DNA of 64,000 nt. It comes from Xiphophorus maculatus. Lineage: Eukaryota > Chordata > Actinopteri > Cyprinodontiformes > Poeciliidae. Below are positions 1 through 64,000 of the stretch, in pieces (position 1 is the first letter of the stretch; each line of letters opens with the position of its first letter). The DNA is taken from assembly GCF_002775205.1 (NCBI RefSeq), contig NC_036457.1, forward strand, positions 4,881,524 through 4,945,523, written 5' to 3'. The notes beneath the pieces are model-generated. The model did no database searches and was not told the origin of the DNA. It was given only the letters and a program-made list of their open reading frames with translations. Both the position numbers and the translations under genes were made by a program.

Positions 1-342
1 AATAAATCCGTGAATTTTCCGGAGCAGTTCCGTCTTTCTGAGGCAGAGAGGATCTCACTGCGCATGCGCAGCAGAGGGTGAAAAAATGATTTCTGTTCTG
101 ATTCCTTGAAAACAGGAATGTTTATTAATAAAGACGATGTAAATATGCTGCTGTTTTTTTCATAAATGGATCCTACTGGGCAGATCCACAACCTGGCAGA
201 TATCTTTACCGAACCGAACCGGGATCAGGCGGTTCCGAGGTTCTGAAAGCTCCGCTGCTGAACATCCGCATTCAGACTTTCTGTCACATTTAGTTCTGGA
301 CTCCGGTTCCGATGTTTCAGAACTTCAATGTTCCTATCATAC

Positions 343-395
343 ATTGAGGAGCCCCCACAGCATGATGCTGCCACCGCCGTGTCTCAGAGTGGAGT
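343..395 (-). mobile_element. Tc1/mariner-like transposase relic fragment
   Basis: On the minus strand this stretch reads HGGGSIMLWG, a hallmark of the Tc1-family transposase catalytic region. Only about 50 bp are recognisable and no open transposase remains. Similar fragments occur near 16474, 34840 and 62085. Confidence 0.5.
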
Positions 396-432
396 CCCTC
401 AGTGCTGGCAGCTGGGTCAGGCTCAGAACCCG

Positions 433-570
<138 letters not shown>

Positions 571-958
571 GTCTGCTCATCCAAGCCGGGAGGAAAGCAA
601 CAGAATCTGCAGCGACTGAAATATTTGAACCAAAGTTTCATGACGTCATATTTCTCCTTCCTAAATGTATTTAATGTTTGAATATTAGGGCCAGCTCAGA
701 ATATAAAAAATAAAACTACGACAGTAAAGTCGTAATGTTATGACTTTAGATTTTACTCTAGAAATATTGACTTTACAATCCTATTATTTCGTCTTCATTC
801 TGGTAATAAAGTCACATTTATGACTTTTAATATAGTTATTACATCTGAAGTCCTGCTTCTGACTTTGATCTGGTAATATTTTTAATATTTTATGTTGCCC
901 TAATACTCCCCGTGGTGCTGATGTTGTGTGTTTTGACTCTTTGCTCCTGTTTGCGCAG

Positions 959-2622
959 GAGTTTGCGCCAGTCTGCATCCTGTCCACGCTGCAGTCCACG
1001 CTGACGCTGTGGTCGCTGCGCGGCCTCAGTCTGCCCATGTACGTGGTGTTCAAGCGCTGCCTGCCGCTCTTCACGCTCTGCATCGGGGTGTGCGTTCTCC
1101 GGAACGCGCTGCCGTCTGTGGGCGTGGTGACCGCCGTGCTCATCACCACAGGGGGCGCTGTTCTGGCAGGTAAGAGCCAGGGGTCAACGTTGGTTGTGTT
1201 CATCCGTCCAGTGGCGCGCACATTTCTTCTAATCCGCTAATAACAGAGCTAGTTTTTAGCTTAGCACTTTAGCTAACTGAAAACATTTAGCGCTAATTTC
1301 CCTGATTGGTAAACAACTGAATAAAAGTTCAACGTCTGAGTTGGTTAAAAATTCTTCTAGTAGTTATGCTCTTATTTTGAAGTGGGTGAAGTCTGTTCAG
1401 TTTCCTGTCCTCAGTTCTCTTTTACTCAATAATTTGATTTTAAACAACAAACAGTAAAGAACAAAGCTAAGAACCATGTTAGCATTAAATAGCATGTTGG
1501 TATAGCACTTCACAATTAGCTTCCACAAACTGCCATGTTGGTAGTGTTTAGCATTAGCTTCCACTGATTACTGTGTAGCACTTTAGCTAATGATTGTGAT
1601 GAACTCTTCAGCTAGCTGCTCAGGTGGAAACCTGCCTTCACCGACTGCAGGTTCACTTCTTGTCTTGATTGTTTCCTGCAGGAGCCGGAGACCTCACCGG
1701 GGATCCGTTTGGTTACGTCACCGGGGTTCTGGCTGTAATCATTCACGCCTCCTACCTGGTTCTGATCCAGAAAACCAGTCTGGAGAGCGAGCATGGACCT
1801 CTGACTGCACAGTACGCCATCACCATTATGGCGTCGCCGGTGTGGAACCTTGTTTCAGGAATTTCCTGCTTTCATCCTGTTTTTGTTGTCTGACGTTCTT
1901 CCTGTTTCCAGGTTCTGCTCGTCTGCTCCATCATCTCCATGGACGCTGTCAACATGTGGTCCTACGCGGGCTGGGAGGAACCGCAGATCACCATCATCTT
2001 CATCCTGTGCATCTTCATCGGCTGCGCCATGAACTTCACCACCCTGCACTGCACCTACATCAACTCGGCCGTCACCACCAGCTTCGTCGGCGTGGTCAAG
2101 AGCATCGCCACCATCACGGTTGGCATGCTGGCCTTCAAGGACGTGGCGCCCACGCGGCTCTTCATTGGCGGAGTGGTGGTGAACACCATTGGCTCCATCA
2201 CCTACTGCGTGGTCAAATACTTTGAGACGCAGAAGAAGAGTTTGTACGAGGACCTGGAGAAGGACGCAGCGCAGCCTGGAGACCCCTACACCGAGAAACC
2301 ACCGCTGAACGGGGAAGGGTCCGCCGCCGGTCCCGAGCCGGGGCCGTCGGAGAGCGGAGACGGGAAGGAGGACGAGGCGCCTCAGTTATCGAACGGAGCG
2401 CTGTCGGTGGAGGGCAGCGCCGGAGGAGACGGTGACCTGAAATCTGTTGTGATGACGGAGAGAGAGGCGCTGGAGATGCAAAGGGAGCACCTCCACCAGG
2501 AGAACGCCGCCGCTGGCCGGTCCGCCACCCAGAACCTCGTAGGAGCATTGAGGTCCATCAGGAGTCTGCAGCTCACCAAGAAGGAAAATCTGATTGATAA
2601 CATAGAACTTCAGAGTCCATGA
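959..2622 (+). CDS. slc35d3: Solute carrier family 35 member D3 (3' part, three exons)
   Basis: Multi-pass nucleotide-sugar-transporter-like protein of the drug/metabolite transporter superfamily. Mammalian SLC35D3 is linked to platelet dense granules and dopaminergic neurons, and its substrate is unsettled. Exons are 959-1169, 1682-1839 and 1912-2622 (TGA at 2620-2622), joined at GT-AG introns of 512 and 72 bp. The joined frame gives 359 residues. It opens with the motif LSTLQSTLTLWSLRG and continues through AGDLTGDPFGYVTG, EHGPLTAQY and the stretch TTLHCTYINSAVTTSFVG, all near-identical to human SLC35D3 as I recall it. The acidic C-terminal tail diverges, then ends in KKENLIDNIELQSP, which resembles the human terminus. 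About 76 N-terminal residues are missing because their exon is left of the window. SLC35D1/D2 are less likely because of the tail. Confidence 0.93.
1441..1620 (+). repeat. GCTA-rich dispersed repeat, copy in slc35d3 intron
   Basis: It contains 'tttagcattagcttccac', 'catgttggta' and 'tgtagcactttagc', phrases shared with the copies near 20885, 42440, 47745 and 55225. It lies just before the 1682 exon. Confidence 0.6.
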
Positions 2623-2683
2623 GGGCGGGATGGAGACCCAAATGGACTCCTGAGCCGAAACAGAAAGGAACTCAGCGGACATA

Positions 2684-2968
2684 CTGGACAGACCGGACAG
2701 ACTGAACAGAGACCGGACAGACCGAACAGACCGGACAGACTGAACAGACCAGACAGAGACTGGACAGACTGGACAGACCGAACAGACCGGACAGAGACCG
2801 GACAGACTGAACAGACTGAACAGAGACCGAACAGACCAAACAGACTGAACAGAGACCGGACAGACCGGACAGAGACTGGACAGAGACCGGACAGACCGAA
2901 CAGACCGGACAGAGACTGGACAGAGACCGGACAGACCGAACAGACCGGACAGAGACTGGACAGACCGG
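2684..2968 (+). repeat. Minisatellite, 9-bp unit CCGGACAGA
   Basis: About 285 bp of 9-bp units alternating ccggacaga, ccgaacaga, ctgaacaga and ctggacaga, with an extra GA now and then. It begins about 60 bp after the slc35d3 stop, so it probably lies in the 3' UTR. The period of 9 keeps frames open and creates spurious Ser/Val/Arg-rich minus-strand ORFs. Confidence 0.95.
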
Positions 2969-3957
2969 AGGATGTCTTTCATTAGCATCGGCCCGCTTGA
3001 CAAATGCTTGATGGTCTTGTTGGCTTCGTCTCTCTGCTGAAGATTTCACGTCCCAGAACTGCAGAACCAGGAGGCGACTGTCTGTGTCTCCATGGTAACG
3101 AGTATGAAGCAGTTCCAGTTTGAGCCAGCAGGGGGCGGAGCTTCTTCTCGGCATGTGGATTGGGCGGCGCAGAGCACGGCTAGCATGACGCGGTCTGTCT
3201 CCCAGGTCCGGTTAGAACCCGGCTGGACTGAACCCTGCAGGTCTAGTTTACTTTTCATTTGCTTCCATTTCATCATCAGATCCAAAATAATCAAAATGAA
3301 TGTGTCGGCCATGACGGTACCGGGTTCTGTTCCGTGTCCTTTGGGTCATCCGGGTCACTGCTCAGAGGTTTGTCTGTTTACCTAAAAGCCAAACGAAGTT
3401 ATAAATTCATAAAACTGAGAAGTTTGTTTCTATGACGTTTTACTTCTTCACCACACAGCAGGTGGATTTTATTTTAGGTTTTATTAAACTGCTTTTTTTT
3501 CTTTCTGGTTTGGTTCTGAACTCATGCGTCTCAAAATGCCAAAAATGTTTCTTATTTTATTTGATGTTTTCAGTGTTTTCACAGCTGAGAAGGAAAAACT
3601 CAGTCGCAACGATTTGATTTCCACTGTGGCCTTTTTATTTACCGTAAGTTTTTTATAAAGCCTCAAGAAGAGAACAACGTTTGATTGTTTTTGCTGTTTT
3701 ATGATAAAAGGACTCCGTCATGTCAGCTGTTTATAAGATGTTTGTTGTGTGTAATATTCACTGAGTTCCTATTAAATGGCTGCCAGACTGATTTTGGCTT
3801 CTGCCTAATAATCTGTTATGGAAGCGAGAGAAATATGTTTTTATAATATTAACTAAACCAAAATAATATTAGCTCTTTATTTAAAATGTGAACAAGGTTT
3901 TTACAAGATAATGTTCTGTTTTAAGGTCAAATCAATAATAAGGTAATTATCCTATTA

Positions 3958-4240
3958 TTATTATTATCCATCCATCTCATCCGGGGTCGCGGGGTCAGCA
4001 GCTTCAGAAGGGAGGCCCAGTCTTCCCTCTCCAGCCTCTTGTTCCAGTTCATCCAGGGGAATCCCAAGGCGTTCCCAGCAGAGGAACATCGTCCCTCCAG
4101 GGTGTCCCGGTTTTCCCCTCCTCCCGGTGGGACCTGAACTCCTCACCAGGGAGGCGTCCAGGAGGCATCCTGACCAGATGCTCCTCTACTGGCTCCTCTC
4201 AATGTGAAGGAGCAGCGGCTCTACTCTGAGTCCCTCCTGG
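3958..4240 (-). repeat. Fragment of a common teleost interspersed repeat
   Basis: After an ATT run and ATCC repeats, the sequence 'gggtcgcggggtcagcagc', 'gggaggcccagtcttccc', 'gggaatcccaaggcg' and 'ctcaccagggaggcgtcc' matches a repeat I know as very abundant in fish genomes. I cannot assign its family. Strand is uncertain. Confidence 0.55.
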
Positions 4241-5629
4241 ATGACTGAGCTCCTCTCATGCAAAAAAAAGCATGCTAATATTCCATGGCTAAATAGTCAA
4301 TATTTCAGCTGTTTTAGGAGATTTTTGGGAAATTTTGTCCTGAAATTCATCCAAACTGTCAACATGTCAGAAATATCTGCCCCCATGTCGTCGCAGGAAT
4401 TTTCTGCTTTATCTACACACAGGATGTATTTATAATAATGATAATATCTGTGGTATTTTGAATGAACTTTCACCAAAAATATTCATAAGTTTTACCTCCA
4501 AATGAATCATTTATCATTTTATTCTGATAATTCTGTTGATTATTGAGTTTTGCTATAACTCACATTGTCACTAATTGAAGCTGTTCATTTTTGGGTAAAC
4601 AGAATCGTTTCAAACCAACACACAGCTGGATGGATGAAACCTGTCGGACATTTTGTCAGCAGCTCGCCTCGTGTTTCTGTTCCCGCAGCAGCTTGTTGCT
4701 CTTGGTGGTTTAAGCGGCTCGGCGCTGACAGAAGCTCAGCAGAGCCGGTTCTGTGTCTGCGGAGGCCGTGTCCACCTCCAGGCGACCCGGCGACAGTTTC
4801 TAATGAAATCAGAGGGAATCAGGCGGGACGTGTGTGGGTCGGAGAGCCGAGCTAACGTCGAACAGAATTACTGCAGCGTCACGGACAAACACTTTCTATT
4901 CCAACCCTGGGCTGAAGCGTCCAGATGTTCCTCTCATGCTGATAAGACTGATGTCTTTACTCTGCTTTATTTCAGCGTTAGCCTCAGAGCTAGCTGATAC
5001 TTCCGGTTCGGGGTTCGGCGGGTTGTGATCAGAAACCAGCAGCTTTTGGTTCCGGTTCGTAAAACGGAACATCAGCTGGTTGAGCAGTTGAATGTTTTTA
5101 AATCTGAAGCCTTGAAATGTGTTTACTGTAGTTAAAGCTGATGTGAAAACACAGAAAGACATTTATTTAAAAAAAACACCAGGTGGGCGGAGCCACGAGC
5201 CGCGGGGGGCGTGGCCTAGTCCGGAGATGAGAGACTTATCAAAAAGCGACTAGCTGGAAATTTAGCAATTTTTTTCCAGAAAGTTGAGTTGTGGAGTTTC
5301 ATCTAAACCCAGCAGCTGGTTGAGACCCGATCCAGCAGCTCTCTGAGTCCAGACCGGTTTTGGTCGGATAAATCAGGCCAGCGTTGAGGTTCTGTGATGG
5401 TCTCCCTGTTGGTAAACTGTGAAACTTTGACTAGACCCTGAATGAAGCGTATCGTGATGCTGATTCCTGCTGAGGTCCGATCAGTGGTTCTGGTTCTGTT
5501 TTTTTCCTCTCTTGTTCTCCTCTGACCGGTGAAAAGCTGCCGGCGCCTTGGACTGAAGAAGCTGTCAAGTCCAGGTATTGATCCGTATTGATCTTCTGCT
5601 CTCACACTCTCCCAGCTTCATTTAACGCT

Positions 5630-5652
5630 CTGGCGGCGGCGGCGGCGGCGGA
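5630..5652. repeat. (GGC)n trinucleotide run
   Basis: About seven GGC units in non-coding DNA. Confidence 0.85.
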
Positions 5653-7499
5653 TCATCAACACGTCCAGCAGAACGTCGATGAGGTTTCTGTTGACGCAGA
5701 CGAACCAACTCCATTTTCCTGCTCATCCTGAAGTTCGATCATTCAGCGTCAGACGGATTCACTAAGACAAAAAGCAGGAATGTTCCGATTTTTTACTGCT
5801 TTAATGTTTAAACAGATAAAAACACGAGTTTTAATTTTTATATTTTATTCTTTTGCTCTGCAGGTTTGACAACAAACAAATCGACACCTACACATGTTCT
5901 TGGTTTTAACTCTTTCTTTGTGTCTGAGCCAAATGAAGGTCTAATTTAATTTTTATTCCCTCTATTAGCCACATGTAGCATTAGCTTACAGGGACCAGTA
6001 AGAATGAAGTTAATGATGGAAAAATCGACGGGCTGGTATTGTGTGAGAATGCTGATCAGAACTGGAGCAGAATTACAATGTCTTCCTTTTAAATCTCTGG
6101 GTGTGGTGACAGTTTGTTAGGTCTCCAATCTGCTGCTCTCAGTTTTATTTTCTGAACTCAAACCAGACACTTCGTTGTCTCTGCTTCTACGTCTGGTGGC
6201 CATTTTGAGTTTGATGTTCCTCTCGTGACATCATCGCTCAGCTGGGATTCCTGGCTGTTTCTGACTTTTCTGTTTTATGTTGTTGAAAATTTTCAGCTGA
6301 AAGACAAGTAGAAATAATCAATTTCTGCGCAGATTTGACTCAGAGTTAAAAGAGTCCTGAAGAATCTGCATCGTTTACCTGAAAGCTGATCAGCAGCTAA
6401 ACTGCAGCCTGAATGAGGAGGAAGAGCAGATTAAAGGTCCGAGGCAGACAGACAGCAGGTGTGAGGAGGAGGAACGTTTGACACCCGGCTTTTATCTTCT
6501 CAGGGGAATTGGATTAAATTTGGCTCAGACTCTGACAGGCTGTGATTTCATCTCTGCTGAGGCTTTCAGACCCATTTTGTTATTAGCTTGTTGGCTCGTC
6601 GCGCTGCAAACCGACGTTTTCCTTCATTCTGAGGGTCAAAGAAACGTTTAGCTTCAATGTGAGAGAAACGGCTGAGCAGCTAAAATGTTTCTGCTCATCA
6701 TCAAACAGGAAAATGTTCTGGAAGATTTCTGCAGAGCTCAGAGTCAAAGAGGAGTTTGTGCTGCAGGACTTTCATGTTTGACCTTTGGATCAGAACCGAT
6801 GAGCTTCATTCTGAAACCTCCAGACGAAACAGCAACAGAGAAACGAGTTGAAACTTTTTATCATCAGTTCATTTAACAGATTTCAAGGCGGAAGTGTAAC
6901 TGGACAGGATTTCTCAGGAATCGATGGTTTCTCGGTTTATTCCTGACGAGAAAGACAAACAGAAACTAGCGTAAGCGCGTTAGCGCACTGCAGCACAAAA
7001 CCAGAATACATAACAGAACTAAAGTTAGTTTCTGTTGATTTGCATTCGGTTCATTTAAATATTTACATTACAGAATGGATTCATATATTACATTGATGAT
7101 CTATAAATAAACTAGATGTCAAGTTGTCTCCCTCAGGATCACGTGAAAAAGGGGCGGGGCTAAGAGGCGCAAACAGTTTAAAAACAATACCACAGAAGAA
7201 GAAGTAGAAAGGCGGGGCTTCCAGTGGTTAAAACAATGACAGAGTTTCTAAAGGTGTTTGAGTCAGGAAGGAGCAACATGAATAACTAAAGAAAGACATT
7301 TTATGTAATTATAACAAAAGAGAAACACAACCAGGTTCCAGAACCAGAACCAGAACCAGATTTCCTGCATTTCTCTGGTCCTGAACTGGGCAGCAGAAAC
7401 ACCAGACAAACAAACAACAAGAACAAAACATGACAAAATGACCTTCCTGGCATCTATGGGACACAAACACTGAGAACGAAACAAAGGATGAATGGAAAC

Positions 7500-7810
7500 T
7501 CAGTGGTGGTCGCGGCTAACTGCTAGCTAACGAACCAGCAGTTCTGCTAACGCTAAAGCGCTATGGTATTTAGAGGCTAATGCTAAAGTACTAAATTCAG
7601 CCATACTATCCCACCATGTCAATAATGATTCTGTGGGACAGAACTCCTGGATTCAGGTTGTGAAATTTTGACAACTATCAGTTTTCTAATTTTGCCCGAT
7701 TCACCATGGCAACCACGTAAATTAGTGCCTTTTATGTATCCAGAAAGATTAATTTAGGAAAAGCTAAGTGTGCTAAACGTTTCCAAGTTAACAAAAATGC
7801 TAAAGCAGTA
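7500..7810 (-). repeat. GCTA-rich dispersed repeat, reverse orientation
   Basis: The phrases 'gaggctaatgctaaa' and 'tgctaaacg' are reverse complements of the 'tttagcattagc' motif of the family copies elsewhere. The copy is degenerate. Confidence 0.45.
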
Positions 7811-8614
7811 ATCTAAAAATTAGCTCCATGTCAGCGTCAGATCAGCGGTGCTGTAAAAACCCAATAATGAAATAAAACTGTAAAAAGCTACATTTGAAAC
7901 AAAAATGATTCATTTATTTCGTAGAACTTGTTCATTTCAGAGCGTTGATTTTATTTAAAAATAATGAAAACATAATGTTGTATTCATTGAAAGCCATTTC
8001 CGCTCAGCAGGAGGGATCGTCTCCATCAGTGAAGTGAGCCGTGAGCGGGTCAATAGAACCGGAACCATTTCACACTTCATCAGTGATGACAGCGGAGCTC
8101 TGGGCTCAGACTGACCCGGCGCTGCAGCTCTCAGCTCATTTCCTCAGCAAAATGTTCCGAGGACAAAGCGGCTCGGTGTGAAAATGAGAAACGTTTCTTT
8201 AAAAAATCTGACGGCAACATTTAGCGTCCAACCTGGAGCTTTATGGAGTAAAACAGACAAGAATCAAACATTCAGACTTTTGCCATCTGTCCTGCAGAAA
8301 CACAAAGCAGGACCAACAACAATTCAAAACATTTTGTGTTTTTAATAACTGCTTTTTATGAGAACATCCAGATACCAGAACATGCGCGGACCGGTACCGG
8401 TTCTAATGACCGGACCAGCAGCTTGATCAGTACCAGGGCGCCCTCTGGTGGAGAGTCCGCGCTTCCGGCCCCGCAGGTGGATTTTTCTCCGTCCAGCCGT
8501 CAGACAGGTGAGCTGTGGACTCGGGTCTTCTTCACGCATGCGCGTAAGAGAACTGGCTGAAGCAGGTGCGTTTTGGTTATTATTTTTAGAGACCTCTGTT
8601 GCTGAGGTTGCCTC

Positions 8615-8690
8615 TGACGTAGGCCTTTGTTCGGCCTGCGACTGTGACGTCACAATTTGCCTATGATCTCGTGACGTGAACAGACGTCAG
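8615..8690. promoter_or_regulatory. Cluster of CRE-like sites upstream of the 298-aa gene
   Basis: Four TGACG/CGTCA-type elements lie within 75 bp. They are TGACGTAG at 8615, the full palindrome TGACGTCA at 8645-8652, TGACGTGA at 8672-8679 and GACGTCAG at 8683-8690. They sit 100-180 bp before the ATG at 8793. Binding by CREB/CREM/ATF factors is inferred from the sequence. No TATA box is evident. Confidence 0.5.
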
Positions 8691-8792
8691 TCCCCGTTTC
8701 TCGGTCAGTTTGGATCATTTCAGTCCAGGAGCCGCTTGTTGTCGGTTGTTTGTTCCAAGAGGAGAAATAAATCAAGTTATTTTGAATCCAAA

Positions 8793-9689
8793 ATGTCTTT
8801 CGATGATGTAGAGATGGTGAATGAACTGAGACAGAACCTGGTCTACGGTCCTCCTGGGAAAAAAGACAAGATCAACACCATGGTGTGTGTTATGATTGTC
8901 AGGACTCTCAGAAACTGCGACATGAAAGCCAAAGGCATCCTCTCAGAGAGCTGCATGGCGAAGATGAAGAAGCGTCTGAAGAAGCTGATGATTTCCACTG
9001 GGGACCCAGACGGAGTTCTGGTCATCATCACCAAAGACAACTTATCGGACATCGTGACCACCGTTTCTGAAGCTCTGCACCAGCGGTTCGGCTCGTGTGA
9101 AGACATGGTGAAGGCGGCGATGAAGAGAGACGAGGAGTTTGACGAGGCGCTCATTGAAGTTCTGGCAGAGCAGCTTGGAGTTCGAATCCCGGACTGCCAC
9201 AGACACGATGCCAGCCCAGATCACGAGTCCGATTCGCCGTTTCCAGGACGCGCAGACAGCAGCGTCATCTTCTGCTGTCTGCTGCTCAGAAATATCATCA
9301 ACGTCCCTGAGGAGCTTTACGAGTTCTTCCCCTCAGATGTTCGGAAAATTATGGTGAGCCGTCTGTGCGGGTTGATGGTCCAACAGAACCAGATGACTGC
9401 TTCCCAACTGGAGCTGCAGACAGAAAACCTGGAGCGCATCGCTGCGGCCATTTCCAAGGAACTCCACGAGGCTTTCGGGTCAATCCAGAGACTTTTTAAA
9501 ATTGCTCTGCTTCCAAGAAACAGTTTCGACCTCTTGCTTCTGGATTACCTTGAAACCAGAATGAGCATCATAAGGAAACCCGAGAACACTCTGGCCCGAA
9601 TGTTTGGAGCCTTCGACCGGGACCTGGAGAACATCTCCAGGTGGTTCTACCGGCTCCGCACTTCTCGCTATGCAGGCCTGTTCTGGTAG
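8793..9689 (+). CDS. Intronless 298-aa protein with internal tandem duplication, unrecognised
   Basis: I do not recognise this family. The ATG at 8793 (context ccaaaATGt) is the first in-frame methionine; the frame extends upstream to a GTG but without ATG. It ends at TAG 9687-9689, with a polyadenylation signal at 9947-9952. Residues 30-128 align without gaps to 159-257 at an offset of 129. In the best part (83-128 against 212-257), 15 of 46 residues match: both start NL, share S..LH..FGS, then K.A, then FD. Both halves look helical. There is no signal peptide, and the short apolar stretch at 157-166 is weak as a membrane segment. The C-terminus is basic and aromatic. Codon usage and length argue for a real gene. 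It could be a lineage-specific teleost gene or an old retrogene; no poly-A tail or target-site duplication is visible. Confidence 0.75.
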   Translation: MSFDDVEMVNELRQNLVYGPPGKKDKINTMVCVMIVRTLRNCDMKAKGILSESCMAKMKKRLKKLMISTGDPDGVLVIITKDNLSDIVTTVSEALHQRFGSCEDMVKAAMKRDEEFDEALIEVLAEQLGVRIPDCHRHDASPDHESDSPFPGRADSSVIFCCLLLRNIINVPEELYEFFPSDVRKIMVSRLCGLMVQQNQMTASQLELQTENLERIAAAISKELHEAFGSIQRLFKIALLPRNSFDLLLLDYLETRMSIIRKPENTLARMFGAFDRDLENISRWFYRLRTSRYAGLFW

Positions 9690-9946
9690 AGAACCGAAAA
9701 CCTCCCGAACACAAATTTATGATTTCTGTCTCATTCCAACCAAAACAGATTCTCCTTTCAGCTACAGACATATCAATTATCTGGTCTTTAAAATGAAAAA
9801 GTTTCCTGCTTCCATAAAAACTGAGCCGGTTTGGTTTCAATCCCAGCCGATTGTTTCTACTCTTTTCTTTTTGGGTTTTCTCCGGGTAATCCGGGTTTTC
9901 CCATTTAATCCAAAACCACGAAACTAACTGGTCTCTAAATGATAAA

Positions 9947-9952
9947 AATAAA
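9947..9952 (+). terminator. Polyadenylation signal AATAAA
   Basis: A canonical AATAAA 258 bp after the stop of the 298-aa gene, in AT-rich DNA, is the likely 3' end signal of that transcript. Confidence 0.55.
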
Positions 9953-10139
9953 TCTCTTCAGGATAAAATACAACCTGACGGAGATTCAGTCCAATCAATG
10001 GTTGGATTTTACACTTTTATTAATTTCTCTAAAGCACTTTTTGCTTCTTTCCTTTCTTAAAAACTTCTCTATTTAATGTCAGCAAATTATTTCTACTCTT
10101 TCTACTTTAGGCATAAAAATATATAAAATAACCAATAAA

Positions 10140-10944
10140 AATGATTAGTAAACAAAAAAATATAAATATATGGGGCTATCTTTGTATAGCTATCAACATA
10201 ATGTTCTATGTTGCTAAATATCTATAGAGCTTTCTATGTAACTATATATCATTTATTTATTTATTTAGCTATCTAGCTATCAATGTGGCTATGTGATGGC
10301 TGTGTTGTTCTTTTACTTGATGGTTAATTTTATTTTATTTATTTATTTTTATATATTGTACGGTCTGTTTTATCTTGAAAGATTTTCTTCCTCTATGTAT
10401 CGTTGTAGCTTCTAGCTATCTGTCTAGTATGTGTAGCTATTTATGGAGCATCTATATAACTGTCAATGTAGCTATCCAGCTATCTAGCTATCTATGTAGC
10501 TAACTAGCTAGCTAAGTAGCTTCACATCTATATAACCATCTATGTATCTGATGTCTGTCCAGCTGTGTGTAGCTATATTTATGTAGTTATATATCTATGC
10601 ACTGAGTACAGTCAGATTTTCTCATCACTGCCATCATTTATTTGTGACTCAGTGAATAATATTGTGTCATGTTTATTTTTATCTCTTTTGTCTCTATAAT
10701 AAAGATATGATGCTGCTGACGATATATGCTACACAAATATCTATGTAGCTAACTATTTATATAGCTACCTACTTGTTTATGTAGCTTTCCAGCTGTCAAT
10801 GCAAAAATCTGTCCAGCGATGTTTGTGCTAACTAGCTGTTTATATCGCTAACTATGTAGCAATCTGTGCAGCTTTTTAACTAGCTATGAAGCACTGTACA
10901 GTAGTTATCTGTATAGATGTTTAGCTATCAAGCTATTCATGTAG
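10140..10944. repeat. AT-rich degenerate TAGC/ATCT repeat region
   Basis: About 800 bp crowded with variants of 'gtagctatctagctatctatgtagc', with no constant period. It runs directly into the ATCC array and looks like a decayed simple repeat. No gene is seen. Confidence 0.7.
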
Positions 10945-11174
10945 CCATCCATCCATCCATCCATCCATCCATCCATCCATCCATCCATCCATCCATCCAT
11001 CCATCCATCCATCCATCCATCCATCCATCCATCCATCCATCATCCATCCATCCATCCATCCATCCATCCATCCATCCATCCATCATCCATCCATCCATCC
11101 ATCCATCCATCCATCCATCCATCCATCCATCCATCCATCCATCCATCCATCCATCCATCCATCCATCCATCCAT
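10945..11174. repeat. (ATCC)n tetranucleotide array
   Basis: About 230 bp of near-perfect ATCC units with two single-unit shortenings (CATCATCC). The frames HPSI and MDGW seen here are not proteins. Confidence 0.98.
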
Positions 11175-11730
11175 ATTGCTATATATTTATGTAGTTATCT
11201 AGTTTTTCTTATGCTTATTTTGGGTTATTTGTTTATTTTGGTCATTTTAGTGTTTAAAATACCATAATTTGCTCATAAGGTTAGAACTTTTCTGCCTAAT
11301 TACTTAATTGGTAAATATTAAATTTGATCTCAATACTCTTGAGGATTTCTTGGATAGTTCCTTTAGATTTTTACTTGAATACATGATGCTAAAGCAGCGA
11401 TGTTCTTCGCTGTGGTTCTGTTTTTATCTGTGATTCTGCTCTGATTGTTGTCATGTTGTTAATTATTGTCCGTAATGTCTTTCCATATTCTGGTGTTGTT
11501 AAGATCTTTCCATAGCGATTCATTCCTTTGTATTGAATAATTAAAATGTGTTTTTAAATAAGTCTGTGGTCTGACTGTAGTTCCGTGGCTGACGAGAGGG
11601 GGCGCTGCAACTCAGCACTCTGCTGGCCAAAGATATGCCTTTTTAAAAAGCAAAGAGGAAATAGTTTGAAAACATTGAAAATAGTTGAAGTTAGATCCAG
11701 TTTCAGAGCAGAGAGCAGATTTCTCACTGA

Positions 11731-11835
11731 GGAGGAGGAGGAGGAGGAGGAGGAGGAGGAGGAGGAGGAGGAGGAGGAGGAGGAGGAGGAGGAGGAGGAG
11801 GAGGAGGAGGAGGAGGAGGAGGAGGAGGAGGAGGA
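11731..11835. repeat. (GGA)n purine tract
   Basis: An uninterrupted GGA run of about 105 bp on the + strand, encoding spurious poly-Glu or poly-Arg frames. Such mirror-symmetric purine tracts can form triplex DNA. Confidence 0.97.
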
Positions 11836-14425
11836 AGGCTGCTGATACCCAGCTGTCTGGAAAAGCCTGGGTCAGTGTTCCGCTGCCGGGCTGAGAGAAT
11901 CGGTTAAATTTAGAGCAGAATCACCCCTGATGACCTCAACCAGCCGCCGTGAGTTCGGCCGGACGTCCTGAGGTCCAGAAAGTACCGGGCTGGACCCGCG
12001 GAGCTGCGCCACCTCCACCTGTCTGAGGCGGGACCGCAGTCCGGACTGAACACAGTAGGCGGTTCCGAAGGTTTGGATCGATCAGAGGGCAGAACAGGTG
12101 AGTGGTTCTTGTGGTTCTGGAGCGGCTGAAGATATTAATAATAATAATAATAATAATAGTCAGCTCTGCTTCTGTCTCCTTATTATCTGGTTGAACTAAT
12201 GGTACCAGACCGGTTCTGGTTGGTTCTTTTAGCAAAACAACAGAAGTGATGAGAAGTTCTGTAAGGAAAACTAACAGAACTAATCGGACCCAAACAGCGG
12301 GTGGAACCAGAACCCTGCTGGACCGGGTCAGATCAGAGAGGTTTGGGTTTCCCAGCTCCAGCCTCCTCCCAGAGGGTTTCCACGCTGGACCCGTCCAGAA
12401 CCGGCCCGCTGATAAACACCATGAGATCATCGCTCTAATTCGGTACCGTCGCCCCGCTGTTTGGGTCATAACAGCTGGTTGCCATGGCAGCAGGCTCAGT
12501 GTCTGTCACCCGGATCTCTGTGGGAGTGATGAAGAGGAAGTCCGGATTCTTCCTCAGCTCTGGCTGAAGTCCCAGTTAAATCACGGAGATTTCTCAGCTT
12601 CCTCACACATTTAAAGGGCCAGTGTTGTTAGAAATGGATGTTTTCTGATTTTCTATGTTTGAGAAATCCTTTAGTCTCCATGGCAACCATTCAGCTGCAC
12701 TAAACACCTGGATGGACCTAGCCCCGCCTTCGAGGCGCAGCTCCTCCCCCACTCAGATCCTTCAGACTAGCCAGCAGCAATTAGCAAACAGCTGCTGAGC
12801 TCGTTGTAGGAGCAACGCTGGTAAAAACCTTATAGGGTTAAAGAGGAGCCATGTTGGGATGACTTCCTGGAGGCGGAGCTCCAGAAAGAGCAGGAGCTTC
12901 TTAAAGAGACACAGACACAATTTGAAGATTTTAAATCAGGATTGAAATGTCTTTTAAATTATGTTTGATATGTAATATTTTTATAACACATGACACTAGC
13001 CCTTTAAGAGGATCACAGGTCACCATCAGAGAGCAGGCTGACTGCTCTTCCTCTTCTGTTGTTTCCTTTCATAACTTTTACAGACAGAATTAGTTGGCAC
13101 GGCAACGGGCCTCCAGGTTTCACCCATTGACCTCTGACTTTCTAGGTTCACCCAGCGCAATGAGCTCTGGGTCACAGAATGAGATCAGACAGATGGATGT
13201 TTCAGCCTGGTCCTGTTAGCAGGTTCACCTGGTTCTGGTTCTGGATGATCCGGGTCCAAACATCTTCCTCCTCCTCTTCCTCGGTCCTGGAGGGAAGTGA
13301 CCTCATGGTGAAGGCCTTGACTCCTCCGAACCCCAGACGGAGCGGTTCTGTTCTGTTGGACCGGGCCTGGGAAAGTTCCCCGGGCCCCCAGGGAGCGCCG
13401 GCTCATGGTGTTGGCTCGGTACGGCGAGCAGCAGCTGGACCCGTGTGAAGCGCCTCAGTTTCTTCTTCTCTGACCAACAGCTGCAGCAGAGAGACGGGTT
13501 GGTCAGGAAGGTCCGGTTCCTCTGATCCGGTTCCTCTGACCCGGTTCCTCTGATCCGGTTCCTCTGACTCGGTTCCTTAAAGTTGCGCAGTCAGAAATGA
13601 ACTGGACCCCTCTGAGTTATTCGAGGTTCATATTTTCAACCAGGTTTATTTTTGTTTTCCTCAATAAAAACATAATTTATCAAACAAACAATAAATAATA
13701 ATCATCAACCCTCGGTGTTTTTTATTTTTTTTATCATCGTTGTGAGCCTAGCTACATATTAATCCATCTGGAAAGAGGTTAAACTGGAACCAGTTCAGAC
13801 TGGGAGGACCTGGACTTCAGTCCACTGGTTAAACTGGTCCCAGTGGAAATCTAAGAATTACAATTTTTGCCTTAAACATAAAAAATTAAAGATAAGAAAC
13901 AAATAAACCCTAATAGGGCATATTTTGTGTTAACTGCAGTTTGTTTAATTTCATGGTGTTGGTCTCCTAGCAGCAGTAAGCTCTGGTTCCCAGTGCTAAC
14001 TGGGAGCCAAACTGGTCTGGTGTTGCTCCTCATGTTGTTGTTGTGATATTTTTATGTTGGTATTCCAGAGTAAAAAATAGATGCTGCAGATGCCGTTCCA
14101 GCTAAAAGCAGCCGGATACGATCCAGTTGTCTTCAGTTACCGGCAGCAGATCAGAACCCAGAAGTATTCTCACCCGGCAGGTTCTTCTCTCTTTACGCTT
14201 TCGGGTCTCAGCGTCTCGTCCTGGATGGACCGGTTTCGCTCTGCAGGGTGTGAATTCTTCTGGTTCTGTGAATGACCTGGTCGTCTCGTCAGGTTTAGAA
14301 TATAAAGTCATCCAGATTATGTGGAGAGGTGATGAGCAGTCAGTATCTGCTGTGGATTAATGCCTTAGATTAGAACGTCTTCATCTGCTGAATGAAGCTG
14401 CCTGGTTCTTTCTGCTTCCCTGCAG
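11836..14425. other. Intergenic region upstream of filip1
   Basis: No recognisable exon. It contains an ATA run at 12130-12158, a 17-bp minisatellite of about four units (ggttcctctgatcc type) at 13515-13575, and many AGAACC/GGTTCT words. A non-coding first exon and the promoter of filip1 probably lie here, because a splice acceptor ends at 14425, but I cannot place them. Confidence 0.5.
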
Positions 14426-14432
14426 ATGAGAA

Positions 14433-17400
14433 ATGCGATCCAGGAGCTGCAGCACCGCAGGTCCAGAGGATGGACGCATCCAGACGCACGGCAAGGCCTT
14501 CACCAAGCAGCAACAGGTGGAGGAAGGGGAGAAAGAAGCACCAGAGGTGATGAAGAGGAGGAAGAAAATCCAAAAACAGGAGAAAGATGACCGAACGGCC
14601 ACGACGCAGTCAGGAGACAAAACTGCAAAATGTCCAGAGAGCTGCAGGACAAATCCTCCGGGCCCGACCAGAACCGACCTGCTGCAGCTGCTGGGGATCA
14701 TGGAGGGGGAGCTGCAGGTAGCACAGCTGGGGTAAAACAGCTGGAGGGTAAAACAGCTGCAGGTAGCACAGCTAGGGTGAAACAGCTGGAGGGTAAAACA
14801 GCTGCAGGTAGCACAGCTAGGGTGAAACAGCTGGAGGGTAAAACAGCTGCAGGTAGCACAGCTAGGGTAAAACAGCTGGAGGGTAAAACAGCTGCAGGTA
14901 GCACAGCTAGGGTGAAACAGCTGGAGGGTAAAACAGCTGCAGGTAGCACAGCTAGGGTAAAACAGCTGGAGGGTAAAACAGCTGCAGGTAGCACAGCTGG
15001 GGTAAAACAGCTGGAGGGTAAAACAGCTGCAGGTAGCACAGCTGGGGTAAAACAGCTGGAGGGTAAAACAGCTGCAGGTAGCACAGCTGGGGTAAAACAG
15101 CTGGAGGGTAAAACAGCTGCAGGTAGCACAGCTGGGGTAAAACAGCTGGAGGGTAAAACAGCTGGGGGCGGGGGGGTTGACTGTTTGTGGATTTTTTTAT
15201 CTGAAATATTCTAAAGAAAATCCCAAAGCATAATGCTGACACGCGATTGGCTGGCCTTTCTTTTCCTTGATGCTGATTGGCTAAAGACCGGCTGTTAGCT
15301 TGTGCATTAGCGTCCAGGTCACCGTGTCTCTGCTGGTTCAGCAGCTGCCAGATTAAACCTCAACCTGGATTTTATTCAGGTATTTGTATAATAAATTAAA
15401 AACTTCCCAATAATTTTTACCACAGTTGTTAAAGAAATGCTCCTTTAAGATGGCTGAAAAGCCGCCATGTTGAGAAACATTTGACTCCCAGCTGGTCTGC
15501 ACTTCCTGCCGCTGCAGCCTGTTTCCTGTCTGAGATGAATTATGATGATTATTGTGATTTTTAATGGAATTTTGACTTTAATCATTTTGGGTTTTAAATA
15601 TTTCAAATGTTTTTAGTCACAGTGTTAAATGTTCTTTAGGTGATGATGAATGGAAACATGGCTGCACAGTGGCGCAGTTGGTAGCACTGTTGCTTTGCAG
15701 CAAGAAGGTCCTGGGTTCGATTCCCGGCCCGGGGTCTTTCTGCATGAAGTTTGCATGTTCTCCCTGTGCATGCGTGGGTTCTCTCCGGGTACTCCGGTAC
15801 TCCGGCTTCCTCCCACAGTCCAAAAACATGACTGTCAGGTTAATTGGTCTCTCTAAATTCTCCCTGTGTGAGTGTGTGTGTGTGTCCTGTCTGTCTCTGT
15901 GTTGCCCTGCGACAGACTGGCGACCTATCCAGGTTGACCCCGCCTCTCGCCTGGAACGTAGCTGGAGAGGCAGCAGCTCCTCCTGACCCCATTAGGGACA
16001 AGGGGTGAACAGAAAATGGATGGATGGATGGAAACATATGATAAAAACACAGAGATCGACTGATTGATTATCTGGTTGATTGATTTATTCTGTTTCTGTC
16101 GGACTCTTCTCGATGTTCCGGTTTCTCTTTCCTCCGGATCAGAACCGATCTGAGCTGCTTTCTGTCCTCAGGCCCGGGATGATGTCATCGGGCTGCTGCG
16201 GTCCGACAGAACCGGACCGGAGACCCTGGAGGCCCACTATGGCTCTGCTGCCCCCTGCAGGCCGCTGCAGGCGCTGCAGAGGGACGCGGCGCTTCTCCAT
16301 GGCAACCAGCGCACAGAGGACGTGTACGAGAGGCCGATGGCTGAGGTCAGAAGGTCAAAGCGGGTCTGGCTGTCTCCTTCCAGCTGATTGGTCACTTTGA
16401 CCCGGTCCGGTTCTGATTGGTTTAGATGTTTGTCTTCACATTCTGAGCTAAACCTCAAACAAGCCCTCAAACTCAGCATGATGCTGCCACCACCGTACTT
16501 GGCAGTTGGTATCATTTTTTTATTGGTCGATTTTTAAAATTTATGTTTAAATTATTTATTTTGTTTATTTTTTATTTGTTACAAATATTTCAATTTAATT
16601 TTATTAATTTTGTATGTTTTTTCCTTTTTTATTTATCTTTTGTATTATTTTTCCTTTTTTAATATTTTTCATATTTGTTCTTTTAAGTTTTTTCTTATTT
16701 GTTATTCTTTTATTTTCTTTCTTTATTTTTATTTTTTCAAAGACTATTTGTTATTTATTAAACAGAATTAAATTAACGGTGTGGTCCAAAGCTGCAGCAG
16801 GCTCCCCAGGCTCTCTGGAGCTGCCGGTTCCAGCGTGGGAACTGGACCGGACCGGACCGGGCGGATTGTGCTGACAGGCTCTCGTCTGGTCCTTGCAGCT
16901 GGACCGTCTGGAGGACAAGCAGAAGGAGACGTACAGGCGGATGCTGGAGCAGCTGCTGCTGGCGGAGAAATGCCACCGCCGCACCGTCATGGAGCTGGAC
17001 GGCGAGAAGCGGAAACACGCCGACTTCATCAACAAGAGCGACGACTTCACCAACCTGCTGGAGCAGGAGAGGGAGAGGTGAGCGCAGCGCCTGCTTCTGC
17101 CTGGGCCCGGCTGAGCTCAGCTGATTTATGAGCTTCTAGTTGTCCAGAACTCCTGATCCGAAGAGACGAACCGGAACCGGAGCAAAGATCCGGCTCCAAA
17201 CCGGATCTGAAGCTCTGAAGCAGCTGTTGTTGCTTCGCTGCGTTTAGTTCAGTTCAATTTAAATTCTGTTAAATTAATTTAAAATATTAATTACATTTTT
17301 TAAATATTCAATTTTAATTTCATCTTTTGTGATTTAATTTCCTTTTAAATTAATTAATTAAAATTAATACATTTTAAATTAATTTAACATTTTCCTTTCA

Positions 17401-20400
17401 TTAATTTAAGATTTAATTGAAGGACTCTGTCTTGGCCCGGTTCGGTCCGCTGACGTTTTCCTTCCTCAGACTGAAGCGGCTGCTGGAGCAGGAGAAGGTC
17501 CTGCAGGCCCGGCGGGACCAGCAGCACCGCAGGAGGCTGCAGGAGCTGCAGGACCAGCTGGGGAAGCTCAGGTCCTTCACTCTGCTGCTGGCGGACGAGC
17601 GGCAGCTGCACGTCGAACACATCGACCAGCAGAACCAGAAGATCCAGGATCTCAGCCAGAAGCTGCGGGACCGGGAGCAGCGGCTGGCTGCGACCAGCGA
17701 CGCCGCCCTGCAGGACGGGCAGAAGGCGCTGCGCCTGGAGGCGGAGCTGGAGGCCCAACAGGCGACCTTCAGGCAGGAGAACCAAGACCTGCTGGCCAAG
17801 ATGGCCGACCAGGAGTCCCAGAACCAGCAGCTGAGGCTGAAGCTGGATGGGCTGGCGCAGAGGGCTGGGGAGCTGCAGGAGAGGAACGCCCTGCTGCAGA
17901 AATCAGAGGAGGACCTGCAGCAGCTGAGAGAGAAGATCAGCAGCGGAGAGTGCGGGAACTCCTCGCTCACCGCAGAGCTGGAGAACCTGAGGAAGAAAGT
18001 CCTGGAGATGGAGGGCAAAGATGAAGAGATCACCAAGACCGAGACGATGTGCAGGGAGCTGAGGAACCAGCTGCAGGACCAGCAGAACCGCAACCAGGAG
18101 CTGCGGCTGCAGGTGGACAGCCTCCAGAAGAGGATGGCGGAGCTGGAGAGGCTGGAGGCGGCGTTCGGCAGGAGCCGGACGGAGAGCGCCCAGCTGCACC
18201 AAAACCTGGAGAAGGAGAGGAAGGTGGTGAAAGACCTGGGCACAGACCTGGAACGGCTTCGGACTCGGCTGAAGGAGCTGGAGTCGTCCGAGTCCAAGCT
18301 GGAGACAAACGAGTCGGCCCTCAGAGAGGAACTGCTGAAGCTGAAGTCCTTCACCGTCATCCTGGCGGACGAGAGGAAGACGATGGGGGAGCGGCTGAAG
18401 CAGGAGGAGCAGAAACACGAAGACTTGAGTACGATGCTGAAGGCAGAGCAAGGGAAGGTCACGGAAGTTACCGAGAAGCTGATAGAGGAGAGCAAGAAGT
18501 TCTTCAAGTTCAAGTCAGAGACAGAAGTCCAGCTGGAAGGTCTGACTCTGGAGAGGGAGGAGCTCCGATCGATGCTGAGGAACAGCGAGGAAGAGCGTGA
18601 CGAACTGAACGAGAAGCTGAAGAAGATGAGAGCAGACAGACTGGAGGAGACGGAAAACAGAGACCGAGAAGAAGACAACCGAGTCCAGAAGCTCACCACC
18701 GAGATAGAGAGGCTTAGAGGCCGGCTGGAGCAGCTGCAGGTGGTGGAGGGAGACCTGATGAGGTCAGAGGACGAGTATGACCTGCTGGAGAAGAAGTTCA
18801 GACACGAGCAGGACCGAGCAAACACGCTGTCCAACCTGGTGGACGAGATGAAGGCTCAGGTGGCCAGGAGCAAAGCAGTGGAGCGAGGTGAGGCCAAGAG
18901 TCTGGAGGCCCAGCTGAGGATCCGCTGCAAGGTGGAGGAGGCCAAGACCAGAGAGCTGCGGGTCGAAGTCCTAGCGCTCAAGGAGAAAATCCACGACCTC
19001 ATGAACAAGGAGGACCAGCTCTCCCAGCTGCAGGTGGATTTCTCTGTCCTCCAGCAGAGGTTCCTGGAGGAAGGAGAGAAGAAGAGGCGCCTGAGTGTGG
19101 ATCTGGAGAACCTCGCCAGGGAGCTGGAGGCCTCGAAGCGCTACAGCCGAGCCCTGAGGCCCGGTGTGAACGGCAGGAGGATGGTGGACGTCCCTGTCAC
19201 CTCCACAGCGGTCCAAACGGAGTCAAACGGGTCGGCCGAGGATGAGACCGCAGCCGGATTCATCCGGAAATCCGTTCAGGAGGAGAACCACCTCATGAAC
19301 AACCTCAGACAACACAGCCTGAAGAGGCCCGCGGTTCTGGATCGATACCCTCCGGCGTCAGCAGACCATGGAGGGAGACCCTCAACGCCCTGGATGGGCA
19401 AGAAGGAGGCCGTCACGCCGACTCAGACCAGAGGTTCCTCATCAATGTCCCCGAATCTGGGACGACCTCTTCACATCCGTGTGACACCAGACCACGGGAC
19501 GAGCACGGCCACCCTGGAGATCACCAGCCCGCGGTCTGAGGACTTCTTCTCCAGCACGACCATCATCCCAACGCTTGGTCTTCAGCAGCCTCGCATCACC
19601 ATAGTCCCCAAACCCTCAACTGTCTGCACTGTAAGCGGAGATTCTGATCGGGTCAAGTCTCCAGTTACGATCACCAGCATCTCCAGGACCAAGAGTCCAG
19701 AAAAGCCCCACAGCATTGCTGGGGTCCTGCAGTCGCCGGTGTCCATCATCACAGTCAGCACCACCCCGGTAGCCGAGGTGTGTGCTTCCTCCGACCCTCA
19801 CGAGAGCACCGCCAGGCGGACGCTGATCAAGATGACCTCCGAGAAACCACCAGAGAGGAAGTTCAACAGCAACATCGTAACGACAGAGGACAACAAGATC
19901 CACATCCACCTGGGCTCCCAGTTCCAGAGGAGCTCTGAGGGCAGCAGCAGTCCTCTACTGACCCTCAGACCAACAGGAAGTAGCTGCGACTGCCAGGAAA
20001 CTGGAACGGTGCTCCGCTCCCCGCGCCTGAACAAGATGACCAGCAGTATAACCATCAACCCTGTCACCTCTGCAGCGTCCAGACCCACGCAGCCTCTGGT
20101 GAGTGTCTGAAGATCTCGAGTGACATCTGATCTTCTGACACTTCAAATGATTCTGAATTGTTTCAGGTGACTGAGGATTCTGCAGGTATCAGATGGTGTC
20201 AGGACCAAAACACACTGGATCCGTTTTGGCATCCGATCCAATGGAAAGTTCGGTCTGACAATGTACGCAGCAATTAGAAGACGTTAAAGTCAGTGGGTCC
20301 TCACAGACCACTAGCGATTTCCTACAACAGCATTTCCGACTGCCCAACCACCCGAAACATCAGGTCTATTTTTGTTGAAACTACGCAACAATTAGAACAA

Positions 20401-21411
20401 GTTAAAGTCCATGAGGCCTTGTTAGCCACTGCTAGCCATTCCCTGCGACAGCATCTCCAACTGCCCAACCAAAGGAGACCTGGGGTCTATTTTTGTCGGA
20501 CAGTTGACTGTCCAACTGATGGACCAAGCAAGACCTTTGGTCTATTTTTGTTGAAACCTTGTAGCAGTTAGAATAAGTTAAAGTCATTGTGACCTTGCTA
20601 GCTACTGCTAGCCATTCCATGTGACTGCGTCTCAGGTTGACTGACCATGACAGACCTTGGGTGTGTTTTGGTTGGACGGTTGGCAACTGCATCTTCGACT
20701 GTCTGACCAAGATGGACCGGGAGTCATATTTAGGCCCTGAATTTGATGGGAATGTCATGAGTGAGAGAAGAACTTAGAACGGTAGAAAAGTAAGATGCAG
20801 AAGTACAGCACAAGAGAGAAATGGAGATCTTATGTGAACATTTTTGAGTTTTACTTCCAGACCGTGTTGTTTATGCTAACAGAGTTTCATTGACACATGG
20901 TGGGTATCAACATGGCTGAAATGAGTGCTTTAGTGCTTCATCAGTAGCTTCCACTTATTGCTGTGTTGGTATAACTTGTTAGTGTTAGCAGAGCTAATGT
21001 TTATGATTAGTGCTTTATAGTTAGCTCAGATAGCTTTTTAGTTAGCGGTGCCCACCACTGGTCGTTAGCTTGAAATGTGGAACACGCTAACAAAATCTAC
21101 TGCTGGTAACTGCTTAAAACTTTACGTGAAAAGTCCAGTACTATCCCTTTAAGAGTCGGGTCTTCAAGGTTTCTCCATCCAGGACCTGTGTCTCCTGTTC
21201 ATCCTGGGTTTTATGTTTTCAGCTCAGTTCAGATATGCAGTCGGCTCCGAGCGCAGCCTCACGGGTCCCTGTGCAGCTCAACGGGAAGACGGTTGTGGGT
21301 GTGTCCGCTGTGACGAGGTTGGAGTCTCGGGCCGAAGGCCAGGCGATGAAGATCGAGCTGAGGAAGTCGACGGTGTGCAGCTCGGCGTCTGCAGCAGCAG
21401 GAAAGAGCTGA
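14433..21411 (+). CDS. filip1: Filamin-A-interacting protein 1 (complete, five coding exons)
   Basis: FILIP1 binds filamin A and promotes its turnover, restraining actin remodelling and cell migration in neural and muscle tissue. Exons are 14433-14717, 16172-16345, 16899-17077, 17470-20098 and 21223-21411, giving 1151 residues (human about 1213). The start MRSR matches human. Residues about 79-260 form the CortBP2-type N-terminal region ([48 protein letters not shown]). The large fourth exon carries about 550 residues of coiled coil. Then come the conserved [28 protein letters not shown] and [13 protein letters not shown] motifs. The last exon has the MKIELRKS terminus. The 2.6-kb fourth exon is uninterrupted. 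An out-of-frame ATG at 14426 precedes the start. FILIP1L is less likely, given the residue matches and the neighbours tmem30a, cox7a2 and col12a1. Confidence 0.95.
14718..15167 (+). repeat. 45-bp minisatellite at the filip1 exon 1 splice donor
   Basis: Ten units each start gtagcacagct and end aacagctgcag; starts fall every 45 bp from 14718 to 15123. The first unit begins exactly at the intron's GT, and each unit boundary recreates AGCTGCAG|GTAGCA, the sequence of the true exon 1 donor. In the coding frame each unit has a TAA or TGA. An off-frame 194-aa ORF of 15-residue repeats crosses it and is not considered coding. Confidence 0.95.
15660..16027 (+). mobile_element. tRNA-headed SINE with target-site duplication
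   Basis: The head has a pol III A box (TGGCGCAGTTGG, 15670-15681) and B box (GGTTCGATTCC, 15714-15724). A body with 'tttgcatgttctccctgtg' and 'gcgacagactggcgacc' follows, ending in an ATGG tail. The 10-bp direct repeat ATGGAAACAT flanks it at 15650-15659 and 16028-16037, marking a retrotransposition event. It lies in filip1 intron 1, same sense. It is not a functional tRNA gene. Confidence 0.85.
16470..16505 (-). mobile_element. Short Tc1-like transposase relic
   Basis: The minus strand reads KYGGGSIML, the degraded Tc1 GGGSIM motif, in filip1 intron 2. T-rich low-complexity DNA follows to about 16750. Nothing else is seen in this 553-bp intron. Confidence 0.4.
20283..20720 (+). repeat. Imperfect long tandem repeat in the last filip1 intron
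   Basis: The word gttaaagtc recurs at 20283, 20401 and 20577, each followed by 'gctagccattcc'-like, 'gactgcccaacca'-like and 'ggtctatttttgttgaaac'-like stretches. Spacing is 118 and 176 bp, for about three to four diverged copies. Confidence 0.7.
20885..21150 (+). repeat. GCTA-rich dispersed repeat, copy in the last filip1 intron
   Basis: The order is 'gacacatggtgggtatcaac', 'atggctgaaatg', 'tagcttccactta', 'tgttggtataac', 'gttagcggtgcccacc', 'taactgct'. The same phrases in the same order occur near 47745 (first part) and 34190 (last part), so this is an interspersed family and not chance. Confidence 0.7.
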
Positions 21412-21637
21412 GAACCTGATGAGGATCCGCTCCCAGCAAGCGGCTCCGGCTGCTCATCGGTCCCTTCTTCGGTTTGCTGCTTTGAACGGACGCAGATCCC
21501 AGCCTGGTTCTGTTGGGTTCTGTTTGCACCGTCACCATGCTGCCATCACTGTTCCTGTTTGATGCCGTGTAGCTTCGCTGCTGCTCGTGCAGGTTTGGAC
21601 TTCCAGAGGTACCGTGAAACATTTCTGACCAGAACCA

Positions 21638-21643
21638 AATAAA
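21638..21643 (+). terminator. filip1 polyadenylation signal AATAAA
   Basis: A canonical signal 227 bp after the filip1 stop, giving a short 3' UTR. Confidence 0.7.
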
Positions 21644-22505
21644 CTGTTTATCTAAACTTCAGCTTCTTTCTCTTGTCTCAGCTCTCTGAGTCAAACCTCA
21701 TGGTGAACGACTTTGACATGTTCACCTTTCTGAATTTTAAATCAAGTGGCTTTTTAAGCCACACGTTTCGGGTAAATTGAAATTAAATTAATTTAGCTAT
21801 TTTGTCTGACTGAAATCGTCCATAAAAATGTCCAAAAACACGCAAATGTATGTTAATTCATCACACAGATTAGTGCTGCATATTTTGTACTTAGTTTGTC
21901 AGTTTGTTACATTTTATTTCAGCAAATATTTCTTTAGTCAAGTACAATATTTTGAACAGATCATCACTGTTTAAGTCAGTATAATTATTTTTGATGTTTC
22001 AATTAATTAAAATGTTTCATTTTTTCATCATTTATTAGTTTTACTGCTTTATGTGTCCCATAACTGCAGCTACATTATTTATATAGTTTTGATTGACTTT
22101 AAATCATTTTTCTGAGTTTTATATTCTGTTTGTATTTTTACTTCAATCTATGGAGGAGATATAGGGGTCACTGAAAAGGGAATTCTGAGATGTAAGTCAG
22201 AATTTAATTGCGTCTTTTATTTAAAGTCCATTTTAATTATTATTTTTTTCGGCTTTGGTGTTTTGTTATTTTAAGTTTCTAATTCCAGATTTATTAACTG
22301 TATTACCAAAACGAGCCAGAAGATGGCGCTTTTGAGACAGAAAACAAACACTGTCCTTATCTGGACGGCAGGGGGCAGCACTGGACCTAGAGAAGTAGGA
22401 GGAAGACGTTGGTGGCTGCTGTGATTTTATAACAATGCTTTGAATCCGACAGTTTAACGGTCAACAATTGTTTTATAAACCTCTCACTGGAAACAACCGC
22501 GGACA
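21644..22505. other. filip1-tmem30a intergenic DNA and tmem30a 5' region
   Basis: AT-rich with no gene seen up to about 22310. From 22315 the sequence becomes richer in GC (GATGGCGCT, GGCAGGGGGCAGC) and presumably holds the tmem30a promoter and 5' UTR. No TATA box is obvious. Confidence 0.5.
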
Positions 22506-25450
22506 ATGATGGCCTCCAGCTACAAAGACGAGGACGGACACATCACCGTGTCGGGGTCCGGAGCCGCGGCCGGGGCCGGGGGCGGCTCTCTGCGGAGCAA
22601 GAAGCCTGAAAACACCGCGTTCAAGCAGCAGAGACTCCCGGCCTGGCAGCCCATCCTGACCGCAGGGACCGTCCTGCCAGCCTTCTTCATCATCGGCCTC
22701 ATGTTCATCCCCATCGGCATCGGCCTCTACGTGACGTCCAACAACATCAAGGAGTTCGAGGTAGCCATGTTTGTTAGGGAATCAACAGAAACCGTTAATC
22801 AACCCAGTGACGCGCTGTTGTAGCCCAACCAAACTCCGCTCAGAAATCTGGTGTTTTAGAGACATTTCCTCCTGGCCGGTTTAAACAGCTCTCTCTGTTG
22901 GAAAGTGAACATTTGTTTCGAAGACGTGGCTCCTCCGGATGATTCCGCAAAAAGAAAAGAAAAACATAATTAACACCAAAGATATTAGCGGAACTTTAAA
23001 AAACTTGCAACCAGACTTCTAAAATATGGCATTTTAGTGACATTTTATTCCAATTTATTTTATAAAACACGCCCTTTATTACAATTTCATAAAGATTTAT
23101 TTAAAACACTGTTATTCTTGATGATTCGGCATAAATAAAAATTTCAAATATTAGCATCAAAGCCCTAAGACCAAGTTTTAAAAAATTGTCAACCAAACAC
23201 CATCCAGAATGTTGGTGTTTTAGTGACATTTCTTTCCTTTGTACAGTGGTATGAACATTAATTTAAAATACTGTGTCCTGTTCTTAGTTTTATGGATTGA
23301 ACCAGCTCTATATTTACTGTTTCTATGGAGGATTTGACAAATGGAAATAAAATAAAAACTGAATCCTTCAACGAAGCTCCATTTTTTCTGTCTTTGTAAA
23401 ACATTCTCTTTATCACATCTGCATAAAGATTTCTTTAAAAAGCTGAGGTCCTCTGGATGATTTGGCAAAATTTTAAGTGAAAAACATAATTAACAGTAAA
23501 GCCAAGTTTTAAAATGTTTCAACAAACTCCATCCAAAAATCCTTCATGTTAGTGACGATGTGTGTCTGGTGTGTAGTGCAGCTGCTGGGTTATAAAGTTT
23601 CAGATCCATGATGCTGAGTGATTATGTACTGTGTATTTTGTAACTCCAGATCGATTACACGGGAGTAGAAATGTCCAGTCCGTGTTTTACCTGCGCACAG
23701 AACTTCAGCTGGAACGGCACCAAGCCGTGCACCTGCTCCGTCCCCTTCCACCTGGACCAGCCGTACGAAGTAAGACCCGCTGCTTTCCGGGTCAAAGCCC
23801 GCTGCATCCGGGGCATAACCGTCTCTCTTCCACCCGCAGAGCAACGTCTTCATGTATTACGGACTCTCCAACTTCTACCAGAACCACCGGCGGTACGTCA
23901 AGTCCCGAGACGACAGCCAGCTGAACGGAAACGAGGAGTCCCTCAGGGTGAGGCTGCGCTGCGGAGGGCTCCCGACGTTCTGCTTCATCCAGCCGTTACG
24001 TTTATTTCTCTGCTTCCCAACAGAAACCCAGTAAGGAGTGCGAACCGTACGCCAAGCACGGCAACAAGCCCATCGCGCCGTGCGGCGCCATCGCGAACAG
24101 CATGTTTAACGGTGACGACTCAGAGTTTCCCCTCAGATCCGCTCCACATCTTCTCCTGAATTCATTCAATATTTGTATTTTTTAGACTCACTGGAGCTGA
24201 TTTACAACGACCCAAACGGCACGAAGGTCCAGATCCCGCTGACGGCCACGGGAATCGCCTGGTGGACGGACAAACACGTGAAGTTCAGGAATCCTGGAGC
24301 AGAAAACACGAACCTGACCGTCGTTTTCCAAGGTAACGAGCCGCTACTGATCTACTGGATCCAGATCTCTGCTTCTGATTCCCGAGGAATCAAAGTTGAC
24401 AGAACCTGGTGACGCAACTGGACCGGCTGCAATACATCAGTTAATCACACCATATATTAAAATGAGATCAATAATTTCCTTTTACAGAAATGATTGTTTT
24501 TCTCTTTCTCGCCGTTCTGCTGCTCTTCGTTTTTTCATTTTATTTCTTGTTTTGTTGATTTATTTTGGATATTTAAAATGTTTTCTAGTTCCAGAGTTAA
24601 ATGTTCATTAGAATATAAAGTCTTTATTATTATATCTTCATCATTATGTTAGTGAAAAATGGCTCCAAAACAACAATATCATCATTTATCAGAAAAACTT
24701 CTTGGTTGATTTATTTATCACTGTGAGAAATGTAAAGAAATAAAGTAAAATAACTCAAATGTACAATATAATAATAGATTAGACCATCAGGTTGGTTTTG
24801 GTCTCTAAAGACAAAATTAGATTTTCTGACATTTCACTCAAATTTCCATCGTAAACAAAATGTTTTCCTTTATACAAGTGGAATGTGGCTAAACTGGTGC
24901 TGACCCAGTCGCTGTTGACCTCTGACCTTCCTCCGGTTCAGGAACGACGCAGCCGGTGAACTGGCGCCGGCCCGTGTTCCAGCTGGACTCCGACCCGGAC
25001 AACAACGGATTCATCAACGAGGATTTCATCGTGTGGATGCGGACCGCCGCCCTGCCCACGTTCCGGAAGCTGTACAGGATCATCCAGAGGCGGAGCAACG
25101 TGCATCCCACGCTGCCGCGCGGCAACTACACCCTGGAGGTGGTGTACAGTATCCTGACAGAGGTCAGAGGTCAGTTTGAGCTCTACCACAGTAATCCATG
25201 TTCCCAGTAGAAACCCAGGTGGGATCCAGTCTTCCTCCTTAACGAGCGGATCCCAGATTATCCGGTGCGGAGCTTCGAGGGCCGGAAGCGGATGATCCTG
25301 AGCACCATCTCCTGGATGGGCGGGAAGAACCCGTTCCTGGGCATCGCCTACATCAGCGTGGGCTCCGTCTGCTTCCTGCTGGGCGTCGTCCTCCTCATCA
25401 TCCACCACAAATACGGGAACCGCAACAACGCCGCCGAGATCTCCCACTGA
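22506..25450 (+). CDS. tmem30a: Cell cycle control protein 50A (TMEM30A/CDC50A), complete
   Basis: Beta subunit of P4-ATPase lipid flippases (such as ATP8A1 and ATP11C), needed for their exit from the ER and for phosphatidylserine flipping. Exons are 22506-22760, 23650-23769, 23840-23947, 24024-24111, 24186-24332, 24942-25148 and 25257-25450; all introns are GT-AG and several are 70-76 bp. The product is 372 residues (human 361). Motifs include [20 protein letters not shown] before the first membrane segment (about 52-74), [61 protein letters not shown] and [17 protein letters not shown] leading into the second membrane segment. Ectodomain cysteines and N-glycosylation sequons (NFS, NGT, NLT) are present. 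Two tandem ATGs (22506 and 22509) could start it; the second has the better context. The N-terminus is Gly/Ala-rich, unlike human. Confidence 0.97.
22826..23545 (+). repeat. 182-bp tandem repeat in tmem30a intron 1
   Basis: The word caacc with the following 'tggtgttttagtgacattt'-type stretch starts at 22826, 23008 and 23190, two exact 182-bp steps. A fourth start is at 23520 after a 330-bp step. The third copy has about 148 extra bases. Each copy also shares 'cataaagattt', a 'gatgattcggca' variant and 'ccaagttttaaaa'. Copies are quite diverged. Confidence 0.8.
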
Positions 25451-27545
25451 GAGCCAGCCGGGCCGGGCCGGTTCTGCTGCAGACAGCAGCGTTGAGGTTG
25501 AAATCAGCTTTTTTAGATCCTAACAACACGGCAGGGCGAGGCGGAGCAGGACAGGAAAACAAACCCGATAAGTTCTGGAGCGACCCGCCGGGTCGCAGAC
25601 GTAACGTCCCCACTGCAGGAACCAGGTCCAGCTACCAGAACCGACCCAGGTCGTTGGGATGGGTGGTCAGGAAGTCCGGTCGGTTCCGTTCTGACGTCTC
25701 AGTAAAATCAGTGCAGCTGCAGGAGTCTGTGCGCAGGGAGCTGGTTAATCCTTCTGACTGAAGCGTTCAGCGGTTCTGTTCTGACCCGGATGACCAGACA
25801 GCGCCTGCGGTTCTTTTGAAATGAACTTCCTCAGAGCTCATCCTCAGAACCTCTGGGTTTAGTGAGTTTCTCGCTTTCATTCAGTTTGGAGACATTTTTA
25901 TTTTTTGGTTTTAACGAGAAACTAATTTTCTTGTTGTACCGAGTTTTGGCATCATTTTCATGAGAAGGTTTTCTTGATTAGTCAGAAACTTTCTCCTCCT
26001 GGCGATAAAAAGCTTCTGAATCTGTTCCAGGATGGAAACGCTGTGAGACAAACGGATTTGAACCTTTTGGTTTTCTGCCCCGTTGTGAAGCTTCCTCCCA
26101 TCCTGCAGGGGGCGCTAACCCCATCCAACTGTGAATGTTAGCGCTAGCGTTAGTAGAGTAGCTGAGGCAGCAACACCTGGTTAGATAAGGCTATAATAAT
26201 AATAATAATAATAATCTGTCTGCAGAAAAGCAGGATGATCATTTAAAGACAATTCCTTCACATTTTGGTCATAAATATTTCCAGCATTTAGATCCAGGAA
26301 TTATCCAGGTCCATTCATCATTTCTTTACATTTTCCTTCTAATCAGTTTAATTTTAATTGTTTTTAAAAATTAATGTAGAAGAAAAAGCAGGAATAGATC
26401 TAGAAGAACCTCCGCTGTATCAGAGAACAGCGATCCGTCTGAGCGGTCCTGGTTCTGGTCCTGGTTCTGGTCCTGGTTCCTGCGGTGGGTCTGAGCGTTG
26501 CGTTGCTGCATGTGATCACGGCGCTGCCGGCGTCTTGGTGCCTCGTCTTCACTTCCTGAAGCGATGACCTGATTAAACTCTGTGGTTCTTGGTGTCTCTG
26601 TGCTGCATGAACTAAATGCCTCTTTTGTTTCATTTCTGCACTGATGACGTTTGTTTTTAATATTATTGTTGCTTTAAATTAATAAATTCTTCATTTTTAA
26701 AACATGATTGTTGTTCCTTTGACTGCTCTTCACTTCCTGTCTGGAAAATGTCCTTCATCCACATCAGAGAGTGACGAAGACGAGGAGAAAGTTCCTCAGA
26801 TTTGCAGCTTTTGGGCTTTAACCTGGAACATCTCACTGTCTGGTCGGGACTCGGAGGAAACCAGTTCCTCTTACTGGTCTGGACAGTTGAAACCTGCAAT
26901 GTGAACAAAGTTCAATGGATTTCAAAATGGAATAAAGAAGTTTTTAGGAGGGAAAACTTTAGCTTTAACTGCTGGACTGCAGAGAAATCTGGGCAGGAAC
27001 GTTTCTGAAGCCTCCTTTCAGGATTCGGAGTGAATTACAGTCCTGAACATCTAGAACTGAAATTAGAAAATGATCTGAAAGATTATTCACTTCAATCAGA
27101 AAGTAAAGCTCACGTGAAGCTTTTCCTCTCAGAGAGAAACAACTGGCGTTTATTCTGATGGTTCTGGTTCCGGGACATGAAAGCCTAAACTTTAGACCCA
27201 CTGAACAGAATCTCCATTTTCTGTTCAGTTTTTGCTCAGTTCTGGGTCTGGGCTCCTTTTACTTGGAGGAGATCAGGCGTAGTTCTGCTGAGGTCTGGAA
27301 GTCCAGGCAACAATAAAACACACATGATTATTTAATACCCTTCAATCTGAACGTGAATGCGCAAACACTACTTTTTTTGGGGGACTGGAGGTTAAACTGA
27401 ACATGTAGTTTGGCTGAGTCTCCAGCAGGGGGAAGCGCAGCGCTCAAAGCGGAAAACTTCACCCAGCGAAGAAGAAGCAGCAGCAGCATCAGTTGAGTTC
27501 CGGTGTCCTTGTGTTAGAATCGCGCTACCAGACGGGTCCACTAAG
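25451..27545. other. tmem30a 3' region and tmem30a-cox7a2 intergenic DNA
   Basis: No further coding sequence recognised. Candidate AATAAA signals lie at 26681 and 26931, so the tmem30a 3' UTR may be 1.2-1.5 kb. An ATA run is at about 26193-26215 and a GGTTCTGGTCCT repeat at 26450-26480. Just before cox7a2, TTCCGG (27498) could be an ETS site of the kind common in mitochondrial gene promoters. Confidence 0.5.
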
Positions 27546-29123
27546 ATGTTCAGAACCATGAATGTGAGTAGATTTTACTGGTTATTAACCTTTCGGCTGT
27601 TGGCGCCCATTTAGTTCTGACCAGTTACATTAAAGCGGCTCAACTCAACGGCTAGTTTTAGCTTCACTTAGCTAGCCGGGGTCAGAGAGCTTCCGGACCG
27701 GCTCTACCTGTAACAGAACCTCCTGTCAGCCTCCAGCTGGTTCTGGTTCTGGTTATGAACCCGGTCAAGAGGAAGTTTATTAAAATGTTGTAGCGGGTGT
27801 GTGTCTGTGAGTGAGTTTGACCGGTGTCCGGCTGCGTTTCCCAGGCGGTCCAGCAGATGGCGCGGCGCAGCATCTGCAGCTCTGCGCGCCGGCAAGTGGA
27901 GAACAAGGTTTCCCAAAAGCAGAAGATGTTCCAGGTGAGCAAACGCCCCAACACACTCCTCATGCGTCCAGGTCCACGTTCATACACCGGTGACGTCACG
28001 CTGGGTCAGAGGTCAGGCTCCCGGAAGCTGAATGGAGGTCAAACTGTTGATCTGCTCAACAGTACTGCAGGTTTTCTTTGCTGGTTCTCTGTCTTGTTTG
28101 GATCATTTATCCCCCAGAACCGAACAGAACCTCTTAATTTAATAAAGAACTGAATGTTATTGATAATAACCCAGAACCTTTTCAGAACCAGACCCAGTTT
28201 AGATAGTTAAGGTGTCAACTGAAGAACTTCAGCAACTGAAACGACACATAAAACTGACAGTTTTACAGAAGAAGAAGAAGGAGACAAAACTTTTGGGCTC
28301 GAAGCAGAGAAGAAACTTCAGAGGTTTTGGGTTCTGCTGAATAAACGAGTAGTCGGTGTTCATGTTAAGTATGATTAAAAAATACAAATGGCTTCCTGTG
28401 ATGATGTCATAAAGGAGCGTCGGGCATTCTGAAATAATCGAAACTCTTTGACTCAGATCGACTCTGTTGCAGAATAATACAAAAATATAGTTGAAATAAT
28501 ACAAGAATAAAGTTATAACATTTGGACAATTAAGTATTTTTAAAGAATTCCTCCACAAACATATTGGAAAAGATAACTATTGAGCGTCTTGTGAAGTTTT
28601 TTGGTATCAGTTTTAGAAATAATAAATATTTTATCTTTTAACTCATCAGCATCAAATAGAACCAAACGGATCATATCAGATATCAACTATCGAAGCTTTT
28701 TATTAAAATCACATTTTTCTCATAATTTAAAAAGATTCTTAGTATAAAACTCAAATATCCACCACAGGAGAAATAATATCTGGAAGGTTTTTATTAAACG
28801 ACCTTTTGACCTTTGACTGATCTCTGGTCCTATTGGTCCATGTCTAACCCGTCTGCTGACCCGGCAGCAGGTTCTGACCCTGTTTCTCTGATGGTTCTGT
28901 TGCAGGAGGATAACGGGATGCCGATCCATTTGAAGGGCGGCAGCAGCGACGCCCTGCTATACCGGGCCACCATGGTTCTGACCGTCCTGGGTGAGAAAAG
29001 TTCTGATCGATCCGATCCAGATGTCCGGTCCGGTTCTGTTCTGACGCTCCGTTCCTCATTGCAGGAGTCGGCTTCACTCTGTACGAACTGGTGAAGGCGT
29101 CGTTCCCTCAGAAGAAGGACTGA
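27546..29123 (+). CDS. cox7a2: Cytochrome c oxidase subunit 7A2, mitochondrial (complete)
   Basis: Small nuclear-encoded subunit of respiratory complex IV in the inner mitochondrial membrane. Exons are 27546-27563, 27845-27934, 28906-28990 and 29065-29123, for 83 residues, the same length as the human precursor. Exon 1 encodes only MFRTMN. The basic N-terminus (MARRSICSSARRQ) is the import presequence. The mature part has ENKVSQKQKMFQEDNGMPIH, the invariant LKGG and DALLYRATM, then a single membrane helix (about residues 56-75) and the short basic end ASFPQKKD. It resembles human COX7A2 more than COX7A1, and the tmem30a-col12a1 neighbourhood supports COX7A2. AATAAA follows at 29295. Confidence 0.96.
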
Positions 29124-29294
29124 CTCCGATCCGGATCGTTGTTCCGGTCCGGATCGTGGTTCTGGTTCCAGCCAGGCCCATTTGTATAAAGAGATGATAT
29201 TCCAGGATCAGATCCGACCCGTTTCCTGCTCTCTCTGTGTTCTTGTTTCATGTTCTTGGAGCGATAACTTGATATTTCTGTTCACTTGAGGATC

Positions 29295-29300
29295 AATAAA
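29295..29300 (+). terminator. cox7a2 polyadenylation signal AATAAA
   Basis: A canonical signal 172 bp after the cox7a2 stop. Confidence 0.75.
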
Positions 29301-30882
29301 CACAAAATACCTCTGATGACCCAGAACTGCGGATCCGACCCGTTTGTTCCAGAACCAGAGCGGTCCACGCAGTTGACTTTTATCTGCAGCAACTTTAATA
29401 TTTCATTAATGTCTAAACTTAAAATTCAGCTATCAATTAAAAGCTGAATTTATGTCTATTTATATTTTTCTGTTGCAGCAAATCATGATTTTATTAAAAA
29501 GGGGTGGGGCTTATGCGGTTGGGAACAAGCTGATTGGTCCCCAGGTTGACCAACCAGATAACAGGTGGAGTCAAAATATTTAAATAATGACATCATTCGT
29601 TTTCTTCCTATTTTAATCACTTTATTTTTTTGTGTGAATTTTGTTGCGTAAAACATTTTTTAATTAACATTTTGTTTAGAATATTTATTGCACATTTAAT
29701 CTAATTTTCTATTAAAATTTTAGCTAATAAATTCAGGGGAAAAAAATAAAATTTCAACAAAATATTCAGAAGAAGCGGTCCATAAATATCCAGGTTTTCA
29801 TTTGTCGGACCTCGCTGCTGCAGCGCCACTGGTGGAAAACATTAGTGCGGCCGGCTGGCCGCCGCCAGGGGGCGCCGCAGGCCGCGCAGTTCCCTCCTGA
29901 CTCCAGTTGTTGGCTCCGATTAAAACGTCAAAATGCGGCCAGACAGCAGTGATGACGTCATGTTTAATTCCTGCCAGCATGTTCTGGTTCCGATCCAACT
30001 TCAACAGAACCAGGCTTCAACTCATTAATACACGAACATCTGCAGATATTTATTATTCTGACTGAAATGAGTTCTGGATGTTTGACTCTGAAACCTGCAG
30101 ATGATCCAGAAAAACTTTCCCAGTTTTCCAGACAGTTTTCTGCCTCCTTCCCTTCCCGGCCTGCTGCGCCGCCGTCTCCATCTGCAGCCGCGCGCGCCTC
30201 CATCATTGGAAAGGAATGCAGAAATATGGAAAAGTTTCCGTGCGCGTGCCAGCCCTCTCAGAGATTACGCACCACTTTCTGGCCCGGCTGCGTGTCGTAA
30301 GCGCTGGGAGCGCTGGGAGTGCTGGGAGCAGCCCCCCTGTTAAGTAGCGGGCCGCGTGGAAACCCTCCCCACTTGGAAGAGGCTCCCCGACGCGTCTGGG
30401 AAGCCACAGAACCCACGGAGATCCCGAACCGGACCGGACCAGCCCGCGCGCCACCGAAGCTTCCTGCTTTCTTCCCGTTTTCAGAGCAGAACCAGCAGCT
30501 TCCCGCAGGTCAGTCCGGTTTCTGCTTCGTTTAGAGAAACCTTTTTTATCCGCTTAGCGCGCGGAGCAGGTCTTGGCACCGCAGTGCGTAATTGCGCACG
30601 GTGCCAAAACTTCTCCACCTTTTTCCTCACCAATGGAAACATTTCCCCTCTTCGCAGTGAATTTCTCCCGTTAGGCAGGAGTTAAACTGCGTTTGTGTCT
30701 GATAGTTGTGCATCAGAACCGAACCGAACCGGACCGGGAGAAGGAGCGCGGAGTTTCTCCAGCTGCTTCCTCACATGATGAATGTTAGATTTGTGATTTA
30801 ATGTTTAAAAGTGTTTGTTTGTTTTTTCGGTTAGTCGGTTCTTTGTCAGGTTTCCTCTCTGACCTTCTTCTTCTTCTCGCAG
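29301..30882. other. cox7a2-col12a1 intergenic DNA and col12a1 promoter region
   Basis: AT-rich to about 29780. It becomes GC-rich with many CpGs at 30120-30600, probably the col12a1 promoter and a non-coding first exon. CCCGCAG|GTCAGT near 30510 is a plausible donor for that exon. It would join the acceptor TTCTTCTCGCAG ending at 30882. No TATA box is evident and no coding frame is recognised. Confidence 0.5.
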
Positions 30883-30890
30883 CTCGTCGC

Positions 30891-30902
30891 ATGCTGAGCT
30901 GA
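30891..30902 (+). promoter_or_regulatory. Minimal upstream ORF in the col12a1 leader
   Basis: ATG CTG AGC TGA encodes three residues and ends 16 nt before the col12a1 start at 30919, in the same exon (acceptor at 30882). It could dampen or condition initiation at the main ATG. The effect is inference. Confidence 0.6.
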
Positions 30903-30918
30903 GGAAGAGGAGCAGAAG

Positions 30919-30982
30919 ATGAAGAGCGCCCTGCTGGCCCTGCTGCTGCTCCTGCTGGCCTCCTCCCGGGCCCAGGACCAAG
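30919..30982 (+). CDS. col12a1: col12a1 exon 1: signal peptide
   Basis: It encodes a Met-Lys start, a run of Leu/Ala (hydrophobic core) and SSRA before Gln, a plausible signal peptidase site. The donor is CAAG|GTAAAG, phase 1. A TCC repeat starts 9 nt into the intron. Confidence 0.9.
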
Positions 30983-33900
30983 GTAAAGCTTCCTCCTCCT
31001 CCTCCTCCTCCTCCTCCTCCTCCTCCTCCTCCTCCTCCTCCTCCTCCTCCTCCTCCTCCTCCTCCTCCTCCTCTCTGCTCCCTGCAGTAAATCCTGAATA
31101 AACTCTGAGAAACAAAACGCGTGTTTGTGATTTGATTTGTTGGATTATTTTCTCTCTGCTGCCTCAGTTTTGCTTCTTTTTGCAGGAATTTGAAAAATGT
31201 GTCTCAGATTTATGGATGGCAGCTTTCAGACCAGATGTTCTCTCTAAATCATGACTTCAGCTTCAGCGCAGTGCTGATCGTGACTCTTAAATATATGTTC
31301 AAAACCATAAATCACGAGAGAATATCACACACTTTACCACTTTATTACATTTTAAAGGACAGAATTTGTTTTTTCTGTTTCTGCGGCTCTTTGTGTCAGA
31401 TGGAGTTCATTCCTGTCACAGCAGGAGGCGCTCTAGCCTAAAGTCTAACCAGAAACCTTTTAGACGAAATGTTCCAGTTTAGTGAAACAGGAGCGAAGGG
31501 CCCCCTTGGATTCAGGTGGCCAAGGTTCCTCCCAGCGTCTTTCCTCCTGACTGAATGGAAAAAGACTAAATATGACTTCCAGCTTATTTTCCAGAGCAGA
31601 AAATCTGGATTTGCTCAGAGGTCAGAGCCTCTCCTGCATGGGGCCTCCTCTGCGTCATTTAGAGCCCTGTCCGGGGCCCCGCGCAGCTTCTCCGGGGTCA
31701 CGAAGAGGCCAAACGCTACAGAACAGGAGAAGGTCCGGGTTGTGTGTGAGGCTCGGTGTGTGTGTGTGAGCGTGTGTGTGTGTGTGTGTGGAAACGGATT
31801 CCCCCCGGTTGTTTCTGGACCCGTCGAGAAGCGGAAGGCCCCCCACCGCCCGGGGCCCCCGCCGCCCCAGGGATGGACTCACCAGGTTGGTGGCCCCTCC
31901 AGCTCTGATGTTCTGTGGTCTTCCGGTCAAGCCGCGGCTCGGCCTCCGGGTCTCGGCTTCACGATGATATTTCACGGTGATGCTCTTCACAAACCCTCTG
32001 ACCGGTTGGTGGTTTAGGCTCTTCTCTGCTCTCTAGCTAGAACCAGAACCAGAACCAGCTGCTCGGGTTCATTCAGATCAGATTCTTCTTTATCCAGGTC
32101 CAGTGAACGTTTAGTCGGTTCATGGAGTCAGAACCGTTTCTCCTGCTTAGAGAAGGTCAGTTTCTCTGGATTCATCAGTTTGCATGAAGCTTTAATCCAG
32201 ATGACCAGAAGCTACTAGCTAGCTAGCTAGCGAGGCGCCGGTAGCTCCGCACACCCCAACCTGAAGAGGATCATGGTGAAATATTGAGGTCCATTGGCCC
32301 TCTGTCCACTCGTCCCTCTGTCCACTCGTCCCTCTGTCCACTCGTCCCTCTGTACACGGAGACTTTCTTTTTGTCGCTCCAAGTTGTCCAAAGCAACTTT
32401 CCGTGTACAGCTGCATGTCCTGCTGTTCCTCTGGTTCCTCTGCTGAGAACTTTGGTTCTTAAACTGGTTTTTGCTGAATTCACAACAGAACCAGTGAACT
32501 CGCTCACCGAATCACCGGCCACTTTATTAGGTACACATGTAGACCAAACGGCTAGTCAGCCAATCAGATGGCAGAGGATGAAGATGGCGACCAGAACTAA
32601 ACCAGAACCGGACCAGAACCTTAACCCAACCCGGTTTCTGGACCTTCACACGTCTCTCCAGTCAGCAGGTCTTCATCCAGCGGAGAACCTTCGGGATGTG
32701 GTGGATCCTCAGGTTCTGGTCGATCGGGTCCAATTGGGTCGTAGCAAGGTGGCCCCGACAAAGAGTCTGGTTGGCGGCGGGAGAACCTGAGCGGTTCTGG
32801 TGTTTGTGGTGAAGCAGGTTAAGAACCTGTGGAGCAGAAGGAGAAAAGATGCAGCGGCTCAGAGGAACCGCTGCGTCTTTTAGGTCTGCAATGGAGGCGA
32901 CAGAAAAGTCTCAGATCAACGACCTGATCGGGTCGTCTGGTCGATCCGACACCAGGAGCTGGACTGAGGTCAGGGAGGTCAGGGAGCGTCCGCTGGTGCC
33001 GCCGCATGGTGGGTTCCGGAAAACGTTCAGCAACCCGAATTACTGAGACTGGAAAGGGAAGAAAATTCAGTTCAACATCATATTATCACCGTTTGTTCAC
33101 TCACGAATAAATGTCACTGTGTCAAGCTAAACGTGTAGCGTGAAGCTAAATTAGTTAGCATGTAAACATGTAGTTAGCGTGTTAAACATGTAGTTAGCAT
33201 GTAAACATGTAGTTAGCGTGTTAAACATGTAGTTAGCTTGCTGGTTAGCGATCTGTGACATGTATACATGAATGAATAACTTGGAGATAATGTGACTTTA
33301 AAAAATAAGCCTCCATTTTTTTCTCCTGATTAAGAAAATAACCCAAATTATTTCTGCAGTTTTCGACCTGAACTCGTGTAAAACAGTTTATTCCGGCTGC
33401 TGGGTCTGACGGTTCCGGTCCAGTCCAGTTTCACAGCAGAACCAGACATGGAGACGTTTCTCTGGTTCAACACCAGTTCAACTTATTTCAGTTTCACTGG
33501 TTTTTCTTTAAGCCAATGGTTTTTTCTAAGAACATTAGATAGATAATAAATAATTCCTCGCAGTTTCATTTACTGATGTTTTAATGTCTAAATTCATTTA
33601 TTTTACTTCATCGGTTGAAGAACTGAGATAAACTCTGTTCACATTCAGGTTTTCAGTCACTGCTTCCTTCCTGATCAGATCCTGAACTCTCCCAGTGTTC
33701 CCAGTATTCCCAGTATTCCCAGAACAGAATCACCTCTGGGTTTGGTTCTTCTTCTTGTCGTGTCGTCTCTCTCTGTCTGTTCGTCTGTTTCCTCCAACAG
33801 TGAGCTGCTCTGACTTCCTCCAGGAAGCGTTGACTGTTGGCCGCCCTTCAGATTACCCTCTGAGCCACAGCGCTAACCGCTAACCGCTAACTGCTGACGT

Positions 33901-36900
33901 TTTGTCTCCACAGTGGACGCGCCGAGCGATTTAAGGTTTAAGATTTTAAATGAGAACACGGTTCAGATGATCTGGAGCCGGCCGCTCAGCAGGATACAGG
34001 GCTACAGGATACACATGACCTCTGACTCAGGTAGGAGCTCCTGATGATGTAACGATGACATCATTACATGCGTGGCTAGAGCAGATCATGTGACCTTCAT
34101 CACATCTGAGACGTTCTGATAAAACTCATCATCCGTCCAAAGAAAACGGCAATCAAAACGAAGCTCAGTAGCAGAAACTGCTAGCTAAAAAATGTGTTTA
34201 GCAGGTTAGCATTAGCATCTGCTAATTTTTTATGTGTTTATCGCTGGCTTCCATAGTTTTTCTTTTTGTGTTTAGCATTAGCATGGCTAAGATTCTTGTT
34301 TAGCGAATTAGTGTTTAGTGAAGCTAACGTTTTGGTTAGCTGTGCCCACCGCCGTCAGTAACTGCTGATGATTTTAGGGCAAACACATATAGTCTCCATT
34401 ACCACCATGGCGGCCATTTTGAGAAATATTCACAAGAACAAAAGAAACAAGATAAAAAAAAATAAATGATTCAAAATATGTAGTTTATTAGTTGACACAT
34501 TAATATTTTAGTGCAAAAATTAATTTTCTATGACAACTGTGGCAGCCATCTTGAAATGTACATAAATGATCAATAAATACGACTTTAGTGAGTCTGATAA
34601 TCTATGATTTGACACCAAAAATATAAATCTGGGAATTATATTGGCACATTTGTATTGACAACCATCTTTAAAAATGGCGGCCATTTTGAATTTTTCAGGG
34701 GCTTGTGTTTATTTAGTGTTTTAAAAAATGTCCCTGGGAACATTTGTGCCATTTTGCTGAATTATTCAGTCGTCATGTCAGCCTGATTTCATTTTGGTCA
34801 GAATGAAAACAGACACTTCCTGTTGGCTGGCTAGCAGCTTTGAAGCACGGTGATGGCAGCGTTATGCTGTGGGTTCTGCCCTAAAGCCATCTGAAGGTCT
34901 GGCTGACTGTGGAGAGTCTGAAGGTTCTTCAACCCACTCAGCTGTGGGTGTAAATACTTTTTCACATCAGGTTTCTCTTTTCCTCCACTCTGGAAAAGTT
35001 TGCGAAGGTTTTTTCGCTCTGCGCTTCGTGGAAACGTTTCAGGGAAAACATGAACCCACCATGACTGACAGAGATGAAAAACAACATTCCTCTAAATGTC
35101 TTCCAGCGTTCAGCTCCTGATCCAGGATTCGTCTCCTCTCTACCTGGAACCAGGAGATGTTTTTCTGCAGCAGTTACCAACCATTTAATGCCAGATTTGA
35201 GAGTATTAAGGAGTTAAAGCATGTGTTGAGCTTTAATGTGGAAAGTTTTCATTAAACTGTTGTTTCCTCAGCTCTTCCAGCGCTGCAGGTCAGCACTTGG
35301 AGTCAGATTTGACTCTTGGAGAGATGAAGTCATGTCATAGTTTCCTAATGGCTTCCTTCTGACTCTCTACTTTGTTGCAGGCGAAGCGGCGAGACAGTTT
35401 TCTCTGCCTGCCTCTGCGACTCAAACCTCCATCTCAGAGCTGAGTCCTGATGTGGACTATGTGGTTACGATCGTGGCGTTCGCCGGATCCCAGCAGAGTC
35501 TGCCCATCTCTGGCCAGCTCACACGTGAGTCACCAAACGGAAAGCTGAACGCCGTCCAACCGAGCACTTCAGCAGCTGGTAGCTCCAACACACCAGCAGC
35601 AGTAACTGGGAGACATAACAGGAAGATGGCTGATGAGTCAGCGGACGCCTGGATTTCTGATTTAAACAGAAACTTTGTCATTTATTTTAGACGTGTTGCT
35701 GCCAGGCGTTCAAAGCTGGAGCTGAGATTTTATTACTAATGCTGCTACTAAACAGTTTTAGGAGAAAGTTCATTTCCTCTGATCAGGTCAGTAAAAACTT
35801 TAAGGTGGCACAAATAAATAAATGTATTTATTTTATATAATTCATAAAACTGTTGTTTTGATGCCCACCTTATCCAGTGGAGTGGGCTCTGGCCCCCACC
35901 GGCCCTCCCTTTTGTTTGTCACTGCTTCACTTATGTTCCCACAAACAATCAATCTGTTAGAAGCTAAAAACCTTCAGAGGAATCCAGTTTGATTGATTTG
36001 AGTTATTCTTTCCAACGAGAACAAACTGAACGGTGTTTATTTAATCAATGTTACGTAAGATAGTCCAACATTCCTGATCCGAGCCAGAAGAAGAATTTAA
36101 ACTACCTGATTCCAGGCAGACATAAAATGAATGTGAATGTTTTCTAGAACCAGTGGATCCAGGGTTTGTAATGAAGGGAAGCAAGATGTTAAAGTTAACG
36201 ACACTGGAAAAGTCCCAGTTCCTCCTTCATGATCCAGTTAAGAACAGCTGGTTCTGGTACCAGTCTGCTGCTGGAACATGGCGGCTGAAGGAGCTAATGT
36301 AGATCAAACTAAACTCAGAGATCTGAGGATGAACGTCCAGCAGGTTGTTTCAGTTCTGGCTTCAGGTTTTAGAGCAACAGATTGTTAATGTTCTCACTTT
36401 AACGACGGCTGAACCGTTTCTCTTCCAGTTGAGTCGAGCAGCAGCTCCAGAGGAGGAACCAGGAAACCCGATTCCTCCGATCCAGTCAGTAAGTTCTGAT
36501 CTGCTTCTTCTAAACAGGAAAACTTCCTGCTTTACAGCAGAGGCACTCAGCAGCCCAGCGTCCAAAACAACTAAAACTTACAAAGACAACATAGCAGTTT
36601 CATTAAGAGCAAAGTGTTTAACCAAACTAATTTACTACCAGAACTGCTGTTGTGCTGGTTTAGCTGACTAATCTAACCTGCTAATTACTAGAATAATTAA
36701 ATAACAAGAACATAAAAATAATAATGTATCAATGTCAGTTGAAATCTTGGTTCTGTTAGCAGCTACGAGCTAGCTGGCTTTAATATGCGTTTAGCTTTTA
36801 GCTGGAGGTGAAACTGTTGCGCTAGCTGACCTCATTAACTCAGAACCTTTTTCATTTAAAAACCTGATGTTACTGAACGTTTTAATATCCAGTTTCTGTC

Positions 36901-39900
36901 GCTGCAGGGTGGGTTTCATGTTATCTTCAGGCTAACGGTAGCAGAAGTTGGTTCCCAACAAACTGGACCCAACTGTACAGTAATATTCCTGATTGGACCC
37001 AATAAAGCTCAAATGTTCTTGGTCGTCAGGGACGGTTTTCTGCCAAAAAGTGGTGCCAGTTTCTGAATCAGCTGCAGGCGCTCACTGCGGGGGTCATAGG
37101 TCAGGACTGAGGCTGTTGTTGGGAGTCCAGCTCTGATGCCCTGGTGGAAATGGAAACCATTACAGATCTGCTGGTTTATAGGAACGCTGCTGCTGCCTCT
37201 GTGGGCCCAGATCTGCAAACGATGACGAACTTGGACTGAATTTTCCTCCTTTTCACAAGAGGAAAGTCAGAAGGAAACTTCCAGAAGGCAGCTGGTTGTT
37301 GCCTCTGCCTACAACAGGCTGATCTAATGTGCAGCGTGAGCCAAGCCTTGTGAAAGCCCTGATGATTCCACTGAAACACTGAAACCATGATTTAGAAAAA
37401 CCAGTAAATGTACAACCCAACGCTTCCTGCTGGAGCTCCTTTTAAACTCCTTCTGCTTTTCAGACTTTATTTGTGACTCACTGCTGCTGAGTCATTTAGT
37501 GGAGTTTATTACTGCAAAAATATTTCAAGGATACAACTTTTAAAAAGCAGCATTCTCACCTCAGGTCATATGTTATTCATATTTCCCATTAGCCACTTGG
37601 GTTTCAAGATGGCCGCCATTTTGAACCTTTTAAGCCAGTTATTTTTATAAAATGTTACCCATTTTATGACTTGGATGAACTTTATGTTTGGTTGTCGTGT
37701 ATATTCAACTTTAAAGTAATAAAATGCAGCAGAATCAGAAACAGGACTTTACTGTTGGTGAGTTTCAACTGGGAGAAGAAGAAGAAGAAACAGACTTAGA
37801 GACGGTCGTCCCAACGACTAGCATTAGCTTCAGTCATTTTTTTGTACTTAGCAATAGCATAGCTCTTTCTTATGTGCTTAGTGGTTTGCCTTTAGTTTCC
37901 AGTAATCTTTTTAAATATTTGGTAGTTTAGCATCAGCTTCTGCTAATTTTATTATGTATTTAGCGGTTCAGCAATAGCAAAGCTAACTTTTTAAATGTGC
38001 TCTGTGGTTTAGTGTTAGCAGAGCTAAAACGATTGTTCAGTGGATTAGTGGTTAGTGGCTAGCGGCTAACTGACAATAACTACTTCAGACTTTAGTGAAA
38101 CATAAACATGATAAAGAAAATATGTCTATGATTCAAAATAGGCTGCAGCTTAACAACAAACACTTTCATATAGTTAGCAAATCCAGGGTAAAAATTAATT
38201 TGGCCATTTTAAAAAACAAAACAAAACGATTTCTATGGATCCACTTAGTATGACTTTAACTGGTCCAGAGGTGACTCTGACTGGTTCCGACTCTGACTGG
38301 ACCTGGTTCTCACTGGTTCTGGTTCTGGTTCTTTCCCAGGGTGCCCGGCCTCTGCTGCCGCTGACCTGCTCTTCCTGGTCGACGGCTCCTGGAGCGTTGG
38401 CAGGCCGAACTTTAAGCACATCCGCAGCTTCATGGCGGCGGTGGCCGGAGCGTTCCAGATCGGCGAGGACAGAACCCGCGTTGGCCTGGTCCAGTACAGC
38501 GACGACCCGCGGACCGAGTTCAGCCTGAACCAACACCTGACCCGACCCGCTCTGATGAAGGCCATCGGCTCGCTGCCGTACAAGGGAGGCAACACCAGGA
38601 CAGGTGAGACTCGCTGGTGGCGCCCCCTGCTGGTTTTACTTCCTTTTAAATCACCACACTGAAAAAATCTGAAACTTTCTCAACATTTACTCAGTTTTGT
38701 TCTTTTAATCTGAATAAAACTTCTTTAAACCCAGACGATCTACGCTTTAATTACACATCTATGTTATTTAGTTCTATATTCAGGAACGTTCAGCTTCTTT
38801 TAACAGTTTTTTTTTTAAATCCTCAACATGTGGAGGGATTTTCTGACTCCTCAACCTTCAGGTAAAAACAGAAAAACTGGGTTTGAAACCCATTGCCATA
38901 GCAACAGTGACAAGTGCTCAGCTGGTTGTGTTCCTCCCGCCCAGACAGGAGGTCTCACTCCTGACATTTTCTCTGACTGTAGAGAAAACTAATGTTTGGT
39001 TTTTGTAATCATTTTTCAGTTCTCTGGACTGCGACCCGGTTCTCTTCGTCCACACAGAACCGGGTCACTAACTGTCCGGCTGCTGGTTTCGTGATGCATT
39101 CACTTGCACTCTGACATCTGATATCTCCTCATTTAAACACAGATTCAGATGATAAATTCAAAATCTGCACTAAATATGAGAAGCTATTTTAATTTGTGTT
39201 ATTGTTTTTATTATAACATAATTAGCTTCAATATTATCATTATTAGTATTGTTAATACTATTAGTAATATTGTATTATTGAATGTATTGCATTAATCAAT
39301 CATCTGACAGTAGATTGCTATATTGATTATAAACAGGAGATCATAAATGTGATGTTGCTGCAGATTTTAATATGATTATATTTCTCCCCACTCTGCAATA
39401 TAACTGCAATATTATTTATTGCAGTTATTTGTAATTTATGATGTTTAATAAAAATAGGAATATGCGGGTTCATATGGGATTAAATGTTTCTTTTTCTGTA
39501 ATAAATTCATTTTAATATGTAGATCAATTCTGCGACAGACTGGCGACCTCCAGGTGACCCCGCCTCTCGCCCTGAACGTTAGCTGGAGAGGCAGCAGCTC
39601 CTCCTAACGCCGTTAGAGAAAATGGATGGATGGAAGTAGATCAGTTCAGATCAATAAAACTTTATTTGTGGAGCAGCATAAACACAGAAACATTAAAAAC
39701 ATAAAAAAGATTAAAAGTTTGAATTTGAATCTGGAGAAATAAATATTTCATTAATGTTCTGCTGCAGGTTTCTGTTTCTATTCACTAAACTCTGTTTTGT
39801 CTTCATAAATCATAATCCAGATTGAGGTTTAGATAATCTGGTTATTTAGATAATCTAGGTTTTCAGTCGAAATGTTTCTGTCTGGTTTCTGCTCAGGCGA

Positions 39901-42900
39901 TGCGCTCAGCCATCTGCTGGCCAGCGGCTTCACCGAGGTGGCCGGCTCCAGGAAGGGCTTCCCCAAGCTGCTGCTGATCATCACGGACGGGAAGTCTGAC
40001 GACCCGGTGGAGGGCGCCGCCCGGCAGCTGAGGAGCCGGGGCGTGGACGTGTTCGTCCTGGGTGAGCCGCCGGACCTTCTGGCATGAGAAGCAGCGAACA
40101 AAACGCGTTTACATTCCGGCTCCCCGCCAACTTTCCACAGACTCAGACTGTTGCCACGGCGATAACAGGGGGAACTGACGCAGCCCATCCTTTAGACGGC
40201 AGAGGTGGAAAAAAGGGTTTATGAGTTATTAAAGCAAACATTTTTCCAAACTGTGCAGCAGACGCTGATAACAGCCATAAATATAGACTTTGTTTCATGT
40301 GGCAGGATGAGTTAGAGCTGCAGGAAAACTTTCCATCCAGATTAGTTTGAAAATACAGCAGACGGAAAGTTAATAGAAAGTTGCCTCTGTTCAGGCAATA
40401 CTAACATTAATACCAACATTAATACCGAAATTATGACCAACATTATAACTGAAATTATTGATTGATTTTTGTTGGTTTTTGTTGGTTTCTGTTGGTTTTT
40501 GTTGGTTTCTGTTGGTTTCTGTTGGTTTCTGTAGGTTTCTGTTGGTTTTTGTTGGTTTCTGTAGGTTTCTGTTGGTTTTTGTTGATTTTTGTTGGTTTCT
40601 GTTTGTTTTTGTTAGTTTCCGTTGGTTTCTGTTGGTTTCTGTTGGTTTCTGTTGATTTTTGTTGGTTTCTGTTGGTTTCTGTTGATTTTTGTTGGTTTCT
40701 GTTGGTTTCTGTTGATTTTTGTTGGTTTCTGTTGGTTTCTGTTGGTTTCTGTTGGTTTCTGTTGATTTTTGTTGGTTTCTGTTGGTTTCTGTTTGTTTTT
40801 GTTAGTTTCCGTTGGTTTCTGTTGGTTTTTGTTGGTTTCTGAGCTGAAAATGTCCCAGACTGGAAAAATAAATCTGGATAATTTCCATTTCTTATAACTG
40901 GTTTCTTCATGATCTGATCTGAGTGTTATTGTTCCTGAATGTTTTTTTCAGATCTCAGAGAACATGTGCACAGAGACTTCAGAGATTTTATATTAATACT
41001 CTGAAGTGTTTGGCTGCTACAGTAAAGCTGTTTTCCTCTCTGCAGTGACTCATTCAGTTGAACTTTAAAGAAACCGACAGGCTGCAGCTCGTATAACAAT
41101 GTCAGAGTATTACAGAGCATTATAGGACTGTTAAACTCCAACCAGCTTCATATTTACGGCACTTATTGTCAGACTTTCCTGCCAGAATGGAACAAAATCT
41201 CCTCAGTCAGCGAACGTGGAAAAGTCATGCTCATTTTCCACTTTTTACTGGCTTGGAGCGAAAGCAGAATGAAATTTCCTTCAGTAAATTATAACGGGGT
41301 CGCCTTAGAGCTCAGGACGGATTTGGCAGACGGACGGGAACCAAAGAAGCTTCATGTTTGTGATGGGAGTGAGAATATCACGCACTGAGAGAGTTTCTGT
41401 CCCCGCCAGGTGTCCACCATGCTGACGAAGAGGAAATGAGGCTCATGGCGTCCACGCCCTACAGCCGCCGCGTGTTCGCCGTGGCGAACTTTGAGCAGAT
41501 CCGGTCGGTGCAGAAGGATCTGATCAGCCAGATGTGCTCCAGCGTGGAGGATCAACTCGGCTCGCTGGTCAGCGGAGATGAAGGTGAGGCTGCCCCGCCT
41601 TGCTCTGCCCCGCCTTGCTCTGCCCCGCCTATTTCTGCCCCACCCTTCTCTGCCCCGCCTATTTCTGCCCCACCCTGCTCTGCCCCGCCCCTACATGTTG
41701 CTGAGACGTTAACTGTGAGCTCATTTTGTCTTATTTCAATTGTCTTATTTTCTCTAAAAACTGAAATACTTGTTAAGATTTATTGTTTTTTGCTGTGTGG
41801 ATCTTTATCATCTTTATTGTCGAGTTTTTCTTTTTTCAGTTTAGAAGAATCTTCCTTTTTTGTGGAATTTGTTGATTTTCGTTCTAAAACCTTTTTAAGG
41901 CATCAATCAGTTAATTTCCTTCTTCAGACTCTGTCATGTTTAGCAGGGACAGTTCAGGTTGAAACATCTTGTTCCTTCAATAATCACCTGTTTATTTCAG
42001 AGAACATTTTGTTTTCCTCTCTGCTGCAGGAAAACTAAAGTTTCTTTGTTTCCTGACATGTTTGCACAGTCGCCTGATTCCCTGTAATTTACAGATTTCT
42101 GACTCTAATCAGCCATAATAAAGCAGCTGAAAGGGAAAACATTGACTTTTGGGTTGCCATGGTTACCGCCTGTTGGTGGCTTCAGGTTCCTCCAGTCTGC
42201 AGGAAATTACATCTCCGTTTACAGAAGCATCATAAACAGAAACACCTACTACTAATCAGAAGCTTTTAGCACAGCGCCGCTAACCTGCTAAAAGCAGTGC
42301 TAGTTTTTCATTTAGTGCATTAGCATATTTGCTAAGATTTAGCACACTTATCTTCCCCTAAATGAATTTTACAGTGCTACATTATTTGGCTGCTTTGTAA
42401 TCTTTTAGTTGAATAAAGTTACAAGGTTTTTTTGACCCATCAGTTACTGAAGCTTTGCCATGTTGGCATGTTGGCTCAACACTTTAGCATTAGCTTCTGC
42501 TAAATACCATGCTAGTTTAGTTCTTTAGTGTTAGCTTCTGAAAAATACAGTAAGTTTAGCACGATAATGTTAACTGTCAGTACCATGTTAGTTTAGCTGG
42601 TTAGCGTTAGCAGAACTGTTTTTTATTAGCTGGTTAATGAATCTTATAAACTCGGAGATAGAGCAGCGAAAAAGTACTTGCACCGTTAAAAGTTATTCTA
42701 GTTTTGCTTATTTTTTCCACTTTAATGTTTCAGATCATCAGACGTCTTCAATAATAATAAAAAGAACAGAGTTAATAGAGTTTATTTTAGTTTAAAATTG
42801 AGCTTAGTTTATTTCCCAGCAGCTGTTTTAGGTTTGGTTTTGGCTGTTTTTTTCTGCAGCTTTCACTCTTCAGATGAGAAGAAACAAAATAAAAACCAGC

Positions 42901-45900
42901 TGTTTGGTGTTTGCAGTAGTGGATCCAGCCTCTAACCTCCGAATCCTGGAGGTGGCCTCCAAGTCCATGCGAGTGAGCTGGGACGCCTCTGGCGGAGACG
43001 TTTCAGGCTACCGGGTCCAGATGATCCCCATGATGGCCGGCAGCAAGCAGCAGGATTTGTACCTGGCCTCCACTCAGACCTCCGTGGTGGTCAGAGACCT
43101 TTCTCCTGACACCGTGTACCAAGTCAACGTTTTCACCATGAAGGACCTGATGTCCAGCGAGCCTGTGACGGTCATGCAGAAGACAGAACCTGTTAAAGTC
43201 TCCCTGGGTGCGTCCATGAAAATGTTTGACTCTATTAAAGCTGAAGGAATGTTTTCTTGTTGTTTGAGCTGAGTTTAAAGAAGCACTTGGTGTTTGTGGT
43301 TTCCATCCAGAGTGCTCTCTTGGAGTGGATGTGCAGGCTGACGTTGTGCTCCTGGTTGATGGATCCTACAGCATCGGCGTGACAAACTTTGCCAAAGTGA
43401 GAGCTTTCCTTGAAGTTCTGGTGAACACCTTTGACATCGGCCTAAACAAAGTCCAGATCGCCTTGGTGCAGTACAGCAGGGACTCATACACCGAGTTCTA
43501 CCTGAACACTCACCAAGACGTCAACGCCGTGGTCAAGGCGGTGAGGACTTTCCCGTATCGCGGCGGCTCTACCAACACCGGCAGGGCCATGACCTACGTC
43601 AGGGAGAAGATCTTCCAGACCAGCAGGGGGGCACGTGCCAACGTGCCCCGCGTCACCATCCTCATCACCGACGGCAAGTCGTCCGACGCTTTCAAAGATC
43701 CAGCCACCAAGCTGAGGAACGCAGATGTGGAGATCTTTGCCGTGGGCGTTAAAGACGCCGTACGAAGTGAGCTGGAGGCTATCGCCAACGCCCCCGCGGA
43801 GACTCACGTCTACACGGTGGAGGACTTCGACGCCTTCCAGAGAATATCCAAGGAGCTGACGCAATCCATCTGCCTGAGGATCGAGCAGGAAATCCGCAGC
43901 ATCTTCCAGAGACGTAAGTCATATTTACGCTTTACGCAGACGACGCTGTGGTGTGTTCAGATTTATCGGCAGAGGTTTAGTATCGAAAGACAAGCAAGAA
44001 GCAGAGTTAGATCTCTGTTGTAGCTTCGTTTATGAAAAATCTGAATAAGTTTATAATTTTCCTAAAGCCACAGAGGCCATTTTATCTCTCATTGTACACA
44101 CTGTCTTTATGAAATTAATATCTGTACCTCATTGTATTGGGATTGGCTTCAGAAAGGTTTTTATCTGTATGAACCAACATAAATACACTCTTGAATGTTG
44201 CTTTAAACCAAACCTACAGGGGGCAGTGTAGCGCTAAACTGCTTTTAAACATCAGAATGTAAAGTTATTAAAACATAAGACGATATATGTGGCAATATTA
44301 GCTCATTATTTGTCGCAGTAATTTGAAGGACCGTAAATCTCCGTTTTTTTTCATGAACACAAATACAGAGTTTTCTCAAATCTAGTCATAGTTTTTATAA
44401 ATTATCATTTTTAGTAATATAAAACTCTACTATAAAAATGTATCTGTGTATGTTTGGACTAGGCCTGAGTGGGACTGTGCTGACTAGGAAATGGTGAACA
44501 ATCACCTGTGTGTTTGGTTGTTTCTGGTTCTGTTAACCTGGCAGATTCTGGGTTAACATCTCACACAGCTGTGCTGTCATCACGCAGGATTATGACCTCT
44601 GACCTCTGCTATAGTCTCAGGAATTACATGCCGGTTCCAGAGCCAGACGTCCACCTGAGCCGATGCTGTGGTTAGGTGGAAACAGATGTGGAACCGTCAC
44701 AACATCTGTTCTGGGGTTTAGCAGCGGAGCGTGTAAAGTGAAACATGTCCATGTGTTGCTGCGCGGCGGTTTATTAGCGTCCAGAGGAATGCGGGTCAGA
44801 ACCGTGGTTCAGGATCCTCCAGTCAGAGCCAGGCTGCCCCCGTAATTATCTGGTCTCCTGCTCAGTTAATTATCAGTCTGTGTGGAATGATGTCAGAACT
44901 CCAGGTGGTGTCTGGAACCAGCTGCACTGGTTGACATTAAACCAGTTCAGCACCAGCCACGTCAGCGAAAGCCAATAAAAAACGTCCTTTCTATTTTACC
45001 TCCACTGGTGGAAAGCACGAAGTTTCCTCATCCTCACTGACTGCTGCACTTCATCTGATCTGTACCATTGCGTCTGTTTCTGCTGGTTGAAGAGGCTCCA
45101 GGTTTTTTCTGCTGGTTTTAAATCTGGCTGATCATCAGCGAGAAGGCCTGTTTCTGTTTGATTCAATGAAACCAAAGAATGTGAATCCTTACTTAAGTTT
45201 AAAAATGTAGCTTCTTCTGCTTCCACATCTGCTGCGTAGAATGAGTAACGTTTCCACACGAAGAACCTTTTCCAAGAACCAGAGTCGTTTTCTGGATCCA
45301 CCAGAGAAAACGGCTCATTTCCTGTTCGACCAAACGAACATGGAAACGGCAGAGAGGCCGGGAACTTTCACTCTGACTGGAGAAGACATCCGCCTCTGCA
45401 GAAAACATTTAGTGAGTTTTTCATTAGACATTTTATCACAATGTTCTGAAACACAAATAAAGTCTCCAAGATGGTGGAAACATTTCAGTTTGGAAACGAG
45501 GCGACGCAGCAACGAGTTTTAGGATCAGGCCGTTACCCAGGAGAGTTTTCTACATTAATAGCATAAAGTTTAAATAATGCGAGAAAGAGACGCTACATTA
45601 AAATAAATCTGATGACACGTACGGTTTATGAAATAAGTCGTATTTCAGAAACTTTATTTCATAATAAAGTTGTTTCAACCAGAATAAAGTCATAATAATA
45701 CAATAATTAAGTTGTAATATTAGGAGAATATAGTCGTTATAACATGAGAATAGTTGTAATAATACAAGATTAAAGTCATCACAATACGAAACCAAAGTAG
45801 CAGCAATGTGTGAATAAAGTTGTTATTCTATGAAAATAGTAATTAGGTCATAATATTACCAGAATGAAGTTGTAATAATAAGAGATTTTTGCTGTAATAT

Positions 45901-48900
45901 AAACAAAAAACTCATATTAGGAGATGAATTAATATTTTTATGAAACCTGCAGGTTTAATGAATCTAATTTATTCCAGCTGTTCTGTTTCTTCTGCTGACT
46001 CTGTGTTGCGGAAACTATCCACTGTGCCACAACCATTGGCCACAAAGGCCAGTGGGCAGCCAATCAGAGTCACTGGGGCTGGAAAACAACAAAATGTTAG
46101 TTTGGTGTAAGGAGCTGAGCTTCAGTTTTCTGTGAGTTTGATGTTGGAGACGACAGAAAGGACAACATTTAGTCTTTAAATCATTAAATCATTTAGTCCT
46201 TAAATCATTTAGTCATTTAATCATTTAGTCCTTAAATCATTTAATCATTTAGTTTTTAAATAATTTAGTCATTTAGTCCTTACAGGCTTTCTGCCTTACA
46301 ATCCTTTCACTTTGGCCCTTATGAATTTCATAACCAGTATCTGAAATAATTCACCAGCCAAAACTATTCATCAGAGCCGTAAACAGCAGAAACCTGAGCA
46401 GCCTTCAAACGTTGCTCCTCATCCTCAGGCTGCTTTTATGTTTCATGTGTTCATGCTGCGTTTCCCTGGATGTGTAAGACACATGGCCACCTTTTGATCT
46501 CTGAGTCCAGAGAGAGTCCAGCATGTGGAAACAGTAAAACTGGGTCAAAGTGTTGTTGTTCTGCAGAGTCGCCGCCCGTCACGTCTTCTGATGTGATCAG
46601 ACGCGGCGCGGCGTTCCTGCAGCTGAGGTGACTCACACCGCCTCTTATCGCTGATTATATAATCCTTACACAATGAGGGCTGGATGTGAGGGTGGCGGCG
46701 GCGGCGGCCATGCTGCTGCTGACTGATGGAGCCGTCGGGCCTCCAGCCTCTTCATCTCCATCAGAAGACACCGAGGTCGGCCTCTCCACCTCCTGAACTA
46801 CCGTTTTCCTTTCAGCGCTCCTAAAAGCTCCCATGATTTGTGTTTGTCTCCCTTCTGGCTCGGAGAAAAGCATCAGTGAGTTATTGAGATGCTTTACGTT
46901 TTCCAGATGAAACAGAGGTGATTGATGAGGCCGGTTCCTACCATCATGTGTTCACCGTGCCATGATGAATAAAGACCAGAAGGATAAACTGCAGACTTCA
47001 TTATCAGATCTGAAAGAATCCAATGAATAAAATCTGCTTTTTACAAGACCATCAAAGCATTTCTATGCGATGACTTTCAAAGGAAGACTTTATTTTTGTT
47101 TTTACTTGAATTATTTAATTCTGAACACTAAAAGTAAACTCACCTATTATTTTTTATTGAATAAAGCATCTGTGGCCCACATGGTGAGGAGAAATCCACT
47201 GGCAGACATCCAGCCTGTAGTCAGAAAAAACCCAACATGGCTGAAATTCAGCGTCTGAAAGATGATGGTTTCTGGTTCAGATGAGTGGAAATCACAGCGT
47301 GGAAGCTGGAATTATATGATCCTGACCCGAATCCACTCAGCTCTGAATATGTCAGCTAATGGACTCTCCACCAGGTGATATATTTAAACAAAGGTTATTA
47401 AAAACAAACCAATTTCTTGGTTTGTTAAACTTTATGTCCAGTTTTATGAACAGACATCAGTTTCATCTAGTTCAAGTGATTTATCTTCTGAAGCCCCAAA
47501 CAGACCCTGAACCTTAAAGTTCCAGAGAAAAACTGTCTAATGGAGCACCGGCTACAGAAGTTAGCTACAAATAGCTAACCTGTAATTTCTGAAGGATAAT
47601 TTGAAAATCAGAGGCGGTAACAAGGTAATCTTGTCACCACTCAGTTTCGTAGAAAATAACGTCAAAAATACATGAAACAAAATCTGACGTATAGAAATGT
47701 ATCTAAAAGTTAAAGATAAGATTCAGATGAGATAAAGCTGTTTTTGACACATGGTAGCATCAACATGGCTAAAGTAACGCTTTGGCATTAGCTTCCACCA
47801 AATACAGTGCTGTTACAGTGACTTAGCATTAGCTTCTGCTACATACCATTTTAGCATAATGTTTTAGTGTTAGCTATTGCATGACGTCGGAAGTGACTGT
47901 GAGGGAAGGCAGTACTGGTCTGGTGAACTCAGGTGACGACAGGATTTATAAAAGTTGCAAATAGCTAGCTTCAAAATCGACCCGATCCTCCTCCCTCCCA
48001 GCATGTTGCTCAAACTACCAACTTTGCCTGAATTCACACCACAATTCACGATTATTCTTTGTTGAGTTGCATTCATCGTTGCAAAATACCATCCGTATCT
48101 GGAGGAAATGTGTGTTAAAAACTGTTATGTAACGCCTCCGTGTGTGTATTCAGTAGCATTGAAGCTAAAGTGGGGAAATGCCGCTGCACCAGTGTGTCGT
48201 TAGGGCCACAGTCAGCGCTAACCAACAGGAACACGTCTTACATCATGAAACAAATTTAAAGCTCGCACAAATTTTAAACAAATTGAAACATTTACCCCTA
48301 AAATAGAAGATAATTACAAACAAACCTGTGACAACAATATTACAGTAGAAGAACTTAATAAGGCTGTTAATCATTAACCAAAGCACCGGGTCCAGATGGA
48401 CTGACTGGAAACTTTTAGAAACACTTTTGGGAAGACATAAAAATATTACTGCATCAGGTTTTTACAGAAATGTTTAAAAATCATACAATACAAGGAATAA
48501 TCATATGTAAACCCAAACCAGACAAGGATCCAAGATTTATTGAGAATAGAAAATGTATTGCTCTCAGAAATTCAGATTATAAATGACTAACATCCATATT
48601 TACCAAACATCTAAACATTATTACAGAATCACAATCTGGCTTCTTAAAACGAAGGTCAATCCACAACATCATCAGCCTGATGAAGGACCTGATTAAATAT
48701 AGGGACATGATCAATAATGATCAATAATGATCGATGATGATCAATAATGATGACATTATTCTTTTCCTTGACTTTTATAAAGCTTTTGACTCGGTGCAAC
48801 ACCAATTCTTACTCTCGGTTCTTGAACATTTAGGTTTTGGAGAAAACTTTATTAACTTAATTAGAGGTTTATATCAAACATTAATAGTTGTGTAATATTA

Positions 48901-51900
48901 CCTAAACCACAGCTAGATTTAACATTAATGTTTTAATCCTCGGGGTTTCCTATTTCCCCGTATCTCTATAATTTAGTTACGGAAATGTTAGCAATCTATC
49001 TTAAAAACTCAGCAGACATCGAGAAACTAGACGTTTTCTGTATATAATTAATCATTAACCAGTTAATATGACGCCACCGTTTTCTTAAAAAATCACAAGC
49101 AGGTTCCAATTGTAATTGATAAAATGAAACTTTTTTCAGAGGCTCCAGGACTAATGATAAGTTTTAAAAAGTGTGAGCTTATAGCCATTCATGGCACCAA
49201 CCTCAAAGAAATATCTAGCATTCCAATTAAATCTGAAATTATATACTTGGGAACTGTTATAACCAAAAACCAAGAACCAACCTTAACTATTGAAAACAAG
49301 ATTAAAGAAGATAAATTCAAACTTAACTCGTGGCTCCAAGAGACGTTTCTATTTTAGGACTAATTTACTTATCAAAAATGGAAAGTTTGTCAATATTAAT
49401 TTATTCAACCCTTAGTACTGCTGTCCCAAATAATTTAACTAAAACTATTAATCAAATGAACATGAACTTTATTTGGAGAAACAGGCCACACCACCTAAGG
49501 AAAGGTCATAGGTCAAAGAAATCAAAGATGGCAGTCTGAAAGTAATTGACTTTGAATGTTTTAACGGAACCTGATATTAATTCTTTCCCCCAAAAGCTGA
49601 ATTTACCAGATTATTTAATGCCTTACCAAAACAATTTATTAATCAGATTAAAAATATAATAACATATCATCCCACAATTCCCCAATTTATCTATTAATGG
49701 AATACCATTCACTGACCAAAAATTCAATAACCACACAATTAGAAGCTGTCTAAATGAAACTTTATTCCCTGGGAAAATGAATAAAAATAACTTTCTTTGC
49801 ACGTTTGAAAAAACTCAACTGAAAGTTTAAGAAATCTTAATTTAAAATTCCCCATAAAACCAAAAGCTAAAGAAACGAAACACAATTTAAAGTTTTAAAT
49901 GCAATTTACCCCCCAAAAGAGCTGCTAATAAATGGCTTTAATATGGATGACAATAAATGCTCATTCTGTGAAAGTGATGTAGAAACGATGGATCATATCT
50001 TCTATGAATGCAATCAAACCAAAACTTTCTGGAATTGCTTAGAAATGTGGATCAAATCTAAAATAACACTTCCTGAATCTATTTCTAGAGATATGGTAAC
50101 TTTTGGAGAGTTATTGAAAAACAAAACAATAAAACTCTGTTGTAATATTTTGTTGACAAGTTTGGTTTTTGTCCTTGTCTTTCTCTGCAGCCGACCGCGC
50201 AGCGCCCTGTGAACATTTTTAATGACTAAATATCAACTAAATGGAAGTGATATTAGGTTACAGATGCTGTTAGACGAGCTTTACAAGGCGGCACTGGTTG
50301 ATTTGACGTCCATCATGGCGCAGTGGGCGGGGTTTCGAAGAGAGTGACGTCACGTGAAAAGGGTCAAAATATTTCTGTATCTAAATAGCATGCTACGGGT
50401 AATATGCTAAGTATATGTATAGTAAAGTAACAACTAAACTATTAAAATAGTAAAAATCTGAATATTTCAGTTTTAGTAATTCATAAACGTGTACCTAAAG
50501 CATACTTTAATAAATAATTAAAATATGGAGCAGGACTGGCAGTATAGAACAGTATAGATAAGAGTATCTGTGATATAATACAGTAAATTGTGAACCAAAG
50601 TTAATACGTCACGTGAAAAGGGCTAATGTCACGTTTACATCAGTGGAACTAATGATTAGTGCTGCAGGCGCAAGCTGTTAGCTTGAAATTAGTTGTTAGC
50701 GCAGCTAACTTTAAGCTGTTAGCTTGAAGTTAGCTGTTAGCGCAGCTAACTTTTTAAATTCTGTTGAAGGTCCATGAAGGAAACCTGTACGTTTCCTATG
50801 AACGTTACCCGTATGATATCATTTATGATTTGATTTATATAATTTTTAAATGTTGCTTTTGTTCTCAATTTATCACAAAAAGATGATAAATAAATGATTT
50901 AATCTTGATAAAAAATTAAAATTCAGAAATACTTTATTAATCCCAAAGGGAAATTAAATGTTTCTGTAGCTTATTAATTTAGATTCTTCAAAGAGTTATT
51001 GAAGATGGTGATGGTTGTTGGCAAGAAAGATCTCCTGTAGCAGTCTGTACTGCACTGAATCTGAAGAACCCTCTGACTGGAGATGCTCTCCCTTCCTGAG
51101 ACATGAAGAGGATGGTCAGGGTTGTCCATCATTTCCTTAATAATCTTGCAGTAATCCATCTTTCATGATCAAACAGAATCTGATGAATATTTGAAATAAA
51201 AACTGTTCTGTTAAAACGTCTTCTGGGTCTCCCCGGCCCGGTTCTGTTAGCAGGATGTCTTACCTGTGCGTGTCTCTCTCCAGAACTCGTCCAGCCCAAA
51301 GCGCTGACCTTCTCTGACGTCGGCTCCAGGAGCTTCAGGACCTCCTGGGAGATCGATGCCGACAACGTGGACTTCTTCTTGGTCCAGTTCAAGCCGGAGG
51401 AAGACGCAGAGGGACACTACGTGTCCATGTCTGTCTCAGGGGACACCCGCACCACCGTCCTGCCCCACCTCACCCCTCTGACCCGCTACGAAGTCAGGGT
51501 GTCGGCTCAGTACGCCAAAGGGGAGAGCCTAGCGGTTAGCGGCTACGAGACGACCACAGAAGGTACGCACCAGAAAACCACAGCACTGCTTCCATTTGAC
51601 CTCTGACCCACTGACCGGACAGTTTATCATTCAGTCTGTGGAAAGTATGTTGTTCAGGGTTACACTTTGACTAGGCCACTCTTTACACCACTCTAAAAGC
51701 GCTGCCCTCCCCCAGCAGCGCAAGGTTGACGGCAGTAAAGATGGCCGCCGTCTCTGATGGATTGTAAAGTTGCTGAGAGCGACGGCCATAAAACGGTCAC
51801 CAGCTGGAGGCAGCTGATAAAAGCTAACAGCTAACAGCAGCGGCTTTTAGCATTGACTGCAGCTTCTGACCCGGTTCTGACCCGGTTTTGTTGGGATGTG

Positions 51901-54900
51901 GAGTCGGATCAGCAGTGGTGGGGTTGGGATGTGATGCGTTCCCTGAGTCAGGCTGCTGAGTCACTTTATTATCATTTCTGTTGTTTACGTCCAGATTCTT
52001 CTTCTGCTGCTGAATTAAGATGCTTGTCTCACGTTGATGATGTCACCGTCGATAAAACGTTTAAATTCAGACGCTTGGAAACAGTTCACATCATAATTAG
52101 ATCCACATAGAGCGGATCAGATCGGATTCTTGTCAGGTAAGAGGATCAGAATCGGGTTATTCAGACTGCTGGGACCGGGTTGGACTGGACCAGACCGGGT
52201 CGGACCGGATCGTCCTGCTGTGAGCGCAGCCTTTCATGTGAGGAATGTAAACAGGTCGAGTTGTTTGATCTGGTTCAGGCCAGGGTGACCGCGTTCGGCC
52301 CAACAGAACCAACCGAGCCACTGAAGCTCTGGCTGGAATGTTTCTGGACTCTTTGAAGGTTCTGCTGGGTTTCCAGTAAACTGTCTGACAGTTTTAGAGC
52401 GGCGCCGTTTCCTCCTCCTGGCTGGGTCCAGAACTAAAAGCCCTGTGAGTGGTTCCGACCCGCAGGCAGTAAAACCAAACTTTAATCTTTAAAGCTGTAA
52501 ACGTCCCGATTATTGGAGGAGATCCTCTGGTTGTTCCCGCTGACCTTTACCCTACGACCCCCAAGGAGGGTCGGGGCCTCACACATTGCTGACCTCCTGA
52601 CCCAGGAGGCTCCGGGTCGGACCGGACCGCCCTGACAGGCAGCAGACGGAGGCATCGGTGCGGGCCGGTCGCCATGGTAATGAGGGGAGGATCTTCCTCC
52701 TCCAGAGGGCCGCAGCACTGCTCTGGTTCTGGTCCAGATTCTGTCCCTGGCCCGGTTCTGGGAACAAGCAGCCATAAGCCATGTTGTGTAATGATCAGTA
52801 AGTGTTAACAACGCGCTGTAAAAATGACTCACTGGTTCATTTAACTGATTTTTTAGCATCAGTTATTCCAGGAGCAGCTGCTGCTGGAGGCGCTGCTTTC
52901 CCAGTTGGCCCAGTATAAACAGCGTGCTGGTCCGCAGGAGCAGCTGGGAGTTGGGTTCCGGGTCAGCGGATGAAAGTTTTCTGCGGCTGAAGCCGGAAAG
53001 CCGGTTTGGATCCACGTCGCATTTTATAAAACATTGGTTTCATCTCAGAGTGACGACATTAATCTCCTGTTCATGAAAATGAACCAGCTGGGAAGTTTCT
53101 GAGGCGGGTCTAAATGCCACATGATGGACATGAAATAATGTCAAGAAGAAGAGGAACACGGCTCTGTTTCTGGTTCTGGGTCGGGTCCAGCAGTTCTGCT
53201 GTGAAACGTCCGGGCCAGGAGGAACCGTGTTCTGGTTCTAGACAACCCGTTTCCCTGTTGCTGCAGGTTATGTACTGTCCCTAAACTCACCGGTTGCTAT
53301 GGTGATTAGCGCCTTTTTTTAAAACTTAAAGGTTAACTAAATCACAAATGAATTTATTTTGCAGATTAATTGATCTAGATGTGTTGCTAATCACCTTTAA
53401 AAAAAAAAAGTCAGATCTGTTGGTTTCTGTTTTGATAAAAATTTGCTGGAATTGTCACTTTAGAAAAAAGTCACTAGATTTATTGCTTTTTTGAAAAAAT
53501 GTCGCTAAATTTGTACTTTTTAAAGAAGTTGTCAGATTTGTCGCTATTTTGAAAAAGCACAAGTAGATTTGTTGCTCATTTTGTTGTTTTTTAAGTTGCT
53601 TGCAGTGTCTGAAAAGTTGCTACATGTTCATTGACTTAGCAACAACAGACTTGGCTCCACCCACTTTGGTTGGAGGCGGGGCTTTGCTGACACGGGGGAC
53701 TAGTGACCCTTAAAGTTAGTGGTTGCCATGGTGATTCCCACCATTTTTTCTGTAAATTTTTCTCGTGCACGGACTCTGACGGATCAAACAGAACCTTCAG
53801 GTCCGGTTTCTCCAGAACCAATCAGCTGAAATTTACTGGGAGTGGATGAAAGTGGGCGTGGCTCTGTGCACTCTGGGCTCTGATTGGACAGGAACCTCTG
53901 GCAGTGGCTGGAAGGAGAATTGGATTGAAGCAGGTTAAATCCAGAAGATTCTGAAGATTTAATTGGGTCAGAACCACCATCATTCTCTAAGATGAAGATT
54001 CTGGGGGAAAATCAGTAAAAAAACGTAAAAGTTAAACTGTAAAATGGATCAGAATGATTAAACTGAACGATGCTTCTGGTGTTTTCTAGAGTGTCTTTTG
54101 GAGTAATAACTTATTGTTGACATGCAGAGCTGAAATAGATTTATTATAATTTCTTGATCTGTGCTTAAACGTCTGATGTTGACACGTGAGACAAACATTG
54201 ATGTTTAAATCCCTTAATGACTGAGTCAGTGGAGTTTTAAAGGGTGGCCCAAAGATGCTGATCCTTTAAAACCATCAGCTTTTATGGCCTGTGCAACTCA
54301 GCTAATGGTTGAGGTTTACAGTAATTGCTCTATAAACTCTGGCAGAATACCAAATCCTAAATCACACAAGTCTGAGGCTGCAGCAGAGAGCTGCGGCGAT
54401 CCGGCTTTACAGACTCACAGGCTCTGCCTTCATTAAGGGAAGGTTACCTGTTAAACCACAGGGTGAAGCACTGAGCATGCTCAGTAGGTGTTAGCGCTGA
54501 CTAGGTATTAGCGCTCTGTAGGTGTTAGTGCTGAGTGGGTGTTAGCGTTGAGTGGGTGTTAGCATTCAGTAGGTATTAGCGCTCTGTAGGTGTTAGCGCT
54601 GAGTGGGTGTTAGCGTTCAGTGGGTGTTAGCGTTCAGTAGGTGTTAGCGCTCTGTAGGTGTTAGCGCTGAGTGGGTGTTAGCGTTCAGTGGGTGTTAGCG
54701 TTCAGTAGGTGTTAGCGCTGTGTAGGTGTTAGCGCTGTGTAGGTGTTAGCGCTGAGTGGTGTTAGCGTTTAGTAGGTGTTAGCGCTCTGTAGATGTTAGC
54801 ACTCAGTAAGTGATACTGGAGCTAATTTCTGTTGCCATTTGGCTAACATTTAGTCAACTTAGCTTCCCCTAAATTAATTTTTTAAAATTCTAATTAATTC

Positions 54901-57900
54901 AAAGATTGTATTAATTCAAAAGTGCTAATTTTCTTGCCTGTTTTGTAAACCTGCAGCTGAATAAAATTCAATGTCTGTGCTGACGTTTTTAGACGTTTAT
55001 ATTCATGCTCTTAGTTTGAAGACGCATTTGAAGCAGCAGTTGTTTCCTCTCCTCATGTTCACTCCTTTTCCCCAATAAATTTATTTCAAACAAGCAACAT
55101 ACAGAAACAACATTAAAGAACCAGATACAAACATAAATTCAATATCTAATAGCATTGCAGAACATGTAAATTGTAATGTCCAATTGAAGTTGGTAATCAA
55201 GGACAAATGTAATTTGAATTGAAGTTAACAATTTAGCATTAGCTTCCACTTGATATTGTGTTGGTATAACGCTTTAATATTAACTTTGCTAAGTACTGTC
55301 TTGGTGCCGAGTTTTAGCGTTAGCTTCTGCTAATAACTTGGGTGATATAGTGATTTAGCATTAGCTTTGGCCACATTCTTTGTTGACGTAGCATTTAGCG
55401 TTTGTGGAACAAATGTTTGTGATTAGTGCGTTGGTGTTAGCGCTGCTAGCGTCTTAGTTAGGAATGCAGCATGGGAGCTTCTGATTAGCAGGGAAAACTC
55501 ATTCCTCCCCGGCTCCGCCTCCTTGTTCCTCAGTTGTTCCCCCCCAGTGGGGCAGAAGTCTCCCTCCTGCCCCAGCGGGGCGTTTCCGTCCTTCAGCGCC
55601 GCCCTAGTGGCCGTCTGGCTGTGAAGGGTCCAGGAGGCTTTCCAGGTGTTCCTGGATTTGGGCCACATGGCAACAGGAGGTTCTGATTCTGGACCCACAT
55701 AAGGCCCGGTGAGGTCAGCCCACTGGCGGGAGGCTCTTACTGCGGAGTCCGGACCCGTTCAGAACCTCACCTGGATCTCGTTACGGAGGTTGTAGGGGAA
55801 ACATGCGCTGCGGGCCAGAATCCAGTGTTCCCGACAGATTCCCGGGTTTTATCATCAGGCAGTAAACGTGGCTCCCTGAGCAGCTTTTCGGCTCGGCGTT
55901 TCGATCGGACCGACTCGGAAACTCTGACGTCCTCCAGAACTGTCTGGGTCCAGTGGAGCGGAAAACCTCTCAGTCAGGATCATGTCTGGGGTTCTGCAGA
56001 GTGATGTAATGTTGTCATTAGTTTCCACTGAGTGATGAAACAAGAACCATCCAGAACGTTCCTCACCGAACCTGGTCCCCTGGTTCTGGTTCTCTTTTTC
56101 ACATCAGAACTGGTTCTGAATAAAGTTTCATGAAGTCCATTGAGCCTGGCAGAAGTTTTCACACCCTTTGGTCTGAACTTCCTGTCACAGAGTTCTGCTT
56201 CCCAGCAAAGGTCATCCAACCGTTCATCCAACCGTTCAACCGATTCGTTCATCCAACCGTTCAACCGATTCGTTCATCCAACCGTTCAACCGATTCGTTC
56301 ATCCAACCGTTCAACCCATTCATTCAACCAACCGTTCATCCAACCGTTCAACCAACTGTTCATCCAACCGTTCAACCCATTCATTCAACCAACCGTTCAT
56401 CCAACCGTTCAACCGATCCGTTTTTTTTCATTGGATCCGTTTTGGTTTCATTCCTGGAGTTTGGATCTTTTCTTGCCGTCTGTTTTCAGCGTTCAGGAAG
56501 CAGCAGAAGGTTCTGTGTGGTGTTTATGGCTCCGCTGTTCACTCTGTGACATCATTCTTTCCATTTTAAAGATATTTTCATCTGCCAGTAGATCTAACTG
56601 GTCCCTTTGTTTTGAAGAGACGATGGATTTTAAAAATGTTCTTGGCCACTGAAGACCTGGAAGACTGTGACTTTAAGCTTGAAAACATCTGGGATGCGGG
56701 GAGAGAGTTTCACCAAGCGAACAAAATCAGATCTAGAACAAACATTTCTTTGAAAAGTGAACATAATCCTGAGGCCCAAAGTTGATTTACTTTAGTAAAA
56801 ATCAACATGTTGATTTCAGAGGCCGGGCCGGCTAAGAACCTGGTCACCAGCGACGTCAGCGCCTCCAGCTTCAGGGCGTCCTGGACAGCGGCGCCCGGAA
56901 GAGTCCAGGCCTACAAGGTCCGCTGGAAGTCCCTGTTCTCTGGGGAGCAGGGGGACAAAACCGTCCCAGGGGACGAGACGTCCACCGTCCTGGACGGTCT
57001 GAGTCCAGAGACCCGATACCAAGTGTCTGTGATCGCCGCCTACGACCACAAAGACAGCGAGTCGCTGACCGGGCTGGAGACCACCGACGGTAAGAGGCTC
57101 CATAAGCTAAATGTTTAGCTGGCTCAATATATAGTTAGATGTCTAGCATGCTAAATACTTAGCTTCAAGCTAAATATTAGATTAACAAGCTAAATATTTA
57201 GCTTTAGGCTAAGCATTCAGCCTGAAGCTAAATATTTAGTATCAAGCTAAATGAACCAGAAAAAGTAACAGCAAACATTAAGCTGCTGCACCGAACCTAA
57301 ACCAGACAAAATGATCGATTTTTATTTTCTAAAGCTACGGTGAGTCAGGAGGCACAATCTAGACAAACAAAAGTAAAAAAAGAATTATGACTATGATTAT
57401 TTAATGTTGTAATTATCATGAGTTGTAGTTAAAATGCTCCTTTATAAGGTATCATTTGTAAAGTTAAACTTTAAAAATAAACAGCAATAATTAACATTAT
57501 TTAGCCTATTGCAAAAGAGAAGACTGGGGATTAATTTTTAAAGTCATATTTTTACAATGTTATTCATTATTTTATAAATGTCACACCTTCAAACTCAATA
57601 TTTAGTTAGCAAGCTAAGTATTTAACTCCAAAGGTTAGTTTCAATTAAATGTTTAGTTCGAAGCTAAATGTTTATCTTTGAGTTCATTATTTAGTTATTA
57701 AAGTAATTATGTAGTTTGAAGTTACATAAAATTTCCAGGTAGAAAGCTAAATATTTACTTTGAAGATGGATGTTTATCAAGCTAAATATCTATCCCTGGG
57801 CAGTTAGCTTTGAGCTAAGTTTTTAGCATAGCAGAAAGAACCATTAGCGCTGTAATGTAGCGCTACGCAGAGCTAACGCAGTGAAACATGTTTCATTGGA

Positions 57901-60900
57901 ACAACAAGTGTAGCTCCAGCATAAAGTTAGCATAAATAATTGTTGTGTATTTTCTCTCTGAGAGCGGCTAACTGTCCGTCTTTAAGAACCCCGCTGCTAA
58001 GCTAACCAGCTGAACATGACAGCTGTCAGAAAACCTGGAGCTGCTGCTGCGTTTCCACGGCTCTGCCTGGTGGCTAACGCATTCATATCAATCTGTAATT
58101 TAACAGATATTATACCAAATCAATAAAAAGTTCATATTAATAATAAATATTAGTCATGGTGTTGTGTAAATAAGTATCTCACACAGTGTGTTAGCTCCTC
58201 ATGATGGGACACACTACCTAGTTCTTTGGAAAAAAGATCGCTCTGATCTATTTTATAGGAAATTCATAACATTAAATTTGTAAAAGTGTGTGAATACTTT
58301 CTGGTGACGAAATATTTAAAAACAGACGTATTATCACCTTTAAGAGTTAAAAAACTGCAGCTGAGAGAAGTTTAGAGTCTGACTGTGCCTCCCAATAAAA
58401 TCCTTCCAGGATGAAATGAGGCATTTAGAGACCGTGGGAGCGCTAACAGTCCATACCGCAGCGTTCCCCCGCATGGCTTCTTTATCACTTCCAGATGCAT
58501 CACAATGCTTCAGCTGTTCCAGGTCCATCGCTCAATACCTGGGGAGCTGCAGCCTGAGGCAGGGGACGATGGTGGGGACAGAAGGGCACAAGGACTGTCC
58601 CTCATTAATTGAACTGAGGATCGGTGGTGTTTGTGTCCCCAGCGTCTCCAGCGGCTAAGTCTCTGACGGTGTCCCATGAGACGGAGCGGACCATGAAGGT
58701 CACATGGACACCGGCTCCAGGGAACGTCCTCAACTACCGTCTGAAGTACGTCCCCATGGACGGAGGCAAAGAGGTAATCCTGAAGCTGCCGGGGACGGCG
58801 GCGTCCACCGTCCTGAAGCGCCTGCAGCCTGACACGTCCTACAACGTCTCCGTCCTGCCCGTCTACAAGCGCGGGGACGGAAAACCAAGGCAAGGAGTAG
58901 GAACGACACGTACGTTGGTCCAAGATTCAGCCTGCTCACCAAGAGACACGTCCACAGAGACAGAAACACGTCCACAGAAACACATCCACAGAGACACGTC
59001 CACAGAGACATGTCCACAGAAACACGTCCACAGAGACAGAGACACGTCCACAGAGACAGAAACACGTCCACACAAACACGTCCACAGAGACAGAGACACG
59101 TCCACAGAGACAGACACGTCCACAGAGACAGAAACACGTCCACACAAACACGTCCACAGAAACAGAGACACGTCCACAGCAACACGTCCACAGAGATAGA
59201 AACACGTCCACAGAAACACATCCACAGAGACAGAGACACGTCCACAGAGACAGTAGCTGCTTTTCTGTTACAAATGTGAACAAATTTCTGTCAATTTTCT
59301 GTTAATTTCGAAAAAAAACACAATTTCCTAATTTCTGTTTCCATTAAATAAGAAACTAAATTAAAATCATTTAGAAATATTTTTGTTTTTTAATAATGTG
59401 ATAAATATTAGGAATCATCAAACTACTTCCTGTTGTCTTCTTCTTTGTTTTATTGGCGGTTGGCAAATAAGTTTTGGAGTACTACTGCCCCCAACTGGTG
59501 AAGATTATGAACAACATTCCTGTTTGCTTCGTGTTATTAAATTGTTTTTTTCCCATTAATTACATTTATTTTCATAATTCTAATTTTGCAATTTTATTGT
59601 TAATAGAAACGCAGCTGCTGTAAACTCCAGTTTTATTAGTGAAGAACATTTCAGCAAGAATCCAGATTTTATATTAAAAAAACATCATAAATTATGGCCA
59701 AGCAACAAACAAACGTTACATTTTGTCAAACATATCAATCAATGATTCATCTACTGTTAATCTGATCAGATCCAACCAACTGGCTTCAGTCTGGGTTTAA
59801 AGGAGCTCAGGGTTTCACCTGGTTTCAGTTTTCTGGAAGTTTGTTGCAGATCTGTGGAGAACAGAAGCTGAATGCTGCTCCTCCATGTTTGGTTCTGGTT
59901 CTGCTCTGTATCAGATCAGCAGGTTGATCCAGCAGCAGCAGATCTTTAATCCGTTCAGTGATTTATAAACTACTGGGTGGTGTAGAACCGGGTGGTGTCT
60001 CTATCCTCCTGGTTCTAGTCAGAACTCCAGCAGCAGCGTTCTGGACCGTTGGGTTGTCAATCAGACCTGTGAAGACGCTGCTGCAGGAATCAAAGCCACT
60101 AAAGAGAAACGCCTGGATGAGTTTCTTGATCTGAGACTTTAGTCCTCTGGTCCTGGAAATGTTCTAATGTTTGCCTCAGCGATGCTAGCTACTTTTACAC
60201 CATTCAGATTCATTATACACTGGCCTCCAGAAGGGGGCGCTGGTCCACTCTGGTTTCCTCTGGCCCCCTCTGGTCTCCTCTGGCCCCCTCTGGTCTCCTC
60301 TGGCCTCCTCTGGTCTCCTCTGGCCTCCTCTGGCCCCCTCTGGTTTCCTCTGGCCCCCTCTGGTCTCCTCTGGCCCCCTCTGGTTTCCTCTGGCCCCATC
60401 TGGTCTCCTCTGGTTTCCTCTGGCCCCCTCTGGCCTCCTCTGGTCTCCTCTGGCCTCGTCTGGCCCCCTCTGGCCTCCTCTGGTCTCCTCTGGCCCCCTT
60501 TGGCCCCCTCTGGTCTCCTCTGGCCTCGTCTGGCCCCATCTGGTCTCCTCTGGTTTCCTCTGGCCCCCTCTGGCCTCCTCTGGTCTCCTCTGGCCTCGTC
60601 TGGCCCCCTCTGGCCTCCTCTGGTCTCCTCTGGCCCCCTTTGGCCCGGCCCCCTCTGGTCTCCTCTGGCCTCGTCTGGCCCCCTCTGGCCTCCTCTGGTC
60701 TCCTCTGGCCCCCTCTGGCCTCCTCTGGTCTCCTCTGGCCCCCTCTGGCCTCCTCTGGTCTCCTCTGGCCTCCTCTGGTCTCCTCTGGTCTCCTCTGGCC
60801 CCCTCTGGCCTCCTCTGGTCTCCTCTGGCCCCCTCTGGTTTCCTCTGGCCCCCTCTCGTTTCCTCTGGCCCCATCTGGTCTCCTCTGGCCTCCTCTGGCC

Positions 60901-62366
60901 CCCTCTGGTCTCCTCTGGCCTTGTCTGGCCCCCTCTGGCCCCCTCTGGTCTCCTCTGGCCCCCTCTGGCCCCCTCTGGCCCCCGCTGGTCTCCTCTGGTT
61001 TCCTCTGGTCTCCTCTGGTTTCCTCTGGCTCCCTCTGGTCTCCTCCCACCCAGAAGGAGGTCCTGACTCCTCCTCCTCTGTCCCTTGTAGTGCCGGCCTT
61101 CAAGGCCCCCAGGAACCTGCAGACCTCTGAACCCACTAAGACCAGCTTCAGGGTTTCCTGGGACCCGGCTCCGGGGGACGTGCGGGGCTACAGGGTGACC
61201 TTTCACCCCTCTGGGAACGATGTGGACCCGGGGGAGCTCATGGTCGGTCCGTACGACAACACCGTGGTTCTGGAGGAGCTCAGGTACGCTCACCTGCAGG
61301 TGTTTGGTTCATTCTGGTCAGAAAGGCTCATAAGTATACATACAGGCTCTGACATGTCCTGCTATGTAACTTTTATAACAAATAGGATTTTACATTTTTG
61401 CCTGTTATGATAATAAATTCAGCTACACGATAAACAAGTTATTGCGATAAATGATAATATTGTTGTTTTGAGACCATTTTCCAGTAATCAATGGTAATTA
61501 TTAATGACATAATAATTTTATTCTCAAAGAATAAACTTTAAACTCGAATAAACATTTAACTGGAACTGGGAAACATTTTAAATATCCAGAATAAGTAATT
61601 AAATAAATTATTAAGTCTACGTAACAAAGTTATCTTTTTTGCTCCCTGCTAGTCTACAGCTAGCATGAATGCTAAGGCTAGTTAGCATAGCCACAGTTTT
61701 TCTGTAACAGTAAGCGGTTTCTCCTCCACTAGCATATTTAGCAGCACCAGCATAAGGTTAGTTGACAGCGCTAAGCCCCGCCTCCTGGCTCTGATTAGTT
61801 GTTTTTGGTCCAGATCAAACTGACAGTTTAATAAATATGTAATAAACCTTTTTTAGTTTTTAATAAGCCTTTCAAATGAAGAGACCTGCTTCCTCTTCCT
61901 CCACCAGAGGTCAGAGCGTTGGGATCATCTCTCTGTGTTCATGTTTCATTGTTCCACTTGTAATGATGCTGCCACCGCCGTGCCTTGCAGCTCCTCCTCT
62001 TTAGTTTGACTCCAAACATGTTTCCTGAAAGTTGAGGATCTTTCATCTGGAGAAATGGTTGGCGGTCCGATGAGACGAACGTTGAGCTGAGGCTTGGTGG
62101 TGGCAGCATCATGCTGTGCAGGAACTGATCGGAATGCTGAAGAAGTGGGCCCAGCTGGGTTCTGATTGGGGTGAAAGTCTTCCTGAAGCTCCGCCCCTCT
62201 CTGTCAGGGAAGAGGAAGTGATGTCATTTGTCTCCCTGCAGGGTGGGAACCAAGTACTCTGTGGCTGTTTTTGGGATGTTTGACGGCGGCGTGAGCTCGC
62301 CACTGGCCGGGGAGGAGAAAACCACACTGATGGACGAACCGGAACCTCTGCCTCTGGACCCCTCTG
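30919..62366 (+). CDS. col12a1: Collagen alpha-1(XII) chain, 5' half (14 exons, incomplete at 3')
   Basis: FACIT collagen of tendon, ligament, fascia and muscle matrix; it coats collagen I fibrils. Coding exons: 30919-30982, 33914-34030, 35381-35524, 36429-36488, 38340-38603, 39897-40061, 41410-41583, 42917-43207, 43311-43913, 51284-51562, 56820-57089, 58643-58909, 61091-61283 and 62242-62366. They join in one frame (3016 nt, about 1005 residues). The order is signal peptide (1 to about 18), FN3-1, linker, VWA-1, FN3-2, VWA-2, FN3-3, then FN3s matching human FN3-6, -7 and -8. All introns are phase 1 except the one inside FN3-8 (phase 2). Human FN3-4 and FN3-5 have no counterpart here. VWA-3, the later FN3s, the thrombospondin-like domain and the collagen domains lie beyond the window. 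Fish often keep two ohnologues; I cannot tell which this is. Confidence 0.95.
30991..31074 (+). repeat. (TCC)n pyrimidine tract at the col12a1 intron 1 donor
   Basis: About 28 uninterrupted TCC units begin 9 nt after the exon 1 donor. On the transcript it is a long pyrimidine tract; the poly-Ser frame is spurious. Confidence 0.97.
32299..32354 (+). repeat. 16-bp minisatellite (cctctgtccactcgtc)
   Basis: About 3.5 units in col12a1 intron 1. It runs straight into the inverted repeat at 32350-32410. Confidence 0.85.
32350..32410. repeat. Nested inverted repeat (hairpin)
   Basis: The 11-bp arms CTGTACACGGA (32350-32360) and TCCGTGTACAG (32400-32410) are perfect complements. Inside them AAGTTG (32381) pairs with CAACTT (32394). 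The transcript could fold into a two-part stem-loop, or this may be the remains of a small palindromic element. Confidence 0.7.
32513..32790 (+). mobile_element. Decayed Tc1-like element in col12a1 intron 1
   Basis: The left end has ggccactttattaggtacac (32517-32536), the terminal repeat of a common fish Tc1-like transposon, followed by 'agtcagccaatcagatggcag'-like DNA. Near the right end 'cgggatgtggtgg' (32692) and 'tagcaaggtg' (32743) match the element's 3' part, then a mutated inverted end. Most of the transposase is deleted. Confidence 0.65.
33120..33250 (+). repeat. About 40-bp minisatellite (acatgtagttagc core)
   Basis: 'tagttagcatgtaaacatg' alternates with 'tagttagcgtgttaaacatg' for about three double units in col12a1 intron 1. 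Confidence 0.85.
33914..35524 (+). CDS. col12a1: col12a1 exons 2-3: first fibronectin type III domain
   Basis: Exons 33914-34030 and 35381-35524 encode residues about 22-108. The first has [19 protein letters not shown] and [11 protein letters not shown]; the second has [17 protein letters not shown] and PISGQLT. Both splice in phase 1. The pattern of conserved Trp, Leu and Tyr is that of FN3, and matches human FN3-1. Confidence 0.93.
34190..34700 (+). repeat. GCTA-rich dispersed repeat with YY1-like motifs
   Basis: It begins 'gttagcattagcatctgct' and carries 'ggttagctgtgcccacc' and 'agtaactgctgatgatttta', then 'aaatgattcaaaata' and two ATGGCGGCCATTTTG palindromes (34407 and 34674). The 37560-38220 copy shares the later phrases, so the family unit is several hundred bp. 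Confidence 0.65.
34840..34985 (+). mobile_element. Tc1-like relic including a terminal segment
   Basis: The + strand reads [12 protein letters not shown], a mutated GGGSIMLWG motif. About 90 bp later 'gggtgtaaatactttttcac' resembles the Tc1 family right end. The DNA between is drastically shortened. Confidence 0.5.
36429..36488 (+). CDS. col12a1: col12a1 exon 4: Ser-rich linker
   Basis: A 60-nt phase 1-1 exon encoding a Ser/Arg-rich linker (ESSSSSRGG, then KPDSSDPVS) between FN3-1 and VWA-1. The position equals the variable linker of human COL12A1. It is supported by acceptor ttccag, donor GTAAGT and frame, though not by sequence conservation. Confidence 0.75.
37560..38220 (+). repeat. GCTA-rich dispersed repeat, long copy in col12a1 intron 4
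   Basis: It contains 'aagatggccgccattttg' (37606), 'ctagcattagcttc', 'agcatcagcttctgct', 'gtgttagcagagcta', 'ggctaactgacaataactac' and 'tatgattcaaaata'. The order resembles the 34190 copy. Confidence 0.6.
38340..41583 (+). CDS. col12a1: col12a1 exons 5-7: first von Willebrand factor A domain
   Basis: Exons 38340-38603, 39897-40061 and 41410-41583 encode residues about 129-329. The metal-ion site is intact: DGSWS (143-147), the Thr in GGNTRTG (214) and ITDGKS with Asp247. Other VWA marks are [17 protein letters not shown] and [10 protein letters not shown]. It ends with [16 protein letters not shown], like human. It probably mediates ligand binding in the NC3 region. A GCCCCGCC minisatellite follows the last donor. 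Confidence 0.94.
39531..39634 (+). mobile_element. 3' fragment of the same SINE family
   Basis: It begins 'gcgacagactggcgacctcc' and continues through the 'gagaggcagcagctcctcct' segment to an ATGG tail, matching 15907-16027 of the filip1 SINE. The head is absent, so this is a 5'-truncated copy, in col12a1 intron 5. Confidence 0.8.
40465..40842 (+). repeat. 10-bp minisatellite GTTGGTTTCT
   Basis: About 38 units of gttggtttct, gttggttttt and gttgattttt. The + strand is almost pure G/T with sparse C and A. It lies about 400 bp downstream of the exon 6 donor in col12a1 intron 6. Frames across it ([16 protein letters not shown]) are spurious. Confidence 0.95.
41586..41692 (+). repeat. 15-bp minisatellite (TGCCCCGCCTTGCTC) at the exon 7 donor
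   Basis: About seven GC-rich units (variants ttgctc, atttc, ttctc) start within 10 nt of the GT at 41584 in col12a1 intron 7. Confidence 0.9.
42240..42650 (+). repeat. GCTA-rich dispersed repeat in col12a1 intron 7
   Basis: It contains 'ctttagcattagcttctgct', 'accatgctagtttag', 'tagcgttagcagaact' and 'catgttggcatgttgg', shared with the 20885 and 47745 copies. Confidence 0.6.
42917..43207 (+). CDS. col12a1: col12a1 exon 8: second fibronectin type III domain
   Basis: A single 291-nt phase 1-1 exon, residues about 330-426. It carries [46 protein letters not shown] and [16 protein letters not shown], closely matching human FN3-2 (MTAGS, SSEPISIMEKTQPMKV). Confidence 0.94.
43311..43913 (+). CDS. 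col12a1: col12a1 exon 9: second von Willebrand factor A domain
   Basis: One 603-nt exon encodes the whole domain, residues about 427-627. The metal-site motifs are DGSYS (443-447), GGSTNTG and ITDGKSSD. Stretches such as [20 protein letters not shown] and [14 protein letters not shown] are nearly identical to human. It ends [10 protein letters not shown]. This is the best-conserved block in the window. Confidence 0.96.
45630..45905. repeat. Degenerate 'aataaagtcgtaatatta' tandem repeat
   Basis: 'agaataaagtcataataatac' and 'gaatagttgtaataatacaag' variants recur about every 30-35 bp. Weaker traces lie at 700-860 and 28470-28530. Confidence 0.7.
46170..46285. repeat. Short tandem repeat 'aatcatttagtcctta'
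   Basis: About seven irregular units in col12a1 intron 9. Confidence 0.8.
47745..47885 (+). repeat. GCTA-rich dispersed repeat in col12a1 intron 9
   Basis: 'gacacatggtagcatcaac', 'atggctaaagtaacgc', 'gcattagcttccacc' and 'tagcattagcttctgct' match the 20885 copy in order. Confidence 0.7.
48250..50165 (+). mobile_element. L1-type LINE relic (ORF2 reverse transcriptase, broken)
   Basis: Fragments in shifting frames read in L1 order: [10 protein letters not shown] (about 48380), [20 protein letters not shown] (48630), [11 protein letters not shown] (48765), [14 protein letters not shown] (49150), [18 protein letters not shown] (49355), [14 protein letters not shown] (49465) and the C-terminal [18 protein letters not shown] cysteine motif (49960). 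Many stops and frameshifts interrupt it, and the catalytic Asp-Asp motif near 49065 is mutated. It is inactive and 5'-truncated, same sense as col12a1. Confidence 0.85.
51284..51562 (+). CDS. col12a1: col12a1 exon 10: third fibronectin type III domain
   Basis: A 279-nt phase 1-1 exon, residues about 628-720. [22 protein letters not shown] and [21 protein letters not shown] show the FN3 pattern. PKALTFSDV corresponds to human FN3-3 PKDLSFSEV. Similarity is only moderate, typical of this domain. Confidence 0.92.
53390..53610 (+). repeat. Degenerate 'gtcgctaaatttgttgctttttgaaa' repeat
   Basis: About five diverged units of roughly 37 bp in T-rich DNA. Confidence 0.65.
54485..54810 (+). repeat. 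17-bp minisatellite (GTAGGTGTTAGCGCTGA)
   Basis: About 18 units, with variants gtgggtgttagcgttca and gtaggtgttagcgctct. Many units carry the palindrome AGCGCT. The TTAGCG core may derive from the GCTA family. Confidence 0.93.
55225..55445 (+). repeat. GCTA-rich dispersed repeat in col12a1 intron 10
   Basis: 'ttagcattagcttccactt', 'gtgttggtataacgc', 'ttagcgttagcttctgct' and 'tttgtgattagtgc' match the 20885 copy in order. Confidence 0.7.
56223..56420 (+). repeat. 25-bp minisatellite (catccaaccgttcaaccgattcgtt)
   Basis: Three near-perfect units, then shortened 12-13 bp variants (catccaaccgtt, caacccattcatt). It lies about 400 bp before the 56820 exon. Confidence 0.93.
56820..57089 (+). CDS. 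col12a1: col12a1 exon 11: FN3 domain matching human FN3-6
   Basis: A 270-nt phase 1-1 exon, residues about 721-810. [36 protein letters not shown] and [15 protein letters not shown] correspond to human QDLVTKDITDTSIGAYW, APGMVRGYRVSWKSLYDD and LQPETKYRISVFATY. The WKSL motif is specific to that domain, which is why I number it 6 and not 4. Confidence 0.93.
57120..57850. repeat. AT-rich DNA with repeated 'agctaaatatttagctt' words
   Basis: In col12a1 intron 11 at least ten variants of 'aagctaaatatttagc' recur at irregular spacing. Relation to the GCTA family is likely but unproven. The rest of the intron shows no exon; at 58270-58305 'gtgtgtgaatacttt' resembles a Tc1 element end. Confidence 0.6.
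58643..58909 (+). CDS. col12a1: col12a1 exon 12: FN3 domain matching human FN3-7
   Basis: A 267-nt phase 1-1 exon, residues about 811-899. [38 protein letters not shown] and [12 protein letters not shown] mirror human [38 protein letters not shown] and GEGKLRQGSGTT. It contains a potential N-glycosylation site (NVS). Confidence 0.95.
58946..59252 (+). repeat. Minisatellite ACACGTCCACAGAGACAG after the exon 12 donor
   Basis: About 300 bp of 12-18 bp units (acacgtccacag plus agacag or aa) starting 36 nt after the donor at 58910. All three frames stay open on both strands, giving spurious Thr/Glu/Arg and Val/Asp/Cys frames. Confidence 0.95.
60248..61044 (+). repeat. 10-bp minisatellite TCTGGYCYCC, about 80 copies, before exon 13
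   Basis: Near-perfect 10-bp register (tctggccccc, tctggtctcc, tctggcctcc, tctggtttcc) for about 800 bp, ending 46 nt before the exon at 61091. The + strand is C/T-rich. No unit contains a stop in any frame, which yields open frames of up to 384 codons on both strands. Confidence 0.97.
61091..62366 (+). CDS. col12a1: col12a1 exons 13-14: FN3 domain matching human FN3-8 and linker
   Basis: Exons 61091-61283 and 62242-62366 (phase 2 intron between them), residues about 900-1005. [35 protein letters not shown] and [14 protein letters not shown], then [16 protein letters not shown], are nearly identical to human. An acidic Pro-rich linker ([10 protein letters not shown]) follows and ends in phase 1, before the expected VWA-3 exon outside the window. 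Confidence 0.95.
61915..62130 (+). mobile_element. Tc1-like relic inside the FN3-8 intron
   Basis: 'ccgatgagacgaacgttgag' followed by 'cttggtggtggcagcatcatg' (LGGGSIML) is the Tc1 transposase DE-region in decayed form. About 100 bp upstream 'atgatgctgccaccgccgtg' is the same motif inverted, so two opposed fragments adjoin. Confidence 0.6.
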
Positions 62367-64000
62367 GTAAAACCAGATCATCCTCCTCACGCCACTTCCT
62401 GTCAGAACCAGGCGCTGCCGCTTCACTTCCTGCCTCTGGCCAGCTGCCGAGCGGCCCACGCTTTCCTCCGGTCAGGCCAGTTGGTTTGGAAATTGCTGAT
62501 TGAAACTTGGTGCAGATTTCAGGTTCTGCTTTCATTTTACTTCAGAATAATCTGAAACGCTCTTTAAAGGTGACCTACTGCACTTCCTTTAGCGGGTTAG
62601 CATCAATCTGTGGCCTATACAAAACATGTTCATTACAGTGTTTGCACAGAATCATTCTTACATAGCGAGCTTTTTTAGGGCTTCTGTGTCTTTAAATCTA
62701 AAAGAGCTGCTGGCCACGCCCTCAACTCACCTAAAAATGGCTGCAAACAAATGTGCAATTTTACAACTGTACAACTTTGAAAAGCATTAGTGGAGCCTCC
62801 TGCACAACCACACAGACAGCAGCAAGTCAACAACTGAACTCTTGTCTTATCCAGCAGTCATTGTATAGCGAATATCGCAGCAAACCAGCTGACCAAACAT
62901 AATGCTTGGGTTGCTAGGTAACGGGCTGAACTCTCCAGGGGTTGCTAGGTAACGGGCTGTGTGACTTAAGAGGTTTTTGAAACAGCTCGTTTTCCAGAAA
63001 CCAAAGAACGTGAACTTCCTGCCAGAAAGCAGCTGGCTGTTTTTTAGAAGCAGTTTGAACTAAAAAATTTGTAAAATGTGAATTTTTGCGTAACAGGCTG
63101 TAATGTTTAGACGTTGTTTGGATGATTGGCTCATCTTGATCTTTCATGGAACAAACTGTTTCATCCGTTCAGCAAATGCTCCTCCACTCATGAAAAATGA
63201 CATATTTCCATATTTACGTTTCCTGAAATATGGAACAAGCAGCTTTTGTTAATCTGAACCAGAAGGTGAGCTGCTGCAAATGGAGGATTTTGTTTCTCAG
63301 TGCTCCTCATGTATGGAAACCCTGTAGGGCCAAAAAACATGCAGCATTTCATTTGTCTTTCACACGTAGAGTTTTTTAACGTTCATAACTTAAAGCCGAT
63401 CAGAGACGATTGGTTTTCATCTGATCCATTTGTCAGATGAAAAAGCAAATCAAAATACTGCCCCTAGTGGCAGAAATTATAAAAAATGTAAAAATGAAAA
63501 TGTAGAAAAACTAAAGGAGTGTGTAAACGTTTGTTTTTATTATTTAAACATTTTTCTGTTTAAATCGGAATAGTTTCCGTCCCGACTGGACGTGTGTTTA
63601 TGTGATGAGATGATCCTCAGACCGCTGGATCTGCACCAAGTTCCTGTCAGATGCTTCACACCTGCTGCTGCTTTCGGGCTTACAGGAAACTGTGGGGTTG
63701 CTGGCTCTATTCCAGCGGCGCCAGAGCAACTGCAGAGCACCTGGTTCTGCAGGGCAAAGAGGCAGCGCTGTATGTAACGCCGGGCGTCTGGCGGCGTGCC
63801 GTCCTGCAGAGGGACGAGCCCATGTTTTTCCTCTTGCAGGTCGCTGAGGGAGTGCCGAGCGTTCGCCGAGCGTTCGCCAAGCGTTTGCCGCTGCTGCAGG
63901 AAAACAACGCAGCCGACCTGCTGGAGACACTGGATCTGCTGCAGCAACATGAACTGTCACTGCTGTTATATGATGTTACTGAATCATCTGTAAAGTGATT
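62367..64000. other. col12a1: col12a1 intron 14 (start), to the window end
   Basis: No VWA-3 exon is present before the window ends. Two 'gttgctaggtaacgggctg' copies occur at 62908 and 62941. A 115-codon open frame at 63651-63998 is unexplained and has no recognisable domain. The rest is AT-rich without features. Confidence 0.6.

Follow-up and report, generated by a model that had tools for sequence, protein, structure and literature searches.

A short intronless gene of Xiphophorus maculatus carries two copies of a domain from an apparently undescribed gene family

We analysed a 64,000-nucleotide stretch of the Xiphophorus maculatus genome (the window) that carries on its forward strand an intronless reading frame of 298 amino acids. 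The features of this locus, in window coordinates, are as follows.

8642..10138, + strand: block common to an inverted second copy, with 91% identity over 1510 aligned columns
8645..8652, + strand: palindromic CRE-type site TGACGTCA, at -148 from the ATG, present in both copies
8672..8681, + strand: 10-mer TGACGTGAAC, at -121 from the ATG, present in both copies
8793..9689 (stop included), + strand: intronless reading frame of 298 aa, from translation, ORF simulation and codon usage
8850..9191, + strand: domain copy 1, residues 20–133, from self-alignments (family profile match at residues 28–127, 30.3 bits)
9192..9239, + strand: linker between the domain copies, residues 134–149, rich in H, D, S and P, from the translation, with borders from the self-alignments
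9240..9578, + strand: domain copy 2, residues 150–262, from self-alignments (family profile match at residues 162–258, 11.3 bits)
9579..9686, + strand: C-terminal tail, residues 263–298, from comparison with the second copy
9947..9952, + strand: AATAAA, a candidate polyadenylation signal lying within the block common to both copies, from the motif only

Elsewhere in the window, the frame at 43325–44023 matched VWA, the frame at 58624–59199 matched fn3, the frame at 17417–20110 matched CortBP2 under the cut-off, and the frame at 1939–2622 matched no family. We take the neighbours of the 298-aa gene in the window to be FILIP1, COL12A1 and SLC35D3. A long CATC tetranucleotide microsatellite lies downstream of the gene (approximately 10945–11173), a frame of near-identical repeats of ~15 residues, probably a minisatellite, occupies 14630–15214, and long overlapping frames on both strands run across a short tandem repeat at 60167–61410, which appears to be a minisatellite that stays open in several frames. 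Searching the 64-kb window against Rfam gave no matches.

The translation of 8793–9689 ends at a TAG and contains no internal stop, and the gene is intronless in its coding part. Among 1000 Markov-1 simulations of equal length, the longest open stretch anywhere was 231 codons and the per-simulation maximum averaged 97. GC content at codon positions 1, 2 and 3 of the frame is 0.53, 0.35 and 0.67. The frame has a higher codon-usage score than each of the other five frames, and none of 1000 synonymous randomisations matched it; usage was trained on three reading frames in the window that we assumed to be genes. Judged by this coding signature, 8793–9689 is a real protein-coding gene. Its initial description as an intronless gene is confirmed for the coding frame; the 5' UTR may contain an intron. 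The predicted protein has a mass of 34 kDa, a pI of 6.0 and a GRAVY value of -0.17.

The best ungapped self-diagonal of the protein lies at an offset of 129 (residues 28–130 against 157–259) with a score of 95, which was reached by none of 1000 shuffles (mean 27.5, maximum 51). This confirms the ungapped duplication that the preliminary description had reported at the same offset. The borders given there (30–128 against 159–257) enclose 23 identities in 99 positions, and a recount on the printed alignment agrees with the 15 identities in 46 positions claimed for the second half of the repeat. Gapped alignment of the two halves scored 104, against a maximum of 52 in 1000 shuffles, and added a leftward stretch extending to a PG..D common to both copies (from residues 21 and 151). 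Because the gapped match reaches PG..D, the repeat unit is ~113 residues (20–133 and 150–262) and not the ~99 residues proposed earlier. On these alignments, the 298-aa protein is composed of two diverged copies of one domain.

A search of the whole assembly (704,300,149 bases in 101 contigs) located a second intact copy of the gene at C15:4804343–4805239, on the opposite strand and ~85 kb away, with 94% protein identity; a frame beside it is presumably taxilin-beta. The two copies differ at 26 nucleotides and 17 amino acids, with 4 of the nucleotide differences in codons 1–232 and 22 in codons 233–298, and 14 of the amino-acid differences within residues 233–298. Counted per 100 columns, identity in the shared block is 80% at first, 99–100% for ~8742–9441, 96 and 92% to ~9641, 62 and 71% for ~9642–9833, 97% for 9834–10032 and 76% in the last full segment. 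This mosaic fits gene conversion between the inverted copies. The pair would have originated by copying at the DNA level, followed by sequence exchange between the two copies through gene conversion; since the duplicated block begins at the CRE-type site, ~150 bp ahead of the ATG, DNA-level copying fits better than a retro-origin.

No further copy was detected by tblastn or with a half-domain profile in the 255 kb around both copies. Weak tblastn matches across this 255-kb region were inspected and dismissed as noise. A long open stretch lies on the minus strand at C15:4761301–4762600; we take it to resemble Helitron-like mobile-element proteins.

The whole-genome protein search with the 298-aa gene returned three matches: both short copies and a weak match on C8 (E 2.15). 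The latter sits within a 726-aa open frame that contains DLKEQFGSAEELQRAAM, resembling LHQRFGSCEDMVKAAM of the 298-aa gene. With the C8 frame as query, four loci with large frames were found.

Large gene C8: match at C8:1388218–1390101, frame L027:1210–3387; 725 aa from the ATG, one open frame
Large gene C1: match at C1:1358459–1360327, frame L028:1210–3399; 729 aa from the ATG, one open frame
Large gene C18: match at C18:28673109–28675097, frame L029:1210–3468; 752 aa from the ATG, one open frame
Large gene C3: match at C3:15654314–15656287, frame L030:814–3120; 768 aa from the ATG, one open frame

The four large proteins align with 48–77% identity to the first row. Pairwise dN/dS among their genes is 0.34–0.51 (six pairs), a range that fits purifying selection on the large frames. 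The search with the C8 frame (30942127, E 0.316) and a search with the C18 domain (30942124, E 5.9e-8) also located a decayed relative on C3; this relic (L038:1501–1692, from 30942124) is a short fragment of the C-terminal domain with a broken frame.

Homology between the short and large proteins was assessed with an independent family profile built from the C-terminal domains of the four large proteins alone, with the 298-aa gene left out. The profile scored the 298-aa protein at 43.5 bits in total, in two places, while the best of 2000 shuffles scored 8.9. When 5280 open stretches from the 255-kb region were scored with it, the second copy came first (E 7.7e-12) and the 298-aa gene second (E 1.3e-11); the E-value was 3.6 for the next match and 0.43 for the best reversed stretch. 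A reverse profile, built from the four half-domains of both copies, matched each of the four large proteins at its C-terminus (25.3, 21.0, 19.8 and 13.0 bits, scored over the whole protein), and hhalign of the short-gene and large-protein domain profiles gave a probability of 96.5% (E 8e-10). Six positions (L76, F80, G81, S82, A90 and L105) are invariant in all eight domain rows, which include two near-identical copy pairs. The core motif, L...FGS followed by A and then L, is present in both halves of the 298-aa gene and in the large proteins. By these profile comparisons, the domain that ends each of the four large proteins is homologous to both domains of the 298-aa gene.

The large genes and the 298-aa gene are alike in this domain (~112 residues in the family, the large proteins having 17–23% identity to domain 1) and in having a single open frame. 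They differ in architecture: each large protein carries one domain after 586–628 N-terminal residues that the 298-aa gene does not have. Several domain copies per large protein were considered and ruled out. The absence of the N-terminal part places the 298-aa gene in a short branch and not in the large subfamily. We picture it as a short branch, with two domains, of a multi-gene family; the other intact members found in this genome are likewise intronless and encode 725–768 aa. The 586–628 N-terminal residues of the large proteins are likewise unrecognised at accepted Pfam scores. The preliminary description was right that the domain is unrecognised, as far as the libraries searched here go; it had overlooked the other intact copy as well as the larger proteins in which the same domain occurs.

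Between the two short copies, dN/dS is ~0.77 (0.80 in the diverged tail), which does not point to strong purifying selection and would suit a frame that is not functional, either a chance long open frame or a young pseudogene. The ORF simulation, the codon usage, the intactness of both copies and the domain homology to a family that looks selected all speak against such a frame, and we consider it very improbable.

The lack of introns in the coding frame could instead mark a retrogene, copied from the mRNA of a parent with introns, and the preliminary description had suggested a retro-derived gene. In zebrafish, nearly 28% of orphan genes are single-exon, against 6% of conserved genes, and the authors of that study name retroposition as one possible reason (PMC3599513). 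As a class, these lineage-specific zebrafish genes resemble the 298-aa gene in being intronless and without a recognised family. A six-frame search of the genome found no intron-bearing parent, at a sensitivity that placed the large relatives at E 2.15, so that a very diverged parent could escape it. The intact relatives that were found have one open frame each, and the block common to both copies extends into upstream DNA that holds CRE-type sites. Inspection of the printed junctions by eye showed neither a poly-A tail nor a matching target-site duplication, although such marks fade with age. On balance, the retro-derived reading is not upheld, and we judge a retrogene quite improbable; the family as a whole may have arisen by retroposition long ago.

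Dispersed intronless relatives could also be genes borne by a mobile element, with the 298-aa gene a remnant or a domesticated part of one. The four dispersed intronless loci show some similarity in both flanks, and the decayed fragment on C3 would fit this origin as well. The flanks compared at the large loci extend ~0.8–1.5 kb beyond the frames, and element ends possibly lie further out. Copy number is low, with at least four large genes, at least two short genes and at least one relic; no transposase, polymerase or integrase family was matched at accepted scores, and the large genes look selected. We consider an element origin very improbable.

No Pfam family exceeded a curated cut-off, whether the query was the entire 298-aa protein, either of its halves, its second copy, any of the four large proteins or any of the eight domain rows. 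Searches of NCBIfam and PHROGs with the 298-aa gene alone gave nothing significant, and PDB sequences gave no matches to the 298-aa gene or the C18 protein. The clear match to a known family that would have refuted the earlier reading did not turn up in the Pfam, NCBIfam, PHROGs and PDB sequences searched. When the PDB was searched with the domain profile, the best match was 5cwb, a designed helical repeat protein (E 0.0023), followed by an engineered cytochrome (E 0.0037), and the first natural chain was interleukin-13 (E 0.64). The match to 5cwb, which is helical, reflects helix-like composition and not descent, 5cwb being designed. The large-protein profile had no matches in the PDB. No relative of the 298-aa gene was found in phages by tblastn, or in viral contigs and prokaryote genomes with short exact peptide patterns, which would reveal close relatives only. 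Among the papers listed in literature searches, we recognised none on this domain family, although word-based searching is weak evidence of absence. The 298-aa gene apparently belongs to an undescribed gene family.

One Pfam family below the cut-off bears on what the family might do. Weak matches to FSIP2 (fibrous sheath-interacting protein 2, PF15783) came from two of the eight domain sequences, C18 (E 0.0046, 15.4 bits) and C3 (E 0.010, 14.3 bits), and they fall at nearly equal profile positions (175–212 and 179–208). They would suit a family of sperm proteins, scaffolding of the fibrous-sheath or flagellum kind, whose genes would be switched on in spermatids by CREM-type activators at the CRE sites. 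CREM activates CRE-type sites in spermatids, and such sites lie upstream of the 298-aa gene. This germ-cell reading would account for the intronless structure, the fast evolution and the lineage restriction. The FSIP2 scores, however, are far under the curated cut-off of 27 bits, and unrelated Pfam families score similarly (WH_Rok 0.0065, DUF7883 0.011). The matches cover 30–39 residues of an 875-position profile, neither domain of the 298-aa gene is among the matching sequences, and FSIP2 was not among the Pfam matches of the four full-length large proteins at E-values up to 1. CRE-type sites are, moreover, common in many promoters. We regard the germ-cell reading as unlikely, and a sperm role of the family as a lead only.

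The upstream regions of the short and large genes were compared for shared sequence. The CRE-type 10-mer TGACGTGAAC also occurs upstream of three large genes, at -145 (C8), -135 (C1) and -160 (C18), with a variant at -92 (C3). Only 3 of 2972 random 250-mers contained a 10-mer conserved, as in the 298-aa gene, in at least three of the four large genes; under a looser rule (a 10-mer common to at least two of the four), 76 of 2976 random stretches did as well. Ten settings of this k-mer test were run, and the looser ones were weaker. No 11- or 12-mer is common to the upstream regions of the 298-aa gene and the large genes, and a proximal-upstream profile of the four large genes matched the promoter of the 298-aa gene only at E 18. 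Pairwise upstream alignments were equalled by 40, 25, 17 and 9 of 992 random stretches (C8, C1, C18 and C3, respectively), and their scores by 0–14 of 500 shuffles. The CRE-type site TGACGTCA occurs five times in the 64-kb window. Transcription would probably start from a compact CRE/ATF-type promoter. The upstream sequences make CRE-type control common to the short and large genes plausible, and they are only suggestive of a common promoter ancestry.

Structure prediction gave an all-helical model for the whole protein (mean pLDDT 37, poor) and for the single domain (mean pLDDT 57, weak). The best part of the domain model is residues 62–110 (block confidence 60–80), where L...FGS forms a turn between two helices. 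With a mean confidence of just 57, we claim no fold for the domain. As for the suggestion that the gene might encode a novel helical repeat protein, the repeat of an unrecognised domain holds, and low-confidence models predict it to be all-helical.

Each ~113-residue domain may be a compact helical bundle with the L...FGS, A and L motif, and such a bundle could serve as a protein-protein contact module. Two modules joined by a short polar linker on one chain would make a small adaptor that bridges two partners or, alternatively, competes for the partners that the large proteins would bind through their C-terminal module. We give about even weight to the reading in which the 298-aa protein belongs to an intronless family and acts as a helical adaptor with two domains, its gene probably being subject to CREB/ATF-type regulation. 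This adaptor role is a generic proposal, drawn from the all-helical prediction.

Intronless genes restricted to one lineage occur commonly, and most of them lack an explanation. Intronless orphans as such have been described before; the novelty lies in the domain family with its two architectures. A broader proposal, which we think unlikely, is that the domain family is undescribed, restricted to fish and present in intronless genes alone, that within some germ-cell structure the short two-domain proteins would compete with their large relatives or bridge them, and that gene conversion would keep the copies alike. The analysis places what was a lone oddity in a family that can be defined by a domain core, by two architectures and by intact, apparently selected paralogues, and a family so defined makes tests of expression, knock-out and structure specific.
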